Source: Gamsiella multidivaricata
Lineage: Eukaryota > Mortierellomycota > Mortierellomycetes > Mortierellales > Mortierellaceae
Assembly: GCF_025024155.1 (NCBI RefSeq)
Contig: NW_026251767.1
Span: 1 to 64,000 of the forward strand
Length of the DNA stretch: 64,000 nucleotides
Direction of reading: 5' to 3'
A program made the position numbers and the translations under genes. Numbering within the stretch: the first letter of the stretch is position 1; each line of letters starts with the position of its first letter. The notes under the pieces were generated by a model. It was not told where the DNA came from. It did no database searches and saw only the letters and a program-made list of their open reading frames with translations. Shown here piece by piece: positions 1-64,000 of the stretch.

Positions 1-237
1 GGTACTTGTCCACCTGAGTACAACACAGTATGGACTGGACGCTGTGCTAAATCGTGGATAGAGAAGGGACCTTTTGTGCAATGCAGAGCAACATCAAAGT
101 TTGACGTTCCATATTGGTTCGGCAGGAAACCTCTCTGTACAACTTCTGATGTTAATATTGTGACAACCACGACAATAGTGTTTTTAACGGTGTGGTTCTG
201 TATGGTTCTTGTGGCGTTTGACGTTGCCGCAATTTAG
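1..237 (+). CDS. 3' end of a Cys-containing protein with a C-terminal membrane segment (partial)
   Basis: Frame 1 is open from the window edge to a TAG at 235-237, giving 78 residues with no 5' end in view. The visible part has four cysteines in its first 46 residues (GTCPPEY..., GRCAK, VQCRA, PLCTT). It ends with a hydrophobic stretch of about 22 residues after a short Thr run (IVTTTTIVFLTVWFCMVLV), then stops a few residues later. That layout suits a small extracellular or lumenal domain held by a C-terminal membrane anchor. I do not recognise the family. The ORF could be chance, because the 5' part lies outside the window; the Cys spacing followed by a clean transmembrane tail is the only support. 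Confidence 0.4.
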   Translation, partial: GTCPPEYNTVWTGRCAKSWIEKGPFVQCRATSKFDVPYWFGRKPLCTTSDVNIVTTTTIVFLTVWFCMVLVAFDVAAI

Positions 238-331
238 CTCATTAAAATAATTTAATCTCAAGTATGCTGTGTTGCTATTAGTGTAGAAAGGCTTTTTTGA
301 ACTATGGTCTTGGAGGAGCAGGGAGAGCGGC

Positions 332-739
332 CTATGTTCTCAATAACGAATCGGAAGCAACATTGAGAAAATTTCTCCAAAGGTCCTTATCGTAAGGAAT
401 TAAAAATTGTCTTAACTCCACAGCAGGATCGACCGTCCAATAGATCCAAATATTATTCGCGAGTACACCCTGTCTAAGAACCATTGAGTCGCCATATGCC
501 CCTTTCAGTGTCACTCGCTTCTCACCCCCAGGCATGTTAGCAACGTCTACGCTCGTAATGTAGTTGTGATTATCGAAAGGCTTCAATTCCATGAGGGTTT
601 GAAGTTTCTGGAAGGCATAAAAGAGCTCCTCCGCAGTGGATCCCCTAAAAATTAGATGTAAATACCAAACAACTTGTTGGACAGAATAACTCACAATACA
701 ACAACAAAAGATCTCTTACCTGTTTTGCCTAGATGACAT
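332..739 (-). CDS. Small protein of an unrecognised paralogous family, copy A
   Basis: Two exons, 720-739 and 332-644, join through a 75-nt GT-AG intron (phase 2) to give 110 residues starting MSSRQNRGSTAEEL. The main exon is clearly paralogous to the next gene: both contain F.AFQKL, SVD.A..PGGE..VTL, S.VLR.GV, W.YW/W.VW and a C-terminal IPYDK..WN/R.F motif. There is no signal peptide or membrane segment. A TATA element lies 56 nt upstream of the ATG on the same strand. The family is unknown to me. The tiny first exon and phase-2 intron recur in neighbouring genes, which supports the join. Confidence 0.6.
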
Positions 740-794
740 AGCTGAAATAGATGTTTCGTCGATTGTGTGGAAGTTCTCAAACGCCTGAAAGCAG

Positions 795-804
795 TTTTAT
801 AGAC
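795..804 (-). promoter_or_regulatory. TATA box GTCTATAAAA
   Basis: The minus strand reads GTCTATAAAA, 56 nt upstream of the ATG of the gene at 332-739. The same GTCTATA core occurs before the genes starting at 1386, 3141 and 14370. Confidence 0.5.
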
Positions 805-937
805 TATTAAGATCGTTTTGCATATCGTACTCAAAACCTACAACATGGGAATTTGCCGCCACATTTGCCCACATCGACTCGCATTTCTTCTCCGCGGAAT
901 TATATTCGAAGTCATTAGAAAGAAAACTTGGATGGAG

Positions 938-1386
938 TTATTGATTGCATCCTCGCGTACGTAATATATTAGAAAGTATGCTTATTTCTGGGAGGGGCTT
1001 CAGGTCTTTACCACCTAGAGCGATATTGAAAAATTCATTCCATACCGCCTTGTCATAAGGAATCATGAAAGAAACCGACCTTTCCTTTGACTCTGGGTTC
1101 CATACTATCCATAAATGATGAATAAATACACCTTTTCTAAGAACTAAAGAGCCACCTTGTGCTCGGTATAGAGTCACTGTCTGCTCGCCCCCAGGAACAT
1201 AACAGGCATCTACACTAGAGAGCTCCTGAAAGTCGTCGAAAGATCTATACTCCTCAACGTTCAGTTTTTGAAAGGCATTAAACACCTTCTGCGCAGACGA
1301 TAACCTAGAAGAGGCAACAATGATTATTGAATATAGAAGCCCCGGTATTCAGAATTAAACAGTAAAGATTAATACCTAGATGACAT
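938..1386 (-). CDS. Small protein of an unrecognised paralogous family, copy B
   Basis: Exon 1 (1376-1386) encodes only MSS plus two bases of an Arg codon. Exon 2 (938-1304) carries the rest, for about 125 residues. The 71-nt intron has GTATTA and TAG ends, and the phases match. The product (MSSRLSSAQKVFNAFQKL...) aligns with its neighbour at 332-739 through the FQKL, SVDA/V, PGGE..VTL, VLRKGV, WIVW and IPYDK blocks, so the two are a tandem duplicate. Copy B has about 20 extra C-terminal residues. No targeting signal is visible and no function is assigned. Confidence 0.6.
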
Positions 1387-1428
1387 TATTTCAGAGATAG
1401 TTCTCTCTTTGATTGATGTTAGCATTCA

Positions 1429-1438
1429 CTTTATAGAC
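1429..1438 (-). promoter_or_regulatory. TATA box GTCTATAAAG
   Basis: The minus strand reads GTCTATAAAG, 43 nt upstream of the ATG at 1386. A GAGCCGCATTTT box lies further upstream at 1524-1535. Confidence 0.5.
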
Positions 1439-1589
1439 AACTCAAAGCGAAGATGCTCTATCACACATCATTCAGTTGCGGATCAAAAGGATACAACCGA
1501 TAAACGCCTCACTCACCCACATTGAGCCGCATTTTCTCTCTTGGAACTTTAATTCGTTTTCTATTCATGCACTATGTAACCTCTCTTGT

Positions 1590-2214
1590 TTAAAGGCACT
1601 CTATGTCCTTTGCTTTGTAGTGCATCGGCAAGTGCCTTGCTTTCATTATCCCTGTTCCTTTTCCAAAAAAAATCGTAAGTTTGCTCATAACAGCTTGATA
1701 CTTCGGACTGTTTGATAACTTATGCACCTTGCGATGCGGTCTTCTGCCTCCTCTCAACCTTGACAACAGAAAATTTTCAAGTACTCGTTTGGTGCGCGGA
1801 AAATTTCCAAACAAATCGCCACCCAATTTCTTCGACTTCCGGTCAAGGATTGTTCTCTGAAATACTTTTACACACTGTCCATACGCTAATCGAAGAAGTA
1901 TAATCAATTTGTCATTGGAATCGTCTTGACACCACTGAGACCTTTTCAAAAAGTTGTTTTCATACTCTTCCAGCACAATCTTGTTATCAAACTCAGAGTC
2001 ACTGACAGCCAGATGGTCCTGAAAAATTGAAATACTGCGTTTTCGGCCATTAAAACGAGGATCTTCTTGGAAATACACGACAACACGCGTGTACGAAAGT
2101 AACACATCGTTCGCAGGTTTTAAAGTGACTTTCTCTATGACTTCAAATTCATCATACGCTCGATATCGAAAAAGTGCCTGAATCTCGTCAATGGCGTGAT
2201 ACAGCTGAGAAAAT
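1590..2214 (-). CDS. Unrecognised small protein, main exon (first exon unresolved)
   Basis: The frame is open from an acceptor-like ATAG at about 2215-2217 down to the stop at 1590, giving about 207 residues beginning FSQLYHAIDEIQALFRY. The leading single base implies a phase-2 first intron, as in the neighbouring genes, so a mini first exon probably lies upstream; I could not fix it. A candidate ATG near 2286 would need a weak GTCTGA donor. A CTATAAATA element sits at 2368-2376. The C-terminal third is basic, and the body has scattered charged residues without a known motif. It may be a divergent member of the local family, but no blocks align convincingly by eye. Confidence 0.45.
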
Positions 2215-2841
2215 CTATTATGAGACGAAAATCTTGCTCAAAATCAGCTACTGCAACAGGAACAGCTCAGACGCGATCAAGCCGATAATATGAAGAATGA
2301 TCATGCCGACAACGATGGCGAGCGATCAACCTTGATAGCACCGTAGCTACAACATCTCTCAACCTGTATTTATAGCCCGTAGCCTACTCGTATAAACCTG
2401 AGTCATTTTCCACCTCTTATTCACGCCTTACAGCTATTGCAGCTACACAAACAAATGAATCTGTGCTGTGTAATCAATTCCTTACACTTTCTTCAATTCT
2501 GGAGCTACAGAATTCAGTCTCGGGTCTTGATGCATGGTATGAATTGCCATTTTTCGTATGATCCTGTAGTGTGTTAAAATGAGAGAATTTGTCCATAATC
2601 CAATGGTCATCAACATAGGGATTGCTTATTTATATTGAACAACACCTTTGCATGAATATGCCACTCTTCATTTTGCGGCTCAATTGCGGCTCAGGATACA
2701 TCAAAAACTGAAACTAACTTGTGAAAAGTTGGACTTTTATTCTAATTCAACAATAAACTTGGTTGGAATTCGCCGACTCTAAGAAGTATCATTGTCGCTA
2801 CGCTTTAGGTACTTGTTATCGAATGTTTTGACGATAGCGCG
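2215..2841. other. Intergenic stretch with tandem GCGGCTCA boxes
   Basis: No gene was found. It holds the CTATAAATA element (2368-2376) of the gene ending at 1590. It also holds two consecutive copies of a TTGCGGCTCA box at 2673-2693, the reverse complement of the GAGCCGCA box seen before several other genes in this region. Confidence 0.5.
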
Positions 2842-3141
2842 CTATGCTGTTCTATCGATTCTTCCAAGAGTGGTACTACGCTTCGCAAAGCTAGGACCAC
2901 TGTCACTTCGCACACCGAGATGAAGGCCGCGCTTCTCAAAGCCAGGATCACTGTCACTTCGCGGACCGAGGTGAAGGCCGCGCTTAAAGAATTCAGCGTC
3001 GTGATGAGCGTCCAAGATGTCATCGGACTTAGTACCAGACGGAGCAGTCAGACCATCTGGGGCTGCTGGGGCTGCTGGGGCTGCTAAAACGGCAGCAACT
3101 CCAAAGAGTGCAATCATTGGCAGGGTGGAAATAAACTTCAT
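2842..3141 (-). CDS. Secreted precursor with Kex2-type sites and repeated peptides
   Basis: A 99-residue ORF starts at an ATG 73 nt downstream of a clear TATA box. Residues 1-21 form a classic signal peptide (MKFISTLPMIALFGVAAVLA), followed by an Ala/Pro-rich spacer. Three dibasic KR sites (residues 53-54, 70-71 and 87-88) then cut out GLHLGPRSDSDPGFE, GLHLGVRSDSGPSFA and an 11-residue C-terminal STTLGRIDRTA. The first two peptides are both 15 residues and share GLHLG.RSDS.P.F; their DNA is also repeated. The layout matches Kex2-processed precursors such as alpha-factor, KEP or dikaritin-type RiPP precursors. No Tyr/Trp core and no UstY-like (DUF3328) gene is seen nearby, so a RiPP is only one option. 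The role is unknown; it could be a secreted signal or an interaction peptide. Confidence 0.75.
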   Translation of the reverse strand: MKFISTLPMIALFGVAAVLAAPAAPAAPDGLTAPSGTKSDDILDAHHDAEFFKRGLHLGPRSDSDPGFEKRGLHLGVRSDSGPSFAKRSTTLGRIDRTA

Positions 3142-3213
3142 AATGGGAATTTTGTTTTTCTAGACTTGAGGAATTCGAGCTTTGAGATACTCCCCATGAC
3201 ACTCCTCAGGACG

Positions 3214-3225
3214 CCTTATATAGAC
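3214..3225 (-). promoter_or_regulatory. TATA box GTCTATATAAGG
   Basis: The minus strand reads GTCTATATAAGG, 73 nt upstream of the ATG of the peptide precursor. A TTGAGCCGCAAAA box (minus strand, 3257-3269) lies about 32 nt further upstream. Confidence 0.6.
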
Positions 3226-3337
3226 TTAATTTCTGCATTCACAAATCAAAGAGGTGTTTTGCGGCTCAATGCGTGCCATAATTTTATTTCATCTGAAAAC
3301 ATCTTTCCACCACGGTTTCGTTCATCCGGCCAAGAAA

Positions 3338-4141
3338 TTAATATCGAAGGTTACATTGACTTTGCAAGATTGCATTCTCAGATATTGTTCTCTTCTTTTC
3401 GTTTATGTAATAGTAATGTAACTTCCAACCTACACAAAAAAGCTCAAGATCTGCGAGTCTTCTATCACTGGGTGCAAGACAGATAGATTTCCGAAATGCC
3501 TTTTTCTCATTGAAATATCTCTCAAAGAGAACATTTCCTTCACGAACTTGAAATATTGCTATTTTTATCGCGCTACCGAAACGCACCTCGATGAAAACCG
3601 AGCTCATTTGACTCCTATCGACAAACGCATAAAAGTATTCATAGCCTCTGACATCAAAACCACGATGGAAGAGAGTGAACGCTCCAAGCGTTTCTTCAAA
3701 TTTTCTCAAAATCTGTATTATGCGACTGTAGCTTTCGTGACTATTTGGCAAAAGCGTTAAACGTTCAGTACATGGTAAAAAAACCCTGGAAGCAGGGAGG
3801 CAATGTAGGTTAAGGGTAATCGCCGCTGGCACTTAGATTTCGAAAGACACACCGACGCTTTGGGGCCGGACGAAAACAGTGTCTGGCCGAAAAAAAGTGT
3901 CTGGACGAAAAAAAGTGTCCATACGAATATCCACATGCAAGAGGCGTTGTATCTCTGGGGTGGGATTGGGGCGATGTCCCACAGCTGTCCGCCAAGGCCG
4001 CTAAGCGTTGGTGTGTCTTTTGAAATCAAAGAGCCAGCGGCGACTACCCTAAACCTAGAGGGCCTCCCAGACAAAACAAAAAAAAAAGGAAAAATAAACT
4101 GATACTTACAGCTCACGTATTGAATGAAGAGGCATAGACAT
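3338..4141 (-). CDS. Unrecognised small protein with mini first exon
   Basis: The proposed structure is exon 1 at 4110-4141 (MSMPLHSIRE plus CT), a GTAAGT donor, a long intron of about 370 nt, and exon 2 at 3338-3740 after an AAATAG acceptor. Phase 2 on both sides gives 144 residues beginning MSMPLHSIRELHESYSRI. The body contains EVRFGSAIKIAIFQV and a Cys-containing C-terminal half, but no motif I know. The join rests only on splice consensus and phase. The open frame also extends upstream of 3740 to about 3832 without an ATG, so exon 2 could be longer. It resembles the neighbours in size, strand and intron phase. Confidence 0.4.
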
Positions 4142-4493
4142 CTTCAACAACTTTTTCCTTGGTCGGAAATCCCGGTTAAATACATTTAGTAACAGATCTT
4201 TCCAAGTTGAAAGTTGCATGAAATGAAAGATTGTTATTTCTACTTGACAACCAAACCTTCTAATATATATAAGTAAAAAACTTCCGCGTCGCATGAACTG
4301 TGTCAATTTTTGGCTTCTACGCAATGTAAAAATTCGACCAAAAGTTATCAAAAACGGGCTTCTACACCGTGTAATTTCAAATTTCTTAATATTAATGCAG
4401 CACTGACGCGGTGTACAACCACATCACGGAATAATTGTACCAAGCGTGTTTTAACAGCGCGCAGTAACATCTACAATCTAGCACGCAGTAACA

Positions 4494-4582
4494 TCCGCTG
4501 CCTCCTCCGAGAAGAAGGAACGCAAGGCCAAGTCTGAGGGTGGCAAGGGTCGCAAGAAGACTCGCTCCGAGACTTACTTCAA
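4494..4582 (+). pseudogene. Fragment of a histone H2B gene (N-terminal tail)
   Basis: About 29 codons read ASSEKKERKAKSEGGKG then RKKTRSETYFN. The Lys-rich tail followed by KKTRSETY matches the end of the H2B tail at the start of its histone fold (family consensus K.R.ETY..YIYKVLKQ). After ETYFN the similarity stops and the sequence returns to AT-rich DNA without YIYKV. Codons are C/G-ending and differ sharply from the surroundings. This looks like a captured or retro-inserted gene fragment, not a working gene. It could still be a chance basic stretch, but the K.R.ETY junction argues against that. Confidence 0.55.
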
Positions 4583-4638
4583 CTGCCATCTTATATTAAC
4601 AGCTTTATTTGTCTCTTCAAAAATGCAAGCTCCTTAAA

Positions 4639-5087
4639 TTATTTCTCTTCATGCCACCACATGATAGAATATAGATTCAAAAATCGCAACATGAAAGGTA
4701 GATCTTCATGGTCTAATTCATTCGCCTTTTTCGCATACAGAAGTTCTTTTCCTTCCATTATTGCTAAGAGAGCTTTGGCATGAGACTTATCCCTAGAAGA
4801 CAGCCTGAAAGAGATTCTGATCTCAATATCAGAAGCACAAAAGATCGAAATCGATTCTGCAATCCTAAAGGTCATAGACTTAAATACAACATTGACTTTT
4901 TCAACGTCTTCTTCACGCAGGATCAAGGTGTCGTGAGGGCTATCTGGATACGCTGACTTTAACCATCTCAAGGTAGAGAATATATGACGCCTCCTAGTCG
5001 TCGATTGAAAACATGTTAATAACAGACTCCAGACACAACCCGTTCGTTTTTTTTGTTTACTTACGGTAACTCTTTTTCTAAAGACAT
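4639..5087 (-). CDS. Unrecognised small protein with mini first exon
   Basis: Exon 1 (5065-5087, MSLEKEL plus CC) has a strong GTAAGT donor. Exon 2 (4639-4993) follows a CTAG acceptor in matching phase 2, giving 125 residues (MSLEKELPRRHIFSTLRW...). The sequence is mixed hydrophobic and charged, with no signal peptide or recognised domain. It shares strand, size and the mini first exon with the genes at 332-739, 938-1386 and 3338-4141. A TTTTGAGCCGCAAATT box lies about 95 nt upstream of the ATG (5182-5197). No function can be given. Confidence 0.55.
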
Positions 5088-5181
5088 TATATGCAACAAT
5101 GGTGGATTAAGAAACAAGAAACAAGAGCAAACGCTCCGTGCACCTTTATTAATCTTCCTAGAAGCAAACAGGCTTACAACA

Positions 5182-5197
5182 TTTTGAGCCGCAAATT
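5182..5197. promoter_or_regulatory. GCCGCA box upstream of the gene starting at 5087
   Basis: TTTTGAGCCGCAAATT. One of at least seven related boxes in the first 12 kb (1524, 2671, 2684, 3257, 10896, 11041, 11784), each lying between genes and mostly 50-300 nt upstream of an ATG. Confidence 0.35.
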
Positions 5198-5233
5198 ACT
5201 TCAAAACTCGCCTCAAATTCACAACATTTGCCA

Positions 5234-5300
5234 CATCAGAATGGGACCTTAGTGAATGGCCGTTATTAGATAAATCTGACTGCACATTTTGGGACTTTCT
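5234..5300 (+). pseudogene. Inverted relic of zinc-finger gene exon 1
   Basis: The plus strand encodes SEWDLSEWPLLDKS followed by diverged sequence. Exon 1 of the minus-strand zinc-finger gene at 5521-6748 encodes SEWDLSEWPSLDKS. The DNA of the two stretches is nearly identical over about 45 bp (5238-5281 against 6601-6645) but in opposite orientation. The surrounding sequence is not open as a gene. This is a broken, inverted duplicate of the neighbouring gene. Confidence 0.6.
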
Positions 5301-5520
5301 TGATCACGACGCGGACACTATTACCAAACGCGGCGTGGGCTCAGCACGGTTACACAAGCACGCAATGCAATGCTGTTGGACACGAGCGCTGTTCTGCTGC
5401 ACAACGCTACCAAATCATAGTTCAGAAAGAGAGAGAAATTCTCGAGAGGCATTCATTCTGGAGAGGCAATAGGCCATCTTATATCTACTTACAATAAAAG
5501 TACAATTCCTATTACATCAA

Positions 5521-6748
5521 TCAATAATAGCTATTTTCAAATCTCTTAAATGCAGCCTCTATCTCCATGGCAGTGCCAATATCTTGTCTTGTGACCCTCC
5601 CCGATGCAACCGCCTCCTTACTTATTTGTTTCTCCTCCAGAAGGCGTGAACAACGGTTACGGCCGTCTCTTGTGCAAAGATGCCTCATCAATGCATCCTT
5701 TCTGCAGAGTAGCTTGGTGCAAACTGTGCATGGAACACGTTCACCACAAGGAGCCACCTTCATATGTCTTTTGAGGTCTGGATGTCTTGTAAATGACTTG
5801 AAGCATTTTGCGCAGTGATACCTTAGTGACTTGACTGCATTCCCGCATCCGACTCGACTTAACTTGGATTGCGACGTACAATATGAAATACTACATCCAC
5901 ATAGCGATTGTGCACTTTCAATCTCTTCTTCCTGTGATGGACACTGAGATACACTCACAATTGGCTTAGCCGCATGATAACTCAAGTTGGAGTAACAAGG
6001 CAACAGCGGCGTTGGTGGGGGTGATCCTGCTTGCGTTACATGCATAACAGTACTTGTGCTACTCGGCGCATTGCTCGAATTCGACATCCAATCCTCCTTC
6101 CATTCTTCGACAACTGGACAGACAATCGAATTCTCATAAGGTTCCTCCACAATTGTAGGTGTAGGATCAACTTTTACAAGACTCTCATCTTGGATAGACC
6201 ATTGTGGCAAGAGATTTCCTATCGCATATTCAATCCCCGACGGTAGCGATGGCAATGTCACTGGAAGAACGAATGCAGACGGATATGAAGTCCCAAAGCT
6301 GATATTCGTTTCAGTTCCTTGAAGAGATAGCTCAGAGCCCCAAAAGACTTTCGTGAACGACATGTCAGAGGCGACATCAGATTCAAAACTTATGAAATTT
6401 TTGACAAAGATTTCGCTTGATGATCCATCATTGCTTCCCATAATATCTGGACATAGCGCTATTTCAATTGCAGCATCCAGAGAGTGAGCAACATGAAGGA
6501 CAGATATCGCAATCGTCGGGATAATTAAATGACTTACCAGGACTCTCTCCTGAATTTGGGCTTGTTTGAGGTATAACATCGAGTAGGCAATTAGCATAGA
6601 CAGATTTATCTAATGACGGCCATTCACTGAGGTCCCATTCTGAGATATCTTCTAGATCAAGGAGATTCGTTATGTCCTGCAGCGACTTTCGCTCTTGGAT
6701 AGACCGCGGTGTATGTTCAAAATGATTAAAAGAAAGAAATTGTGACAT
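5521..6748 (-). CDS. C2H2/C2HC-type zinc-finger protein
   Basis: Two exons, 6538-6748 and 5521-6446, with a 91-nt intron (GTAAGT ... CCAG). Phase 1 is preserved as G|AT, giving 378 residues. The N-terminal two thirds are acidic and S/T/P-rich, typical of an activation or regulatory region. Near the C-terminus sit two consecutive fingers of the form CAKC...RH.DLKRH....C and CTVC.K...RKDALMRH, each with a Cys near the fourth-ligand position. They are followed by a basic and then a helical tail. This pattern fits a fungal DNA-binding transcription factor in the nucleus. The specific orthologue and its targets are unknown. The gene lies in the accessory region and has left an inverted partial copy at 5234-5300. 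Confidence 0.75.
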
Positions 6749-6894
6749 TTAAGGAACAGGAGGAAAGAATTAAGTGGCACAAATCCGATCGACACCGCCC
6801 ACTTTAAATGCTGTCAACAACTGCAAGACAGAAAAACCAAATGCCAGTCATTTCAATAATACGGTTACGGTTTGATAACAATACCCGTTATAAC

Positions 6895-7590
6895 GCCTCA
6901 ACTTCACACAAGAAAAGAGCTTTTTGGATTTGAGCAAATCAAAACCATTTGCCTCCAAACCTAAAGCCTAACATAGACATCAACCAAGGACTTTTCGCGT
7001 TCAATAAAACTATGACCGAAGACAAAGAAGTCACGGACGCGTTCAACACAACTCTGACTGAAGACAAACAAGCTACGGATGAGTTCTACTTTACGGGACA
7101 GAAACTACACACTCGATTGTGTTAGAGGCTTGAACTTAGTCTTCTCACCTTCGTTCCGCGGAGAAGCCACCTGGTTTCTGCCAACATTCAAAATCTCTTG
7201 AACCAATGAAGTGCACAGACTTTTAAACCGTCGAGGCCGGTTCCTGAAAATACCAGTCACTGCAATCGCTATCGGCTTTACTTTGAACTTCTTCCGAGCG
7301 TCAACCGCCACAAATTCCCATGATGCCAGTTCCCAAGAACACACCTCAACTTCACGCTTACTGTATTTGAACAAATCTAAACCGTAAGCCTGACTCAAGA
7401 CAAACAACACACGGACACGTTTACACACTCAATCGTGTCCGAGGCTTGAACTTAGTCTTCTCACCTTCGTTCCGCGGAGAAGCTACCTGGTTTCTGCCAA
7501 CATTCAAAATCTCTTGAACCAATGAAGTGCACAGCAGACTTTAAAACCGTCGGGGCCGGTTCCTGAAAATGCCAATCGCGGCAATCGGCT
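6895..7590. repeat. Imperfect direct duplication
   Basis: Positions 7124-7258 and 7441-7577 are about 90-95% identical by eye (both carry GGCTTGAACTTAGTCTTCTC and the segment through GCACAG...CCGGTTCCTGAAAAT). The preceding sequences at about 6895-6970 and 7325-7400 (CCTCAACTTCAC...TTTGA.CAAATC.AAACC) are also related, so the unit is about 300 bp. Short ORFs inside are shadows of the repeat. No gene is called here. Confidence 0.6.
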
Positions 7591-7610
7591 TGACGGCTAT
7601 TGGCTATACC

Positions 7611-7871
7611 GGATAGCGTTGCCGAATGAAATGACGGGTAAAGCCTATTATTCGACAACGCCAGGTACTCTATCTGTATGTATCTTTCTTTAATATATTC
7701 ACATGAAATCCAGAAAAAAAAAACTGCTGCTCTGCTACAAAAGGGACTCTAGCCGGATCTCTTGATCTCTATCTACTTGCTAGAATAGGGCGGGTCAGGG
7801 CGGGACATCTAGAGTCCCTGGTGTTGTCGAATAATAGGCTTTATCCGTCATTACATTCGGCAACGCTATCC
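7611..7871. mobile_element. Foldback / MITE-like element
   Basis: Long terminal inverted repeats: 7611-7660 begins GGATAGCGTTGCCGAATG and is matched by the reverse complement of 7823-7871 with about two mismatches. Weaker complementarity continues inward to about 7680 and 7802. The 160-bp centre has no coding capacity. No clear target-site duplication is seen. It is non-autonomous if it is a transposon; a plain inverted duplication cannot be excluded. Confidence 0.55.
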
Positions 7872-8053
7872 ACTTTCTTTGCTAATGAGATATTTTATTT
7901 CCGATGAGACAGTTGACCAGGTGTGACGGAAAGGAAGAGTAGCGGGGAAGAGTAGCGCGAGAGAGTATCGCGGAAGAGTAGCGCGAGGGGTTGCGGGGAA
8001 GTGTTCCTATCAAACCTAAGCTCGGTTCGTGACAGCTCCTTTTATTTATCCTT

Positions 8054-8785
8054 TTACATTGCTTGATCGCCATCGTCATCAAGATCAATAGGATTTTGAC
8101 TTGTACCGTTGGCTCCTCCTGACAACTTGGCGAAAGAACTATCCAAACCTTCAGTGGACTCGGCCTTCACTTCCTCTGTCTCATTCTTGATCTCTTTCTT
8201 GATCTCCTCGTCCTTGACATCTTCACTCTTGGGACGCTTTATATCTTTATCTGAAGTTCCATCGATTCCACGTTTACGGCTCTGTTGTTCCTCGTATGCA
8301 TCCATAACACCTGAATAATCGGTGAGTTTCACTCTCTCCCTCAAGTTCCTTAACAACTTCTCGCCGTCCATAGCCTTCAACAACAAGTCAACGTCATTGG
8401 CATTCTTGTAGACGGACGCCCTTGGTACTTTTACAGCCTTGTTGTCCTCATTAGTAGGCCCCGCTGTCACCGGCTTAAAATTCCTCATCATCATAGTGGT
8501 AGTTTTAGTAAGACTACCACCATTATTCCTGTGAACAACGTGCCATTTACCTTGCACGTCAACATAGGATTTTTCTTCTAAATCCCCGAGCGCTGCAACC
8601 CTTTCCATACCGAGGTCGTATGAATTCCATACGAGTTGGTATATGGTTCCCTGGTACATTCCCTCAAGATGAAAGAAACCATGCTTATTCTCGTTCTCGA
8701 ATGCTTTTCGAACAACTTGAAATATAATGGACCCTGCAGGAACATACGATTCCGAAGTCGAATAAACGGGTCTTGATGCCATCAT
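8054..8785 (-). CDS. Unrecognised protein with acidic, charged C-terminal tail
   Basis: A single open frame of 243 residues starts MMASRPVYSTSESYVPAG. The first 110 residues look globular (FQVVRKAF, GFFHLEGMYQGTIYQLVW, a basic block around KTTTMMMRNFKP). The last 80 residues are rich in Lys/Glu (DKDIKRPKSEDVKDEEIKKE) and end in NPIDLDDDGDQAM. The hydrophobic-plus-acidic PIDLDDD patch resembles a SUMO-interacting motif, though such patches are common. The basic RKRG...KRPK run could serve nuclear import. There is no signal peptide or membrane segment. The TATA-like CTATAAAAT lies at about 8885-8893. Confidence 0.6.
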   Translation of the reverse strand: MMASRPVYSTSESYVPAGSIIFQVVRKAFENENKHGFFHLEGMYQGTIYQLVWNSYDLGMERVAALGDLEEKSYVDVQGKWHVVHRNNGGSLTKTTTMMMRNFKPVTAGPTNEDNKAVKVPRASVYKNANDVDLLLKAMDGEKLLRNLRERVKLTDYSGVMDAYEEQQSRKRGIDGTSDKDIKRPKSEDVKDEEIKKEIKNETEEVKAESTEGLDSSFAKLSGGANGTSQNPIDLDDDGDQAM

Positions 8786-9065
8786 CGTACGAAAAGCTGA
8801 CAGGCAGGAATGGAGGATGATAATACTAATACGGTATGGAAATGGACTTAATTGTTGAAAATCCTCAGACTATTCAGGCGCGCATTTTATAGCACTCACA
8901 ACGGAGCTTTCTTTCCTTGATTTCTAATCCTGTAGGACAACTGCCAAACTCATTCTTACACAAAACGCCACAAATCAACAGCGAAAATAGAGAAGGTACT
9001 CACTTTGGAAATGATAACGAAAGAATCATTGTACACAGCATATGCCGATGCAATAGTTGAAAACA

Positions 9066-9074
9066 CCTATATAG
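9066..9074 (+). promoter_or_regulatory. TATA element before the S/T-rich membrane protein
   Basis: CCTATATAG lies about 31 nt upstream of the ATG at 9105. This favours 9105 over any earlier in-frame codon as the start. Confidence 0.35.
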
Positions 9075-9104
9075 TCGGTGGTCGTAAAAGAAAGATCAAT
9101 AAAC

Positions 9105-9893
9105 ATGGTGACTACTCAAAGCTCGCGCACGACCTTCACAACGAAGATTCCTACCATAACAACTACTTTTACCACAGAGACAACACTCACCCTTAGTTCA
9201 AGTCAGACTTCTATCACCCCTTTAGGCAACAATTCCTCAACTGATGCAACAAAAATACCATTCCTAGGTCAACCTACTCTTGAAGGGGCTTACAAATACA
9301 TAACTATCATCCTCATTTCCTCTGTTGCCTTTCTTGTCTGCTTCACGATTTTCGCGATAATAACATGCCGAACTATCAGGTCAAATAACAAAAAAGATCG
9401 GGCCACAAAACTCGCCTCTATCAGAAAAGACGGAAACCTTCAGAGGAACAATTCCTCAAGTTCCCTTAACAGCAATCAAAGAAGCATCGATAGTGTCATT
9501 CCATTAGCTTACATGCCTCAGGCAAGAGCCAAGAATCATCTTGTCAGAGCACTCTCTGATCATGAAATACATTGTTTCTCTGAAGATCGTCGATCTACTA
9601 CAGACTACAACGGTGATCAAGACAACACATATAACATGTACCTCCGGAAAAATGAACAACTACGACAAAGCCCCTCACGTCGTAGCAGCTACGATACTTC
9701 CATTGGATCAATTGGGAGAAATGTTGAAGTTCATCCACAAGTCCATCCCTTGTCTCCAAATCGGTCACGCAAGGCTAATGACAAGAGACATCAGAATCAA
9801 GCAGTTGATCTACTCGGAGATGATACACACACATATAGTGTCATACGTCCGTCCAAACTATCCGCGGGTCGATACAACCGAGAATCCGACTAG
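9105..9893 (+). CDS. Single-pass membrane protein with Ser/Thr-rich N-terminus
   Basis: From the ATG at 9105 the product is 262 residues. Residues 1-62 are strongly Thr/Ser-rich (TTFTTKIPTITTTFTTETT) and would be heavily O-mannosylated if extracellular. Residues 66-88 form one membrane helix (ITIILISSVAFLVCFTIFAIITC). Arg/Lys residues follow at once (RTIRSNNKKDR), so positive-inside places the C-terminal 174 residues in the cytosol. That tail is polar, with Ser runs (NNSSSSLNSNQRS, SPSRRSSYDTS) that look like phosphorylation regions. No cleavable signal peptide precedes it, suggesting a type III topology. The layout recalls fungal wall-stress sensors (Wsc/Mid type), but no WSC cysteine domain is present. 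Confidence 0.6.
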   Translation: MVTTQSSRTTFTTKIPTITTTFTTETTLTLSSSQTSITPLGNNSSTDATKIPFLGQPTLEGAYKYITIILISSVAFLVCFTIFAIITCRTIRSNNKKDRATKLASIRKDGNLQRNNSSSSLNSNQRSIDSVIPLAYMPQARAKNHLVRALSDHEIHCFSEDRRSTTDYNGDQDNTYNMYLRKNEQLRQSPSRRSSYDTSIGSIGRNVEVHPQVHPLSPNRSRKANDKRHQNQAVDLLGDDTHTYSVIRPSKLSAGRYNRESD

Positions 9894-10025
9894 CAAACAG
9901 TTCGCTAACAATAGGCTACAACGCGTTTATTTCGATGAGCTTCCATTTGAACTTGATCCTTGAGATTCTGAAAACAAAAATGATGAAATTAAAAGAAGAG
10001 TTAGTTGACAGAAATGTAACATAGA

Positions 10026-10775
10026 TCAACTCCTCCTCCAGATTCTTAACAATGAGATCTTACTGTTAGCTGTCATCGCCGAGTTTGATATCCATCCACT
10101 TTTTTGTTCAAAAATTGCCCACTTTTCAGCTACGGCACCTTTAACATTCTTAGAGTTTCCACATAAAGTAATCTCAGCGTCTCCTAATGACGAACCACGA
10201 CTATCATCGCCTTCTTGAACGGTAGATTTCTTTTCTTCTGGTTTCCGCTGGGCGCTTCCTGAAGAAACTTTCAACCCTTCAAGTTTCACCATCAACATTT
10301 CGGTAATTGGGTCTGAGGGCTGCTGCCTTTTCAATTTCTCTATGTAGGTGTCTTGAGTAATCTTCATCCTGAGATACTTTATACAAGTCCTCAAGTCCCT
10401 CTGCCTTCTTTCCTCCTCATCCGTGGTCATTCGAATTTCACACCCATCAACAATTGGCTCGTCTGATGAATAAATCTTTACCTCGGACGCTACCACATTC
10501 ATCCTTTGAACGAGCTGTCCATGATCTATATATGTATGAATAGCGTAATCCCCAGAGACCTCTAATGTCTCCCAAATAAGACCTGTCTGATTAAGAATGC
10601 TCGGGAATGGCTTTCCATTCTTACGAGACCATCGAATCGTAACAAGACGCTTATCGGAACACAATTGGCAGAGGACAACTGTCCAGCTTGGATTACTCTC
10701 CAAAACTTCTGGACCTTGCAGCACTAAGACCTGGAGTCCCGACGTAGGTAAGATAACCCAATCTGTTGAGACCAT
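10026..10775 (-). CDS. Unrecognised protein
   Basis: The first ATG in frame is at 10775 (MVSTDWVILPTSGLQVLVLQ), giving 249 residues. The frame also runs upstream without an ATG. The N-terminal half looks like a beta-rich domain (VVLCQLC, LVTIRWSRKNGKPFP, LEVSGDYAIHTYIDHGQLVQRM). The middle is helical and charged (TTDEEERRQRDLRTCIKYLRMK). The last 80 residues are polar, and there are no membrane segments. The C-terminal end may continue in an unrecognised exon. A GAGCGCCGCATTTTA box lies about 120 nt upstream of the ATG. I do not recognise a family. Confidence 0.5.
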   Translation of the reverse strand: MVSTDWVILPTSGLQVLVLQGPEVLESNPSWTVVLCQLCSDKRLVTIRWSRKNGKPFPSILNQTGLIWETLEVSGDYAIHTYIDHGQLVQRMNVVASEVKIYSSDEPIVDGCEIRMTTDEEERRQRDLRTCIKYLRMKITQDTYIEKLKRQQPSDPITEMLMVKLEGLKVSSGSAQRKPEEKKSTVQEGDDSRGSSLGDAEITLCGNSKNVKGAVAEKWAIFEQKSGWISNSAMTANSKISLLRIWRRS

Positions 10776-10858
10776 GATAATAGATGATAAACTTGACTGA
10801 CCGGTATAGAAAATTTCGGTGCTCAAGGCGACTTAATAAAACACGTTCTTCTTGGCCT

Positions 10859-11151
10859 AACCCTTAAAACATCATTTCAACCTGATCATTGAAATGAGCG
10901 CCGCATTTTAGCACAACTAGACACAAAAGCAACGTAGACAGAGAAGCTGCTTCAGCTTGAGAACTATATCACCTCAACCCTGAAATGCTTTACTCAACAT
11001 CCAAACCCTTTTAACGTCATTTCAACCTTTTCCTTGTTATGAACGCCGCATTTCACCACAACTTAACGCACAAGAAAGGTAGATAGAGGAGCTGCTTCAG
11101 CTTGAAAACTATAATACCTCAATCCTGAAATACTGCACTCGACATCCACAA
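10859..11151. repeat. Two tandem ~145-bp repeat units
   Basis: Unit 1 starts at about 10859 (AACCCTTAAAACATCATTTC) and unit 2 at about 11004 (AACCCTTTTAACGTCATTTC). Both contain CGCCGCATTT..CACAACT, GAGCTGCTTCAGCTTGA.AAC and CC.CAA.CCTGAAAT, diverged by roughly 20%. They fill the space between the divergent genes at 10026-10775 and 11159-11768, so each unit may supply promoter sequence to one of them. Confidence 0.6.
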
Positions 11152-11158
11152 TTACTAA

Positions 11159-11768
11159 ATGAATAACGAAAGGTATTAGATCTCAACTTATAGAGCAGTT
11201 ACTAGAGGATACATCTCCTTATCATTAAACTAATTCTATACCTAGACCTACCCCAAGGGTGTTTAGAGAACATCCGGATGTCATCTTTCCACCGAAATTC
11301 ATCTACAACATACTGTCAGAGACTCCCGAGGAAAACAAGCATATAACATGTAATTACATAAAAGACACGAATGTCTATCTCAAGTCTAGAGCCATCCTGA
11401 CGTACAATCGAGAAGATGGAGATAATCCGGAGATTCTTCCCTGTTATAGAGTCGAATTTCACGCTTGCGTTCTCGAAGGAAAATACAAAAATCTAAGTGT
11501 TCTTGTTACAAAACTCTTTTATCCACCGGTTATTAACCCACTCAACAACGTCTATCTCGATACCGGTATGATCGTCCAAGTGTCAGGAACGCTTTCGGCT
11601 CACTCACATACCCCGAGAGGCATCACAGCTTTTTTCTATTTAGAAGCAGATGTCATCAAACGAGACATCTGTTTTAGCGAAGCCAGAAAAGAACATCATA
11701 ACCAGCGACTTGTTAGAGATCCACAATGCACGCTTAATACATCGAAACTTGGGGAATTCCTGTGTTGA
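11159..11768 (+). CDS. Unrecognised beta-rich protein with mini first exon
   Basis: Exon 1 (11159-11172, MNNE plus AG) and exon 2 (11267-11768) join in phase 2 across a 94-nt intron (GTATTA ... TTTAG), giving 171 residues (MNNEREHPDVIFPPKFIYNI...). The central part alternates like an OB-fold or beta-barrel (YRVEFHACVLEG, LSVLVTKLFYPP, VYLDTGMIVQVSGTLSA, ITAFFYLEADVIKRD), but no signature residues identify it. There is no signal peptide or membrane segment. The mini first exon with a phase-2 intron is the arrangement seen in the minus-strand genes between 0.3 and 5.1 kb. Confidence 0.5.
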
Positions 11769-11783
11769 ATAAAACAGTGCAAA

Positions 11784-11796
11784 GAGCCGCAATTTT
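11784..11796 (+). promoter_or_regulatory. GAGCCGCAATTTT box upstream of the F-box gene
   Basis: It lies 75-90 nt upstream of the ATG at 11872 and matches the GCCGCA box found before other genes of this region. Confidence 0.35.
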
Positions 11797-11871
11797 ACGC
11801 AATCTAAATGATCTCTTATTTTAAAAAGGAAGAATTATCTTGACACAAGAACAGTTTCTTTAATCAACCTC

Positions 11872-13371
11872 ATGGATCTACCAGAAATAAGGCTGAACAT
11901 TGGCCTCTTCCTCACCGAGCATGACCTTGCATCCTGCGTCCTCGTTAACAAAATGTGGTACCACACTTTCCTCCCATTTCTCTACTACAATTGTGACACG
12001 GGAGTGTCCTACCATGCACAACACTGGACTTCTTTCAAGAATTATCTACAACACACACGTAACCTAACAGTTTCATACAACACGCTCAAGACAAGAAAAG
12101 ATCAGGATCTATTTCTGCAAGAATGCACCAACTTACGACAGCTACATCTCAGGCCAGCGCATTTGAACACAAAGTTCTTCCTCAAACTCATTCATCAAAA
12201 CCCACTACTTCGACGATTGGATATCTCAGTTGGCGAGGTGACACAATTGCACACAACTGATCCGTTAACAATCGCGTCTTCTGACTGTATGGCCAATTTT
12301 CCGGAAATCCTTGCCCAATCATGCCCACAATTAACTGAGCTTGGATTAGACATGATGCTCCACATTGACTCCGAGAAACAATTCTACAAGAGCTTCGCAA
12401 GAAACTTTATGCACAAACTCACAAAACTAGAATGGGGTTGGTTCAGGTCGAGCCAGGTGGACATTTCACCATGGATAACGAGAGAAAACAACAACGACAT
12501 CTGTGATGCTGCTTTCCCAGAATTAAAACAGTTAGCTGTATTCATCTGCGTAATCGACATACCACATCCTTAGGTCCAAGAACTGGTGTTGTTTGAAAAC
12601 TGTCCGAAACTTGAAGTTCTATCCTGGTTCTGGGATCCAACCCCACTTTTCGGTCCTGCAACCTTAGACCGCACACAAGAAATCCATTCGTTCATCACGA
12701 CACTTTGCAGCTTCATAACAAACAGCTGGTTAAAACTCCATTCAATAACTCTAGCTATGACGAGAGACGACCATTATCTCTTCGAAGACGAACAAGTTTC
12801 TCGAGTACTGATGAGTTTCAGGAATCCTATTAGACAATTCACATTGAAAAATGGCAATCCATGCACGACACTAACATGGCAAGCATTACGCATGCACTTG
12901 CATACAATCGAATCTATCTACATAAGCAGTAATACAGGAATGCAACTCAGTAGCTTAGAAATCCAAGAAGTCCTCTCTTCAGGTCAACGTCTCATCGACT
13001 TTCGCCACAACTCTGTACTAGACGTAATGGATGTAACCAAGGACATGATTCAATGGCCACGTTCCATTCCTTCCGAATTTTACTTAAAAATCAACTTGAT
13101 GAGACATCCGCACGACCACTTGTTGAACTTTGCCGTTTTTTCTCAACTCACAAAGTTGACAGAGCTTCAAGTTTTACATCTTACACACCGAGGAAATGGG
13201 CCAAAATATGGCATGGATCCAGCCCAATATTTATATGATCCAACATTTCCTGAATGTTCTTCTTTCGATGGCCTCTATTCCAGTTTCATTGAAATACGCA
13301 ATCATCCTTTAGGCAAGAGGCTGCTATTAATTTGGCCAGGCCTTGAAAGTTGTCATTGGTTTAACCTCTAA
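11872..13371 (+). pseudogene. F-box/LRR-like protein interrupted by one in-frame TAG
   Basis: One uninterrupted frame of 500 codons begins with an F-box-like helix set (LPEIRLNIGLFLTEHDLASCVLVNKMW) and continues with repeated Leu-rich stretches (LRQLHLRPAHL, LLRRLDISVG, LTELGLDMML, LEVLSWFWDP, LHSITLAMT, LTELQVLHL). This is the layout of fungal F-box proteins that recruit substrates to SCF ubiquitin ligases. Codon 234 (12571-12573) is TAG, after IDIPHP. The same frame continues directly with VQELVLFENCPKLEVLSW, another Leu-rich repeat, so sequence identity is unbroken across the stop. There is no second frameshift. It is either a recently disabled gene, a polymorphic null allele, a base error, or a readthrough gene. 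Confidence 0.65.
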
Positions 13372-13445
13372 ATAAATTTATTTGGTCTTGCAAGTTGTCA
13401 TTGCTTTAACCTCTTAATAAAATCTGTTGCTCAAAAAGTGGACAT

Positions 13446-14370
13446 TCACGATAAATATTCCTTCAACCACCTCTGCAAATCCAAAAGAGTTTGTTTTCTA
13501 ATGTCACGCCTTCGGGTGTACAGCTGTTTCTCAAATTCCGAATGAAACAACAACAATGTGTGAACACTATTACTTTCGATGTCATCTGAAGCTTGGCCAA
13601 CTCTCATATCCAACCAAACAATTTGTGACTCCAAAAGTCGAATTGTTTTCGAGATAGTAGTCCTTATATCATCCACAGTGATTTTTTTTTTCGACTTTCT
13701 CGACCTGATCTGAGTAATATCCTTCTAATCCAGACGATCCGGAACTGGCTGAGTAATATTCGCATGTAACATCAGGCAGCTCAAAAGGAATATCGTCCTT
13801 CTTATTAATTTTAACCTCCATCGGACGAGGAAACTCATTACTTTTCTTCTGATTTACATGGGCTGGTTCCTGCACTGTCCTTAATTCAGCTCCAGAAAAT
13901 TCATTCCATGACACCTTCGAAACGCTTTCCGTGTTAAACGTGTCAAACAAATCGTACCCCCCGACACTAGTGTCGCTCTTTTCGTCTTGAGAATCAAAGC
14001 AACGCTTTAAAGACACGGTTCTCTGCGGTGGATTATCCGGAAAGGACTTAAACCCCTCGGAGTACGATGCGGAATCTTGAACTGACGACTGAATCTCCTT
14101 AATACGACTAACGCTTGACTCAAGATCTTCTGAAAGCCCATGAATGATTGGAGTTCCTGGAATACAATCGTCATCAGATTTGGACATAATGGGCGAAAGT
14201 CTTGGAGTCAACATTCCAGTACGCGTTCGCACTCGACCAGCCCGACGAGGCCCTGTTCTAGATGACGCTGAAAGAGACCGCGGACGAACTTCGCTTTCAA
14301 GAACAAATGAGACAGACACCTCCTTCGGTGTTAACGATCCAGGTTTAGAGAGAGTAGAAGAGCAAGCCAT
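13446..14370 (-). CDS. Unrecognised Ser-rich protein split by a frameshift at a poly-A run
   Basis: The upstream frame starts at 14370 (MACSSTLSKPGSLTPKE, 39 nt below a TATA box) and ends at 13669 in EKKNHCG. A second frame covers about 13446-13685 and encodes a helical, coiled-coil-like segment (TTISKTIRLLESQIVWLDMRV ... EFEKQLYTRRRDIRKQ). The two meet at a homopolymer of ten A (ten T on the plus strand, 13682-13691). Removing or adding one base joins EKVEKK to ITVDDIRTT. Together they would make about 305 residues. The first part is S/P/T-rich with Arg-rich RRAGRVRTRTG and Ser-Pro sites, so it is probably intrinsically disordered. I cannot tell a real mutation from a homopolymer length error. 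No family is recognised. Confidence 0.5.
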
Positions 14371-14408
14371 TTTTGTTTTTAGATTCATTCCAAATTCCGA
14401 GATTCAAC

Positions 14409-14418
14409 CTTTATAGAC
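14409..14418 (-). promoter_or_regulatory. TATA box GTCTATAAAG
   Basis: The minus strand reads GTCTATAAAG, 39 nt upstream of the ATG at 14370. The ATG at 14388 would be only 21 nt away, so 14370 is the better start. Confidence 0.5.
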
Positions 14419-15425
14419 TGCCCGAGTTTGTTGTGAAAAATTGTGGCCATTAGAGGAAAATTGTGGCACGAGATAAGAATGAGCTAGATGAGCTTTTCAG
14501 AAACTCCAGCCTCTTAACATTCCTCTCAAAAAAGATAGAAAGGCCAAATCGTATCCAAAAATGAAGATTGCCACCCAAACCATCAAACCTGCTTTAATGG
14601 CCTTACTTACCTCTTCATTTGGAACCGCCTTCAATCCTAAAGAGAAAACCGCTCTACTTCGATAACCTTGTAAGAAATAAAGGTTGTCACAATAACGACT
14701 ACTACGGCAGCTGTGGAAATTTACACCGCGGAAATGGATGCGGATTTAATTACTTTGGTAAGGACATCGTCGCGAATCTTGAGTATTGCATCTACCATGG
14801 CTCTGATATGAATATGACAACATGCTTCATCTTTGACAACTACGTGGACAAGTACGACATCAATTACATTATCCAGCGAACTGTGTGGTTCGACATTTAC
14901 AATATCTTTGGACATTCTGGGAAAGGAATGACTTCGCGGGCATGGACTCAAGGCAAAATATGGAGTAATAAGGGCACCTATTCTATTCTTTATGGCGTCT
15001 CAATGGCTCAGGGGGACCATGGCACGCTCCCGACCACTCTACCCACTACTCCATTTTACTGGGATATCGAAACCAACTTAGAAACTTCCTTTTGCATGTT
15101 GCCCTAGGGACGGATAGAAACAAAGCTGCAGAGCGGGGTGTGGACGCCAAGGATGACACAGGCCAGGGATGGAAATAAACAAAGATGCAGAGAGATCTAT
15201 ACGACGAATAAAATCCTCAATTTTGCATGATGGCATGAAATACAGATACCTGATCCAAAGGCAAACCAAACTGCGCCTTTTTACATGAACTTACCATTCA
15301 CCCTAAAAAGGGTTGTAATCATAAACTGCTGTGTATTTTTTAAGCACACACAAAGTATAAATACCTTCTCTATTATCTCTTAATTTCGGTATCACTTTAC
15401 CTTGTCTTGGACTCGATTTGTTATC
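14419..15425. other. Stretch without a confident gene
   Basis: A 14619-15107 plus-strand frame is open but begins without an ATG, and its composition is unlike a typical protein. An ATG near 14561 starts a 34-residue signal-peptide-like ORF (MKIATQTIKPALMALLTSS) that stops before any usable donor. A diverged secreted-protein gene may lie here, but I cannot assemble it. Confidence 0.3.
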
Positions 15426-15947
15426 ATGACTTCCAACAACCACAGAAACTATAACAATAGCAGCAGCAGCAGCAGCAATGGTATTAGGGACACCAACAGC
15501 CTTAGTAAAAAACTCGTTGAGACTGAATTAGACGTAAGAATTGTGATATTTGACTCAAACATTTGGCATTTCATAAAAGTATTCAAACAAAATATAAATA
15601 GTAATGTTAAAAGCATTATTAAATATCATTTTTCGTAACAACGTTAGATGAATCAGGTCGATACGAACCAAGAAGCCGCACCTCCCGCACAGTCCCCAAG
15701 ACTCGCTATGCCTCAGGGACACACCAAGCCGGAAACAAGAACCAGCGGCGCAAGCATCAGCGGCGTAAGCACAAGTTCCAGACAGGATCGGGGAGTTACT
15801 GCCAATCCTGCTGTCATGAACCTATGCTTGTTCAGAGTCAAGATGACCTTCTTAAGCGTGGCAGGACAGAACAAGGGGGAGGAGATGCAGTTTGGGAAAC
15901 AGGGTCAAGAAAGCGTAGATATATTGAAGTTGCTAGATAAGGAATAA
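15426..15947 (+). CDS. Unrecognised low-complexity protein
   Basis: Exon 1 (15426-15533: MTSNNHRNYNNSSSSSSNG ... VETELD) has a GTAAGA donor. A 114-nt AT-rich intron ends in GTTAG, and exon 2 (15648-15947) continues in phase 0 to give 135 residues. The N-terminus is Asn/Ser-rich, encoded partly by an AGC run. The second exon is Pro/Ser/Thr/Gln-rich (PAQSPRLAMPQGHTKPETR), then more hydrophobic. There is no signal peptide or domain. The Tc1 element begins 25 bp after the stop codon, so the original 3' end may have been displaced. The join relies on splice consensus alone. Confidence 0.35.
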
Positions 15948-15972
15948 AAGATACAGAACTACGGGATATATA

Positions 15973-17566
15973 CACTAACTCCGGGAATTGAGTAAATGTT
16001 TTCCGATTTTTCATTCTTCTTATCAGAATAATTTATATGATGGACCCTCCTTTGTGAAATTCAACCATGTTGTAGTGCTGCCTCCAAAGCGTCAAGCATA
16101 GTTCATTTGAACTGCCTACTACATTACTAAAGAAGGTACGAATAAATGTTTGATACCATGTCATTTACTCAATTTCCGGCCCCTGGTGTTTTTATTTCGT
16201 ACTCGGATCTTTCCCCACCAAGTCCCTACCAAGTCATTATTCTCAGTAGCCAGTGTGACCTCCATTAGCGTTCTTCAGCGCCTCAATCCTTCGCGGCATG
16301 CTCTCAATTAGGGTCTGGCAGACTAAAGCCGGAATATTGTTCCATTCGACTTGCAATCGTTCCCACAATTCGATCATTCCTTCAGGAGGCTTAGGATACT
16401 TGGCTAGTTGCCTCTCGAGATGCTCCCAGAGGTGCTCTATCGGATTCATATCTGGAGAGCGTGCGGGCCAAAAGAGCAAGTTGTAGTTCTTTTTCTCGAA
16501 AAATCTCCTTGATACTCCCGCGGTATGCTTGGAGTCATTATCCTGCTGGAAAATCATACCCTGTGGCCGGATCCCATACCACTCTTGCGTCAATGGAACA
16601 CACTCCTCAAGGATCTCGACATACAGCTCAGCATCCATTGTCCCATGGATTTGAGAGATGAAGCCTGGCCCGTCATACGTCATGCAACTCCACATAAAAA
16701 GATGACCTCCTCCGTACTTGAGCGTCTCGTCAACGAGCCGGTCCTGGTCGCCGATTTTTGTGTTCTTCCAAACCCAGACCTTCCCATCGGACCCGTATCG
16801 GTTGGTCCTGGTTTCATCTGTCCATAGAACCCGTTTCCAGTCATCGATAGTCCAATGCTCATACATGCGGACAAAATCCATACGTTCCCTGCGATGATTG
16901 GCGGTCAGTTTGGGGCGCTTGACCTTTCGCATTGCCGTCAGTCCCTCCTCCCTGAAGATCTCTCTGACCCTGTTGGTAGAGATGTTGATGCCCAGTTGCT
17001 CAGAGAGATGCTTCTGCGCATCAACGGCCGTTTTACGATCGCCGTTTGTGATACGTCGTACGATTGCGCGTCGAGTGGTTGGGGATACCTGGCTTCGACG
17101 GCCGGCTTTTGCTGGAGGAATGCTCTGTTTGACTGTTTGCGCAATTTGGGACTGAGAAACAGAGTGCTTCCGAGCAGTCTGTCTTGTGGTCATACCGGAC
17201 TTTAGGTTCTCGATGATAAGACCCTCAACGATGGAACTGAGCTTCTTCATTGCGTAGGAGAGAAAATGATAGAAGGAGCTACAAGCTGTGAGAAACGGCG
17301 AGAATGCAGATGGTAAGGCGAGAAAAGTGTAAACGATTTAAATATTTTGGAATGAGAGGCCGGAAATTGAGTAAATGCAGCAGATAGACAAATACCTTGC
17401 GTTCTCCTTGGAATGATGCCAGAATGATTTCAAACTGTACCATACTGGTTAGACGTAGTAATGCTAATTTGGTAATGAAACGTAAGTTCATACTACCTTC
17501 CGTTTTAAAATTATGGAGCGCCAATGATAAACCGAGAAAACATTTACTCAATTCCCGGAGTCAGTG
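15973..17566 (-). mobile_element. Complete Tc1/mariner transposon with TA target duplication
   Basis: Terminal inverted repeats CACTAACTCCGGGAATTGAG (left, 15973) and the reverse complement of the right end (CACTGACTCCGGGAATTGAG) match in 25 of 26 positions through AGTAAATG. The element is flanked by TA on both sides (15971-15972 and 17567-17568). It encloses one intact transposase (16243-17250). A second, slightly diverged copy of the end motif lies inside each arm in opposite orientation (16162-16181 and 17358-17377), so each arm is itself an inverted repeat of about 200 bp. Confidence 0.85.
16243..17250 (-). CDS. Tc1/mariner-family transposase (DD34E), intact
   Basis: A 335-residue ORF with no stop or frameshift. 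The N-terminal 120 residues hold paired helix-turn-helix DNA-binding segments (TTRQTARKHSVSQSQIAQTV; then ...STNRVREIFREEGL) and a basic linker (RKVKRPKLTANHRRER). The DDE catalytic triad is D145 (WTDET), D237 (QQDNDSKHT) and E272 (PDMNPIEHLWE), with 34 residues between the last two. This spacing is typical of Tc1 transposases, which cut and paste at TA sites. The length is normal for the family. Intact coding capacity and near-identical TIRs suggest the copy is young. A remnant of a different Tc1 transposase lies just outside the right end. Confidence 0.92.
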   Translation of the reverse strand: MKKLSSIVEGLIIENLKSGMTTRQTARKHSVSQSQIAQTVKQSIPPAKAGRRSQVSPTTRRAIVRRITNGDRKTAVDAQKHLSEQLGINISTNRVREIFREEGLTAMRKVKRPKLTANHRRERMDFVRMYEHWTIDDWKRVLWTDETRTNRYGSDGKVWVWKNTKIGDQDRLVDETLKYGGGHLFMWSCMTYDGPGFISQIHGTMDAELYVEILEECVPLTQEWYGIRPQGMIFQQDNDSKHTAGVSRRFFEKKNYNLLFWPARSPDMNPIEHLWEHLERQLAKYPKPPEGMIELWERLQVEWNNIPALVCQTLIESMPRRIEALKNANGGHTGY

Positions 17567-17568
17567 TA

Positions 17569-17746
17569 TCCCAAAGTACAGCTGGGAAAGTATCCAAATC
17601 CGCCAAAAAGCTGCAAGGAGCTATGGGAGAGAATATCAACGGAATGGTACAAGATACCAGTTGATTTCTGCCGGGAACTCATCAGGAGCATGCCGAGGAG
17701 GCTCAGCGCGGTCCATAGAGCGAAGGGCAAGCAAACTAAGTACTAA
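17569..17746 (+). pseudogene. C-terminal remnant of an older Tc1 transposase
   Basis: The plus strand encodes PKVQLGKYPNPPKSCKELWE ... ELIRSMPRRLSAVHR and ends at TAC TAA. The complete transposase ends with ERQLAKYPKPPEGMIELWE ... TLIESMPRRIEALKN. The two are homologous but clearly diverged, and only about the last 55 codons survive. The 5' part, including the DDE residues, is absent; the sequence left of the young element does not supply it. It is a truncated relic in the opposite orientation. Confidence 0.75.
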
Positions 17747-17798
17747 AGAGGTACCATTTTGAATAGAAAAAAAATCTGTTCTTCGTATTCAAGGAGTA

Positions 17799-18000
17799 GG
17801 TGCAAAACTGATTCAATGATGACGGATGGCACAATCGTCATGCAGCAATGGGTGTGCATACTTCTGGCTCCAAAGCAAGCAGTCCTGTTCGTCATTGGAT
17901 GGGCTACATTTGTGGTGAATATGACGATGGCTGAGGCATTGGTTCCTTGTAGGCGAGTGCCAACGCAAAAATCATCGCATCATTGAATCAGTTTTGCACC
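17799..18000. mobile_element. MITE with perfect 23-bp inverted repeats
   Basis: The ends are identical inverted copies of GGTGCAAAACTGATTCAATG plus ATG (17799-17821 and 17978-18000). The 156-bp interior has no coding capacity. TA occurs at both flanks, with one extra base on the right (left ...GTA|GGTG, right CACC|ATA), which fits TA-targeting insertion. It abuts the end of the repeat-protein relic at 18001-18498. Confidence 0.65.
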
Positions 18001-18498
18001 ATACTGTAGCTTTACGGCTACATCGATCGAGCCCTCGCTTGCGGAGGGTATGTATCCCACAATATCCTGCGGAGGTGAAGAGGTCTCTAACGGCGCAGAT
18101 GCACCCTTCTCGACTCTTCGTGACCACATTAAGAACGACACCCGGCTGATGACAAATTCTTAGAGGAATGAGGCTATTGTGGAGACGAATAAAAGAATAT
18201 CAGCTGTCGCCTTGATGCCGCCACGAAGACCTTACATATATGATATATGTTCCTGTTATCATTTGGGCTCCTGGTTATGATAGACTTACTCCTCAAAGTC
18301 GTCGTCCATCAGAAACGACACCAAGTGCCCATTATATGTGATCCTTTTGGCATTCTCGAAAGCCCGTTGTATTTCTTTCCACAGAATGACATGTTGGTCA
18401 GTCTTCTTGTCAAATCGAGCAGCAATGGAGATGACCTCCAAAGTAGCCTGGTTCCGGAATTTCTGAGCAAGAGGAAGGCCCGAGTCTGGATTCGACAT
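18001..18498 (-). pseudogene. Truncated relic of the repeat-protein family at 46.4 kb
   Basis: Exon 1 (18290-18498) encodes MSNPDSGLPLAQKFRN ... HVILWKEIQRAFENAK ... FLMDDDFE. It has exactly the same length (209 nt) and the same GA|GTAAG donor as exon 1 of the gene at 46449. After an intron, the sequence that follows (IPLRICHQPGVVLNVVTKS, minus strand from about 18165) matches LVPLRICHQLGVVLDVVTKS of that gene, with high DNA identity down to about 18015. A two-base loss shifts the frame just after VVTKS. Homology stops at the MITE, and the remaining ~1,000 codons are missing. Confidence 0.75.
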
Positions 18499-19610
18499 GG
18501 TACGTGATCAGCGTCAAAATGGGGCCGGGGTGCCTATACGGAAGAAGTTGATGAGGGATTGAGTCGGTTCAAAAGTAGGGGAATTGGCGGTGGAGAGAGA
18601 GAGAGAGAGAGAGAAAAGAGATTCGATCTGACCTCCGAAGAGGCGAAGCAAAATCGAGGTCATCCTTCTATATTTTTTTTTTAGCATTCTTAACTTCGCC
18701 ATTTACAGAGCGGTGGCACCATCGGCGAATTCGCTTTCAACTTACCAGCAACCCCTCTGCTGCCTCTCCAGTGCCACGGTTTCTGTCAGTCTGTATGCGT
18801 AGTATAGGAACTGAAAGTTGGGGGTGCTTGCTTTTTTGGGAACTATGCGCTATGCTGTTTTGACCCGAAGCATTTACCGTGACATGGAAACGCGCTTTCG
18901 GTGCTGCGCAGGTTAGAGCGTAGAAACCCTTCTTATCGCCTAAGATATTAAACATGAGTACGATGACCGGGCAAGGTCTCCTCCTGTTGGGGCTTGACTT
19001 GAACTATAATCTACCGATCCATAGCATAGGCTTTACCTAGCACTCTATATCCCTGGCATACGGTATCCAAAAACGCGTCTGTGAATTTGTCATTTAGTTT
19101 ACCAGTATTTTTAGGATCCGCAATGGGACAGGACGCTGAGAGCCCTGCGCATTTTAGTTTGTGTTGTCCCAAAAATAATTACGCCCAAAAGACCAAGAAG
19201 GAAGCAGGGGAGCATCCGCAAAGCGATACCAACTCATCGCCACAATCCAAAAACGACGGGCACCTCATATATACGCGCAGATCGAGGAAGCGACCCGAGG
19301 AAAAGAGCTCTATTTTGGGCGCGAATATCGATCACTTCGTTTGGCTCGGTGGCCCCAGGTCACTTTGTGTTTGTTTGTATTTTCTTCGATAGCAGACGTC
19401 CTTCATGATAAGAAGCAAGTTGCTTTACGCCTTGATTAACAGGCCCACGATGGGAGCTGAGAATGTATGCAGTAAGTTCTACTCGTGTCATTCGCGCCTT
19501 GATTCCCAAACCTTTAAATAGGGCATAAACGAAAATCCGTTCTTACTTTTCGTACACACACATCCAACCTTCCTCCATCTCTTTTCATACCCTTCTCAAG
19601 AAAAAGCAAC
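18499..19610. other. Stretch without a confident gene
   Basis: It contains a (GA)n microsatellite at about 18593-18615 and the epimerase promoter (TTTAAATAG at about 19514). A 103-codon plus-strand ORF (19081-19392) shows no protein-like features. Nothing else is supported. Confidence 0.4.
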
Positions 19611-20865
19611 ATGTCTCCAAAGACTGGCACGATTCTCGTCACCGGAGGGTGCGGCTACGTCGGTTCCCACACCGTCCTCAGTCTCCTCGAGTCCGGGTAC
19701 AAGGTCATTGTCCTCGACAATCTCTCCAACACTTCCAGCTCCGCCGAGCCAGCCGTCACCCCCGAGGCCCTCAAGCGCGTCCAGAAGATCCTTTCCACAG
19801 ACGAGCCCATTCCATTCTACGCTGTCGACATCACCGACAAGCCCGCGCTTGTCCGAATCTTTGAGTCCCACCCTGACATTTCCGCCGTCATCCACTGTGC
19901 AGGTCTGAAATCCGTGGGCGAATCCGGTCGCAGACCCCTGGATTACTACAATGTCAATATCGCAGGCACCGTCAATTTGTTACAGGTCATGGAAGACTTT
20001 GATGTCCGTCGGATGGTCTTCTCGAGTTCCGCAACTGTCTATGGCGACCCACCCAAGATCCCGATCCCAGAAACTTCCCCGATCGTCGCCTCCATGAGTA
20101 CCTATGGGCGGACAAAAGTATTTTTGGAACACATCATCAAGGATTTGTGCACTGCCTCAGAATCGACGCAGACGGATTATGAAAAAGCGCAGGCGGCCAA
20201 GGGAGAGAAGGTCGAGAAGAGCTATCGATGGAGCGCCACCTTGCTGAGATACTTTAACCCTGCAGGAGCACACCCCAGTGGCATTATGGGTGAGGATCCG
20301 CAGGGAATTCCCAATAACCTGATGCCGTACCTCGCCCAGGTTGCTGTGGGAAACCTGGAGAAGCTAACAGTCTTTGGACAGGATTATCCAACCAAGGATG
20401 GCACCTGCATTCGGTAAGGATGACCCTTATTTTTTTTATTTTGCAATGAGCCTGTATCGATGCGCCATGTTCCCGTTCTTAAACATTGTTTGTCTTGTGT
20501 TCCCACGGCTGTTTCCCAGCGACTACTTGCATGTGGTTGACTGCGCTGATGGACATGTAGCCGCCCTCAAGAAAATCGAGCGCGAGGAAGCCGCAGGCAC
20601 ATTTGAGTGCAATGCCTACAACCTTGGTGCTGGAACAGGTTGCTCTGTCTTGGATATGGTGCATGCGTTCAGTAAAGCCGTCGGACGGGATTTGCCATAT
20701 GTGATCTCAGCCCGTCGCCTAGGTGATGTGCCCAACCTGACTGCAGACCCCACGTTGGCCAACAAGGAGTTGAACTGGAAGGCCACCAAGACGTTGGATG
20801 AGATGTGTGCGGATCTGTGGAGATGGCAACGCAACAACCCTAGTGGCTACAGGACTCAAAACTAG
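19611..20865 (+). CDS. GALE: UDP-glucose 4-epimerase
   Basis: Exons 19611-20413 and 20520-20865 join across a 106-nt intron (GTAAGG ... CCCAG, phase 2), giving 382 residues. The NAD-binding Rossmann motif TGGCGYVG is at residues 11-18. The SDR catalytic residues are SSSATVY near 138-144 and Y165/K169 (YGRTK). The C-terminal half has [13 protein letters not shown], a substrate-site motif of epimerases, and [13 protein letters not shown]. The enzyme interconverts UDP-glucose and UDP-galactose in the cytosol (Leloir pathway, galactose use and glycan precursors). The length is that of a stand-alone epimerase; the mutarotase domain fused in yeast Gal10 is absent. Confidence 0.93.
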
Positions 20866-21017
20866 AACAGCACATTCTCAGGAAAAAAACCCCCCGCTGC
20901 ATTTTACCACAACTCTATTTGCGTATTAGACACTTTGATTTTATTTATATACACTGAATATGATGCGAAAGGATAGACTTGTTTATATGCTGCTATGTTG
21001 CTCGAGGCATGCGGATC

Positions 21018-22658
21018 TTACTTGTTGGAGGGAAGGATCTTGCCGTGGCACTCTCCAAATCCAACACGGACGCCATCCTTCTCGCACCAGCCCAACAAGA
21101 TCATCTCATCGTTATCGTTCAAGAACTTGCGAGTGATGCCATCATCCAACTGAATCTCCTTGGCGCCGCTCCACGACAACTCAAGCATCGATCCGAAAGA
21201 GTCCTCGGTGGGACCCGAGATGGTGCCAGAACCGCAGAGATCACCAGTGCGCATGTTGCATCCGTTGACGGTGTGGTGGGTCAACTGCTGAGCAAAGGAC
21301 CAGTACATGTACTTCAAGTTTGAGCGCGAGATCACCGAGTACTTGGAGCTCTCAGCAGGCTTCAACTTGATCTCCAAGTTGATGTCGTAGGCCGAAGCGG
21401 TCGACTCGGCCAAGTAGGCCATGGGCTTAGGGTCCTGAGCGGGGCCGTTGACCAAGAAAGGCTCAAGAGCGTCCATGGTCACAACCCAGGCCGAGACGGT
21501 CGTACCGAAGTTCTTGCCGAGGAAGGGTCCCAGAGGAACGTACTCCCAAGCCTGGATATCGCGGGCACTCCAGTCGTTCATGAGGACGACACCAAACATG
21601 TGGTCCTTGGCATTCTCGATCGTGATGGGCTCGCCCAAGTTGTTGCCAGTGCCAACCAAGAAAGCCTAAAATTTTAACATTGTGAACAAAAAAGACAGCG
21701 TGAGAAAGATTTGAAGGTTTTCGTGCAAGGACCACCGACCATCAATTGCATCAAGAAACAGCAAAGGTCCTTTTTACAAACTTTTATGTTACTTACCATC
21801 TCGAGCTCGCAGTCCATACGAAGGGAAGGACCGTACTGAGGAGCCTCACCCTTGACAACGACACGCTGACCCTGGGGGCGCTTCAACTCTGTACCAGTGA
21901 TCACAACGGACGAGGCACGACCGTGGTAACCGACAGGGAGGTGGGTCCAGTTGGGCATCAGAGCGTTCTCCTTGCCACGGAACATGATTCCGACATTAGT
22001 GGCATGCTCCTTCGAGGCATAGAAATCGGTGTAGTCACCAATGTTGGCGGGGAGGTGGGTCTTGACCTGGGAAATGGGGAAGACCGCGCGCTGGATGAGC
22101 TCTTGGTTATCACGGAGGGTGGCCTCGGAGGAGGAGAGGAGCTTCTGGATGTGGTTGCGGGTTGCGGTCCAGACGGGCTTGCCCAAAGACATGAACAAGT
22201 TCAATGTGGGCTACATTGAAGTTAATGTGGAGAAAAGAAACATTGTTTGATCTTAGTATATGCTGACAACAATAAAAAAAAATAAAAAAGTAGCTCGATG
22301 TTCTGATTCATATTCTTACCTGAGAGAACACTCCCTGGGGGTCGTTCAAGCCCTGGACTGGGGAGAAGAGGCCAGCCTGGGCGAGGATGGACAGATCGAC
22401 GGCATAGTCACCGATTCGAGTGGCGACACGGGGAGCAGCCTAACAGTTCAAAGTAAAGCAAAGTAAAGCAAAGTAAAGCGGGTCAGCATCCAGATCGAAT
22501 CAATTGTCTCGCATATAGTTCATGTATCATGCAAAGACCCCTCGCCCCACTCGGGGAAACGAGCTCGCGAGACCTACGTTCTGGGTGGTGGAGATGATTC
22601 CGAAGGGAATGTTGTGGATGGAGAAGTCCGAGTCGGCTTTAACCTCAATGAACGACAT
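21018..22658 (-). CDS. fahA: Fumarylacetoacetase
   Basis: Four exons (22578-22658, 22320-22439, 21797-22210, 21018-21665), all joined in phase 0, give 420 residues, the usual length. The N-terminus ([15 protein letters not shown], then [16 protein letters not shown]) is the FAH N-terminal domain. The catalytic domain has [58 protein letters not shown] and an ECHGKILPS end. It cleaves fumarylacetoacetate to fumarate and acetoacetate, the last step of tyrosine and phenylalanine breakdown. Other genes of that pathway (HGO, MAAI), clustered in Aspergillus, are not in this window. It is divergent from the small gene starting at 23228. Confidence 0.93.
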
Positions 22659-23227
22659 GGTGGGATGAATGAGTGTGAAGTGGGGGTTGAGGGGAGAAGT
22701 GAAGAAGTGGAGAAGTGGAGAGAGAGAGTGAAGAGTAAGGAGGAGAGAGAAGGAAGGGGAAGAAGGAAAAGGAGAAGAAGAAAAGTTGTGGGGACAGACG
22801 AGACGGAGGGCGTGTTTGCGGTTCCCAATGGTCGGCCGTAGAAAAACGCCCTTCTGAAGGGGCTTACTGGCCGGTGCTCTCGATGCCGCAATGAACTCTA
22901 TTCCTCCTCGAAATGACGCCCCTCCGTCAATCCGTGAGAGAGTTTGGGGCAGGAGGCAGCCCATCACGTGGAGGCAGATCCAATCATCGCAGACCTTGAC
23001 TCCAGGGACCAGGCCAGGGTACTGGCGACCAGTCGCGTTCCTGGGCTGATCTCGGCGGTACCTGGAGCCGCACACCCTCATATCCTCTTCGACTCTGCCA
23101 AGCACGGGCAAACCAACGACCCAGCTGCATACAGTCTCATCGCATATCATCAGCTTCATCACCCCATCGTCCCCATCACTCCATCAACCTCAACAACGTC
23201 CAGACGACATTCGGTAAAGAGCAATTG

Positions 23228-23735
23228 ATGCGGACCTACCTGATCTCCGCCGCTCTGTCATTTGCCCTCGGCTACTATGCCTGCAACTTTGCCATAATCT
23301 CGACCATCTACGACTTTGTCGCCTCTGTTCCAGAGACTACTCACAAGGTACACAAGCATTTTTTCAATTGCCATGCGCAGAATAAAGATTACAAGCTGGC
23401 TGCTGCTACAGAAGCCAGACCGGATTCGATGCCAACTCAGAAATATCATCAACATTTTGTTTTTCACAGAGATACCTGTTGTACGCACTCTTGATCCTCC
23501 TGGCCCTCTTTGTCCTGATCCTTATTCCTCTCGAACGTATTGCCAACTTTGAAGCACGAAGGGTAAGTATCTCAATCGCTCAGATGTATCTTTTTTTTTC
23601 TCAATGCACTTCTCGCAACGGAGTCGATTGTCAGCTTAACGCTCACCGCATCTTCTGTCAATGCCCCCATAGAAACAAGACTATCCGTTCAGGACATCTG
23701 CTCGAGAGCATCTGCAAAGACGTGGCAGCTTCTAA
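23228..23735 (+). CDS. Small protein with two membrane segments, unrecognised
   Basis: Three phase-0 exons are proposed: 23228-23347, 23470-23562 and 23673-23735, giving 91 residues. The first segment (YLISAALSFALGYYACNFAII) and the second (YLLYALLILLALFVLILIPL) are both strongly hydrophobic. The tail is short and charged (ERIANFEARRKQDYPFR). Small two-helix proteins are common accessory subunits of ER enzymes. It ends only 90 bp before the GPI1 start, on the same strand, so a role in the same pathway is possible but unproven. I could not match it to PIG-Y/Eri1, PIG-P or DPM3 by motif. The last exon is the least certain. Confidence 0.5.
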
Positions 23736-23825
23736 GTCTTCACAAGTACCCCGAATCATCATATTCATCCTCGCACTAAAAACGAAGATTTCAGGACCAA
23801 ACAGATCGGACCCAATAACGAAACC

Positions 23826-26800
23826 ATGAACACATCAGCTGCAATCTCAAAGATCTTTTGGCCTTCGCATCTTTGCTCCCGGCATGTCAGGACAGGCTTC
23901 ATCATCGGCTGGAACGTCCGGAGCTTCACAGCATGTATCGCAACCGTCGTCTCAGATATCGATGTAAACACCTTATGTCCCCAAAACTAGGCGATCGTCG
24001 CAAACATTGGAGGAACACGTACTTACCTCCGGACCAAATTATTTGTCTCTCTGCATTGTCATTCTAGCTTGAACCGCTGGTGTCCGCCCTAGGCTCCCTA
24101 ACCGCCGATCCACATTTCGCAGCCATCAACCGTGCCTGCGGTGTCAACCCCGTAGTTCTCGGCGTCGCGATTGTCCCCTTCGCCGACGGCATGGACGCCA
24201 AGACCGTCGCCAACAGCAACGCCCGTCTCCTTGCCTCACGCTCGCTCCTCGAACACAAACAAACCGCCAACCTCTGGCTTACGATTGAGATCAAACCGAC
24301 CTATATCCCTTCACTCGTATCGCTTCATTGCTGTGGGTTTCAATATAGCAACGTCAGCTCCGAGACTATTTTTTATAAGCAACCCGACCCGAGGAGCTTC
24401 CAGTTCTTGTCGTTGGATCCGTTGATTTTGGATATATCGAAAATTAATGCGTCGGGTGCGTTGTTCGATGCGGCGTTGAGCAGTAGCGGGAGTTCAAACA
24501 CTGCGGTACAGAAACGGATGGTCAAATCGGTTTTGAGTCATTCGAGGTCTTTCATGTCGTCTTCTGGACGAACGGTTACTGACGATATGAATGTCACTTT
24601 GCAGCAGGTAGGTCACAAACAAGAGAATTTCGGTACCCCGCTGGATGTTACGAGGTACCATCAGGCACTGACTCCCCAATCGCCTTTTTTTATTTTTTTG
24701 CTTATAGATCAACTCATCGTACGAAATGGAGCAGGCGATCCACGCAAAGGCGAAAAACTTGCTTCGTAGGCGCGCTCGGAGCAGGAGCATGTCTGAGGCT
24801 GTACGCGAGTCCGCAGTCGACCTTAGCATCAAAGTTCGCTCAAAACTCGCCATCACCGTCACAACCCTCTGGCCGATGATCCAGCCCTTCACGATCCGCC
24901 CGCTCATGGTAATCCTCTTTCTCCTCCGGAGCCTCGTCGAGATCAGTCTCTGGATCCTGAACTGGAAGTTCCCGGCCTGGGCGTTTAATGGGATCGCGAT
25001 CAAGGATATGACGACGACGGGACAGCAGATCGATTTGAGGCTCCAGCAGGCTTGTTTTTGGCCATGGCAGTATTTTATGGCGAAGAAGAAGGCCTGGACG
25101 GATACTTCTGTGACGAGGGCGCAGTATATCAGCTTCTATAACAGTATGTGGTTGGTCGCGAACGATATCATTATTGGTGTTGCGCTCGGATCGTTCTTGA
25201 TCAGTAATAATAAGTACATGGGCGAGGTCCTGCAGCGCTATGTCAAGGTACAGTTAATGGGAACCAAAAAAAAAAAAAACTCGCTTTTCTTTGTATATCT
25301 TCGAAATGGCACCTTCGTCAACGTTTCTTAACTGTTGGAGTTCCTATGTGTTCACAGGACTACACGATCGATACCATATCCGCGGTGCTCGAATGGTTGA
25401 CCTCCAAGAACGAATACCCTGCCGGACTCAAACTCAACCCAGAGTTGAACCCGTTCTTGGGCCAGCTCTTCAAATGGCTGATCGAGATCTGGGCCGATTT
25501 CATCATCTCCCTCCAGCCGATGGTCCCCGTTATCATCAACATGATCGGTCTCTCGGGCGCATTTGGGGCGACCATGTCCCTGTCGTTGATCTCGGACCTG
25601 TTGGCCTTCACAACTCTTCATATCTATTGGTTCTATATGGTCGCGGCTAGGATCTTTCATTGGCAGTTGACGATTCTTTATTCGCTGTTTAATTTGTTCC
25701 GCGGCAAGAAGAGGAATACGTTAAGGCATCGGATTGACTCGTGTGATTATGACTTGGATCAGCTTTTGTTGGGCACGATCTTGTTCACGCTCTTGACGTT
25801 CTTGTTCCCTACAATTGTTGTCTACTATCTCACCTTTGCATTGGTAGGTGTCCTCTGCGCATTTCAGGAAACGGGACGTGCGCCTTTTTTTTTTTAGTTA
25901 CACGGATAATGCTGACAATTTCCTTGTATTCATCTTCTTGAATGTAGAGTCGAGTGATGGTCATATGCATGCAAGCAACCATGGAGACCATTCTCGCCTG
26001 TCTCAATCACTTCCCGCTCTTTGCCATCATGCTCCGTCTCAAAGATCCCGACCGTCTACCTGGAGGCCTACGTCTCGAGGTCTGTCCGGAACGGTTCTTT
26101 TTCGACCGCGCTACACCTCTACGATGGGTAGTCAGCTCTTTGAGGTCCGTCTCTGCAGACAGTCCGCACCCGCAACAACTGCAGCAATCGCAACACGATC
26201 TGATGGGCAGCAAGGGCGATAGAAGCGGCAGCAGCTCACAACACCAGCACCAACACAATGAATTGGAAATGAGCGGAATAAGGAATGGACAGCTGCGACA
26301 GAGGCATGTGAATGGATATCAACAATATCCTCAGCAGCATTCGTATTTCGGAGCAATGCCAGGTCCACGCCACCATTTGCACCATGATTTTGGATCGCAT
26401 CACGGCCTGACCGAGTCACCGGGTATGCTCTCGCCACCGGTGGCGGTACCTGGGGAAACGATGATGACCGAACCCGAAAAAGAACCCCGATCTGTCAGTT
26501 ACCTCTTCCTCACCGTAAGACATCATTACCCTGTTTGTTTGTTCGTTTTCTTTCTCATTGCTTCTTTATTCATCCTGGATATGTTTCAAAAATGACGATG
26601 CTTATAATATCTGGATATCTGGTTTGCCGTGTATCGAACAGAACTCTCCGCTGCCGATGTCGGCCATATTCTTCCAATACTCTGTCCTGTGGAAACGTCT
26701 GTCGTCCCATTACTTCACACTCCACGTGCTCAAATGTCTTCTCTCGGGCGAGACCATCCGCTCCATCCCTAGGTTGCAATACCCCATGTTGCCTGACACT

Positions 26801-27008
26801 AGGTATGGTTCATTTTTATTCATCTTCTGTACGCAGAAGATTGGTTCAAGAAATGAATCGCTGACATTCTTATTTTTTTTTTTTTTTTTTTTTCAATGGC
26901 TACAATAGGAGTCGGTTCACGGTATATGCGATCAAACCAACTCTCCTCCGTTTCTGGGCCTTCTGTGAAGAAACCCTCATGAACCAAGACACAGCACCCA
27001 AGCGCTAG
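23826..27008 (+). CDS. GPI1: GPI-GlcNAc transferase subunit Gpi1 (PIG-Q)
   Basis: Seven exons (23826-23963, 24068-24607, 24708-25247, 25358-25843, 25948-26514, 26642-26802, 26909-27008) keep frame throughout and give about 843 residues. The N-terminus (KIFWPSHLCSRHVRTGFIIGW) matches the PIG-Q start. The conserved core holds several membrane helices and the family signature HWQLTILYSLFNLFRGKK...LRHRIDSCDYDLDQLLLGT, followed by LFPTIVVYYLTFAL. Gpi1 stabilises the ER complex that adds GlcNAc to phosphatidylinositol, the first step of GPI-anchor synthesis. The region around residues 600-700 carries a Gln/His-rich insertion (QQLQQSQHD, SQHQHQHNE) typical of fungal low-complexity additions. Its 3' end converges with the Sfp1-like gene. 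Confidence 0.88.
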
Positions 27009-27321
27009 GCTTCGACCCTTCAAGGCCACATTCGATAGAGAAAAAGAGAGGAAGAAAGAGAAAGAGAGAGAAAAAGAAAGAAAATCCCAGATGCTATACC
27101 ATAATATATAACCCATCGTCAACATTCATACCAAAATAGAGAAGCAAACTTTGCAACAATCTTTTAACCTTTATTTTGATATAACGCGATATGTTACACC
27201 TTGCTCGCTTGCTTTGCTGTGGTATTCCCCTATTATTCCTCAAGTGTTACATGTACAACCACCGACATTGCGATAGCATTTCAAAACTGTCTTTTTTTTT
27301 TTTTTTCCTTTTTTTTTTTTC

Positions 27322-29553
27322 TCAAGCACCTACACTAGTCTCCTGACCCTTGCTCGCATTCGCGCTCACTTCCGTCACTGCTGGAACAACAGCATTGGTA
27401 GCAGAAGCAGCAGTAGAAGCAGAAGCATTGGCAGCAGCAGTATACGCCGTCAGGATGGCGTTCGCGGCCAAGGCCATCATCGGATTCTTCTCCACAGCCT
27501 CCAACGCCGCTACGATCGTCATCGCCGCCGCCTTACAATCAACTCCCACCCCTCCCCAGGTCGTGTGCTGCTGGCCGACCAACAACTGTCCCGTCGTGAC
27601 CCCCACCTGATGAGCCCTCAACGCCGCAATCAGATTCGGATGTGTATGTTCAATATGATACTTCAACCCATTCAGATTCTTGTACCGTTTGCCACAGTCC
27701 AGAAACGTGCACACGTACGGCCGCACCTCGGGACTCTCGCCCTCCATGAGCCCGGACCCCGCGGAGGAGGAGGAATGGCCATGTTGGTTGTGGTATTTCA
27801 GTCCGTTAGGGTTCTTGTAGGCCTTGTCGCAGCCGGGTACGGAGCATCGGTAGGGCTTGTTCTCGTCAAAGGTGTTCGAGGGGTTGCGAGTCATGTTCTC
27901 GAGCAGGGTGTAGACTTCATCTTGTTGACGTATCCAATCCATCGTTGTGTTCGATCCGTTCGTCGCGGTCGCGGCAGAAGTCAGAGGGGACGGTTGAGGT
28001 CCAGAGAAGATCGCAAGAGGGTGCTGGCGAGGATGTTGATGAGGATACGACTCTGTCAACAGGGGTCCGATCGGCTTGCCATTCCCTCCAAGCACCACAC
28101 CCTGCGGCGGGAACATCCCCGCGCCGTTTCCTGGTGAACTCGACGACGGCAACAACAACGGTCGTGACCAAGTCGTGGTCGGAAGTGCTTCGGACCGTGA
28201 TGACTCAAGGGCCTGACGCTTCCTTAATGGTTGTCCTAAAGATTCAGTCGTCCTGAGAACCGCATTCGGGAACGCTGATGTATCACTGCTGTTGTCATTG
28301 CCGTTCTCATCTTCCACATACAAATCCGCCAGTGACACGACCGTCTTGCGCTTCAACCCTGCACTCGCACCCGGATTCTCCGTCCCATGGTGATATTGAT
28401 GCTGGTATGCAGAAAACCTGTCCATCGCATGCGTCGTCACATTATTAGTGCTCGGGGGATACGGTCCATAATATGCATGCTGTTGATCAAACACTGATCG
28501 ACTTGCAGCAGCACAATACCTTCTTCTCCGCCCATTCCTTCGCCTATTCGTTGTCGTCGCTGTCGTCGTTGCCGTCGTTGTAGCCGTCGTACTCCTACTC
28601 GAATGACTCAAGCTATCCATCATCGACAGCGGTGGCGATCTTGACTCTGCTGACCCTCCAGAATCGGACGAATCACTCCACCCTCCGTCCTCCTCCTCCT
28701 CGCCGTTGTCGTTGTGCATCCCAAGGAACACCTTTCCCTCATCCCATTCATCACCATCTTCTTCTCCTTCTTCTTCTTCTTCCTCTTCGTCCTCTTCGTC
28801 CTCGTAATCGCAATCGTAGTCACGATCACCATCGACGACGAGGTTACCTTCTTCTTCTTCTTCAAATCGCACGTGGCACTCTTCATAATGCTGTAATAGA
28901 TCATGGAGGTCCAGGAGGGTGACTCCACAACAATAAAAGTCTCGACAGAACGCTGTCTCGAAATCGCGTGTCTGCAAGATCGTGTTTGTGTAACTCTCAG
29001 AGTTTGGTGATGAGATTCCTGATGCTGCGGTAGATGCGCTCGGCGCGAAATACCCCTCGTTATACCGCTGTTGTTGCTGCTGTTGCTGCTGTTGCTGCTG
29101 TTGTTGATGTTGTTGACATCTTTGCTGTCCCTGTGGTTGATGAAGCTGCTTGTTGTTGTTACTATTGTTACCACAACCACTACCGGCAGGATGCGACGAC
29201 GACGAGAAGCGTGCGGGTGCAGCCGCAGCAGAGGCGAGTTCGTTGTCGGGGCTACTCGTAGCCGTCGTTGTTGCTGTTGTTGTCAAAGCAGGAGGAGGGC
29301 AGATCGAAGGAGACGGAGGTGGGGAGGAGAGAAAAGAGGACGAAGACAGTAAGGATGGGTCCCAAGGTGAGGGGCAATTAATTGTAGGGTTGCTGTTATT
29401 GATCTGGACGTAGAAGGAAGATGCTCGCCGTGTGAGGTTGGACGCAGGGGGCCGAGAGAATCGGGTGTGATATTCAGGTGGAGAGTGGGGAAGTTTCTGA
29501 GATGCAGCAGTGGTAGCGGGTGGGGGCGCCATGGTGAAGGATTGATAAAGCAT
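27322..29553 (-). CDS. SFP1: Sfp1-type C2H2 transcription factor
   Basis: A single 743-codon exon. The conserved Sfp1 split-finger region is present: ETAFCRDFYCCGVTLLDLHD followed by LLQHYEECHV around residues 195-225. The C-terminal pair of C2H2 fingers is KPYRCSVPGCDKAYKNPNGL and YVCTFLDCGKRYKNLNGLKY, around residues 555-640. Sfp1 controls ribosomal protein and ribosome biogenesis genes downstream of TOR. Low-complexity insertions are large: a polyQ tract encoded near 29060-29105, an unbroken Asp/Glu stretch at about residues 240-275, and Thr/Ala repeats. The C-terminal 100 residues are Ala-rich. A second start (MAPPP) seven codons downstream is equally plausible. Confidence 0.85.
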   Translation of the reverse strand: MLYQSFTMAPPPATTAASQKLPHSPPEYHTRFSRPPASNLTRRASSFYVQINNSNPTINCPSPWDPSLLSSSSFLSSPPPSPSICPPPALTTTATTTATSSPDNELASAAAAPARFSSSSHPAGSGCGNNSNNNKQLHQPQGQQRCQQHQQQQQQQQQQQQQRYNEGYFAPSASTAASGISSPNSESYTNTILQTRDFETAFCRDFYCCGVTLLDLHDLLQHYEECHVRFEEEEEGNLVVDGDRDYDCDYEDEEDEEEEEEEGEEDGDEWDEGKVFLGMHNDNGEEEEDGGWSDSSDSGGSAESRSPPLSMMDSLSHSSRSTTATTTATTTATTTNRRRNGRRRRYCAAASRSVFDQQHAYYGPYPPSTNNVTTHAMDRFSAYQHQYHHGTENPGASAGLKRKTVVSLADLYVEDENGNDNSSDTSAFPNAVLRTTESLGQPLRKRQALESSRSEALPTTTWSRPLLLPSSSSPGNGAGMFPPQGVVLGGNGKPIGPLLTESYPHQHPRQHPLAIFSGPQPSPLTSAATATNGSNTTMDWIRQQDEVYTLLENMTRNPSNTFDENKPYRCSVPGCDKAYKNPNGLKYHNQHGHSSSSAGSGLMEGESPEVRPYVCTFLDCGKRYKNLNGLKYHIEHTHPNLIAALRAHQVGVTTGQLLVGQQHTTWGGVGVDCKAAAMTIVAALEAVEKNPMMALAANAILTAYTAAANASASTAASATNAVVPAVTEVSANASKGQETSVGA

Positions 29554-31265
29554 GCGAAGTAGCGAAATAGCGAAATGGATAGGAAAGAAAAAAGTACGGG
29601 GGGAAGGATGCAGAACGATGAAGAGACGAAGAGAGACGAAGCACTATCCTGGTTCTTGATCTAATGGATCATCATTTCAACGTCTCCTTAGTCTGCTACC
29701 TCGCCATTGGCTGGTTCCCCTTATTCTCCACCATAGCATGGCACACACCCTCTTTTTTTCTCCTCTTCCTCCCTCCAGCAGCTAGCAACTTCACGCCTTC
29801 TTTTTCTTCTTTGTTGCTGCCAACCCTTTTCGCTGCGTCTGACCATCCAGCAAACGCGCCTTTGGAGTCTCTACATCCCATGCCCACCCGCATCCCGCAA
29901 AGGGCACTCTCCCAGCCAGCTTTCTTGAGCTCCCCTGGTACGTCCTTACTTTCTAACCTCTCCATCCCCCGCTGTCCTCATATTTGTACGCATGATATAA
30001 TCCAGACCGCAAATGTACTTGTATGTCATCTCAAACCTAGGGCGTGTCCACTCCAGCTCTGTTGCTGCACCCACTTTTTTAAGTTGCGGATTGATCTGTC
30101 TTTAGCGCCGGGTTTTAGCTCCTCTATTTGATTCTCTCCATGTCATGGCGATGTTATGTATTGTACGACACACGTGTACATGTCTGGTCTACTGTAACAT
30201 GTACAGTAACATTACACATTGCAGAAACGATGCAAATCCTCGTCGGCCGTGTCTATACCGTCATCCATCTTCACACTTTCCCCCTCCTCCTCCGGAAAAC
30301 AGAAACCTAACTCAATTCGCCCCCAATCAGTCTCCTTCTGGATAAAGTTTTCCCTCTCCCCCCTCCTCCTCCGTTCCTTCCTTCCTCCAATGGGCGATCA
30401 ATTTCAAACGGGGCATTGCCCAATGATGTAGATTGTCCAAATTGAAAAAAAAAAAGAAAATGACACTTAAGAACCCAACCTGTTGGATCAGCGGCACCAG
30501 CATCCCCCCCCCCTCCTCGTAGTCCCTGCCGTTGCCCCATGGCCGCACGCTCCATGAATTAAAGATGACCACATCAACCCCACTTGGTGTCAAATGGAGC
30601 TGATATTCTTTAGACAGGAAATAAAGAGAATAAACCCTATGTGAGGAACGTGCAGATCGGAGGCAGACTCTTTTTTTTTTTTTTCTCCAAGTGGAGATGA
30701 GACAACCGGTATCAATACACATGTTGTTCAGTCAGCACCCATGTTCCCCCCCTTCTCCCTCCCCACTTCTTACCCCGGTCAGCCAAAAGTGATTCACTAC
30801 TCTCTGTACTCCCTGGACTCTATTAATTCGTGTCTCTAAAAAACACACACACACGCATTATTCAGACGAGACATCCATCCGGAACCCCATGTCGCATCCG
30901 GCCTTCTAAAGTGAAGCGTGTCGCTAAAAGACAGAAATGGGGAAGGGGAAGGGGGTGGGGGTGTGGGAGGAAGGGAGAGGGGGGATGTTGTCTCTGGTAA
31001 ATAAAGAAGAGAATGGAGGTGCAGAGGAAAAAGCGGCATGGTCCAAATAAAGCAAGAGTGCAGTGCAGATAGATCTTCTCCCCTTTTTAAGGCTGTTTGT
31101 ACGACACTATCGGACAGATGGGCTCACAACCTCTCCTTAGTGCGCATGGACCATGCTCCTCTCTGGATTGAATGCTGTGCAGCGTCTGTGTCCGTATACT
31201 GTCCTAATACCGGATATTTTTTTTTTATTTTTGTATAGTGCAATATGATACATGCTGCTGATTCT
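29554..31265. other. Long intergenic stretch
   Basis: This is the upstream region of the Sfp1-like gene (pyrimidine-rich on the plus strand). It contains an inverted repeat TGTACATGT...ACATGTACA (about 30176-30207), a CA run near 30841-30853 and poly-A/T tracts. No ORF here looks like a gene, and no RNA gene is recognised. Confidence 0.4.
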
Positions 31266-33667
31266 TCAAGGCGCGTCAGGCGTGTTTGTAATGGATGTAC
31301 CTGCCACAGGTGTGCTTGCGGCCAATAGCTCCTCCTGCGGGTCCCCATGGATCATCTCGTTCATCGACTCTGCCTCATCTCCCAACGGATCCTCATACGG
31401 AATCCCACTCTCGCTGATGTTGCTCAAATCTCCAAACCCATCAGGATCTATAAACGCGACAACATCCAAAATGCAAACCGAAAGAGCCATGTTAGTTTTC
31501 TTTTTCTTCTTCTTTTTCTTCTTCTTTTTTCTTTTTCTTTTTTCTTTTTCTTTTTGTGCCGCCCTTCTCTTCATCTTTATCGCGTGCATCTGTCAGTCTC
31601 TCGCTTTCGCTTCAACTTACCAAAAGAACCTGTATCAAGATAATTGTTCGCAAACGTAAACTCATCCATATCCAATCCATGTGCCTCCAACGCCTCAATG
31701 TTCTTCTGCAGCTGCTCAATCTCCTTTGTAATATCCTCCACTCCCTTCGCAGCATTCGCCCCTGCCTCTGTCTGCGTAAACGACACTGCTGGCATCGGTG
31801 CTGACGTCATCTCCTGTGCGTTCGCCATCGATATCGACCTCAACATGTCGTGATGCACTGGACTGATCCCGTTCGGTAACAGCATCGGAGGAATCGTCAA
31901 ATTCGCAGCATCCAGTTTGAATGGCTGTGTCGCGTAATTGGTGGCTGTTGTTGTCGTTGGAAGAGATGTGAGGTACTCTGGCAAAGTCGCAGTGGCCGTT
32001 GAAATCGTTGGCAATGCTGTGTTGGTTACAGGTGGGATTGTGGTCGGTGCTGTTGAAGTCGCTATAGGCGCTGTAGTAGTAAGTGAGGGGGAAGAATATA
32101 AAGACACAGGAGTTACCTGAGCCGATTGGTTCGCGTTTGCAAGCAGAGCCAGTGTTGCTAGAGAATACAAAAATGAACAAGCTGGGTCAGCATACGCGAG
32201 ATTAAAAGTAAATTTACACTCGGCGTGCACAAAGCAAAGGTATATCCCATACCTGGCGTCATTTCACTGAGGTTAAAGGTTGGCTTAGTGGGCAATCCCT
32301 GCGATTCCATCCCAGGCAAGACATAGTCCGCCTCCGACTCTACCATCGATGCACGCTTACGCTTGCTTCCAAGCAGCTTCGTCACCTCTTCCTCATGCTC
32401 CTCTCCGAATCCCTGATTCAAACCATGTTCGTATTCCTCATTCAAATCGCCCTCCGTGATCGTCAACCTTGGCCTCTTGTTCGGAACAATTGCCTTCTTC
32501 TTCTCTCCCGAAAACACGCTTGCCAAGAACCGAAGAATCTTGTCAATCGTCTCCTGCTGCCGCTGGTGTCGCTCCCTCGCTGCGATCGATTCCTGCCACA
32601 ACGACTGATGGTCTCGCTCAATATTCTTCAAATCGGACGAAATAGCGATCTGGTGCTTCTTGATCGCCGTTACTTCCTGTAAAATATGTCCCAGATCCAT
32701 CGTCAACGCATCCCTGTCATCGTTTGCATTCGACGCCTTCTTACGAGAGACCAAGCACAGCAAGTCGGGCTGGTTCTTTTGAAAGTGTGGATTACTAAAC
32801 TCCCACTGCTCAGAGTCCGTATCCGGGAGGAGAACACCTTGTTGCAAATGGGGTACCTTGTGAAATCCATACATGTTGAGCTGTCGTACAAACGATGAAA
32901 ATCTGTTGTGCTTGAAAAACTTTGGCAGTACTTCCTTTGCAAACTCTACGTGCTTGAGGACTACGTTGGGCATGTCAAAACAAAGAAACGACACATGGTC
33001 GGTCAGGATTTCGTATGTCATATGAAAAAGAGAATCGCACTCATGCACCCGACAGTAACCGTAAAACAAGAGGGTGGCAGATCGCACACATACCAAGAAA
33101 TGAGTGTCCGTCTTCCGACCATTTGATCAAGTTGTTGGATGCCTCGTCTCCAACCATGCTGTTCAAAACATGAAGCAATTGAGTGTCGTTAGCTCGTTAG
33201 CTCGTCTCCTAAATGACCAACAGTAGCGTGAGATAGGACGATGGCACGTACTTGTAGAGCTTTGTCAAGAAGGCTGCGACGTTGCTTCGGGCAGTGCTAG
33301 ATGGTCTGGGCGACTTTTGCATCGTTGGCGAGGGCGAAGGCGAAGGCGAAGATAAGGGCGAGGACCCAGCAGTGCCAGAAGTCGACGGCCTGTTGGTGGT
33401 AGTGGCGTTAGACCTTGTAGAATTGCTGTTGCGGCCACTGACGAGCATGTTGTTGGCATTGGGCATGATATCAGTGGATCCTTGGATCTGTGTCCGTGTC
33501 AGTGAGCTATTGCCACTGTTTCCACTGCTGCTGGAACCAACACCGGTAGAGGGTGCGCCTTGGATTAAGGCCAGAGCCGAGCGGGGGTTGTTGACTAGGG
33601 TCATGGCGGTGCTCGTGGGAGGATGGACGATGGCGTTGCTGGAGCTTGCTGTGCTTGACGGAGCCAT
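31266..33667 (-). CDS. HSF1: Heat shock transcription factor
   Basis: Five exons (33252-33667, 33094-33158, 32253-32960, 31621-32157, 31266-31447) keep phase and give 635 residues. A 130-residue Ser/Pro/Asn-rich N-terminus precedes the HSF DNA-binding domain: AFLTKLYNMVGDEASNNLIK, WSEDGHSFLV, then HVEFAKEVLPKFFKHNRFSS and FVRQLNMYGFHKV. A heptad-rich trimerisation region follows (LTMDLGHILQEVTAIKKHQI ... IERDHQSLWQ), then acidic and Ser/Thr-rich regions. The last exon ends with an acidic EDPLGDEAES stretch. HSFs bind arrays of nGAAn and activate chaperone genes. The gene lies 457 bp downstream of an HSP70 gene on the same strand, an obvious candidate target. Confidence 0.9.
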
Positions 33668-34123
33668 GTATGTTGGCTGTTATTGTGGCGGGTGTACTGC
33701 GAAGAGTATCGGGGTATGAAGAGGACGGGCAAGGTGGTGTGTTTTGGGAATGATGGATGTTACAGGAGGAGTGGAATGGTAAAGGAAGCTGATGTCGATG
33801 CTATGGTTTGTTGGGTTGATTGCCGATCGTGAGGGCGAAGGCGAGTAGTAAGGAAAAAAAAAAAAAAAAAATCAAAATACAACCTATTTTATTTTGAAGA
33901 CATTTGCATAATAATGATAGTCAACATCTAGGAGCCGTGTCTCGCAATTTTTCTTCCTTTTTATTATTTACAGAGAAAAACTACATGCAAGACCTATTTT
34001 TTTTTTCTTTTTTTTCCTCATGGTTGGTTGGCGAAGGGTGTTTGAGCAAATATACAAGTCGAATTGGGTGCAGTAGAGCAAGAGACAAAGTGGAGATGAA
34101 GAGTGCAGTGCTTGCCCGCGTCT

Positions 34124-35576
34124 TTAGTCGACCTCCTCGATCGTGGGCTCAGAGCCGCCGTCACCAGGGAAGCCACCAGGGGCAGCACCAGCTGGAGGAG
34201 GTGCACCGGCACCGCCGTAGATCTTCATCATGATCGGGTTCGAAATCTCCTCGAGATGCTTCTGCTTGGCCTCAAACTCCTCCTTTTCCGCCTCCTGGTT
34301 GCCGTCCAACCAGGTGATGACCTCCTGGCATGCATCCTCCAAAGTCTTCTTGTCCGCGGCATCGAGCTTGCCTCCGACCTTCTCGTCACTGAGAGAGTTC
34401 TTGATGTTGAACGTGAATGACTCGAGACCGTTCTTGGCCTGGATACGAGCAGTCGCGGCCTCGTCCTCAGCCTTGTACTTCTCAGCTTCAGAAACCATGC
34501 GCTCGATATCCTCCTTCGACAGACGGCCCTTATCGTTCGTAATCGTGATCTTGTTGGCGCGGCCGGTAGCCTTCTCCGAGGCAGAGACGTTCAAAATACC
34601 GTTCGCATCAATGTCAAACACGACCTCGATCTGGGGAACACCGCGGGGAGCTGGGGGAATACCAGTAAGCTCAAACTTGCCGAGCAAGTTGTTGTCCTTG
34701 GTGCGAGCACGCTCACCCTCGTAGACCTGGATCAACACACCAGGTTGGTTGTCGGCATACGTCGAGAAGGTCTCGGATTTCTTGGTGGGGACAGTAGTGT
34801 TGCGCTTGATCAGGGCGGTCATGACACCTCCAGCGGTCTCAATTCCAAGAGAGAGTGGAGCGACATCGAGCAAGAGAAGGTCCTGGGTCTTCTCAGAGGT
34901 GTCACCGGTCAAGATGGCGGCCTGGACGGCAGCACCGTAGGCGACGGCCTCATCGGGGTTGATGGACTTGTTGGGTTCTTTGCCGTTGAAGAAGTCAGAG
35001 ACCATCTTCTGGATCTTTGGAATACGGGTCGAGCCGCCGACGAGGACAATCTCGTCAACGAGACCCTTGTCGATCTTGGAGTCGCGGAGGACCTTCTCGA
35101 CAGGCTCCATGGTGTTGCGGAACAAATCTTGGTTAAGCTCCTCGAAACGAGCACGGGTCAAGGAAGTGTAGAAATCAATACCCTCAAAGAGCGAGTCGAT
35201 CTCGATCGAGGTCTGGGCGGACGAGGAGAGTGAGCGCTTAGCACGTTCGCAAGCTGTGCGAAGACGACGGAGGGCACGAGGGTTGCCAGAGAGGTCCTTC
35301 TTGTGCTTGCGCTTGAACTCCTGGACAAAGTGGTTGACAAGGCGGTTATCGAAATCCTCGCCTCCCAAGTGGGTGTCACCAGCGGTGGCCTTGACCTCAA
35401 AAATGCCATCCTCGATGGTCAGGAGTGAAACATCGAAGGTACCACCACCGAGATCGAAGATGAGGACGTTCTTCTCGCCAGTGGTCTTCTTGTCTAGACC
35501 GTAGGCAATTGCGGCAGCAGTGGGCTCGTTGATGATACGAAGGACGTTCATTCCGGCAATCATACCAGCATCCTTA

Positions 35577-35611
<35 letters not shown>

Positions 35612-36489
35612 CACAGTGACGACGGCATTGTTGACGGGGGTGCCGAGGTAAGCCTCGGCGGTCTCGCGCATCTTGGTGAGGACCATGGAAGAGATTTCCT
35701 CGGGGGTGAAGTCCTTCTTCTCCCCCTTGTACTCTACTTGGATATAGGGCTTGGTGCCCTTATCGATGACCTTGAAGGGCCAATGCTTCATGTCGGACTG
35801 GACATCCTTGTCGTCGAAACGGCGACCGATGAGACGCTTGGCATCGAAGACGGTGTTGACTGGGTTCATGGCGACCTGGTTCTTGGCGGCATCACCGATG
35901 AGACGCTCCGTGTCAGTAAAGGCGACATAGGATGGGGTGGTGCGGTTACCCTGATCGTTGGCGATAATCTCGACACGGTCGTTCTGCCAGACGGCGACGC
36001 AAGAGTAGGTGGTTCCGAGATCGATACCAACAGCTATGTGACAAATGTACAAAAGAAAACGATTAGAAATCCGGATTCAAGTCACAAAAGTAATCACCGA
36101 GTCGTATGGGAGCGAAGACGCGATATATGATACAAAGGTTTCATGGTAAGACACCAAAAAAAAAAAAAAAAAAAAATGTCGCATTTGTTCATCCGTGTTC
36201 AAGCCAGCGGGGGTGCTCAGCTTCTTTCAAACCCTCTTTTCCAAATGCATGTCCATTTTCATGTCCAAGGTCCGCTCGACATTGAAATTGAAAACTATTG
36301 TATTGTATAATAAGTATACGCGTCCGCTTGGCCCAAACCTAGCTGTTCAGCACCAGGGAAAAGGAAAATGACTGAGAGTACAAGAACAAAAGAGAAGGAT
36401 CGACAACGAGGGGAAGGATGAAGGGAGGGGAGAGAGAAGGACGGAATGGAGAGTATTGCTCGCTTACCTTTTCCGGTTGCTTCAGCCAT
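34124..36489 (-). CDS. SSA1: Cytosolic Hsp70 chaperone
   Basis: A 22-nt first exon (36468-36489, MAEATGK plus G) and a long second exon (34124-36033) give 643 residues with a 434-nt intron between. Hsp70 signatures are present: [15 protein letters not shown] at the ATP-binding N-terminus, [27 protein letters not shown], the interdomain linker [14 protein letters not shown], and the C-terminal EEVD that binds TPR co-chaperones and marks cytosolic/nuclear members. It folds newly made and stress-damaged proteins with Hsp40 and nucleotide exchange factors. A TATA-like GGATATAAG lies at 36672-36680. I did not find a perfect three-unit heat-shock element by eye in the 400 bp upstream. Confidence 0.95.
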
Positions 36490-36671
36490 GGTTGTATGTA
36501 TGTGTTGTTAAAGAGGAAATGCGTGTGAAAAAAAATGAAAAAATGAGAGAAGAAGATAGTGCTGTTTCTGTTTCTGTACGGGTGAGGATGAAGATGAATG
36601 CGAGTGAGAGCAAAGGGCGAAGTATGGGTGAGAAAAAGAGAAAGAGAGAGAGGGGGGTGCGCACTGGCCTA

Positions 36672-36680
36672 CTTATATCC
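36672..36680 (-). promoter_or_regulatory. TATA element of the HSP70 gene
   Basis: The minus strand reads GGATATAAG about 185 nt upstream of the ATG, so the 5' leader would be about 150 nt. Confidence 0.4.
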
Positions 36681-37829
36681 ACACTTTTTTCCACAGCGTT
36701 CGACGTGACATCACACAGCCCTTTTTGGGCCTTATCTAGCAAGTTCGCGATGCATGTGGATCAACCTTCTTGGGTCCATGTCCATGCTGCTGCTGCTGCT
36801 GCTGCTCTCAAGAAGCAACCAGCCCGCTGCTGGACAATGAAAGCAAACGGTCGCACCCTTTCCAGAGGCTCCTTCTTTTTCGCACGCCGCCATTCTTTCC
36901 TTTTCTTTCCTTCTCTGTTTTTGGCCTTCATTTCCGTCATTTCCTTCATTTCCTTCATTTTATTACTTTACTATTTAGATTGCCGCTAGTCTAGTATGTT
37001 TTCGTCTTTCACATCTCTCGTCTTTTCCTATGCCACGTTTACATGCAGACTGTCCAATGTTGAGCAACAATACGCCGCAGCCACTACCCACTGTTCTTGG
37101 CTGTCGTTGTAATAGCCATCACAAGCGCCCGCGCCACTGGGCATCCGGAGGAGGCATTCAAGATAATACGGTAGCTGGCAGAAACACCACCACAGATGGT
37201 GCTTTGACATTAGTCTTTTAAACGCCTAAGCTGTCCATTACAACTATGGGTACAATCCTCTGGCTGCGTATCCGTAGACGAATAATCGTCTGCTGCACTC
37301 GTGAAAGGAAAAAGAGAGAGAGAGAAGGTGCGAAGGAGGAGGATGATCCCCATTCATCCTGGTCTCATACAATTTTATCAACGACAGCCTACCATTCCAT
37401 TTCACGCCAAGCAACCGACTAGTAGGTAATATTACGTACATTACGTATACACAGAGTCTACTATTCAGAAAAGAGCGTTGGCTTGGAATGAAAGCAGAGC
37501 ATGCTGTTTCCGTATGATTTATCTGTAGCCACTATATTCGCGCGTTGTTTATTTCTGCAACGTACCTACCCGATATGAAATTTGAGCCTAGTCTAGGCTT
37601 ATTGCAATCAATAGGTCCCTCGAAAAGGTGAAAAACGAAAGGCGAGAGAGAGACGACTTGACACACAAAAGGGACAAAACACACGGCTTCTCTTACCTCC
37701 CATTCACCTTCTCTTGCACATTGACCATCCTTCTTCTTCTTTGTACTATAGAACCACCGCCCCCATTCCTCATTCCTCATTCCTCCTTCCTCATTCCTCA
37801 TCAATACCGCACAGTTCCTCTCCTTCCTC
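36681..37829. other. Intergenic stretch
   Basis: It holds the HSP70 upstream region with four spaced copies of a TTCATTTCC-like element near 36927-36960, and a CTG run at 36788-36805. The leader of the next gene has tandem CATTCCT repeats at about 37767-37802. No gene is seen. Confidence 0.4.
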
Positions 37830-39017
37830 ATGAAGTTCTTCTCTCTTGCAGCGGCTCTCTTGGCCTTCACCGGTACGTAATCCTCCTCCCTATCCGTTCT
37901 ACCATTACACAGACCAATCTGCTCTATGCTCTCAACTACTTCACTTTTCACTCGCACTTTGTATTTCCCCGCTACAATCCACTCATTCGTTCCTAACAAT
38001 TCCTAACGATGCATTGTTCGCTCTGTGTGGCCATATTGTAGCCCTCGTCTCTGCGCAGGACGTTGACAAGAGGCTGGTTGATATCTCCGACACTCAGCTG
38101 GAGGTCAAGGAGATGCACACCAAGCCCAATGTGGACACCTTCGTCGTCACTGTCCAGCGAACGGATGACCTCCTTGCTGACGACGGCACCTTCCTTGCCG
38201 AGCGTGTCATGGCTGTTGCATTTAACTTTGATGTCCAGGATCACGAGGTACGGCTCCTTTGATACAGCCCTCCGTGTTCATATATTGCTCATTTAGCGTG
38301 ATGTGTGTGATATAGGGCCGCAGTTCCATCATGTTACGCCAACTGTCAAGACACCTAACTTCTTTTTTCCATCTCTCTATCACGTTTCAGGTCCTAATCA
38401 ACAAAGTCCCTTTGAACTTTGGGTCGCAGGAGAAGCCAGAGGAACCCATCACAGTCACAGTGACTGTCGAGGCTGGTGTCATTGTCGGCCCCGCACTCGA
38501 CCCCGAGACCAAGGTTGATGACCTCATGGAGGCCTTCGATACCGGCCTCGTGACCGTCCAGGTGACTGCCTCAACTGAGTTTGTTCCCATTGAAGATGGT
38601 TCAATTGTCCGCCGTGTTACCCTCAGGGAGACCATTGTTGAAGTCAACGGTCTCGAGATTACACAGACAGACGCTGCTCAGCAGGTCTTCGAGATCATGC
38701 CCGACGGCTCCCTTGGCAGCTACACTCCTCTTCCTTTCGGCAACAGCGGTTGCCAGCCTGGCAAGGACTTTGAGGACGCCATGGAGTCCATTGACGAATG
38801 GTTCCGCTCGCTCAACTGGCCCGGATTCCTCTGCGCTGGTTTGGTCGCCGTCTCCATGTTTGTCTTCTCTGCTACCTCGCTCCGCTCTCTGATTCAGAAG
38901 CGTCGCCAGGCTCGCTATGCCAAGATCCACCAGCACGAGGCTGCGGACGAATTTGTGCAGGTCACTGTCATCGAGGACAAGAAGCTGGATGATGAGAAGA
39001 AGGCCCTCAACCTCTAA
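37830..39017 (+). CDS. Type I membrane protein with signal peptide, unrecognised
   Basis: Exons 37830-37872, 38042-38247 and 38391-39017 give 291 residues. The N-terminus is a signal peptide (MKFFSLAAALLAFTGALVSA, cleaved before QDVDKR). The extracellular part is beta-rich and acidic, with alternating Thr/Val strands (FVVTVQRTDDLL, ITVTVTVEAGVIVGP, VTVQVTASTEF). Residues about 226-248 form a membrane helix (GFLCAGLVAVSMFVFSATSL), followed by a basic stop-transfer stretch (QKRRQARYAK) and a 40-residue acidic-basic tail. No enzyme motif is present. It could be a surface or endomembrane protein. The strong splice sites and C-ending codons suggest it is well expressed. Confidence 0.75.
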
Positions 39018-40020
39018 AGGACTTCTTTTTCTTATGCCCCTATTACCGTCTTGACGGTAAGCTGCAGTCCTCCGCGACTTGCAGCGTCGTTGAAGGATAC
39101 AAAAAGCCAGCTGCACTCGTCTATGTCTGATTGTCTACTTGTATCCATCTCCATGCCACATAGTCCACGAATATCTATCTATATTGCCCTGCACATTCTT
39201 GTGTCTAAAAAATAAATTGTTTTTCGTTATAAGCTGCTTATGTATGATGAGACGGGAACAAGGAGAAGTACAGAATTAAAGATGATGCATCTTTTTCTGC
39301 AGCGAGAGATGAGATGCTGTTGTTGTTTGATGTTGTAGCTTCGTTTTACCCCTGCCTGTGCTGCTTCGCCCTTTCTGCTCAGATAGAAAGAGGCTATTGT
39401 ATTTTTAGGGAGCGACAATGATGAAGAAAGAGCCCATACTCTCGCTCATTCTTTTCTCCACGGACGTAACAAGAACCAGGAAAGGCAGAGGAAAGTTGCC
39501 ATGAGTATCCACCGCCAGGGCAACTTCTGGCGATCAAAGGGATGGAAACGATCGACCCGTTCCATTTTCACTGTTACTTAGTGCGTCGTATGCGGGAGGC
39601 TTCTTGCGTCCATGGTCGACCCAGAAGCAGAGGACATTGGACTAGTTACAAAACAAACAGGAGCTCCTCTTTGCTGCCATTAATGACCAACAGAAGTAGG
39701 CTAACCCATGAAGAGTCATGGATAGCTACTTGTTGCCCCTAATGAGGGACAGCACGAAATATGAATATGTTAATGCAATTCGTGTCAGGATCCTGGTTGG
39801 ATACACGATGAATGCTGAAAATACATTTTTTTCCCTGAAGCAGAGTATGTGAGCATCCATCCCATGTGGATGGCTGACCCTTCGCTTACTATATATACTT
39901 ATAAAAGACAGCATTTCTTGCTTCCTTCTCATCCTCATCGTTCTTTCATTCTGCTTGCATGCCTCTCATCCATCCTCCACTCATTCATCCTCATCTCTAT
40001 TTATCAACTCTGTTACCATC
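39018..40020. other. Intergenic stretch with a TATA element
   Basis: No gene is seen. A CTATATATACTTATAAAAG element at 39889-39907 lies about 115 nt upstream of the next start codon. Confidence 0.45.
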
Positions 40021-42002
40021 ATGTCCGCCTCCACCCTGATCCACACTTCTCTTAGACAGGCCTCCAGCAAGGTCCTGCCCATCCTCACATTCCCACGGAC
40101 CACCCAACCCCTCGCCCTTTCACTCCTCACCTCAAGGCGACTCATCTACTCCAGAGGTAACGTCCTCCTTGCAAGCAAGTCCCTGTCAACAAGATCAGCA
40201 CTGAATCCCCTTCGACAGTACACCACCTCTTCGTTGGTCGTCAGCAATGAAAAGACCAATGTTAATCAGGGTAGGTTGCTTTGCCACCGAACACTGTATA
40301 TGTTCCTTCTTTAAGATCTGTCAATCTTTGACATGTTCTCATGCTTTATTGCGCCTTTTCACAATTAGCACCAGCAATGGCTGCTGCGGCCGTTCAAGAA
40401 GAAAGCATGAGTGAGAAACATGAACAGAGGTATGTATCTTGTACTTTCAATTCAGGGCTATCTTTCAGATATGTTCCTGAAAAATTAGCAGTGCATGATC
40501 CGTGCTCGACATTACATCTTCAATTGCTGAGGACACAACACTCTCTTTGAACTTTCAGTGGCCTCTGCACACAAACACGGACACACAATTTGCTCAGCGC
40601 AAGGTGCATTCCGCGGAAGGGACCATAGGGGGAGGCATGGTCAGTTGTATGTGCTGGACTGGATAGATGACCCATGGAGTGATCAAGTGTCGCTCACACA
40701 GTCGCACAAGACCTGCCTGATCTTTTTACTGGCGATGATGATGATAGTGGCCCCCCCTTCATGACATCATGCACAAACCAGCAGTACACATTTGCTAACC
40801 CTATACATTGCCCTATCTTTATCGCACATAGAATCTCCGAGATCAAGGATGCAAAGCTGATCTTTAACCAGGCGTTCAGAAATGTGCAGGATGTCTGTGG
40901 ACGAGAAAACATGCGGTTCCCCAAGGAGATCATCTGGTTGATGGGCGCACCAGGATCAGGAAAGGGCACCCACACGCCCGCTATCCTACGCTCCAGGGGC
41001 ATCACCAATCCTCCGATCTCCATGTCCTCTCTTCTCTCGACACCCGAGTGCAAGGAGCTGATCAACAAGGGGCTTATGATCAGTGACGGCAAAGTTGTCG
41101 AAAATCTGCTGCATGCCCTCCTGGATTGTGAACCCGAGGTTGGTGTACTTGTGGATGGGTTCCCGAGAAGCGAAGTTCAAGTCGAGTGCCTGAAGTTGTT
41201 TCACGAAAGGATGCACGAGTTGCGCAGGGAGTACAAACACACACCGCTGAAGGACTTTTTCCCACGACCGACCTTCCGTATCTGCGTGCTCTATGTCGAT
41301 GAAGAAATCTCAGTCAGTCGGCAGCTCATGCGCGGCAGGCTGATTAAGGAGCACAATGCCCAAGTCCTCCGTTCTGGCAAGGGCGAGATCAAGGAAGAGC
41401 GTGTCACGGACTACGACGAACTACTCATCCGGGCAAGATACGAGATCTTCAAGGACCACTACTCGTGTTTATTGAAGCTGAGCAAAATCTTCCCCTTCCA
41501 TCTGATCAATGCTGTTGGAAGCATTGATAGCGTGATGCGCATCATCCTCAAGGAATTCGAGTACCAGTCTTCGCTCGAGTTAGAGCACGACACTTATGAA
41601 GCCATCTCCCATGTCCCACTGGCGACCAAGATTGGTATTCATGCCCGACAGGATCTGATCAGGAGGTTGGAGCATTATTGCGAGACCGAGCCCGAGATCT
41701 TCTCAAAAGCCGTTCGGTTTATCGATCAGGAGGTATCGCCCATGGTCGCTCGGCACGCCATTAGTGGACAGGCCCTTGTGCGATCTCAGAACCCGATTCT
41801 CTCGGACCCAAAGGTTGTCGAGGTGGTTATCAGCATTCTTTCAGAGCGTGGATACGCTGTAACCATGGATGAGCGCGTTCACGAGACACCGAAGCGTATC
41901 GACCCGGAGACCTGGGAAATTATTTTGGAGAGAACGCATGTTTACGCGCTGAACGTTCGGTTCCCGCAACACCACATTCAGCCCTTGGAGCAAAAGTTCT
42001 AA
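40021..42002 (+). CDS. Adenylate-kinase-like NMP kinase with mitochondrial presequence and C-terminal extension
   Basis: Exons 40021-40270, 40369-40429 and 40832-42002 give 493 residues. The first 80 residues are Arg/Ser/Leu-rich without acids (TSRRLIYSRGNVLLASKSLS), a typical mitochondrial targeting sequence. The kinase core begins with the P-loop GAPGSGKGT (about 142-150), then the NMP-binding VLVDGFPRSEVQ and the Arg-rich SRQLMRGR near the lid. Its role would be phosphoryl transfer between ATP and a nucleoside monophosphate. About 160 further residues follow the kinase fold (ISHVPLATKIGIHARQDLIR ... HVYALNVRFP); I do not recognise them. An optional 45-nt in-frame exon at about 40559-40603 could add 15 residues. 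Confidence 0.75.
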
Positions 42003-42705
42003 AGGTGTAAAGAAATTCTCTTATGTTTCTTTTTGCAGTCTCTTTTTTTTTTTCTGTTTTTTTCTTTCTTTCATTCTTTCTATCCAATTGCTTCCAGCAC
42101 TTTTTCTTATTAGATACATTGCCTCTGCATCCGTTATGTTCATGATGCACCCGCGTATGAACATCAACGCTATTTCTTTTGCTTTCATGTAACAGCACAG
42201 GCTGTTCAAACTCTCTCCTCACTTTTCTTCACCAGCAACGCCATTTTGCTACGATAGTCCATCCATATTTATTCCTCAATGTATACTATCCCTTACTCCG
42301 ACGACTTCGATTTTTGATTCATAAAGTCGCAATGGGGGACAATTGGGAACAGTAGGCCAATACTGCAAAGAAAAAAAAAAAAAAAAAAAAAACGATTAAA
42401 CTCAATTTTGCACGAAAACAAAAACAAATGCGTTCAAAGCTGATGTATCTTGTTCCAAGTAAGATTCGAGAGGAGTAGTGTCTCGTTCGATGCCTACTGC
42501 ATATAAATAACCGCCATTGTGAGTTCGTGTTCACAAAAACTCAATCCAAGGTTACGTTTGGCAACTTTGAGCGCGTTTTTTTTATGCGTGTGTATATGTG
42601 TGTTTATCGATATATCGATAACCATTCGACGCATTGGTAGCGGTGGTGGGGTTTATTTTTTTTATTTTTTTTTATTTTTTTTTACTGCTCCCAATCCATC
42701 AGTGA
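42003..42705. other. Intergenic stretch
   Basis: It contains 3' untranslated and flanking sequence with T- and A-rich tracts (for example A22 at about 42369-42391). No gene is seen. Confidence 0.4.
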
Positions 42706-43530
42706 CTATGCATCTTCTGATCCTCTTGACTTCTTGGTTGTCGCAGAAACGGAGGCCACATCATCTGAAGGCAATCCATTCCTCTTCTTGTTGGTCTGCT
42801 GCTGCTGCTGTTCCTCCTTGGGCAGTTCTAGACATGCGCCATCGACCTCACCCGGATCGGCCTCCATAAGAAGATCGACTTCATCTTTATCCTTGTTGAT
42901 CTCGTCGTCTTCGTCGTCTTCATAGATACCGCCCTTGGGTCTATATTTTAGCTCATCCAGCTCTACGTTCTGTGTGGAAGAGGAGGGGTCGATGTCCATG
43001 GCCGCAAAGGTCGAAACAGGCTCTGAAATCTGTGTGGTAGAGGGGATCGTCGTTTGTGCCCCTTCATTCGTATCCGTTGTTGCTGCTGCTGCTGCTTCCA
43101 AAGCTGATGATGAAGGCTGAGTGTCCTGCTTCTCTTGCTGTTGCTGTTGCTGTTGCTTCTGAATTTCCCGTTCCCGTAGCTGCTGCGCCTTTGTCTGGCC
43201 CTTCTTGCTGTTATTAGGCTGTCCGGGTACCTTGGTCCTCAACTTGTTCTTCGTGGCCGCTTCTTGTTCCGTATTTTCGGAAAGAACGCCCTTTTGGACT
43301 AGGCGCTCTGTTAGGCCCGTGTTGATGGACTCTTGAAGGTTCACAAGTGCTTGGGCTAGAGCTGTGAGGTATTGCTCCTTCTTGGTTTGAGAGGACACGG
43401 TTGTGTCTGAGGATACGTGAATAGGTACCTGGAAGGATAGGGCTTCTGGAGCCGTCGTGAGTTCCGTTGTGGTGGTTTCTGTGGCGGATGCGGCGCTGTA
43501 GGAAGCGGTGACGGTCGGAGTAGAGCTCAT
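42706..43530 (-). CDS. Gon7-like protein (EKC/KEOPS subunit) with low-complexity tail
   Basis: Starting at the MSSTPTVTASYSA ATG (43530) the product is 274 residues. The first 80 residues resemble the fungal Gon7 plan: an MSS...YS start, a short strand region, then a helix with TKKEQYLTALAQALVNLQES followed by INTGLTERLVQKG. Gon7 is the small stabilising subunit of the EKC/KEOPS complex that makes the tRNA t6A modification. Known Gon7 proteins are about 100-120 residues; here about 170 more follow, rich in Gln, Ser, Ala and acidic residues, ending in a basic KKSRGSEDA. The assignment rests on one helix pattern and is tentative. It shares a 237-bp divergent promoter with deoxyhypusine synthase. 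Confidence 0.45.
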   Translation of the reverse strand: MSSTPTVTASYSAASATETTTTELTTAPEALSFQVPIHVSSDTTVSSQTKKEQYLTALAQALVNLQESINTGLTERLVQKGVLSENTEQEAATKNKLRTKVPGQPNNSKKGQTKAQQLREREIQKQQQQQQQEKQDTQPSSSALEAAAAATTDTNEGAQTTIPSTTQISEPVSTFAAMDIDPSSSTQNVELDELKYRPKGGIYEDDEDDEINKDKDEVDLLMEADPGEVDGACLELPKEEQQQQQTNKKRNGLPSDDVASVSATTKKSRGSEDA

Positions 43531-43767
43531 GACGCAGATTCGGGATGTGTGTGTGTCCGTGTGTGTGTGTGTGGCGATGGAGAGAGAGGGATCTTTGAAT
43601 GCCATCACTGCGCGTTTCCTGGTGACGGTTGTTATCTGTGCTGGTTGCTGGTTTGCCTCTCTGGTTAAATAAAAGCCACCAGGGGCTCACGGACCACATT
43701 TGGTTTTTTCTTTTCCCCTTACCCCTGAAAACCTTCGCTTTCATCAACCCATCAAACGAAATCAGCC

Positions 43768-44575
43768 ATGTCAGCTTCAGGACCAGGACAGGAGGCTCTC
43801 CGCGAGGCAGCCCAGGCAGCGGTGTTCGTCCACTCTACAGAGATGCCCAAGGACTCGATCGTGATCAAAGGCCCAGATTTCAACCAGACCGTGACCTTGG
43901 ACTCCTTACTTTCGACCTTTATCCACTCTGGCTTCCAGGCCTCGGCCATTGGTCGTGCTATCGAGATTATTAATGAGATGCGTCAATGGCGTCTTTCGGA
44001 TGAGCCTCTCCCACTTCCCACTGCTGAGGACCCCATCGTCGATCCTGAACTGCTGGACCCCGAGTATCGCAAGTCCGTGAAATGCAAGATCTTTCTGGGG
44101 TACACTTCGAATTTAGTTTCGTCCGGTGTTCGTGAGGTGATCCGGTTCTTGGTCCAACACAAACTTGTTGACTGTTTGGTTTCGTCCGCCGGCGGAGTCG
44201 AGGAGGATTTTATCAAGTGCTTGGCTCCGACATACTTGGGAGAGTTCTCGCTGGATGGCAGTAAGTTGAGAAAGAGTGGATTGAACAGGATTGGGAACTT
44301 GTTGGTTCCGAATGATAACTACTGCAAGTTTGAGGATTGGGTCATGCCAATCCTGGATAAGATGTTGGAGGAGCAGAAGGACGAGACGATTAAAGCCCAT
44401 TGGGCACCGAGTAGTGTCATCAGCAGGTTGGGTAAGGAAATCGCACATGAGGAGTCGATCTACTATTGGGCCTATAAGGTATGTGCTTTTGCTCTTCAGG
44501 GCTGTTGAAACGAGAAGGGGAAGGGTACTTTTTATTGATGTGGATCCGATTTTCAGAATTAAATAATCTAACGTC

Positions 44576-44612
<37 letters not shown>

Positions 44613-45141
44613 CTAGAACGACATTCCAGTGTTCTGCCCAGCGTTGACGGACGGTTCTTTGGGCGATATGATCTACTTTCACTCGTATAAGAACCCCGGT
44701 TTGATCATCGATATCGTCTCGGATATCCGCGCTATGAACAACCAGGCCGTGTTCGCCAAGAAGACTGGAGTCATCATCCTCGGCGGTGGAGTTGTTAAGC
44801 ATCATATCTGCAACGCCAATCTCATGGTAAGCGCATCGCGCTTCTTGTCTAATTGACTTTTTCATCATCGTATTTCTAATTGCATTTTTTTCTTCGTCTT
44901 TATTTACTGTCCACATGGTCAATAGCGCAATGGTGCAGATTTTGCGGTGTTCATCAACACAGGCCAGGAGTTTGACGGAAGTGATGCAGGAGCTCGACCG
45001 GACGAGGCAGTTTCGTGGGGCAAGATTCGTATGGATGGAAAATCCGTCAAGGTCTACACGGATGCGACAATCGCCTTCCCTCTAATCGTCTCGCAGACCT
45101 TTGCCAAGGAGTTTCAAAAGATTGATGAAAAGTTTTCATAG
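43768..45141 (+). CDS. DYS1: Deoxyhypusine synthase
   Basis: Exons 43768-44478, 44617-44826 and 44926-45141 join in phase 0 and give 378 residues. Family motifs are clear: [36 protein letters not shown]-like [70 protein letters not shown], and SWGKI with the catalytic lysine. The enzyme transfers the aminobutyl group of spermidine to one lysine of eIF5A, the first step of hypusine formation, in the cytosol. Intron 1 ends in an unusually long unbroken T tract of about 33 bases just before the acceptor. Confidence 0.94.
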
Positions 45142-46448
45142 AGACATGTAAAGGCTTGAGGCCGAAAAATAATAAATCAATGTATATTTCTATCTAAAGA
45201 GCCTTTCTATGTTTTAGTCCGTTCCCCTCAGCTCGAACGGTAAAAAAGGCGCTATGTTCAGCTATAGTGCACACTTTCTGAATCGGAGATTGATGCCTTG
45301 TGATTTCTTTTTTTCAATCGTGAAAGCCGTTCAATCGTGAGATAAAAGTCGCGCTTCTTAGACAGCACTCTTTATCATCTTGTATAGGTATATAAACTAC
45401 TCTGGAAGCCTTTGCAGCTTTTTTGCCCTGTTACCTTCCTTCACAACTGCCTACTCGACAATGAAACCCTTCCTGCGCATTCGAATCCTGGTCGTCCTAG
45501 CCATCAGTCCCGCGCTTCTTTGCTCAACTAATCTCAATGGTACTGCCCTGATCAAAAATGCCTTCCTGCCCTATCGCCATAGACGCTGTTCATTCATATT
45601 TTCGTAAATCTTGCGCATACTTTCTCCGGAGGATGAGTTTGCCCAGGCCGAAAAGGTATATCTGAATCTTTCAAGGGATAGAACTGTCACCATGCCCGTC
45701 GAGCGGACAGTGCCGTGCGATCTTTGGTAAGAGAGGAGATTGGGGATAAAGCTTCCAAACTACCGTGAATAAAGGTACCGGTGGAACATTCAAACACAAA
45801 TACGCTGTTGAAGGCAAGGATACAAGGTGGCGCTTACTGCGGATGAGCTACAGGCCAAACTTTGGGGAGAAGCAGTTTCAGGTTCTGGAGGATCATATTC
45901 CGAAAAAGATCAACAGAGTGGTGCCATTACCTTGTTTATTTGGATGCTATTCAGAGTACACTGGCATTACGTGAACGTTAATCGCGGTGCAGAAGAGGAA
46001 GGCCTCGTATGCTTTTTGTTGTAATTCTTTAATGCAAATGCGCGAAGATGTAACGCGCGACCTATATTACTTCTGATTTGCATTTTAAATAGAAAAGCTA
46101 CACTTTACCACGAGCGCCAAATTCCATTTCCTGGTGGACAAAAGATCTTGAGGGGCAGTTATTTGCACAGCATGTTTTATTCAGATCCACCTTTAAGGCA
46201 AACCAAGCATCTTGTGCATGTACTAGGCTATGTCGAACCTCTATGCGATTGCTATTACCAGTGGTTGTACAAAACATGGCGAAGCACCAAAAACGAGAGG
46301 CGATGCAGATGGGGGCGAGGTTGGAGATTTGGACCGATTTAGACATGTCTTTTGCTCTTTCGCATCTCTTCTTCTTTAGATTCTTCTTCAGTCGCCTCCT
46401 ATACCATCACTCTTTTCGACTGCCATTTCGCTTCAGGAACAGTAAGAT
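45142..46448. other. Stretch with one possible small secreted-protein exon
   Basis: A TATA element GTATATAAA at 45388-45396 lies 65 nt before an ATG at 45461. That ATG opens a signal-peptide-like reading frame (MKPFLRIRILVVLAISPALL, then CSTNLNG) running to 45607. A GTACTG donor-like site follows CTCAATG, but I cannot find a convincing next exon. Other short ORFs up to 46440 look like chance or debris. Confidence 0.3.
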
Positions 46449-49400
46449 ATGACAACCCCCACCAAGAATGAGAAGCATGTCCAACAGTTCAGGGCCCGGT
46501 CGGCGTGCAAGACCACCAATATCCCCACCCAACTGGATATCAAGTCTGGACAGCGCTTTGTACTATGGAAAAGCGTCCTTCTGATTTTCAAAGATGCTGA
46601 ATATGTCATGGATGGCGACGACCTTGTTCAGTTTATGATGGACGAAAACTACGAAGAGTAAGCCCAGGAACTAAAGGAAGGAAAATAGATGGCGGCTGCA
46701 ATTGTAGCTGGCCGGTATCTGGCATGCATTTGCTGCTCATTGTTGCCATAGTCTTGTTCCTCTGAGGATTTGTCACCAACTAGGCGTCGTTCTTGATGTG
46801 GTCACGAAGAGCGCCGATAAGAGTGCACCTGCACCGTTAGAGACCTCTTCTCCCTCGCAAGATATTGTGGGATACATATCCCCTGTAAGCGAGGGCTCGA
46901 TCGATATAGCCGTGGAATTACATGGGTCTACCGACCTCTTCATCACAGTCAAAGACATCACAACCAGAACCCTTACCGTCCAGTCCGCTGAAAGGGCCGT
47001 AACAACACAGCAGTCTCTCCAAGAGTACTTCCAGCTCTATCAGTCCTATGTCGAAGCCAGCACCACTGGCCAGCCAATCCAGGCAGCGAGCATCAAGAAC
47101 ACAATGGAACAGCGGTTCGGCCTCCTGGATACACAGCTGCAGTCCAGTGACATCTTCCAGGTCTACACTCTGCAGATCCAGCAACAAATCCTCAACCAAC
47201 TGGCGCTCCTCCAGAACCAGGTCCAGGCGGTACGGACACAAACATACGAGCTTTCCCAGTACCCGATCCCTCGACTGTTCATCGTCCTTCCGAAACCTAT
47301 GCGACGCAGAGACAAGCTTAGCAAACCCTTCACCAAGCAGTTCCGCTTGTTCTTCCTGTGCGAGTGCGGTAAGCATACCATGACAGAAGGAAGCACGATC
47401 CCACACGAGATGCATCTAGCCAAGCACAAGGGATACGACATCGATGAGCCGAGCGAATCCTTTGAGAGATACGGATCCCATGTCCTGACGACCATGAGGC
47501 TGCTCAAGTATGGGTACACTATTGCTGACGCCGTTGTGCCACCTCTCGCCTTGTTCAACCTTGCAGACGGGATTGAGACTGTCAGCAAGAGACTCAATGT
47601 GGACACGAGTAGCATTGCACCTCTGGTAGACGAGTCTATCAGGCATATCGAGAGTCTACAGGGGAATGGAGGAAACCCTGGCGTAGCATCCAGTTCGATG
47701 GGCCTGAATGCAGTCGAGGCGCTCGAGGGAGCAGATCTGAGGCAGCTGGAGTCGTTTTTGCGGGCCAGCGACAAGGGCCGCGACCTCGGCAACCTGTACC
47801 AAGTGGTCACAGCTTATGGACATGTCAAGTGGGTCTGCTTGGACCACTACCGTAGCAACTACCGGGAGTCAGCAATGCAGCATTTCAGGGACGTCGTTAA
47901 GGCCAATAGCGGACATTATTTCGCTGATTGTGTTAACATCGAATTTGGGTCCAGTATTGTCGCCAAGCAGTTTTACGAGGCGCTTGTTAGGCCTCGCGGC
48001 ATTCAGTACCTCGATCTTCGCTTGACGTGGGATGTCACATTTGACGAACTTCGGGCTCTCGAGGCTGCTATTAGTCGAAGCAACATTACCAGCTTGCATG
48101 TACACCTCGTAGAAGCCAAGGAACCGCTGCTCGACGTCATCAATCGCGGTCGTCGCTATGACCCACTCATACACTTGATGGCTAACGGACGGATCCAGAA
48201 CATGGCGATCAAAACGAACAATAACGTATACCAATTCATCAGCAATTCCTCGTTCATAATGGCTTCGCACCTCCGAAGTCTCAGTATCACATCAGAGTCA
48301 AGATCTCCCAAAGGTCCGCCAAGATCGATCCTTAGAGTCATTCTCAAGCACTGTCCTTCGCTTCAGGAACTTGGACTAGCCACCAACGATATGCACAGCA
48401 CCTTTGAGGACTTTACCAGCAGGACGTACGAGTATCCATATCTCAAGAATCTGACCCTGCATTGAGATCGGCATAATATCTTTGCAGGACTATCTGGCAG
48501 TGTGATCCAGACTGTGGAGCTTAGTACTGAGGACCTTAAAGGTTTCGCGTTTGATGAGAGTGAGGTTCTTAGAGCAGGCTACTTAACAGAGCTCACCACG
48601 ATAGATACCACAGAAGGCAGAAATAACCCTGTACTGATGGATATCCTTTGCAATAATCCCAAGCTCTCGGCTGTCATGATCCATTGTCCTCCCAGGCGAA
48701 CGTGTGCCATCGTCAATGCACTCGCACTCGCCAGGAACGCTATCGTAACAAAAGGTGGATCATCTGCACTACAACATGTCAACGTCCAGTGAGCGGATTT
48801 AGTATTCAATAACGACCGGGTTGATTCGGATTCCATCGCCATATCCCTGAACTTTCCAGATGGCGCCGCGCTGGACATCTTACCCATCAACATCACATAT
48901 GACGAGCATGGCTCAAATGATGACTGGGAGCAATTTCCTGAGGAGGAATGCGAGGTGTTTTTTGAGATACTGAGTCAACAAAGATGGTATTTGGACGTGC
49001 TACAAGTACACTATACATTCAGCGACGACATGGCAATTATTCTGGACAAGGTCACTGAAGAGCGCGGCTCAAGGATCACGTCGCTGAAGCTGAATACATC
49101 TTCACTGACAGCTGCTGGAATCGAATGCATGTGTCGAGTCATTGATCGGTCTCGGGATCTGTCACAGCTCACTTTCGCTTTTGAAGGTATGGGTGAGGAA
49201 GATGGGAAGGAATGGATGGTGCTGCTGTTTGGCCGATATGGGAAAAGATTGAACGGCTTGAGATTGGGCACGCTATTGTTTGAGAACTGGATCCCATTAG
49301 TCGAAGAGCAGTGTCCGAGCAGGTGGGATCTTTCCGAGCTGGAGTCATTTGAATTGAACAGGCATCTCGTAGATGACCCCCATAAATACACTCAATGGAT

Positions 49401-49863
49401 TGCAGCTATGGTCTCCGCCCCACCTCAGCAATCCGCCTCCTCGCTGCCTTGTCGGTCACTTAACTCAGTCCAAGAGGACTCAAGCACCGCTAGCGATGTA
49501 TCGAGCCTCAGCAGCTTGACTTCTTCATCCGGAACTCCCTATTTGTGGAGGCCTCTGAGCCGCATCCGACTGAACGGCATTAGGCTCCAGCACCAGGACT
49601 GGACAACAGTGATCAAGGCGCTTGATTTCACGGCTTTGGAAATTTTGGATCTTACTTTTACCAACTTTGATGAGGAAGAGCTTCAGGTCTTGGTAGATTG
49701 TGTTCCTGAGGAGAGCAATAGGGCTATGCCTTTAACCACATCTCTTCAAATGACCCCTATATTTTATAATGCTGCAATATTGCGATTGGTAGCAGCGCTC
49801 AAGAAGAAAGCGCCCTACGCCAGAATTTTTGATATCGATATGATACAACGGCATTTACAATAA
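46449..49863 (+). pseudogene. Long repeat protein with conserved N-terminal exon, two in-frame UGA codons
   Basis: Exon 1 (46449-46657) and exon 2 (46752-49863) join in phase 2 across a 94-nt intron, giving a frame of 1,107 codons. Residues 40-90 (GQRFVLWKSVLLIFKDAEYV, then LVPLRICHQLGVVLDVV) match the relic at 18.3 kb. A Gln-rich helical region, then FLCECGKHTM...HLAKHKGYDI and YGSHVLTTMRLLKYG, precede Leu-rich repeat-like segments to the end (ITSLKLNTSSLTAAGIECM, EILDLTFTNFDEEELQVLVD). I recall this layout from a large Mortierella family, from memory only. TGA codons at 48463-48465 and 48790-48792 interrupt the frame, which otherwise continues without shifts. Both could arise from CGA to TGA, as in early decay. 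Confidence 0.7.
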
Positions 49864-50988
49864 ACACCTGGCATACGGACACATCGAAGCAAAAAAAGTC
49901 CGCGATCCTTCGACAGCTGCCGAGTCTCTTCATTACATGGTTTCATATGATGGATATATCCTATTGCGACGCTTATCATGAATGTAGAGTAATATCTGGT
50001 ATGGCTATGCACTTGAGTAGCTTGGATTTACGCCGCCTGAAGGATACGTTCATTCTTGATTTGGTTCGAGCTGAGTACAGATAAGCCGTGCGACCAATTT
50101 CTGTAGTGTATCTCGGAACGTTATGCAAACATATCTGCTGAGCGCAGTAAATATTTCAGGTGATTTATTCTGCTGATGGTTGCCAAGCAAAAAAAAAAAA
50201 AAAGGCAAAGTCGAAGGTTTGAACATACTCAATCCCTCACTCCTCTCCTCCTCTTCCATTACCTTCTTCAGCTACTATCTCGCCTCTGAGGCAGCGCATT
50301 CGATAGTTTGGTGCTCGGCCGACAGGCGACACTGGCAGTTACGTCTAACTGGATGTTGAGTCTGACATCGAGTGCCATTGGCATTCGCTTGATATAGGCA
50401 GGACAACTACGTGGATACTACGGGTATTCGAGGATTCTGACGAGCGCGACTACACATTGATGGCAGATAAGATGAAAAAGCCGGCATCAGATGAGAGAAA
50501 GAATGAGAGAAAGAATGAGGCCGTAAAATGGAGGGTATGTTATTGGGACAAGTGCGTTTGCGTTTACGAGTGACACAGAAGGGCATTGGTTTCAAGTGCT
50601 TCGCCCAGATGGCTTGACCGCAGATTATTGGCTGGGACAATTGGAATGCAGACGTAGCCGATTGGAATGGTGTCAGGGATTGTCTTGATGCTCAGTGGTC
50701 CCTATTGTTCGCTTAGGATAGAAGACGGGGATCCAAGGGGGGGTCGTGCGAATGATGTGCCCCTTTCTCGGGGGTCTGACTTACCAGCTTCCTTTACAAA
50801 ATGGGCCTCCTGGATGGGCCTCCTGCAGTAACGCTCATCAACTCATTAAGCAAAGCGAAAAGGCTCTCATTCTCGACGCGTTAAAATGATTACCTTGGCT
50901 GATATAAAACCACATTGCGCATCCACATCCCTCCTCGACCAGTCCTCTCTTCTCATCCATCACCTTTCGCCATACTTCTGAAAAAAAA
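49864..50988. other. Intergenic stretch with promoter of the next gene
   Basis: No gene is seen. GATATAAAAC at 50901-50910 lies about 80 nt before the ATG at 50989. Confidence 0.45.
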
Positions 50989-51276
50989 ATGTTCTTCCGC
51001 AACCACACTTTGACCTTCCTTCTTGCCAGCTTCTTGGTCGTCTGCTCATCCTTCGTGGCAGATGCCGCTCCAGTCCCACTATCGTACACCCCACCCCAGG
51101 ATCACGACGCCTCAGCATCTCCTTGCCATCACTGTGGCGTGCCTTATGCGCTCACACATAACCCAGGGAATATCCCAAGGTCCTACAGCGGTTACAATGG
51201 GAAATATAGAAACTCGGCTACTAGTGGACATGCGACCTTGCCTGTCGAACCCGTTAAACCGAGCCATTTACAGTGA
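50989..51276 (+). CDS. Small secreted protein
   Basis: A 95-residue single-exon ORF 80 nt below a TATA box. Residues 1-26 are a strong signal peptide (FRNHTLTFLLASFLVVCSSF, cleaved near ADA|APVP). The mature 69 residues are polar, Pro/Ser/His/Tyr-rich, with one CHHCG motif supplying the only two cysteines, and Gly/Asn/Tyr repeats (SYSGYNGKYRN). There is no membrane segment or dibasic KR site. The size and composition fit a secreted effector-like or wall-associated peptide. The mature part has no match I know. A downstream exon is possible but none is needed. Confidence 0.65.
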   Translation: MFFRNHTLTFLLASFLVVCSSFVADAAPVPLSYTPPQDHDASASPCHHCGVPYALTHNPGNIPRSYSGYNGKYRNSATSGHATLPVEPVKPSHLQ

Positions 51277-51653
51277 GATTAAGAGGCCGTATTATACAGC
51301 TAATACGGACCCCCGTGATATCTTGTCAATAAATACTTCTTCAGACTCAACAACATACCCAACGTTGATGTCTTTTCTTCCTTCACACAGTATTTCGGAA
51401 GGTGTTTCTTTCCTTTTTTTTCACAATATTTCGAGCAATACATTCTGCAGTGTCAGGCGAAATCGTTTCATGACTCATGTGTATAAATTCTATCATCCGC
51501 TGATCTTTCTATATCCGTCAATGGTAAATCGTTCTTTGTGCGGTTTAGAGCAGAGGGGAGAGTAGGGTGGGATTGGGCGTAGACCCCAGGGGACTCGCCG
51601 TCTAATATCCTTCAGCGAATCCGCTCGCTGTTCATAAATAACATCTGATGTCT

Positions 51654-52677
51654 CTAAGCACGGGCACCACGCTTGGCAACCATGACCTCATCCGAAGCAT
51701 CGACGCCCAAGGCCTCCAAAAGTCCATCGTGAGGATAGCTGCGACGCTCAAAGTGAGGCTCGGGCTGGGTCTCTGAGAGCAGGTATCCGAATCCAAGGAA
51801 TGCGACAGCAGCAGCGGCGAGACGCTTGACACCGAGAGAAGCAGGGAAGGCCCAGACGTCAGGGGAAAAGATATTCAGGACCTCATCTTCTTCGGGGACC
51901 TAGAAATGGATCATGGAGCAGTAGATAAAGAATGAGTGTGAAATTCTTGTTGACAATGTAAATTCCTGACATGGTGGTTTGATCCGAGTCCTTGATGTTG
52001 GGAAAATGGCGGGTCAATTGGTATTGCTGGACTGAATATCGCGCTTGGTTGATGGCGCCCATACACATCTGTTTCAATCAGCCCTTTATTTCGTTGGAAA
52101 ACATGGGTGGTGTGGGCTGTATCCCCCTGATAATCAGAATGCCAGTGCCGCCCTGTCAGTCGTCCGTGTTCTATTGACTCCTGCAAAAGATCCACAGCAT
52201 GCTCGGTTGTGACCTTGCAGTGTTCCAGTAAGATCCAGCTATCCCGCATCGATTGGTCAATCTCTTTATGCCTCTACGAGATATTCCTGATTCTGCAAAG
52301 ATGCTGCCGCCTAAAGCGACCTAATTCCTGAGAAGACAACTTCCGAGATCAGCGATCGAATACATCGGACGTACAGTTTCACCAAAGTTGCGACGATCCT
52401 GACGATCCCAGTATCCGGCCGAAGGGTTGCCATCGCGCCACTGCTGATTGTACATTGGCAGGTTGGGGTACGATCCAATCTGGGTATCGCCCGTGATTTT
52501 GTCGCCAGGCAGGAAACTGGTCGCATCACCAGGGATGGCTGGGTCGGCTTTGTTGCCGGCATGGCCGTTTAGGTTCACGGTGTGGGCGGCACGGATCTGG
52601 GTGAATGGAGCAGAGGCGGTGCTGTTTTTCGAAGCAGCAGCGACAGCGCGAGCTACAGGTCGTGAAGCGCGCAACAT
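51654..52677 (-). CDS. NADH:ubiquinone oxidoreductase subunit, NDUFB8-like
   Basis: Exons 52375-52677 and 51654-51899 join in phase 0 and give 182 residues, close to NDUFB8 (about 186). The N-terminus is a mitochondrial presequence (MLRASRPVARAVAAASKNST). The middle has GSYPNLPMYNQQWRDGNPSA and YWDRQDRRNFGETV, matching the YP.LP..S...RDP...WD....R.N.GE pattern of NDUFB8. One membrane helix follows (RLAAAAVAFLGFGYLLSE) and then a Pro/Tyr-rich tail. It is an accessory subunit of the membrane arm of complex I in the inner mitochondrial membrane. It shares a 186-bp divergent promoter with the ERCC1 gene. Confidence 0.72.
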
Positions 52678-52863
52678 GGTTGTGAAGGTGTATAGAGGTG
52701 GGAGGTGTTCGATGTGAAAGGTTTGATGATCCCAGAATCGAACCTCACTGCTGGCTGCCGCCGGACCCCGAGGTCCGAAGCTTCAAGCCCCTTAAAATAG
52801 ATACTCGCAAAAAAAGGTGCAGACTCGAACTTTACTGAGTAGAATCCTCTTCTGCATTTGAAC

Positions 52864-54415
52864 ATGAACGAAGACACGACCAATCCCAATGGCCCTGCGA
52901 AGCCTGCGAACCCCTTTCGAATGCCCTCACGGCAGGAAATGGAAGAGCGGCGGAGACAGCTCGAGGCCAACAGCAAACCAGCGCTGCATTTCAAACCAAA
53001 GGGCATCACTTTGGACAAGGATAACGCCAACCCCGCTCAGTCAACCGCGAACGCCACCAGTTCTGAAAGTTTATTCGACGGGAGTAGCGATAATTTGAAC
53101 GATACTCGAACAGCTTTGAATGGCACCACTCAGAATTTTGGCGGAGTGACTTCAGCTACACCGATTATTATGAGTTCAAGGCAACATTATCAGCAGCAGC
53201 AACAACATCAGCAACAGCAGAAGCAAGAACTCAATCAAAAGCCAGCGCAAAGCAATCCTGTTTCTCTAGATGACGACTTTGGTTTCGACGATGATCTTGG
53301 AGACATTATTTTGGATGACGACCTATTCGACATCGAAGACCCACCAAGTAAACCGCAGGAGACAACTACAGCAGCACAGTCATCAACATTAGGGTCTGGA
53401 TCAGGGATATCTGCAACTGGAACTGGGAATGGTACCAAGGTTGACTCTGCAGCAGCCGTGGTGGTACCTCCACCCTTCATTCCAAAATCAAAGACCACTA
53501 TTGTCGTTAAGTCATCCCAACGTGGAAACCCCTTGCTTCAGTTCATCAGGAATGTACCGTACGAATACGGCGACATAGTTCCGGATTTCGTCGTAGGCTT
53601 GACATCGTGCATCATTTTTCTGAGGTATGGAGGTTTCGGATGTGTCATAGGAAGCATTCCTTTCTGATATACAGGATATGATCGTAAGATGGAGCGCTAA
53701 TGTCTATGTTCATCTTGGTTATTCTTTACGTGCGCTAGTATTCGATACCATCGTCTGCATCCAGAGTATATTTTTAGCCGGATAGCTGCCCTCGGAAAGA
53801 GCTTTGTCCTCCGCGTCCTGTTGATCCTCGTCGATGTGGTGCGTGATGAAACAAATCGCCATCTTGTGCCTGATTATCTAGCGACGAACGTCAAAATAAT
53901 GTATCATATCAAATACCATTTATCATCATAGGACACGCACCAGCAGGCGATTCGCGAGTTGACAAGAGTGGCACTGGTGAACGATTTCACGGTTATCTGC
54001 GCATGGAGTAATGAAGAGGCAGCCCGTTACATCGAGACATACAAGGCATATGAGAACAAGGCGCCTGATGCGATCAAGGAACGAGTCGACAATGATTATC
54101 TCTCGAAACTGACGGATAGCTTGACCCAGATCCAGTCCGTCAATAAAACGGATGTTATTACGCTATCATCGACCTTTGGCGTAAGTTCATTCCTTTGCGT
54201 TTGCAGTAACTAAACGACCACATGGCATACCGTATACTAAATCGTTTGCACCATCTTGATGTTTGTAATAGTCTTTCAAGAACATCATGAACGCCTCTGC
54301 GGAGGACTTGGCAATATTGCCAGGTTTTGGAGAGCGAAAATTGAAGCGGCTAATGGAAGCGTTTGATCAGCCATTCGCAATTGATCCCAAGAAGAGGCGC
54401 CAACGGCGCGGATAG
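52864..54415 (+). CDS. RAD10: DNA repair endonuclease subunit ERCC1/Rad10
   Basis: Exons 52864-53624, 53739-53838, 53932-54180 and 54272-54415 give 417 residues. A long disordered N-terminus (Gln-rich [13 protein letters not shown] and acidic [12 protein letters not shown]) precedes the ERCC1 central domain: [20 protein letters not shown], the [10 protein letters not shown] motif, and [22 protein letters not shown]-terminal helix-hairpin-helix pair follows ([36 protein letters not shown]). With XPF/Rad1 it forms the structure-specific nuclease that makes the 5' incision in nucleotide excision repair and cuts crosslinks and single-strand-annealing flaps. The first-intron join reproduces the FLS.RYH sequence of animal ERCC1. 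It converges with the mutase gene. Confidence 0.92.
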
Positions 54416-54606
54416 ATATATTATCCGCCTATACTTGTACACACACACATACGCAAATCAACATAATAAACAAATTCATTCATCTGTAACCTGGCGCCAT
54501 TTGTTTCCATGCACTATGGTTGATCTTTCATTATTTTTATCTCTATGGGGTAGAAGATTTTGTTGTTAATTTCACCCTGCTGTCGAACATCCTGCTTTGG
54601 AAGGTC

Positions 54607-56548
54607 TTATTCCTGAAGCAAGCTGTGACCGGTCATCTCAGCAGGGACATCCAAGCCCATGACGCGGAGGACGGTTGGAGCAACGTCGCAAAGGGCACCG
54701 ACGGTACCGTTGAATTTGTGAGTCTTGCTGGTCATGACAAAGGGAACGCGAGCACAGGTATGGGCAGTGTGAGGGGTCGAGAAGTCATCCGACAACATCT
54801 TCTCGGCGTTTCCATGATCGGCGGTAATGAATAGGACATAGTCGTGCTTGACGCAGGCCTCATAGATGACTCCAATGGCAGCGTCCGTGGCCTCGACACC
54901 CTTGATGGCAGCATCATAAATACCAGTGTGGCCAACCATGTCTGGGGGTGCAAAGTTGCACATGACGAAGGGGAACTTTTTGGTGGCGATCTCCTCCGCA
55001 ACCTTCTCGCCAACGGCAGCAGCAGACATCTGGGGCTGCAAGTCGTATGTTGCAACCTTGGGCGAAGCGATCAAATCACGGTGCTCGCCCTCGAATTGGG
55101 CCTCTGTGCCTCCGTTGAAGAAGAAGGTGACGTGAGCATACTTCTCCGTCTCAGCGACGTGGCACTGGGGGACGTGCTTCTTCGCGAGCCACTCTGCGAG
55201 GACGTTCGTCATGGACTGTGCGGGGAAGGCGACGGGGAAGGGGAAGTCGCTCTTATACTGGGTCATGGTGGTGATGTGCAAGTTCTTGGGGAGCTTGACT
55301 TCCATGGGAGGAGGAGCGATGCCCAAGACCGAAGAGATCTCACGCATGCGATCAGAGCGGTAGTTGAAGCAGAAGATGGTATCATCGTCGCGGATCAAGC
55401 CCTCCTCGTTGACAATAATGGGCCTCAAGAACTCATCCGTAACATCCTTCTTGTAGTTGTCCTCAAGAGTCTAGTATCAGATATATCAAGATGGGAAGCA
55501 TTAATTGTCGATCAGAGGGCAATTGACTGTACATGCTTGATAAGAACAGCTCTGGCTCAATCGTTACCTGGACGGGATCGTTAGTCTTCTCACCGGTGCC
55601 GCTGACAAGGCCGTCGATAGCGACCTTGATGCGCTCCCAGCGCTTATCGCGATCCATGGCATAGTAACGACCAGTGATGGTGGCCAACTTTCCGAACTGA
55701 AGCTCCTTGATCTTCTCGAGCAAGATCCTCAAGTAGCCGGCAGCGGAGCGGGGGGAGGTATCGCGACCATCGCCAAAGAAGTGAATGTAGACCTCAGGGA
55801 CCTGGGCCTCCTTAGCGGCCTCCAAGAGAGAGAAGAGATGGTTCTGGTGACTGTGAACACCACCGTCAGAGACCTAAAGAGTGTGTGGGAGAAAATTAGA
55901 TTTATTAGATAAGATATGCTTAGACATACGCCAGATAAACACCGCCAATTGCATTGATAACAAACGACTCACCAATCCCATAAAGTGGAGACGTCCGTTT
56001 CCGGCTTTAGCGTTCTCGAATGAGGCCTTGATGTTCTCCAAATGGCCAAACTGCTTCTTCGAGGCTGCGAGATCGATACGCACAATATCCTAGATCGATC
56101 CAGATCGAGTCAAAGGCATTAAAACATGGGTTAAGAAGATCCCCCAAGACTCAGTGCTTAAAAAGCAACAACTTCTCTCAATGTACTGGGGAAAGAGTGT
56201 AGAGAGAGATAGGACATAGCTCGGAGCAATGACCTTATCTCGCATAGCATCTAAAAGGTATCAATCTGTATCCCAGTCCGGCGCTGCTTCAATTACCTGG
56301 TAGACAACACGTCCAGCTCCAATGTTCAAGTGGCCGACCTCAGAGTTACCCATAAGGCCATCGGGCAGACCGACGTCAAGACCATGAGCACCGAGAGTGG
56401 TGAAGGGGTACTCCTTCTCAAACTTGTCCATGTAGGGCGTGTTGGCGTTGCGGATGGCATCACCACGGGTGTTCTCCTCGGGAGAGATGCCCCAGCCGTC
56501 AATGACGATGCAGCAGACGTTGTGCTTGACAGACGCGTTCTGGGCCAT
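54607..56548 (-). CDS. gpmI: 2,3-bisphosphoglycerate-independent phosphoglycerate mutase
   Basis: Exons 56297-56548, 55973-56089, 55568-55873 and 54607-55470 join in phase 0 and give 512 residues, the normal length. Motifs include [11 protein letters not shown] (metal-binding Asp), [20 protein letters not shown] with the phospho-acceptor Ser, [54 protein letters not shown], and ITADHGNAE, the second metal site. It interconverts 3- and 2-phosphoglycerate in glycolysis. Many fungi outside the yeasts use this cofactor-independent enzyme, whereas Saccharomyces uses the unrelated dPGM. Confidence 0.94.
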
Positions 56549-57569
56549 GGTGAATGTTGAATGGGATGAGTGTCTTGTGTAGGAAGGTTGAAGGAGAGAA
56601 AAATGATCTTGAGAGGGTCGGAAGGCAAACCCAACTGAACTGTTCATCACGTGGAAAAATGACGTCCCGTCCTACGCGAACTGTAGGGTCGCGTCAAGGA
56701 AAGAAGGACGCGTCTGCAGGGGCTACTCCTAAAGTTCTCGGGAAAAGGTATCGTTAATTGAATAATGAAAGCGTGTATTAAATGAATCTTTAATAAAAGA
56801 GGCTTATTAACCTTAGCCGCTGATCTCAGTGCGCTTCTAGTCTATGGCATTGCACTCTCGATGTCCGTTAAAAAGTATTCGATGTATAGTCATCTTGCGA
56901 AAGGAACAGGGCATCACTGGCGCGACAGAAAGCTTTCCTTGAAACCATATCTGTCGTGACATAGATACGCCGGCCTTCTTCAGCACAGATAATTGAAATA
57001 CCAGGCCATCGATGTTGGATAGGAGGATAGACACCTACGTATCCTCATATTGTCGATCATATCCCAGTTCTCTCCGAACACGCCGGAGCGAATTGTGTTC
57101 TAGTCGGCCTCGTATGTACCCCCGGTTGACCATTGGAGAGGATATAAAAGTCAATGATGTTACCCACGCAGGCGTATACGACTTACTTACATATCTTCTG
57201 ACCAGAACGAAATAAGAGTCATGGATGTGTTTTATCCGTAGAATTTGTGGTTACGAACAATGCTTACATCCATCCTATCCGTGCGAGTTCTGTATGTGTA
57301 CTATATTGCTTAGGTCGAGACGCTCCACAGGGAAGAAGTTGGAAGACTAGCTTGAATAGGAGCTGACAAAGACAGCGACAGCTATGGATCTGGCGAATAT
57401 AGTGACGCTACTTTCAATAAAAAAGTTACGCGACACGACAAGGGAGGTCACCAGAACCGAAGATTGGATCCCATCTCCTACCCTACTAAAGCGAAGCCAG
57501 TATCTTGATGTTCGTTCAAAGGCGTCTCAGGCCCATTTTATCATCTTTTTATTACTAATCGTGAATATG
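56549..57569. other. Intergenic stretch
   Basis: This is the upstream region of the mutase gene and the 3' flank of the kelch gene. No ORF with protein-like composition and no RNA gene were seen. Confidence 0.4.
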
Positions 57570-59922
57570 TCAGCGATATATGGGCCCCGGATCAATAAAC
57601 GACATCTTATCCCGCGCACCACTCGCGAGCCTTCCCCCCGAACCCATCCTCCCATCCTCCACAGGCACCTTAAAATTATCCGCTGCATTACCAGGCATAT
57701 TATGGCTTCCTGGCAGCATCGGAGAAATATATCCCATCTCCTCAGGCACGAACACAGGCGAGTCCTGCTGTTGTTGTGAAGATACTGGTGGCGGGTAAGC
57801 AAACGGATACAAATCAAGCCCTTCTCCAGCTGCACTACCGCCTGCCTGTGCGTAGTATGGAATTGGCTCAAGCTGGTGATGAGAATTCTGGTGCTGCAGA
57901 TACGTCGGGTTCTGGAACGGATCCGTTGCTCGATAATGTGACATCGAAGGTGCCGTCGACGCCGCTACAGGTGGATAGAAAGCGCCTCCTTGGTTGCCGG
58001 CGCCATGATAATTTGCATTGTAATCATTGTAATCCTGATAATTTCCATTGTCATTAGTATGAGCGGAGACCGGTACGGGCGGCAATGGCGCATCCTGCTG
58101 CTGCTGCTGCCGCTGCAGTCGTTCCTTTTCCAACTTGGCCTCTTCCTTCTTTTGCTCCTGTATCTCGATTAGCAACAACGTCTCGGCCTTCCGCTTCTGC
58201 CTTCGCTTGTGTGCAAAGACAAGGTACCCAACCACACCCAAAAATGCGAGTCCAAAAATGGTCCCGAACGCGATCGCCACGCCGTTGACCTTATTCTTGC
58301 TACCATTTGTCGGCACACTAGGAGGCGTTGGTGGCGAGGGTGTTCCGGGCAGAGGTGTGTACTGTGTAGACCAGGCCCACTGTGAGACAGAAAGGACATA
58401 TATCGGAGGGACGGAGGGAATGGGTGTTGAGGACCCTGAATTACCGCTAGAGTTCGAACTTGTAGAGGAGGGTGCCTGGTTGGCATTGAATCCGAACAAT
58501 GAGAGGAACTGATCGCCGATAACGACACATTGATGGTCCCGCACGGGAGAAAGGGGAGTCGTTTTGAGTGCTGGTTGGGACCATGTCCAGGTCCGGGTAT
58601 CGAGTGCATAGAGGTCGTTTGTGACCTTGTCGTTCGCCACAAGCGAGCCACCGAACATGATAATCGTGTTCCCGTCGGTAGCTAAAGTATCGGATACATA
58701 ATAGAGCATGCGTTCAGTCTATCGATTTCTCGACAATACAAAAACATGCAAAAACGACGATTGCCTGCAGCGCCAGAACATACACAACGCTGCACAGTGT
58801 CCGTATCGCGGCGAGGGAATTCCGTTCGGCGTGCTTGATGTCGCTTTCTGGAGGATCAGCAAAGACAGAAAAGAAAAATCAGTCATGCTCATCGTATTTG
58901 GGCTGTTGGCATTCGTGCACAAACTCCGTTTCTGTCCCTACCTGGATAACGACAGCCCCTGTCACCATATCAACGATCGACAAGTTTGCAAACGACAACC
59001 CGTTACCATTTCCTCGCGACCCCGTTACCCCACCAAGAACCACGGCCTTACCACCTGGCGATGACAAAGGCACGACCTTGGATCCCGCCACCGGACCCAA
59101 ATTTTGATTAATATTGCTACCACCATTCCCGCCAGCGGGTGCGACCGACCAATTGAGTGAACTCAACGACCCATCACTTCCAAACGCAATCAAGTCCGCC
59201 TCCGTCACCAAGTTCGTCAGGTCCGTGCCCATTGCAGACGCTGTATTCGACTTTTGCGGAAGCCAACCTCCACCAATAACTACACCCAACGACTTGGTCG
59301 CCCCTCCCACCGCGAAACCGGGCATCGTCCGTCCTGCAGCCATGAGCCCACCTCCTCCTGCTTTCTGTGAGTTTTGGTTATTAGAGTTAGTCGCTCCACT
59401 GACTGCCTGCGTCACCGGAGTCCATGTTCCCTTAGCAACACTATAGGCCATCATGAACCCACTGCCCCCTGCACCCGTGTTCATCGCATCGGCATTTCCG
59501 ACTGTCAAGAAACTAGCCTGATCAGGCGTGCATGCTCCTGCATGGAACCGTTGGAAGGGTGAATAATCCGAGGTCAAATTTGCCCAAACCGGAGGTTTGG
59601 TCGAGCTTGGGGCAGAGTCAAAGGATTGAGAGAGGTCCAGTCGAAAATGTTGGTTGGTTGTAACAAGGTATGTTGCCGAGAGTGAGTAGGAGACCCCGCC
59701 CTGGATATGGAGCGAGGATCCCGTTTGACACATGGCGAATCCGCCTACTGGATATGGGGCCAGGGCAGCGGATACGGAGGAGGATGGCCATGCGATTGAG
59801 GCGATGACTGCAAGACTGGCGAGTGACTGTAGAGAGGATGCTGGCTTCCTCGTGGTGGGTCGTATACTCCGCATTTGCTGTGCTGGTGTTGGATGTGTCG
59901 AGGATAACGTCAGTAGTGCCAT
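57570..59922 (-). CDS. Kelch-repeat type I membrane protein
   Basis: Exons 58942-59922, 58784-58847 and 57570-58681 give 718 residues. A signal-anchor or signal peptide follows a basic start (SLQSLASLAVIASIAWPSSS). The lumenal part holds kelch repeats: KAVVLGGVTG, RYGHCAALSTDGNTIIMFGG spanning two splice joins, LYALDTRTWTWSQP, RDHQCVVIGDQFLSLFG and IYVLSVSQWAWS. A membrane helix (VAIAFGTIFGLAFLGVVGYL) is followed by KRRQKRK and a cytosolic tail with a coiled coil (IEIQEQKKEEAKLEKERLQR), polyQ, and Tyr/Pro-rich repeats. Such attractin-like kelch receptors are frequent in Mortierella, as I recall. The ligand and function are unknown. Confidence 0.82.
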
Positions 59923-60473
59923 ATTAATGTAGAACAAGTGTGAGAAAAGAGGAGGAGTAGAGTAGGGCGCGAAAGTATGAAGGTGTGGAAAAAGCGATAA
60001 AGTAAAAGAGTACGTACAGTAAACTATATGCAAAAAAGAAGGATAGGAGTAGAGGAGAGAATCAGGAAGCAAACAAGGATTGCAAGGGTTGCAGACCTGC
60101 AAACCAGCTGGTTCGGGTTATGAGAAGTGATTAAGGATGGAAGATGAATTTTGAGGAATGAGGGATGAACATGGTCTACTCCCTACAACAGACGGCGAGG
60201 GAAAAGAGAAACAGGGGAAGAGAAGGTCTCAGGAACCAGTGGGGCAGGGATTATTTTCAATTTACGACTTGCGGCCCGCCTCATTCACACTACTGAACCT
60301 TATTTCACATGGCGCAAGGGAGGCTCTCTCACGGGCAAATGGCAAATGTTTTGTATAAGTGGGTATATGAATGCTCCTAGCGTCTTTATTGCATCCTTGT
60401 CAACATCACTTTCCGGTTTTTTGTCGTTGTTGTTGTCGCTTGGTTAAGCTAATGGCTACAACTGTACTTGCAG
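59923..60473. other. Intergenic stretch
   Basis: This is the upstream region of the kelch gene (AC-rich on the minus strand) and the 3' flank of the hydrolase gene. No gene is seen. Confidence 0.4.
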
Positions 60474-62559
60474 TCAGTCCCAGCCCCATTCGACAATCTC
60501 ATGGATTTCCTGTCGCCTTTTGTCTGGCTTGCTGTCGATATTGTTGATACCATCAAAATGGTAGTTCAGCCATTGAGCTGCAGCAATCGCAATGTACCAA
60601 GATCGTGGCGAAGATATCAAATGGAAACAGTGGTGGCCGCCCGGTACTTCCAGGTAAGCGATCGGTGTGGAAGTGCATGCTATGCGGGGATAATTGTTTT
60701 AGTAAAAATTAGTGGCTAACTCGTGTAACATCCATCGCACAGCAACAGCAAACCTGTGCCGAATTAGCCCCTTACTGTTACGGAAGTGATTCACAAAGTC
60801 GCGCGTATGCTGCACTGGAACTAGGGTGTCAATGTCGCCACTAACACATAGACATGAAACAAGCAATTGTTAGGGGATATCTCATCTCCGAAACACTTCA
60901 AACTGGGGTCACAAACTCATAACAACCGGACTTACTGGATCATCATGTGAGGAATACTGGGCTCCTTCAACCTGAACCGCGGTGAATGCTCCGTCAAAAA
61001 CTTTAGATCTACAGCCACGGAATAAATGTGCTTACATGTGAGCTCAACGAACATGAACCAAACATACCACAGTCCATACGATTTAGCATATACATACTCT
61101 CTGCGGATTCAGCTGAACCCTCACGCCGAGCAACGTCCTTGATGAAACGAGTCCTGCAGTCGTGGTTGCTGTAATTTTCCAGGTCAACCAAGTTAACCAC
61201 AGGACTGAGTCCGAGCACTCCATGAACAGTTGTATCCACGTCTTCAAACCCAGGCTGATACTCCGGCAGGTTCGTAGTACTCGCCAGAAGACAGGCCATA
61301 TGCCCTCCCGCAGCATCACCGGCAACGACAATGTTCTCGGGGTTCCCTCCAAAGATCCGAATCTCATCTTTGACCCATCGTAGCGCGCGTTTACAGTCTA
61401 TCAGTTGGGTCGGATATCCAGCTTTGGCGCCGAGGCGGTAGTCGACTGAGACTACAATCCAGTCATATGAAATCATTTCTTGCAAGAGCGGTCCCACCAA
61501 CTTTTTGCTTCCCATCGTCCATCCACCTCCGTGCATATAAAACTATGCGGACCAAAATATATGTGCATGTTAATAACGCTATCAAGGTTTCTGCCCGTCC
61601 ACATCATATCCGTCCGAAAGCACGCTTACGAGGACTGGTCTATCGTCTCCCGCCTGAACAGAGCATGGTTGATAGATATCCAAGGCCATGTCAAGCACAG
61701 ATTTCCAGCCATCCGATGTCTGTGCGTTCAATTGCTCTTCCTGTGTCCAGTAGGGGACTATAAACAACAAATGGTGAGATATGTATTGAATGATCCCTGT
61801 CAACAGAGAATCTTCGTCCTTGTGATCTTTCCCACATACTGTTCTCATAGATGGTGCAGTCTCTGGGCCATTGGAACGGGTTCAATAGTTGTTGCCAGAA
61901 CCTCAGTCTACGGTATCACACGCAATATTGAATCGGATTAGGACCCTGGAGCCGCCACTCTATTCAACAAGCACTAGTTCCACTGAATACTCTTACGATG
62001 TCAGTCCTGGGAGTTCGATCCAGTCCTTGCTGCCCTTGAAGAGTTGGTCCAAGAATTTTTGTCCCAGTTCCTGAACTTCAAACGCCCGCTTGAAGAGATA
62101 CAAGAGTCCGATTGCTGTAATGAGATTGGTGTAGTAAAAGAAGCGCACCAAGAGCGACTCCTCTATGAAATGTCCCAAGTCAACGTGAAATGGCAGCAGA
62201 ATTAGCCTTCTCTCATGAAAACTCTTTCAATGCGACACAGTAGACTGTCCATTCCTTGTCACTGGGCAATTGATACTGCAGAATCACTTACGGAAGGTGC
62301 CAGTGACATTCAGCCATGTGTAGAAGCAGGCGTCCATACACATGATCGACACGGGCAGTTCTGACAACTGGATGCTGAGTGCACAGAGGATCCAATTGAC
62401 CTTCCGGTACCTCGTGGCGGCTCCAGAGATGGCGACCCAGGTCAAAACCATGGTGACAAACGATGCTATTGCGTATGAGACCGCCCACATGGACTTTGCC
62501 AGGTACATGCCCAGGCTGATCAGTGCCATGATTCCTGCTTGCGGTGCTGTTGAGACCAT
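60474..62559 (-). CDS. Membrane-anchored alpha/beta hydrolase (HSL/esterase type) lacking the nucleophile Ser
   Basis: Resolved exons: 62292-62559, 61997-62162, one ending at 61630, 61068-61542, 60936-61008, 60776-60840 and 60474-60679. The start of the third exon is unresolved. The N-terminus has several membrane helices (MALISLGMYLAKSMWAV, IASFVTMVLTWVAISG, LITAIGLLYLF). The hydrolase core has the oxyanion motif MHGGGW, then VVAGDAAGGHMA where the family has GDSAGG, then the Asp motif IHGDIDTLVPV and the His motif EVPGGHHCFH. So Asp and His are kept but the catalytic Ser codon is GCT (Ala), one base from TCT. Active relatives hydrolyse lipid or acyl esters at membranes. This copy should be a pseudoenzyme, or an inactive allele. 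Confidence 0.75.
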
Positions 62560-64000
62560 AGATTAAAATAGCATACAAGGTGGTCCCAATGATATGCGGC
62601 TCCCTTTGTGTCTTTGGACGTCCGAGCACTGGCTGGTACACTATCAACGAGCTGTTTATTCACCGCTGCTAATGGCCCTCTTGAGTCTTGGTGCTTGTTG
62701 AATGGTTGTTGACAGAAAGGCTACTGTATTTTGTGGGGAAGCAAGGTTCTTTTTATCCGGTGATTTGTGCCACGAACAATGCAATTGAGAGTGATAAAGG
62801 ACGGAAAAATCGACAGCTCTGTCTTTTGGTCGAAAGGCAAAAGGTAATGACAACCGTCGATGGCGGATGAATGCACTTCCTGTAATCGGTGGGCCGAATG
62901 TCGTTATCGGCAAGTTGAATGGGGGAAGGATCTTTACTGCACTGTGCAACTCAAATAGGCGTGGGGTAATATTTTGTCGTGCTGTGTGAGGTGTAAAGTG
63001 AACGTGTGTGCTCAAGATGGAATGACAACCGCCTGTTGGGATGCGGAGGGGCGATGAGGGAAAGAGGGGGGGATCCGCTTGAGATCAGGTCGATCTCGCC
63101 TGGCTGTAGCTGCTATACAGCCCTTCTGCAACAGCATAAGACGGTGCTTTTCCTTGTCTCACAGAAACCACATGGACTCAGAAGTAACCCTATAGTGGAT
63201 ATCGAATTGTTGGGTTGCCGGTTTGGTCGCGTTGTGATCGGCTCGTGTCAACAGCCGAGTAAACAATCGTCATCGAATAAAGCAGCTTCTTTGCGTCTTT
63301 CGTTTTGCATAAATATTCCCATGGGCTTATTCACAGCCCTAGAAGAGAGATTGCAACGTGCACACTCGCTTTCTTTGACCCCATGCAACGTGGATGCATA
63401 TCCGATCGAACTGCCCTGCCCTAGACGTTGCCCCTAATTCTGTTTCCCGATAAAAATTTATCGAGCGTTTCCAATGATCCTAATCCTTGGCACGATATGG
63501 GTTCAACTGAATCCCTAGACATACGCATAAGACTGCCTGTGAGTGCTCCTTACTGCTTTGGTAGCCAGCGATTGTGGAGAGACAAGGGATGTGCCTCACT
63601 TGCATTTTTGCACCGCCAGTCTAATCGCGACACATGGCAGATTTGGCAAATCATCGCCGGTTTAAGGGTCCCTTCACTCACTCGCAGGACACACTGAGCA
63701 AGCACGTTTACACAACACTGCAGCGCCTTACGCCTTAGCCCTTCCTCCGTTTGAATCCGTCATAAAAGGGGTTTACATGCGTCTTAGTAAAATGAGGGCG
63801 AGGTCTTAATGATGTTTCGAGAGTTTGCTAAAACTGATGAAACTGGTGTTTAAATAGAGGAAGGAATCGTGCGAAAGGTACCAGTTTTCCGAACTGCAGA
63901 CTCCAAGGCGATCGACTTGTAGGCTAGAAAGACATAGCGTGCTCTCATCCGCTGAGCTGGTCTAGTGCAGTTTCTTGCAACGTCTTTGGTTCCCAGCACG
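62560..64000. other. Right-edge stretch without a recognised gene
   Basis: It includes the promoter side of the hydrolase gene. Short ORFs at 62656-63015, 63006-63437 and 63428-63697 have no start context, splice partners or protein-like composition. Nothing is supported. Confidence 0.4.

Follow-up and report, generated by a model that had tools for sequence, protein, structure and literature searches.

A probable prepropeptide family of Mortierellaceae with a conserved leader and variable KR-bounded C-terminal peptides

The described systems closest to the locus reported here are the KEX2-processed repeat proteins (KEPs), in which a signal peptide is followed by repeated units bounded by Lys-Arg (KR) sites. 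The excerpted text of Le Marquer 2019 (PMC6339444) and of Umemura 2020 (PMC7329392) establishes KEPs across fungi, Mucoromycota included: the former states that their role in early-diverging fungi is yet to be elucidated, and the latter reports 357 KEPs, in 38 of 39 Mucoromycota strains, with no word beginning ‘Mortierell’ in its text. These counts do not support the rarity outside Dikarya that an initial annotation of the locus had implied. According to the same excerpts, both surveys demand at least three repeats, so the precursor that we describe, which has two, could not have passed them; moreover, the conserved element of its family is the leader and not the repeat. Judged from its layout, this precursor would work like a KEP: the dibasic sites are present, and it is the number of repeats that places it outside the strict definition. 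Two further fungal systems share parts of the plan: ascomycete α-factor precursors combine a signal peptide, a pro-region and KR sites with, as in relatives of our gene, acidic spacers ahead of short aromatic peptides, and ustiloxin-type (dikaritin) RiPP precursors are secreted with repeated KR-bounded cores. Conotoxins and frog skin peptides are toxin and defence families in which a conserved leader precedes a hypervariable mature part. The likeness to our paralogs is one of layout, and the KR-bounded cargo of our two loci, unlike that of these families, has no cysteines.

The gene lies in a 64,000-nucleotide stretch of Gamsiella multidivaricata DNA (contig NW_026251767.1, positions 1 to 64,000; hereafter the window), among small minus-strand ORFs and with the end of contig C136 2.8 kb away; its features are collected in Table 1. 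The initial annotation had described a signal-peptide-like start, an Ala/Pro spacer, three KR sites, two 15-residue repeats and a TATA box, all of which we confirm for an ORF on the minus strand. In full, the precursor reads MKFISTLPMIALFGVAAVLAAPAAPAAPDGLTAPSGTKSDDILDAHHDAEFF-KR-GLHLGPRSDSDPGFE-KR-GLHLGVRSDSGPSFA-KR-STTLGRIDRTA, with KR at residues 53-54, 70-71 and 87-88. The two repeats are identical at 11 of 15 residues (44 of 51 nucleotides when the KR codons are included). The presence of a signal peptide was assessed by hydropathy alone: in a simple test the N-terminus proved hydrophobic, its best 9-residue mean being 2.72. We also noted an upstream ATG that opens a frame of 19 codons (window 3197..3138, minus strand), the stop of which overlaps the precursor's start codon (ATGA); the C176 paralog described below has GTG at the position of this ATG.

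Table 1. Coordinates of the precursor gene and its associated elements in the window
Feature	Position	Strand	Remark
Upstream block with TTGAGCCGCAAAACRCCTC	3243..3354	-	Copies on C151 and C169, each ~89% identical
TATATAA box	3216..3222	-	~75 nt 5' of the ATG; kept in the C176 paralog
Prepropeptide CDS, 99 aa + TAG	2842..3141	-	
Hydrophobic signal-peptide-like segment, residues 1-21	3079..3141	-	Hydropathy; no nucleotide difference from the C176 paralog
Ala/Pro spacer and pro-region, ending in DDILDAHHDAEFF-KR	2980..3078	-	Counterpart of the relatives' HxxxEFxKR pro-segment
First repeat, GLHLGPRSDSDPGFE-KR	2929..2979	-	Aligns with the P0003 acidic spacer RILDVRSDSEPAFE-KR
Second repeat, GLHLGVRSDSGPSFA-KR	2878..2928	-	
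C-terminal peptide STTLGRIDRTA	2845..2877	-	Identical in P0002
In-frame relic past the stop, RAIVKTFDNKYL-KR-SDNDTS*	2779..2841	-	NKYLKRSD matches the C176 paralog

One paralog was found in the same genome (37.48 Mb, 180 contigs), at C176:112667-112963. Across promoter, TATA box, 5'UTR and leader, 291 of 321 positions (91%) are identical between the two loci, without a single difference in the signal-peptide part; a diverged version of the gene-proximal part of the upstream block is likewise present at C176. The 54 leader codons compared differ by five amino acid replacements, three silent changes and one in-frame indel of three codons. The alignment ends directly past the first KR, behind which the two genes encode different peptides: at C176 this region reads GDSDDMIE-KR-WFNKYL-KR-SDAVDDQSEIDHGVE-KR-WLNKYL. 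Two ORFs close to the paralog (L018:896-1579 (+) and L018:3037-3612 (-)) were noted as well: one opens with a hydrophobic stretch, carries a KR early on and has no Pfam match, and one is RNase H-like (PF00075, E = 2e-8), so we take transposon remains to be present at that locus.

Beyond these two loci the gene has a wider family. A single-protein search returned 3 proteins among 105 candidates, a profile of four sequences 7 among 7990 scored, and a profile of five sequences 23 among 5671 candidates, every earlier match included. With one of these 23 being the window's own protein, and with the C176 paralog added, the family counts 24 members, two of them from the window's genome; the 22 further proteins reached by the profile searches rule out that the window gene is an orphan. 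The five members with source names all belong to Mortierellaceae: Haplosporangium gracile, Mortierella sp. AD032, Linnemannia schmuckeri (two) and L. gamsii. A third member in the window's own genome was not found by protein searches with P0003, P0007, P0008 and P0024 (P0008 matched nothing, the two known copies included, so the sensitivity of these searches is limited), and the viral and the bacterial/archaeal collections held no relative. Among eight members scanned with Pfam there was one non-significant match (E = 0.075), an eight-member profile against PDB sequences gave one match at chance level (E = 0.88), and the predicted fold of P0007 (mean pLDDT 61) had no match in the PDB. No paper describing the family was among those listed by searches of the open-licence PMC literature. 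Bearing in mind that KEPs are already known, what looks new is this apparently undescribed prepropeptide family, of which the window gene is probably a genuine member.

The usual plan of the family is a signal peptide, a segment resembling NPCEYFGMKKEWCVDG...KR, a pro-segment and a variable C-terminal part. The pro-segment resembles DDIKKGYKWPEGLMEAHDHAEFxKR; its HxxxEFxKR motif occurs in 19 of the 24 members, and the window gene carries it as DAHHDAEFFKR. The segment ahead of it has the form C-x9-C, likewise in 19 members: it is absent from P0001, P0002 and P0004, and P0022 and P0023 have one Cys only. In place of the first KR, P0001 has KS and P0004 has KL. The C-x9-C feature is hence usual for the family and not defining. 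The distant member P0024 keeps the segment, so we read its absence from the window gene, P0002 and the C176 paralog as probable secondary loss. Mean pairwise identity, computed over 15 of the 24 members (105 pairs), was 0.60 for the signal, 0.63 for the Cys2 segment, 0.47 for the pro-segment (pro2) and 0.18 for the C-terminus, the last value being lowered by the alignment of unrelated ends; P0017, one of the members used, has the look of a fused model. The nine rows left out were P0001, P0002 and P0004, which have no Cys segment, and P0011, P0014, P0018, P0020, P0022 and P0023, which are truncated at one end or stop at or near the pro-segment. These aligned sequences point to a leader that is conserved (47-63% identity) and a C-terminus that is hypervariable (18%) within the family. 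The C-terminal peptides include RFQNKYL (P0005), YYWTNKYL (P0003) and the pair WFNHPPLSVR and WFNRPPLSVR (P0024), and the last unit of both P0007 and P0009 ends in GPGSNKWGM. Two side observations concern gene models: P0014, P0023, P0018 and P0011 (marked partial) stop at the KR that follows the pro-segment or no more than one or two residues away from it, and are either cargo-less precursors or models cut at an exon border; the second half of P0017 (Linnemannia schmuckeri BG015_000959) starts MRFIKYLAVTVSLAATATSAAP, contains KR-WTSARP-KR and is possibly a second kind of KR precursor.

What, then, do the repeats of the window gene represent? The initial annotation had called for a search for relatives with conserved GLHLG...RSDS units; it is the layout that relatives share, and P0002 is the only other protein found to have the repeat motif itself. 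In P0003 the unit ahead of YYWTNKYL is RILDVRSDSEPAFE-KR, which matches the ...RSDSDPGFE-KR of the window; residues 72-106 of P0003, a stretch that covers both pro-segment and spacer, match the window precursor with E = 2.1e-4. A duplicated acidic spacer is therefore, as far as these alignments go, the best reading of the GLHLG repeats. This order of spacer and then aromatic peptide is seen in P0003, in C176 and, with another sequence, in P0024; P0005 has no spacer. The same frame continues right after the TAG stop of the window gene as RAIVKTFDNKYLKRSDNDTS*, and the segment NKYLKRSD is common to this relic and C176 (21 of 23 nucleotides match, a score reached by 0 of 5000 shuffles). With arginine allowed as CGN only, a scan of 37.5 Mb for the NKYLKR pattern gave exactly two hits, the relic and C176, against one for the reversed control. 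Ahead of NKYL the paralog has KRW and the relic KTF, i.e., the leading KR has decayed to KT. The window copy therefore appears to have lost or replaced the usual peptide of its branch, with the old cargo decayed outside the ORF; the 15-mers, which the initial annotation had taken as the obvious active peptides, correspond instead to the acidic spacer of P0003. P0002 also ends in STTLGRIDRTA, so the change of cargo probably predates the split of the window and P0002 lineages. The two repeats differ by five replacement nucleotides (four residues) over 38.7 sites and two silent nucleotides over 12.3 sites, which looks neutral, with no sign of constraint. Release of NKYL by stop readthrough is unlikely, because the leading KR reads KT. 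A 72-nt intron (GTGCGA...CATAG), the excision of which would take out the stop without shifting the frame, was considered and not adopted: its donor looks weak and no branch site was seen by eye.

The surroundings of the gene had been described as an accessory array of small genes with shared promoter elements. In part this stands: the exact 10-mer TTGAGCCGCA occurs on either strand at four positions in the window, all near small ORFs (1522, 2674, 3260 and 5184 only), and two of the five small minus-strand ORFs, 332-715 and 938-1348, are tandem paralogs of each other with 44% identity. None of the five has a Pfam match. A 19-mer version of TTGAGCCGCA, allowing at most two mismatches, is found at five places in the genome, and at none for the control. 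The 10-mer is possibly a shared regulatory element or a repeat remnant. ORFs 332-715 and 938-1348 have distant relatives (21-26% identity) on C151 and C169 (L003:836-1342 (+) and L004:765-1268 (+)), and the upstream block of the window gene lies there in opposite orientation, ~160 to 230 nt past the 3' end of these ORFs, so it is not simply the promoter of that ORF family. Elsewhere in the window, inverted repeats of 73 bp with 85% identity (3795-3867 and 3996-4068) surround a short core and look like a MITE, and a Tc1/mariner-type transposase ORF (DDE_3, HTH_Tnp_Tc3_2; 364 aa stop to stop) occupies 16243-17337 on the minus strand.

How such a precursor might be handled can be set out from the sequence. 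The product would enter the secretory pathway via its signal peptide and be cut behind each KR by a Kex2-type protease; once a Kex1-type carboxypeptidase had taken off the basic residues, short linear peptides would be set free outside the cell. Two tandem kexin genes are present on C113, with subtilase (S8) and P domains detected in searches of single exons, and cutting at KR is thus plausible. The conserved leader and pro-region would then serve as a delivery cassette, and the KR-bounded C-terminal peptides would change fast from locus to locus and from species to species. In the window's branch the cargo would usually be a short aromatic -NKYL peptide, placed behind an acidic spacer in P0003 and C176; from the window copy, with its spacer duplicated and its NKYL unit decayed past the stop, only spacer-derived peptides would be delivered. 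Accordingly modified, the initial proposal of a Kex2-type secreted precursor in a Mortierella-like fungus stands, with relatives that share its layout.

Several other explanations have to be weighed. That the ORF arose by chance would fit its shortness, but we regard this as exceedingly improbable. When the window's ATG ORFs of 60-200 aa (n = 152) were filtered for at least three KR after residue 20, or for two KR and a repeat, the window precursor alone was listed; when the window was resampled 20 times with a first-order Markov model, at least three KR were present in three of 2245 such ORFs, and none of them combined this with a repeat and a hydrophobic N-terminus. Stronger evidence than this chance test comes from the paralog with its three-codon in-frame indel and from P0002, a homolog from another source in which a deletion keeps the frame and the ORF and all three KR sites are retained; the 22 database relatives also argue against chance. 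It is less easy to set aside the proposal that the window copy is a decaying member of the family, its NKYL peptide lost to a stop and its remaining ORF without function, with C176 as the working gene. The in-frame relic with its KT, the neutral pattern of repeat differences and the correspondence of the repeats to a spacer all fit such decay. On the other hand, promoter and TATA box are intact, and P0002 keeps the ORF, the KR sites and the same end, although at such small divergence the latter is a weak argument; on balance we consider decay rather unlikely.

The nature of the cargo raises two more alternatives. A peptide sex pheromone comparable to ascomycete α-factor would account for signal peptide, KR sites and acidic spacers, and for the repeated short aromatic peptides of C176 (WFNKYL, WLNKYL) and P0024; a weak point in its favour is that an XA/XP dipeptide follows KR in two of the 24 members, P0016 (PA) and P0017 (IP, SP). 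The other 22 have no such STE13 dipeptide, the window gene (GL, GL, ST) and C176 (GD, WF, SD, WL) among them. Furthermore, the cargo behind the shared leader differs between two loci of the same genome, a pattern more in keeping with diversification than with a single mating signal. The remark in the initial annotation that trisporoids serve in mating in Mucoromycota is fair, and for Mortierella relatives too the cited portion of PMC3834313 gives trisporic acid as the pheromone that is assumed; the same portion notes that arbuscular mycorrhizal fungi have a STE3 orthologue, with no a- or α-factor genes reported. STE2 and STE3 profiles had no match in the genome and detected none of the 14 controls either. 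We judge a sex pheromone improbable, and a modified, dikaritin-type RiPP toxin precursor very improbable: KR-bounded cores with spacers, and the Tyr/Trp-containing -NKYL cores of relatives, would suit the latter, but the GLHLG cores contain neither Tyr nor Trp. The UstYa profile (PF11807, DUF3328) had no match in the genome, nor in any of the 14 controls, and UstYa was absent from the 10 ORFs scanned with Pfam out of the many more that the window holds. Most likely, in our inference, the family provides fast-evolving secreted signals or antagonism peptides directed toward other strains, microbes or plants, in preference to a sex pheromone. Taken as a whole, the explanation that we favour, with moderate confidence, is a family of precursors with Kex2 release and changing cargo that acts in signalling or antagonism and not as a sexual α-factor.

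A more specific version is tentative and could well prove wrong: Mortierellaceae may possess an interchangeable-cargo system, in which one cassette of promoter, signal peptide and pro-region delivers different Kex2-released peptides according to locus and species, much like the families of venom peptides, the -NKYL type acting as recognition or antagonism signals. If this is true, the window locus would show a cargo replacement under way, the former cargo being still legible past the stop. Little is known of peptide signals in early-diverging fungi; with its conserved leader the family can be traced through Mortierellaceae in the search for such precursors, and the predicted peptides are of a length that allows direct synthesis and testing.
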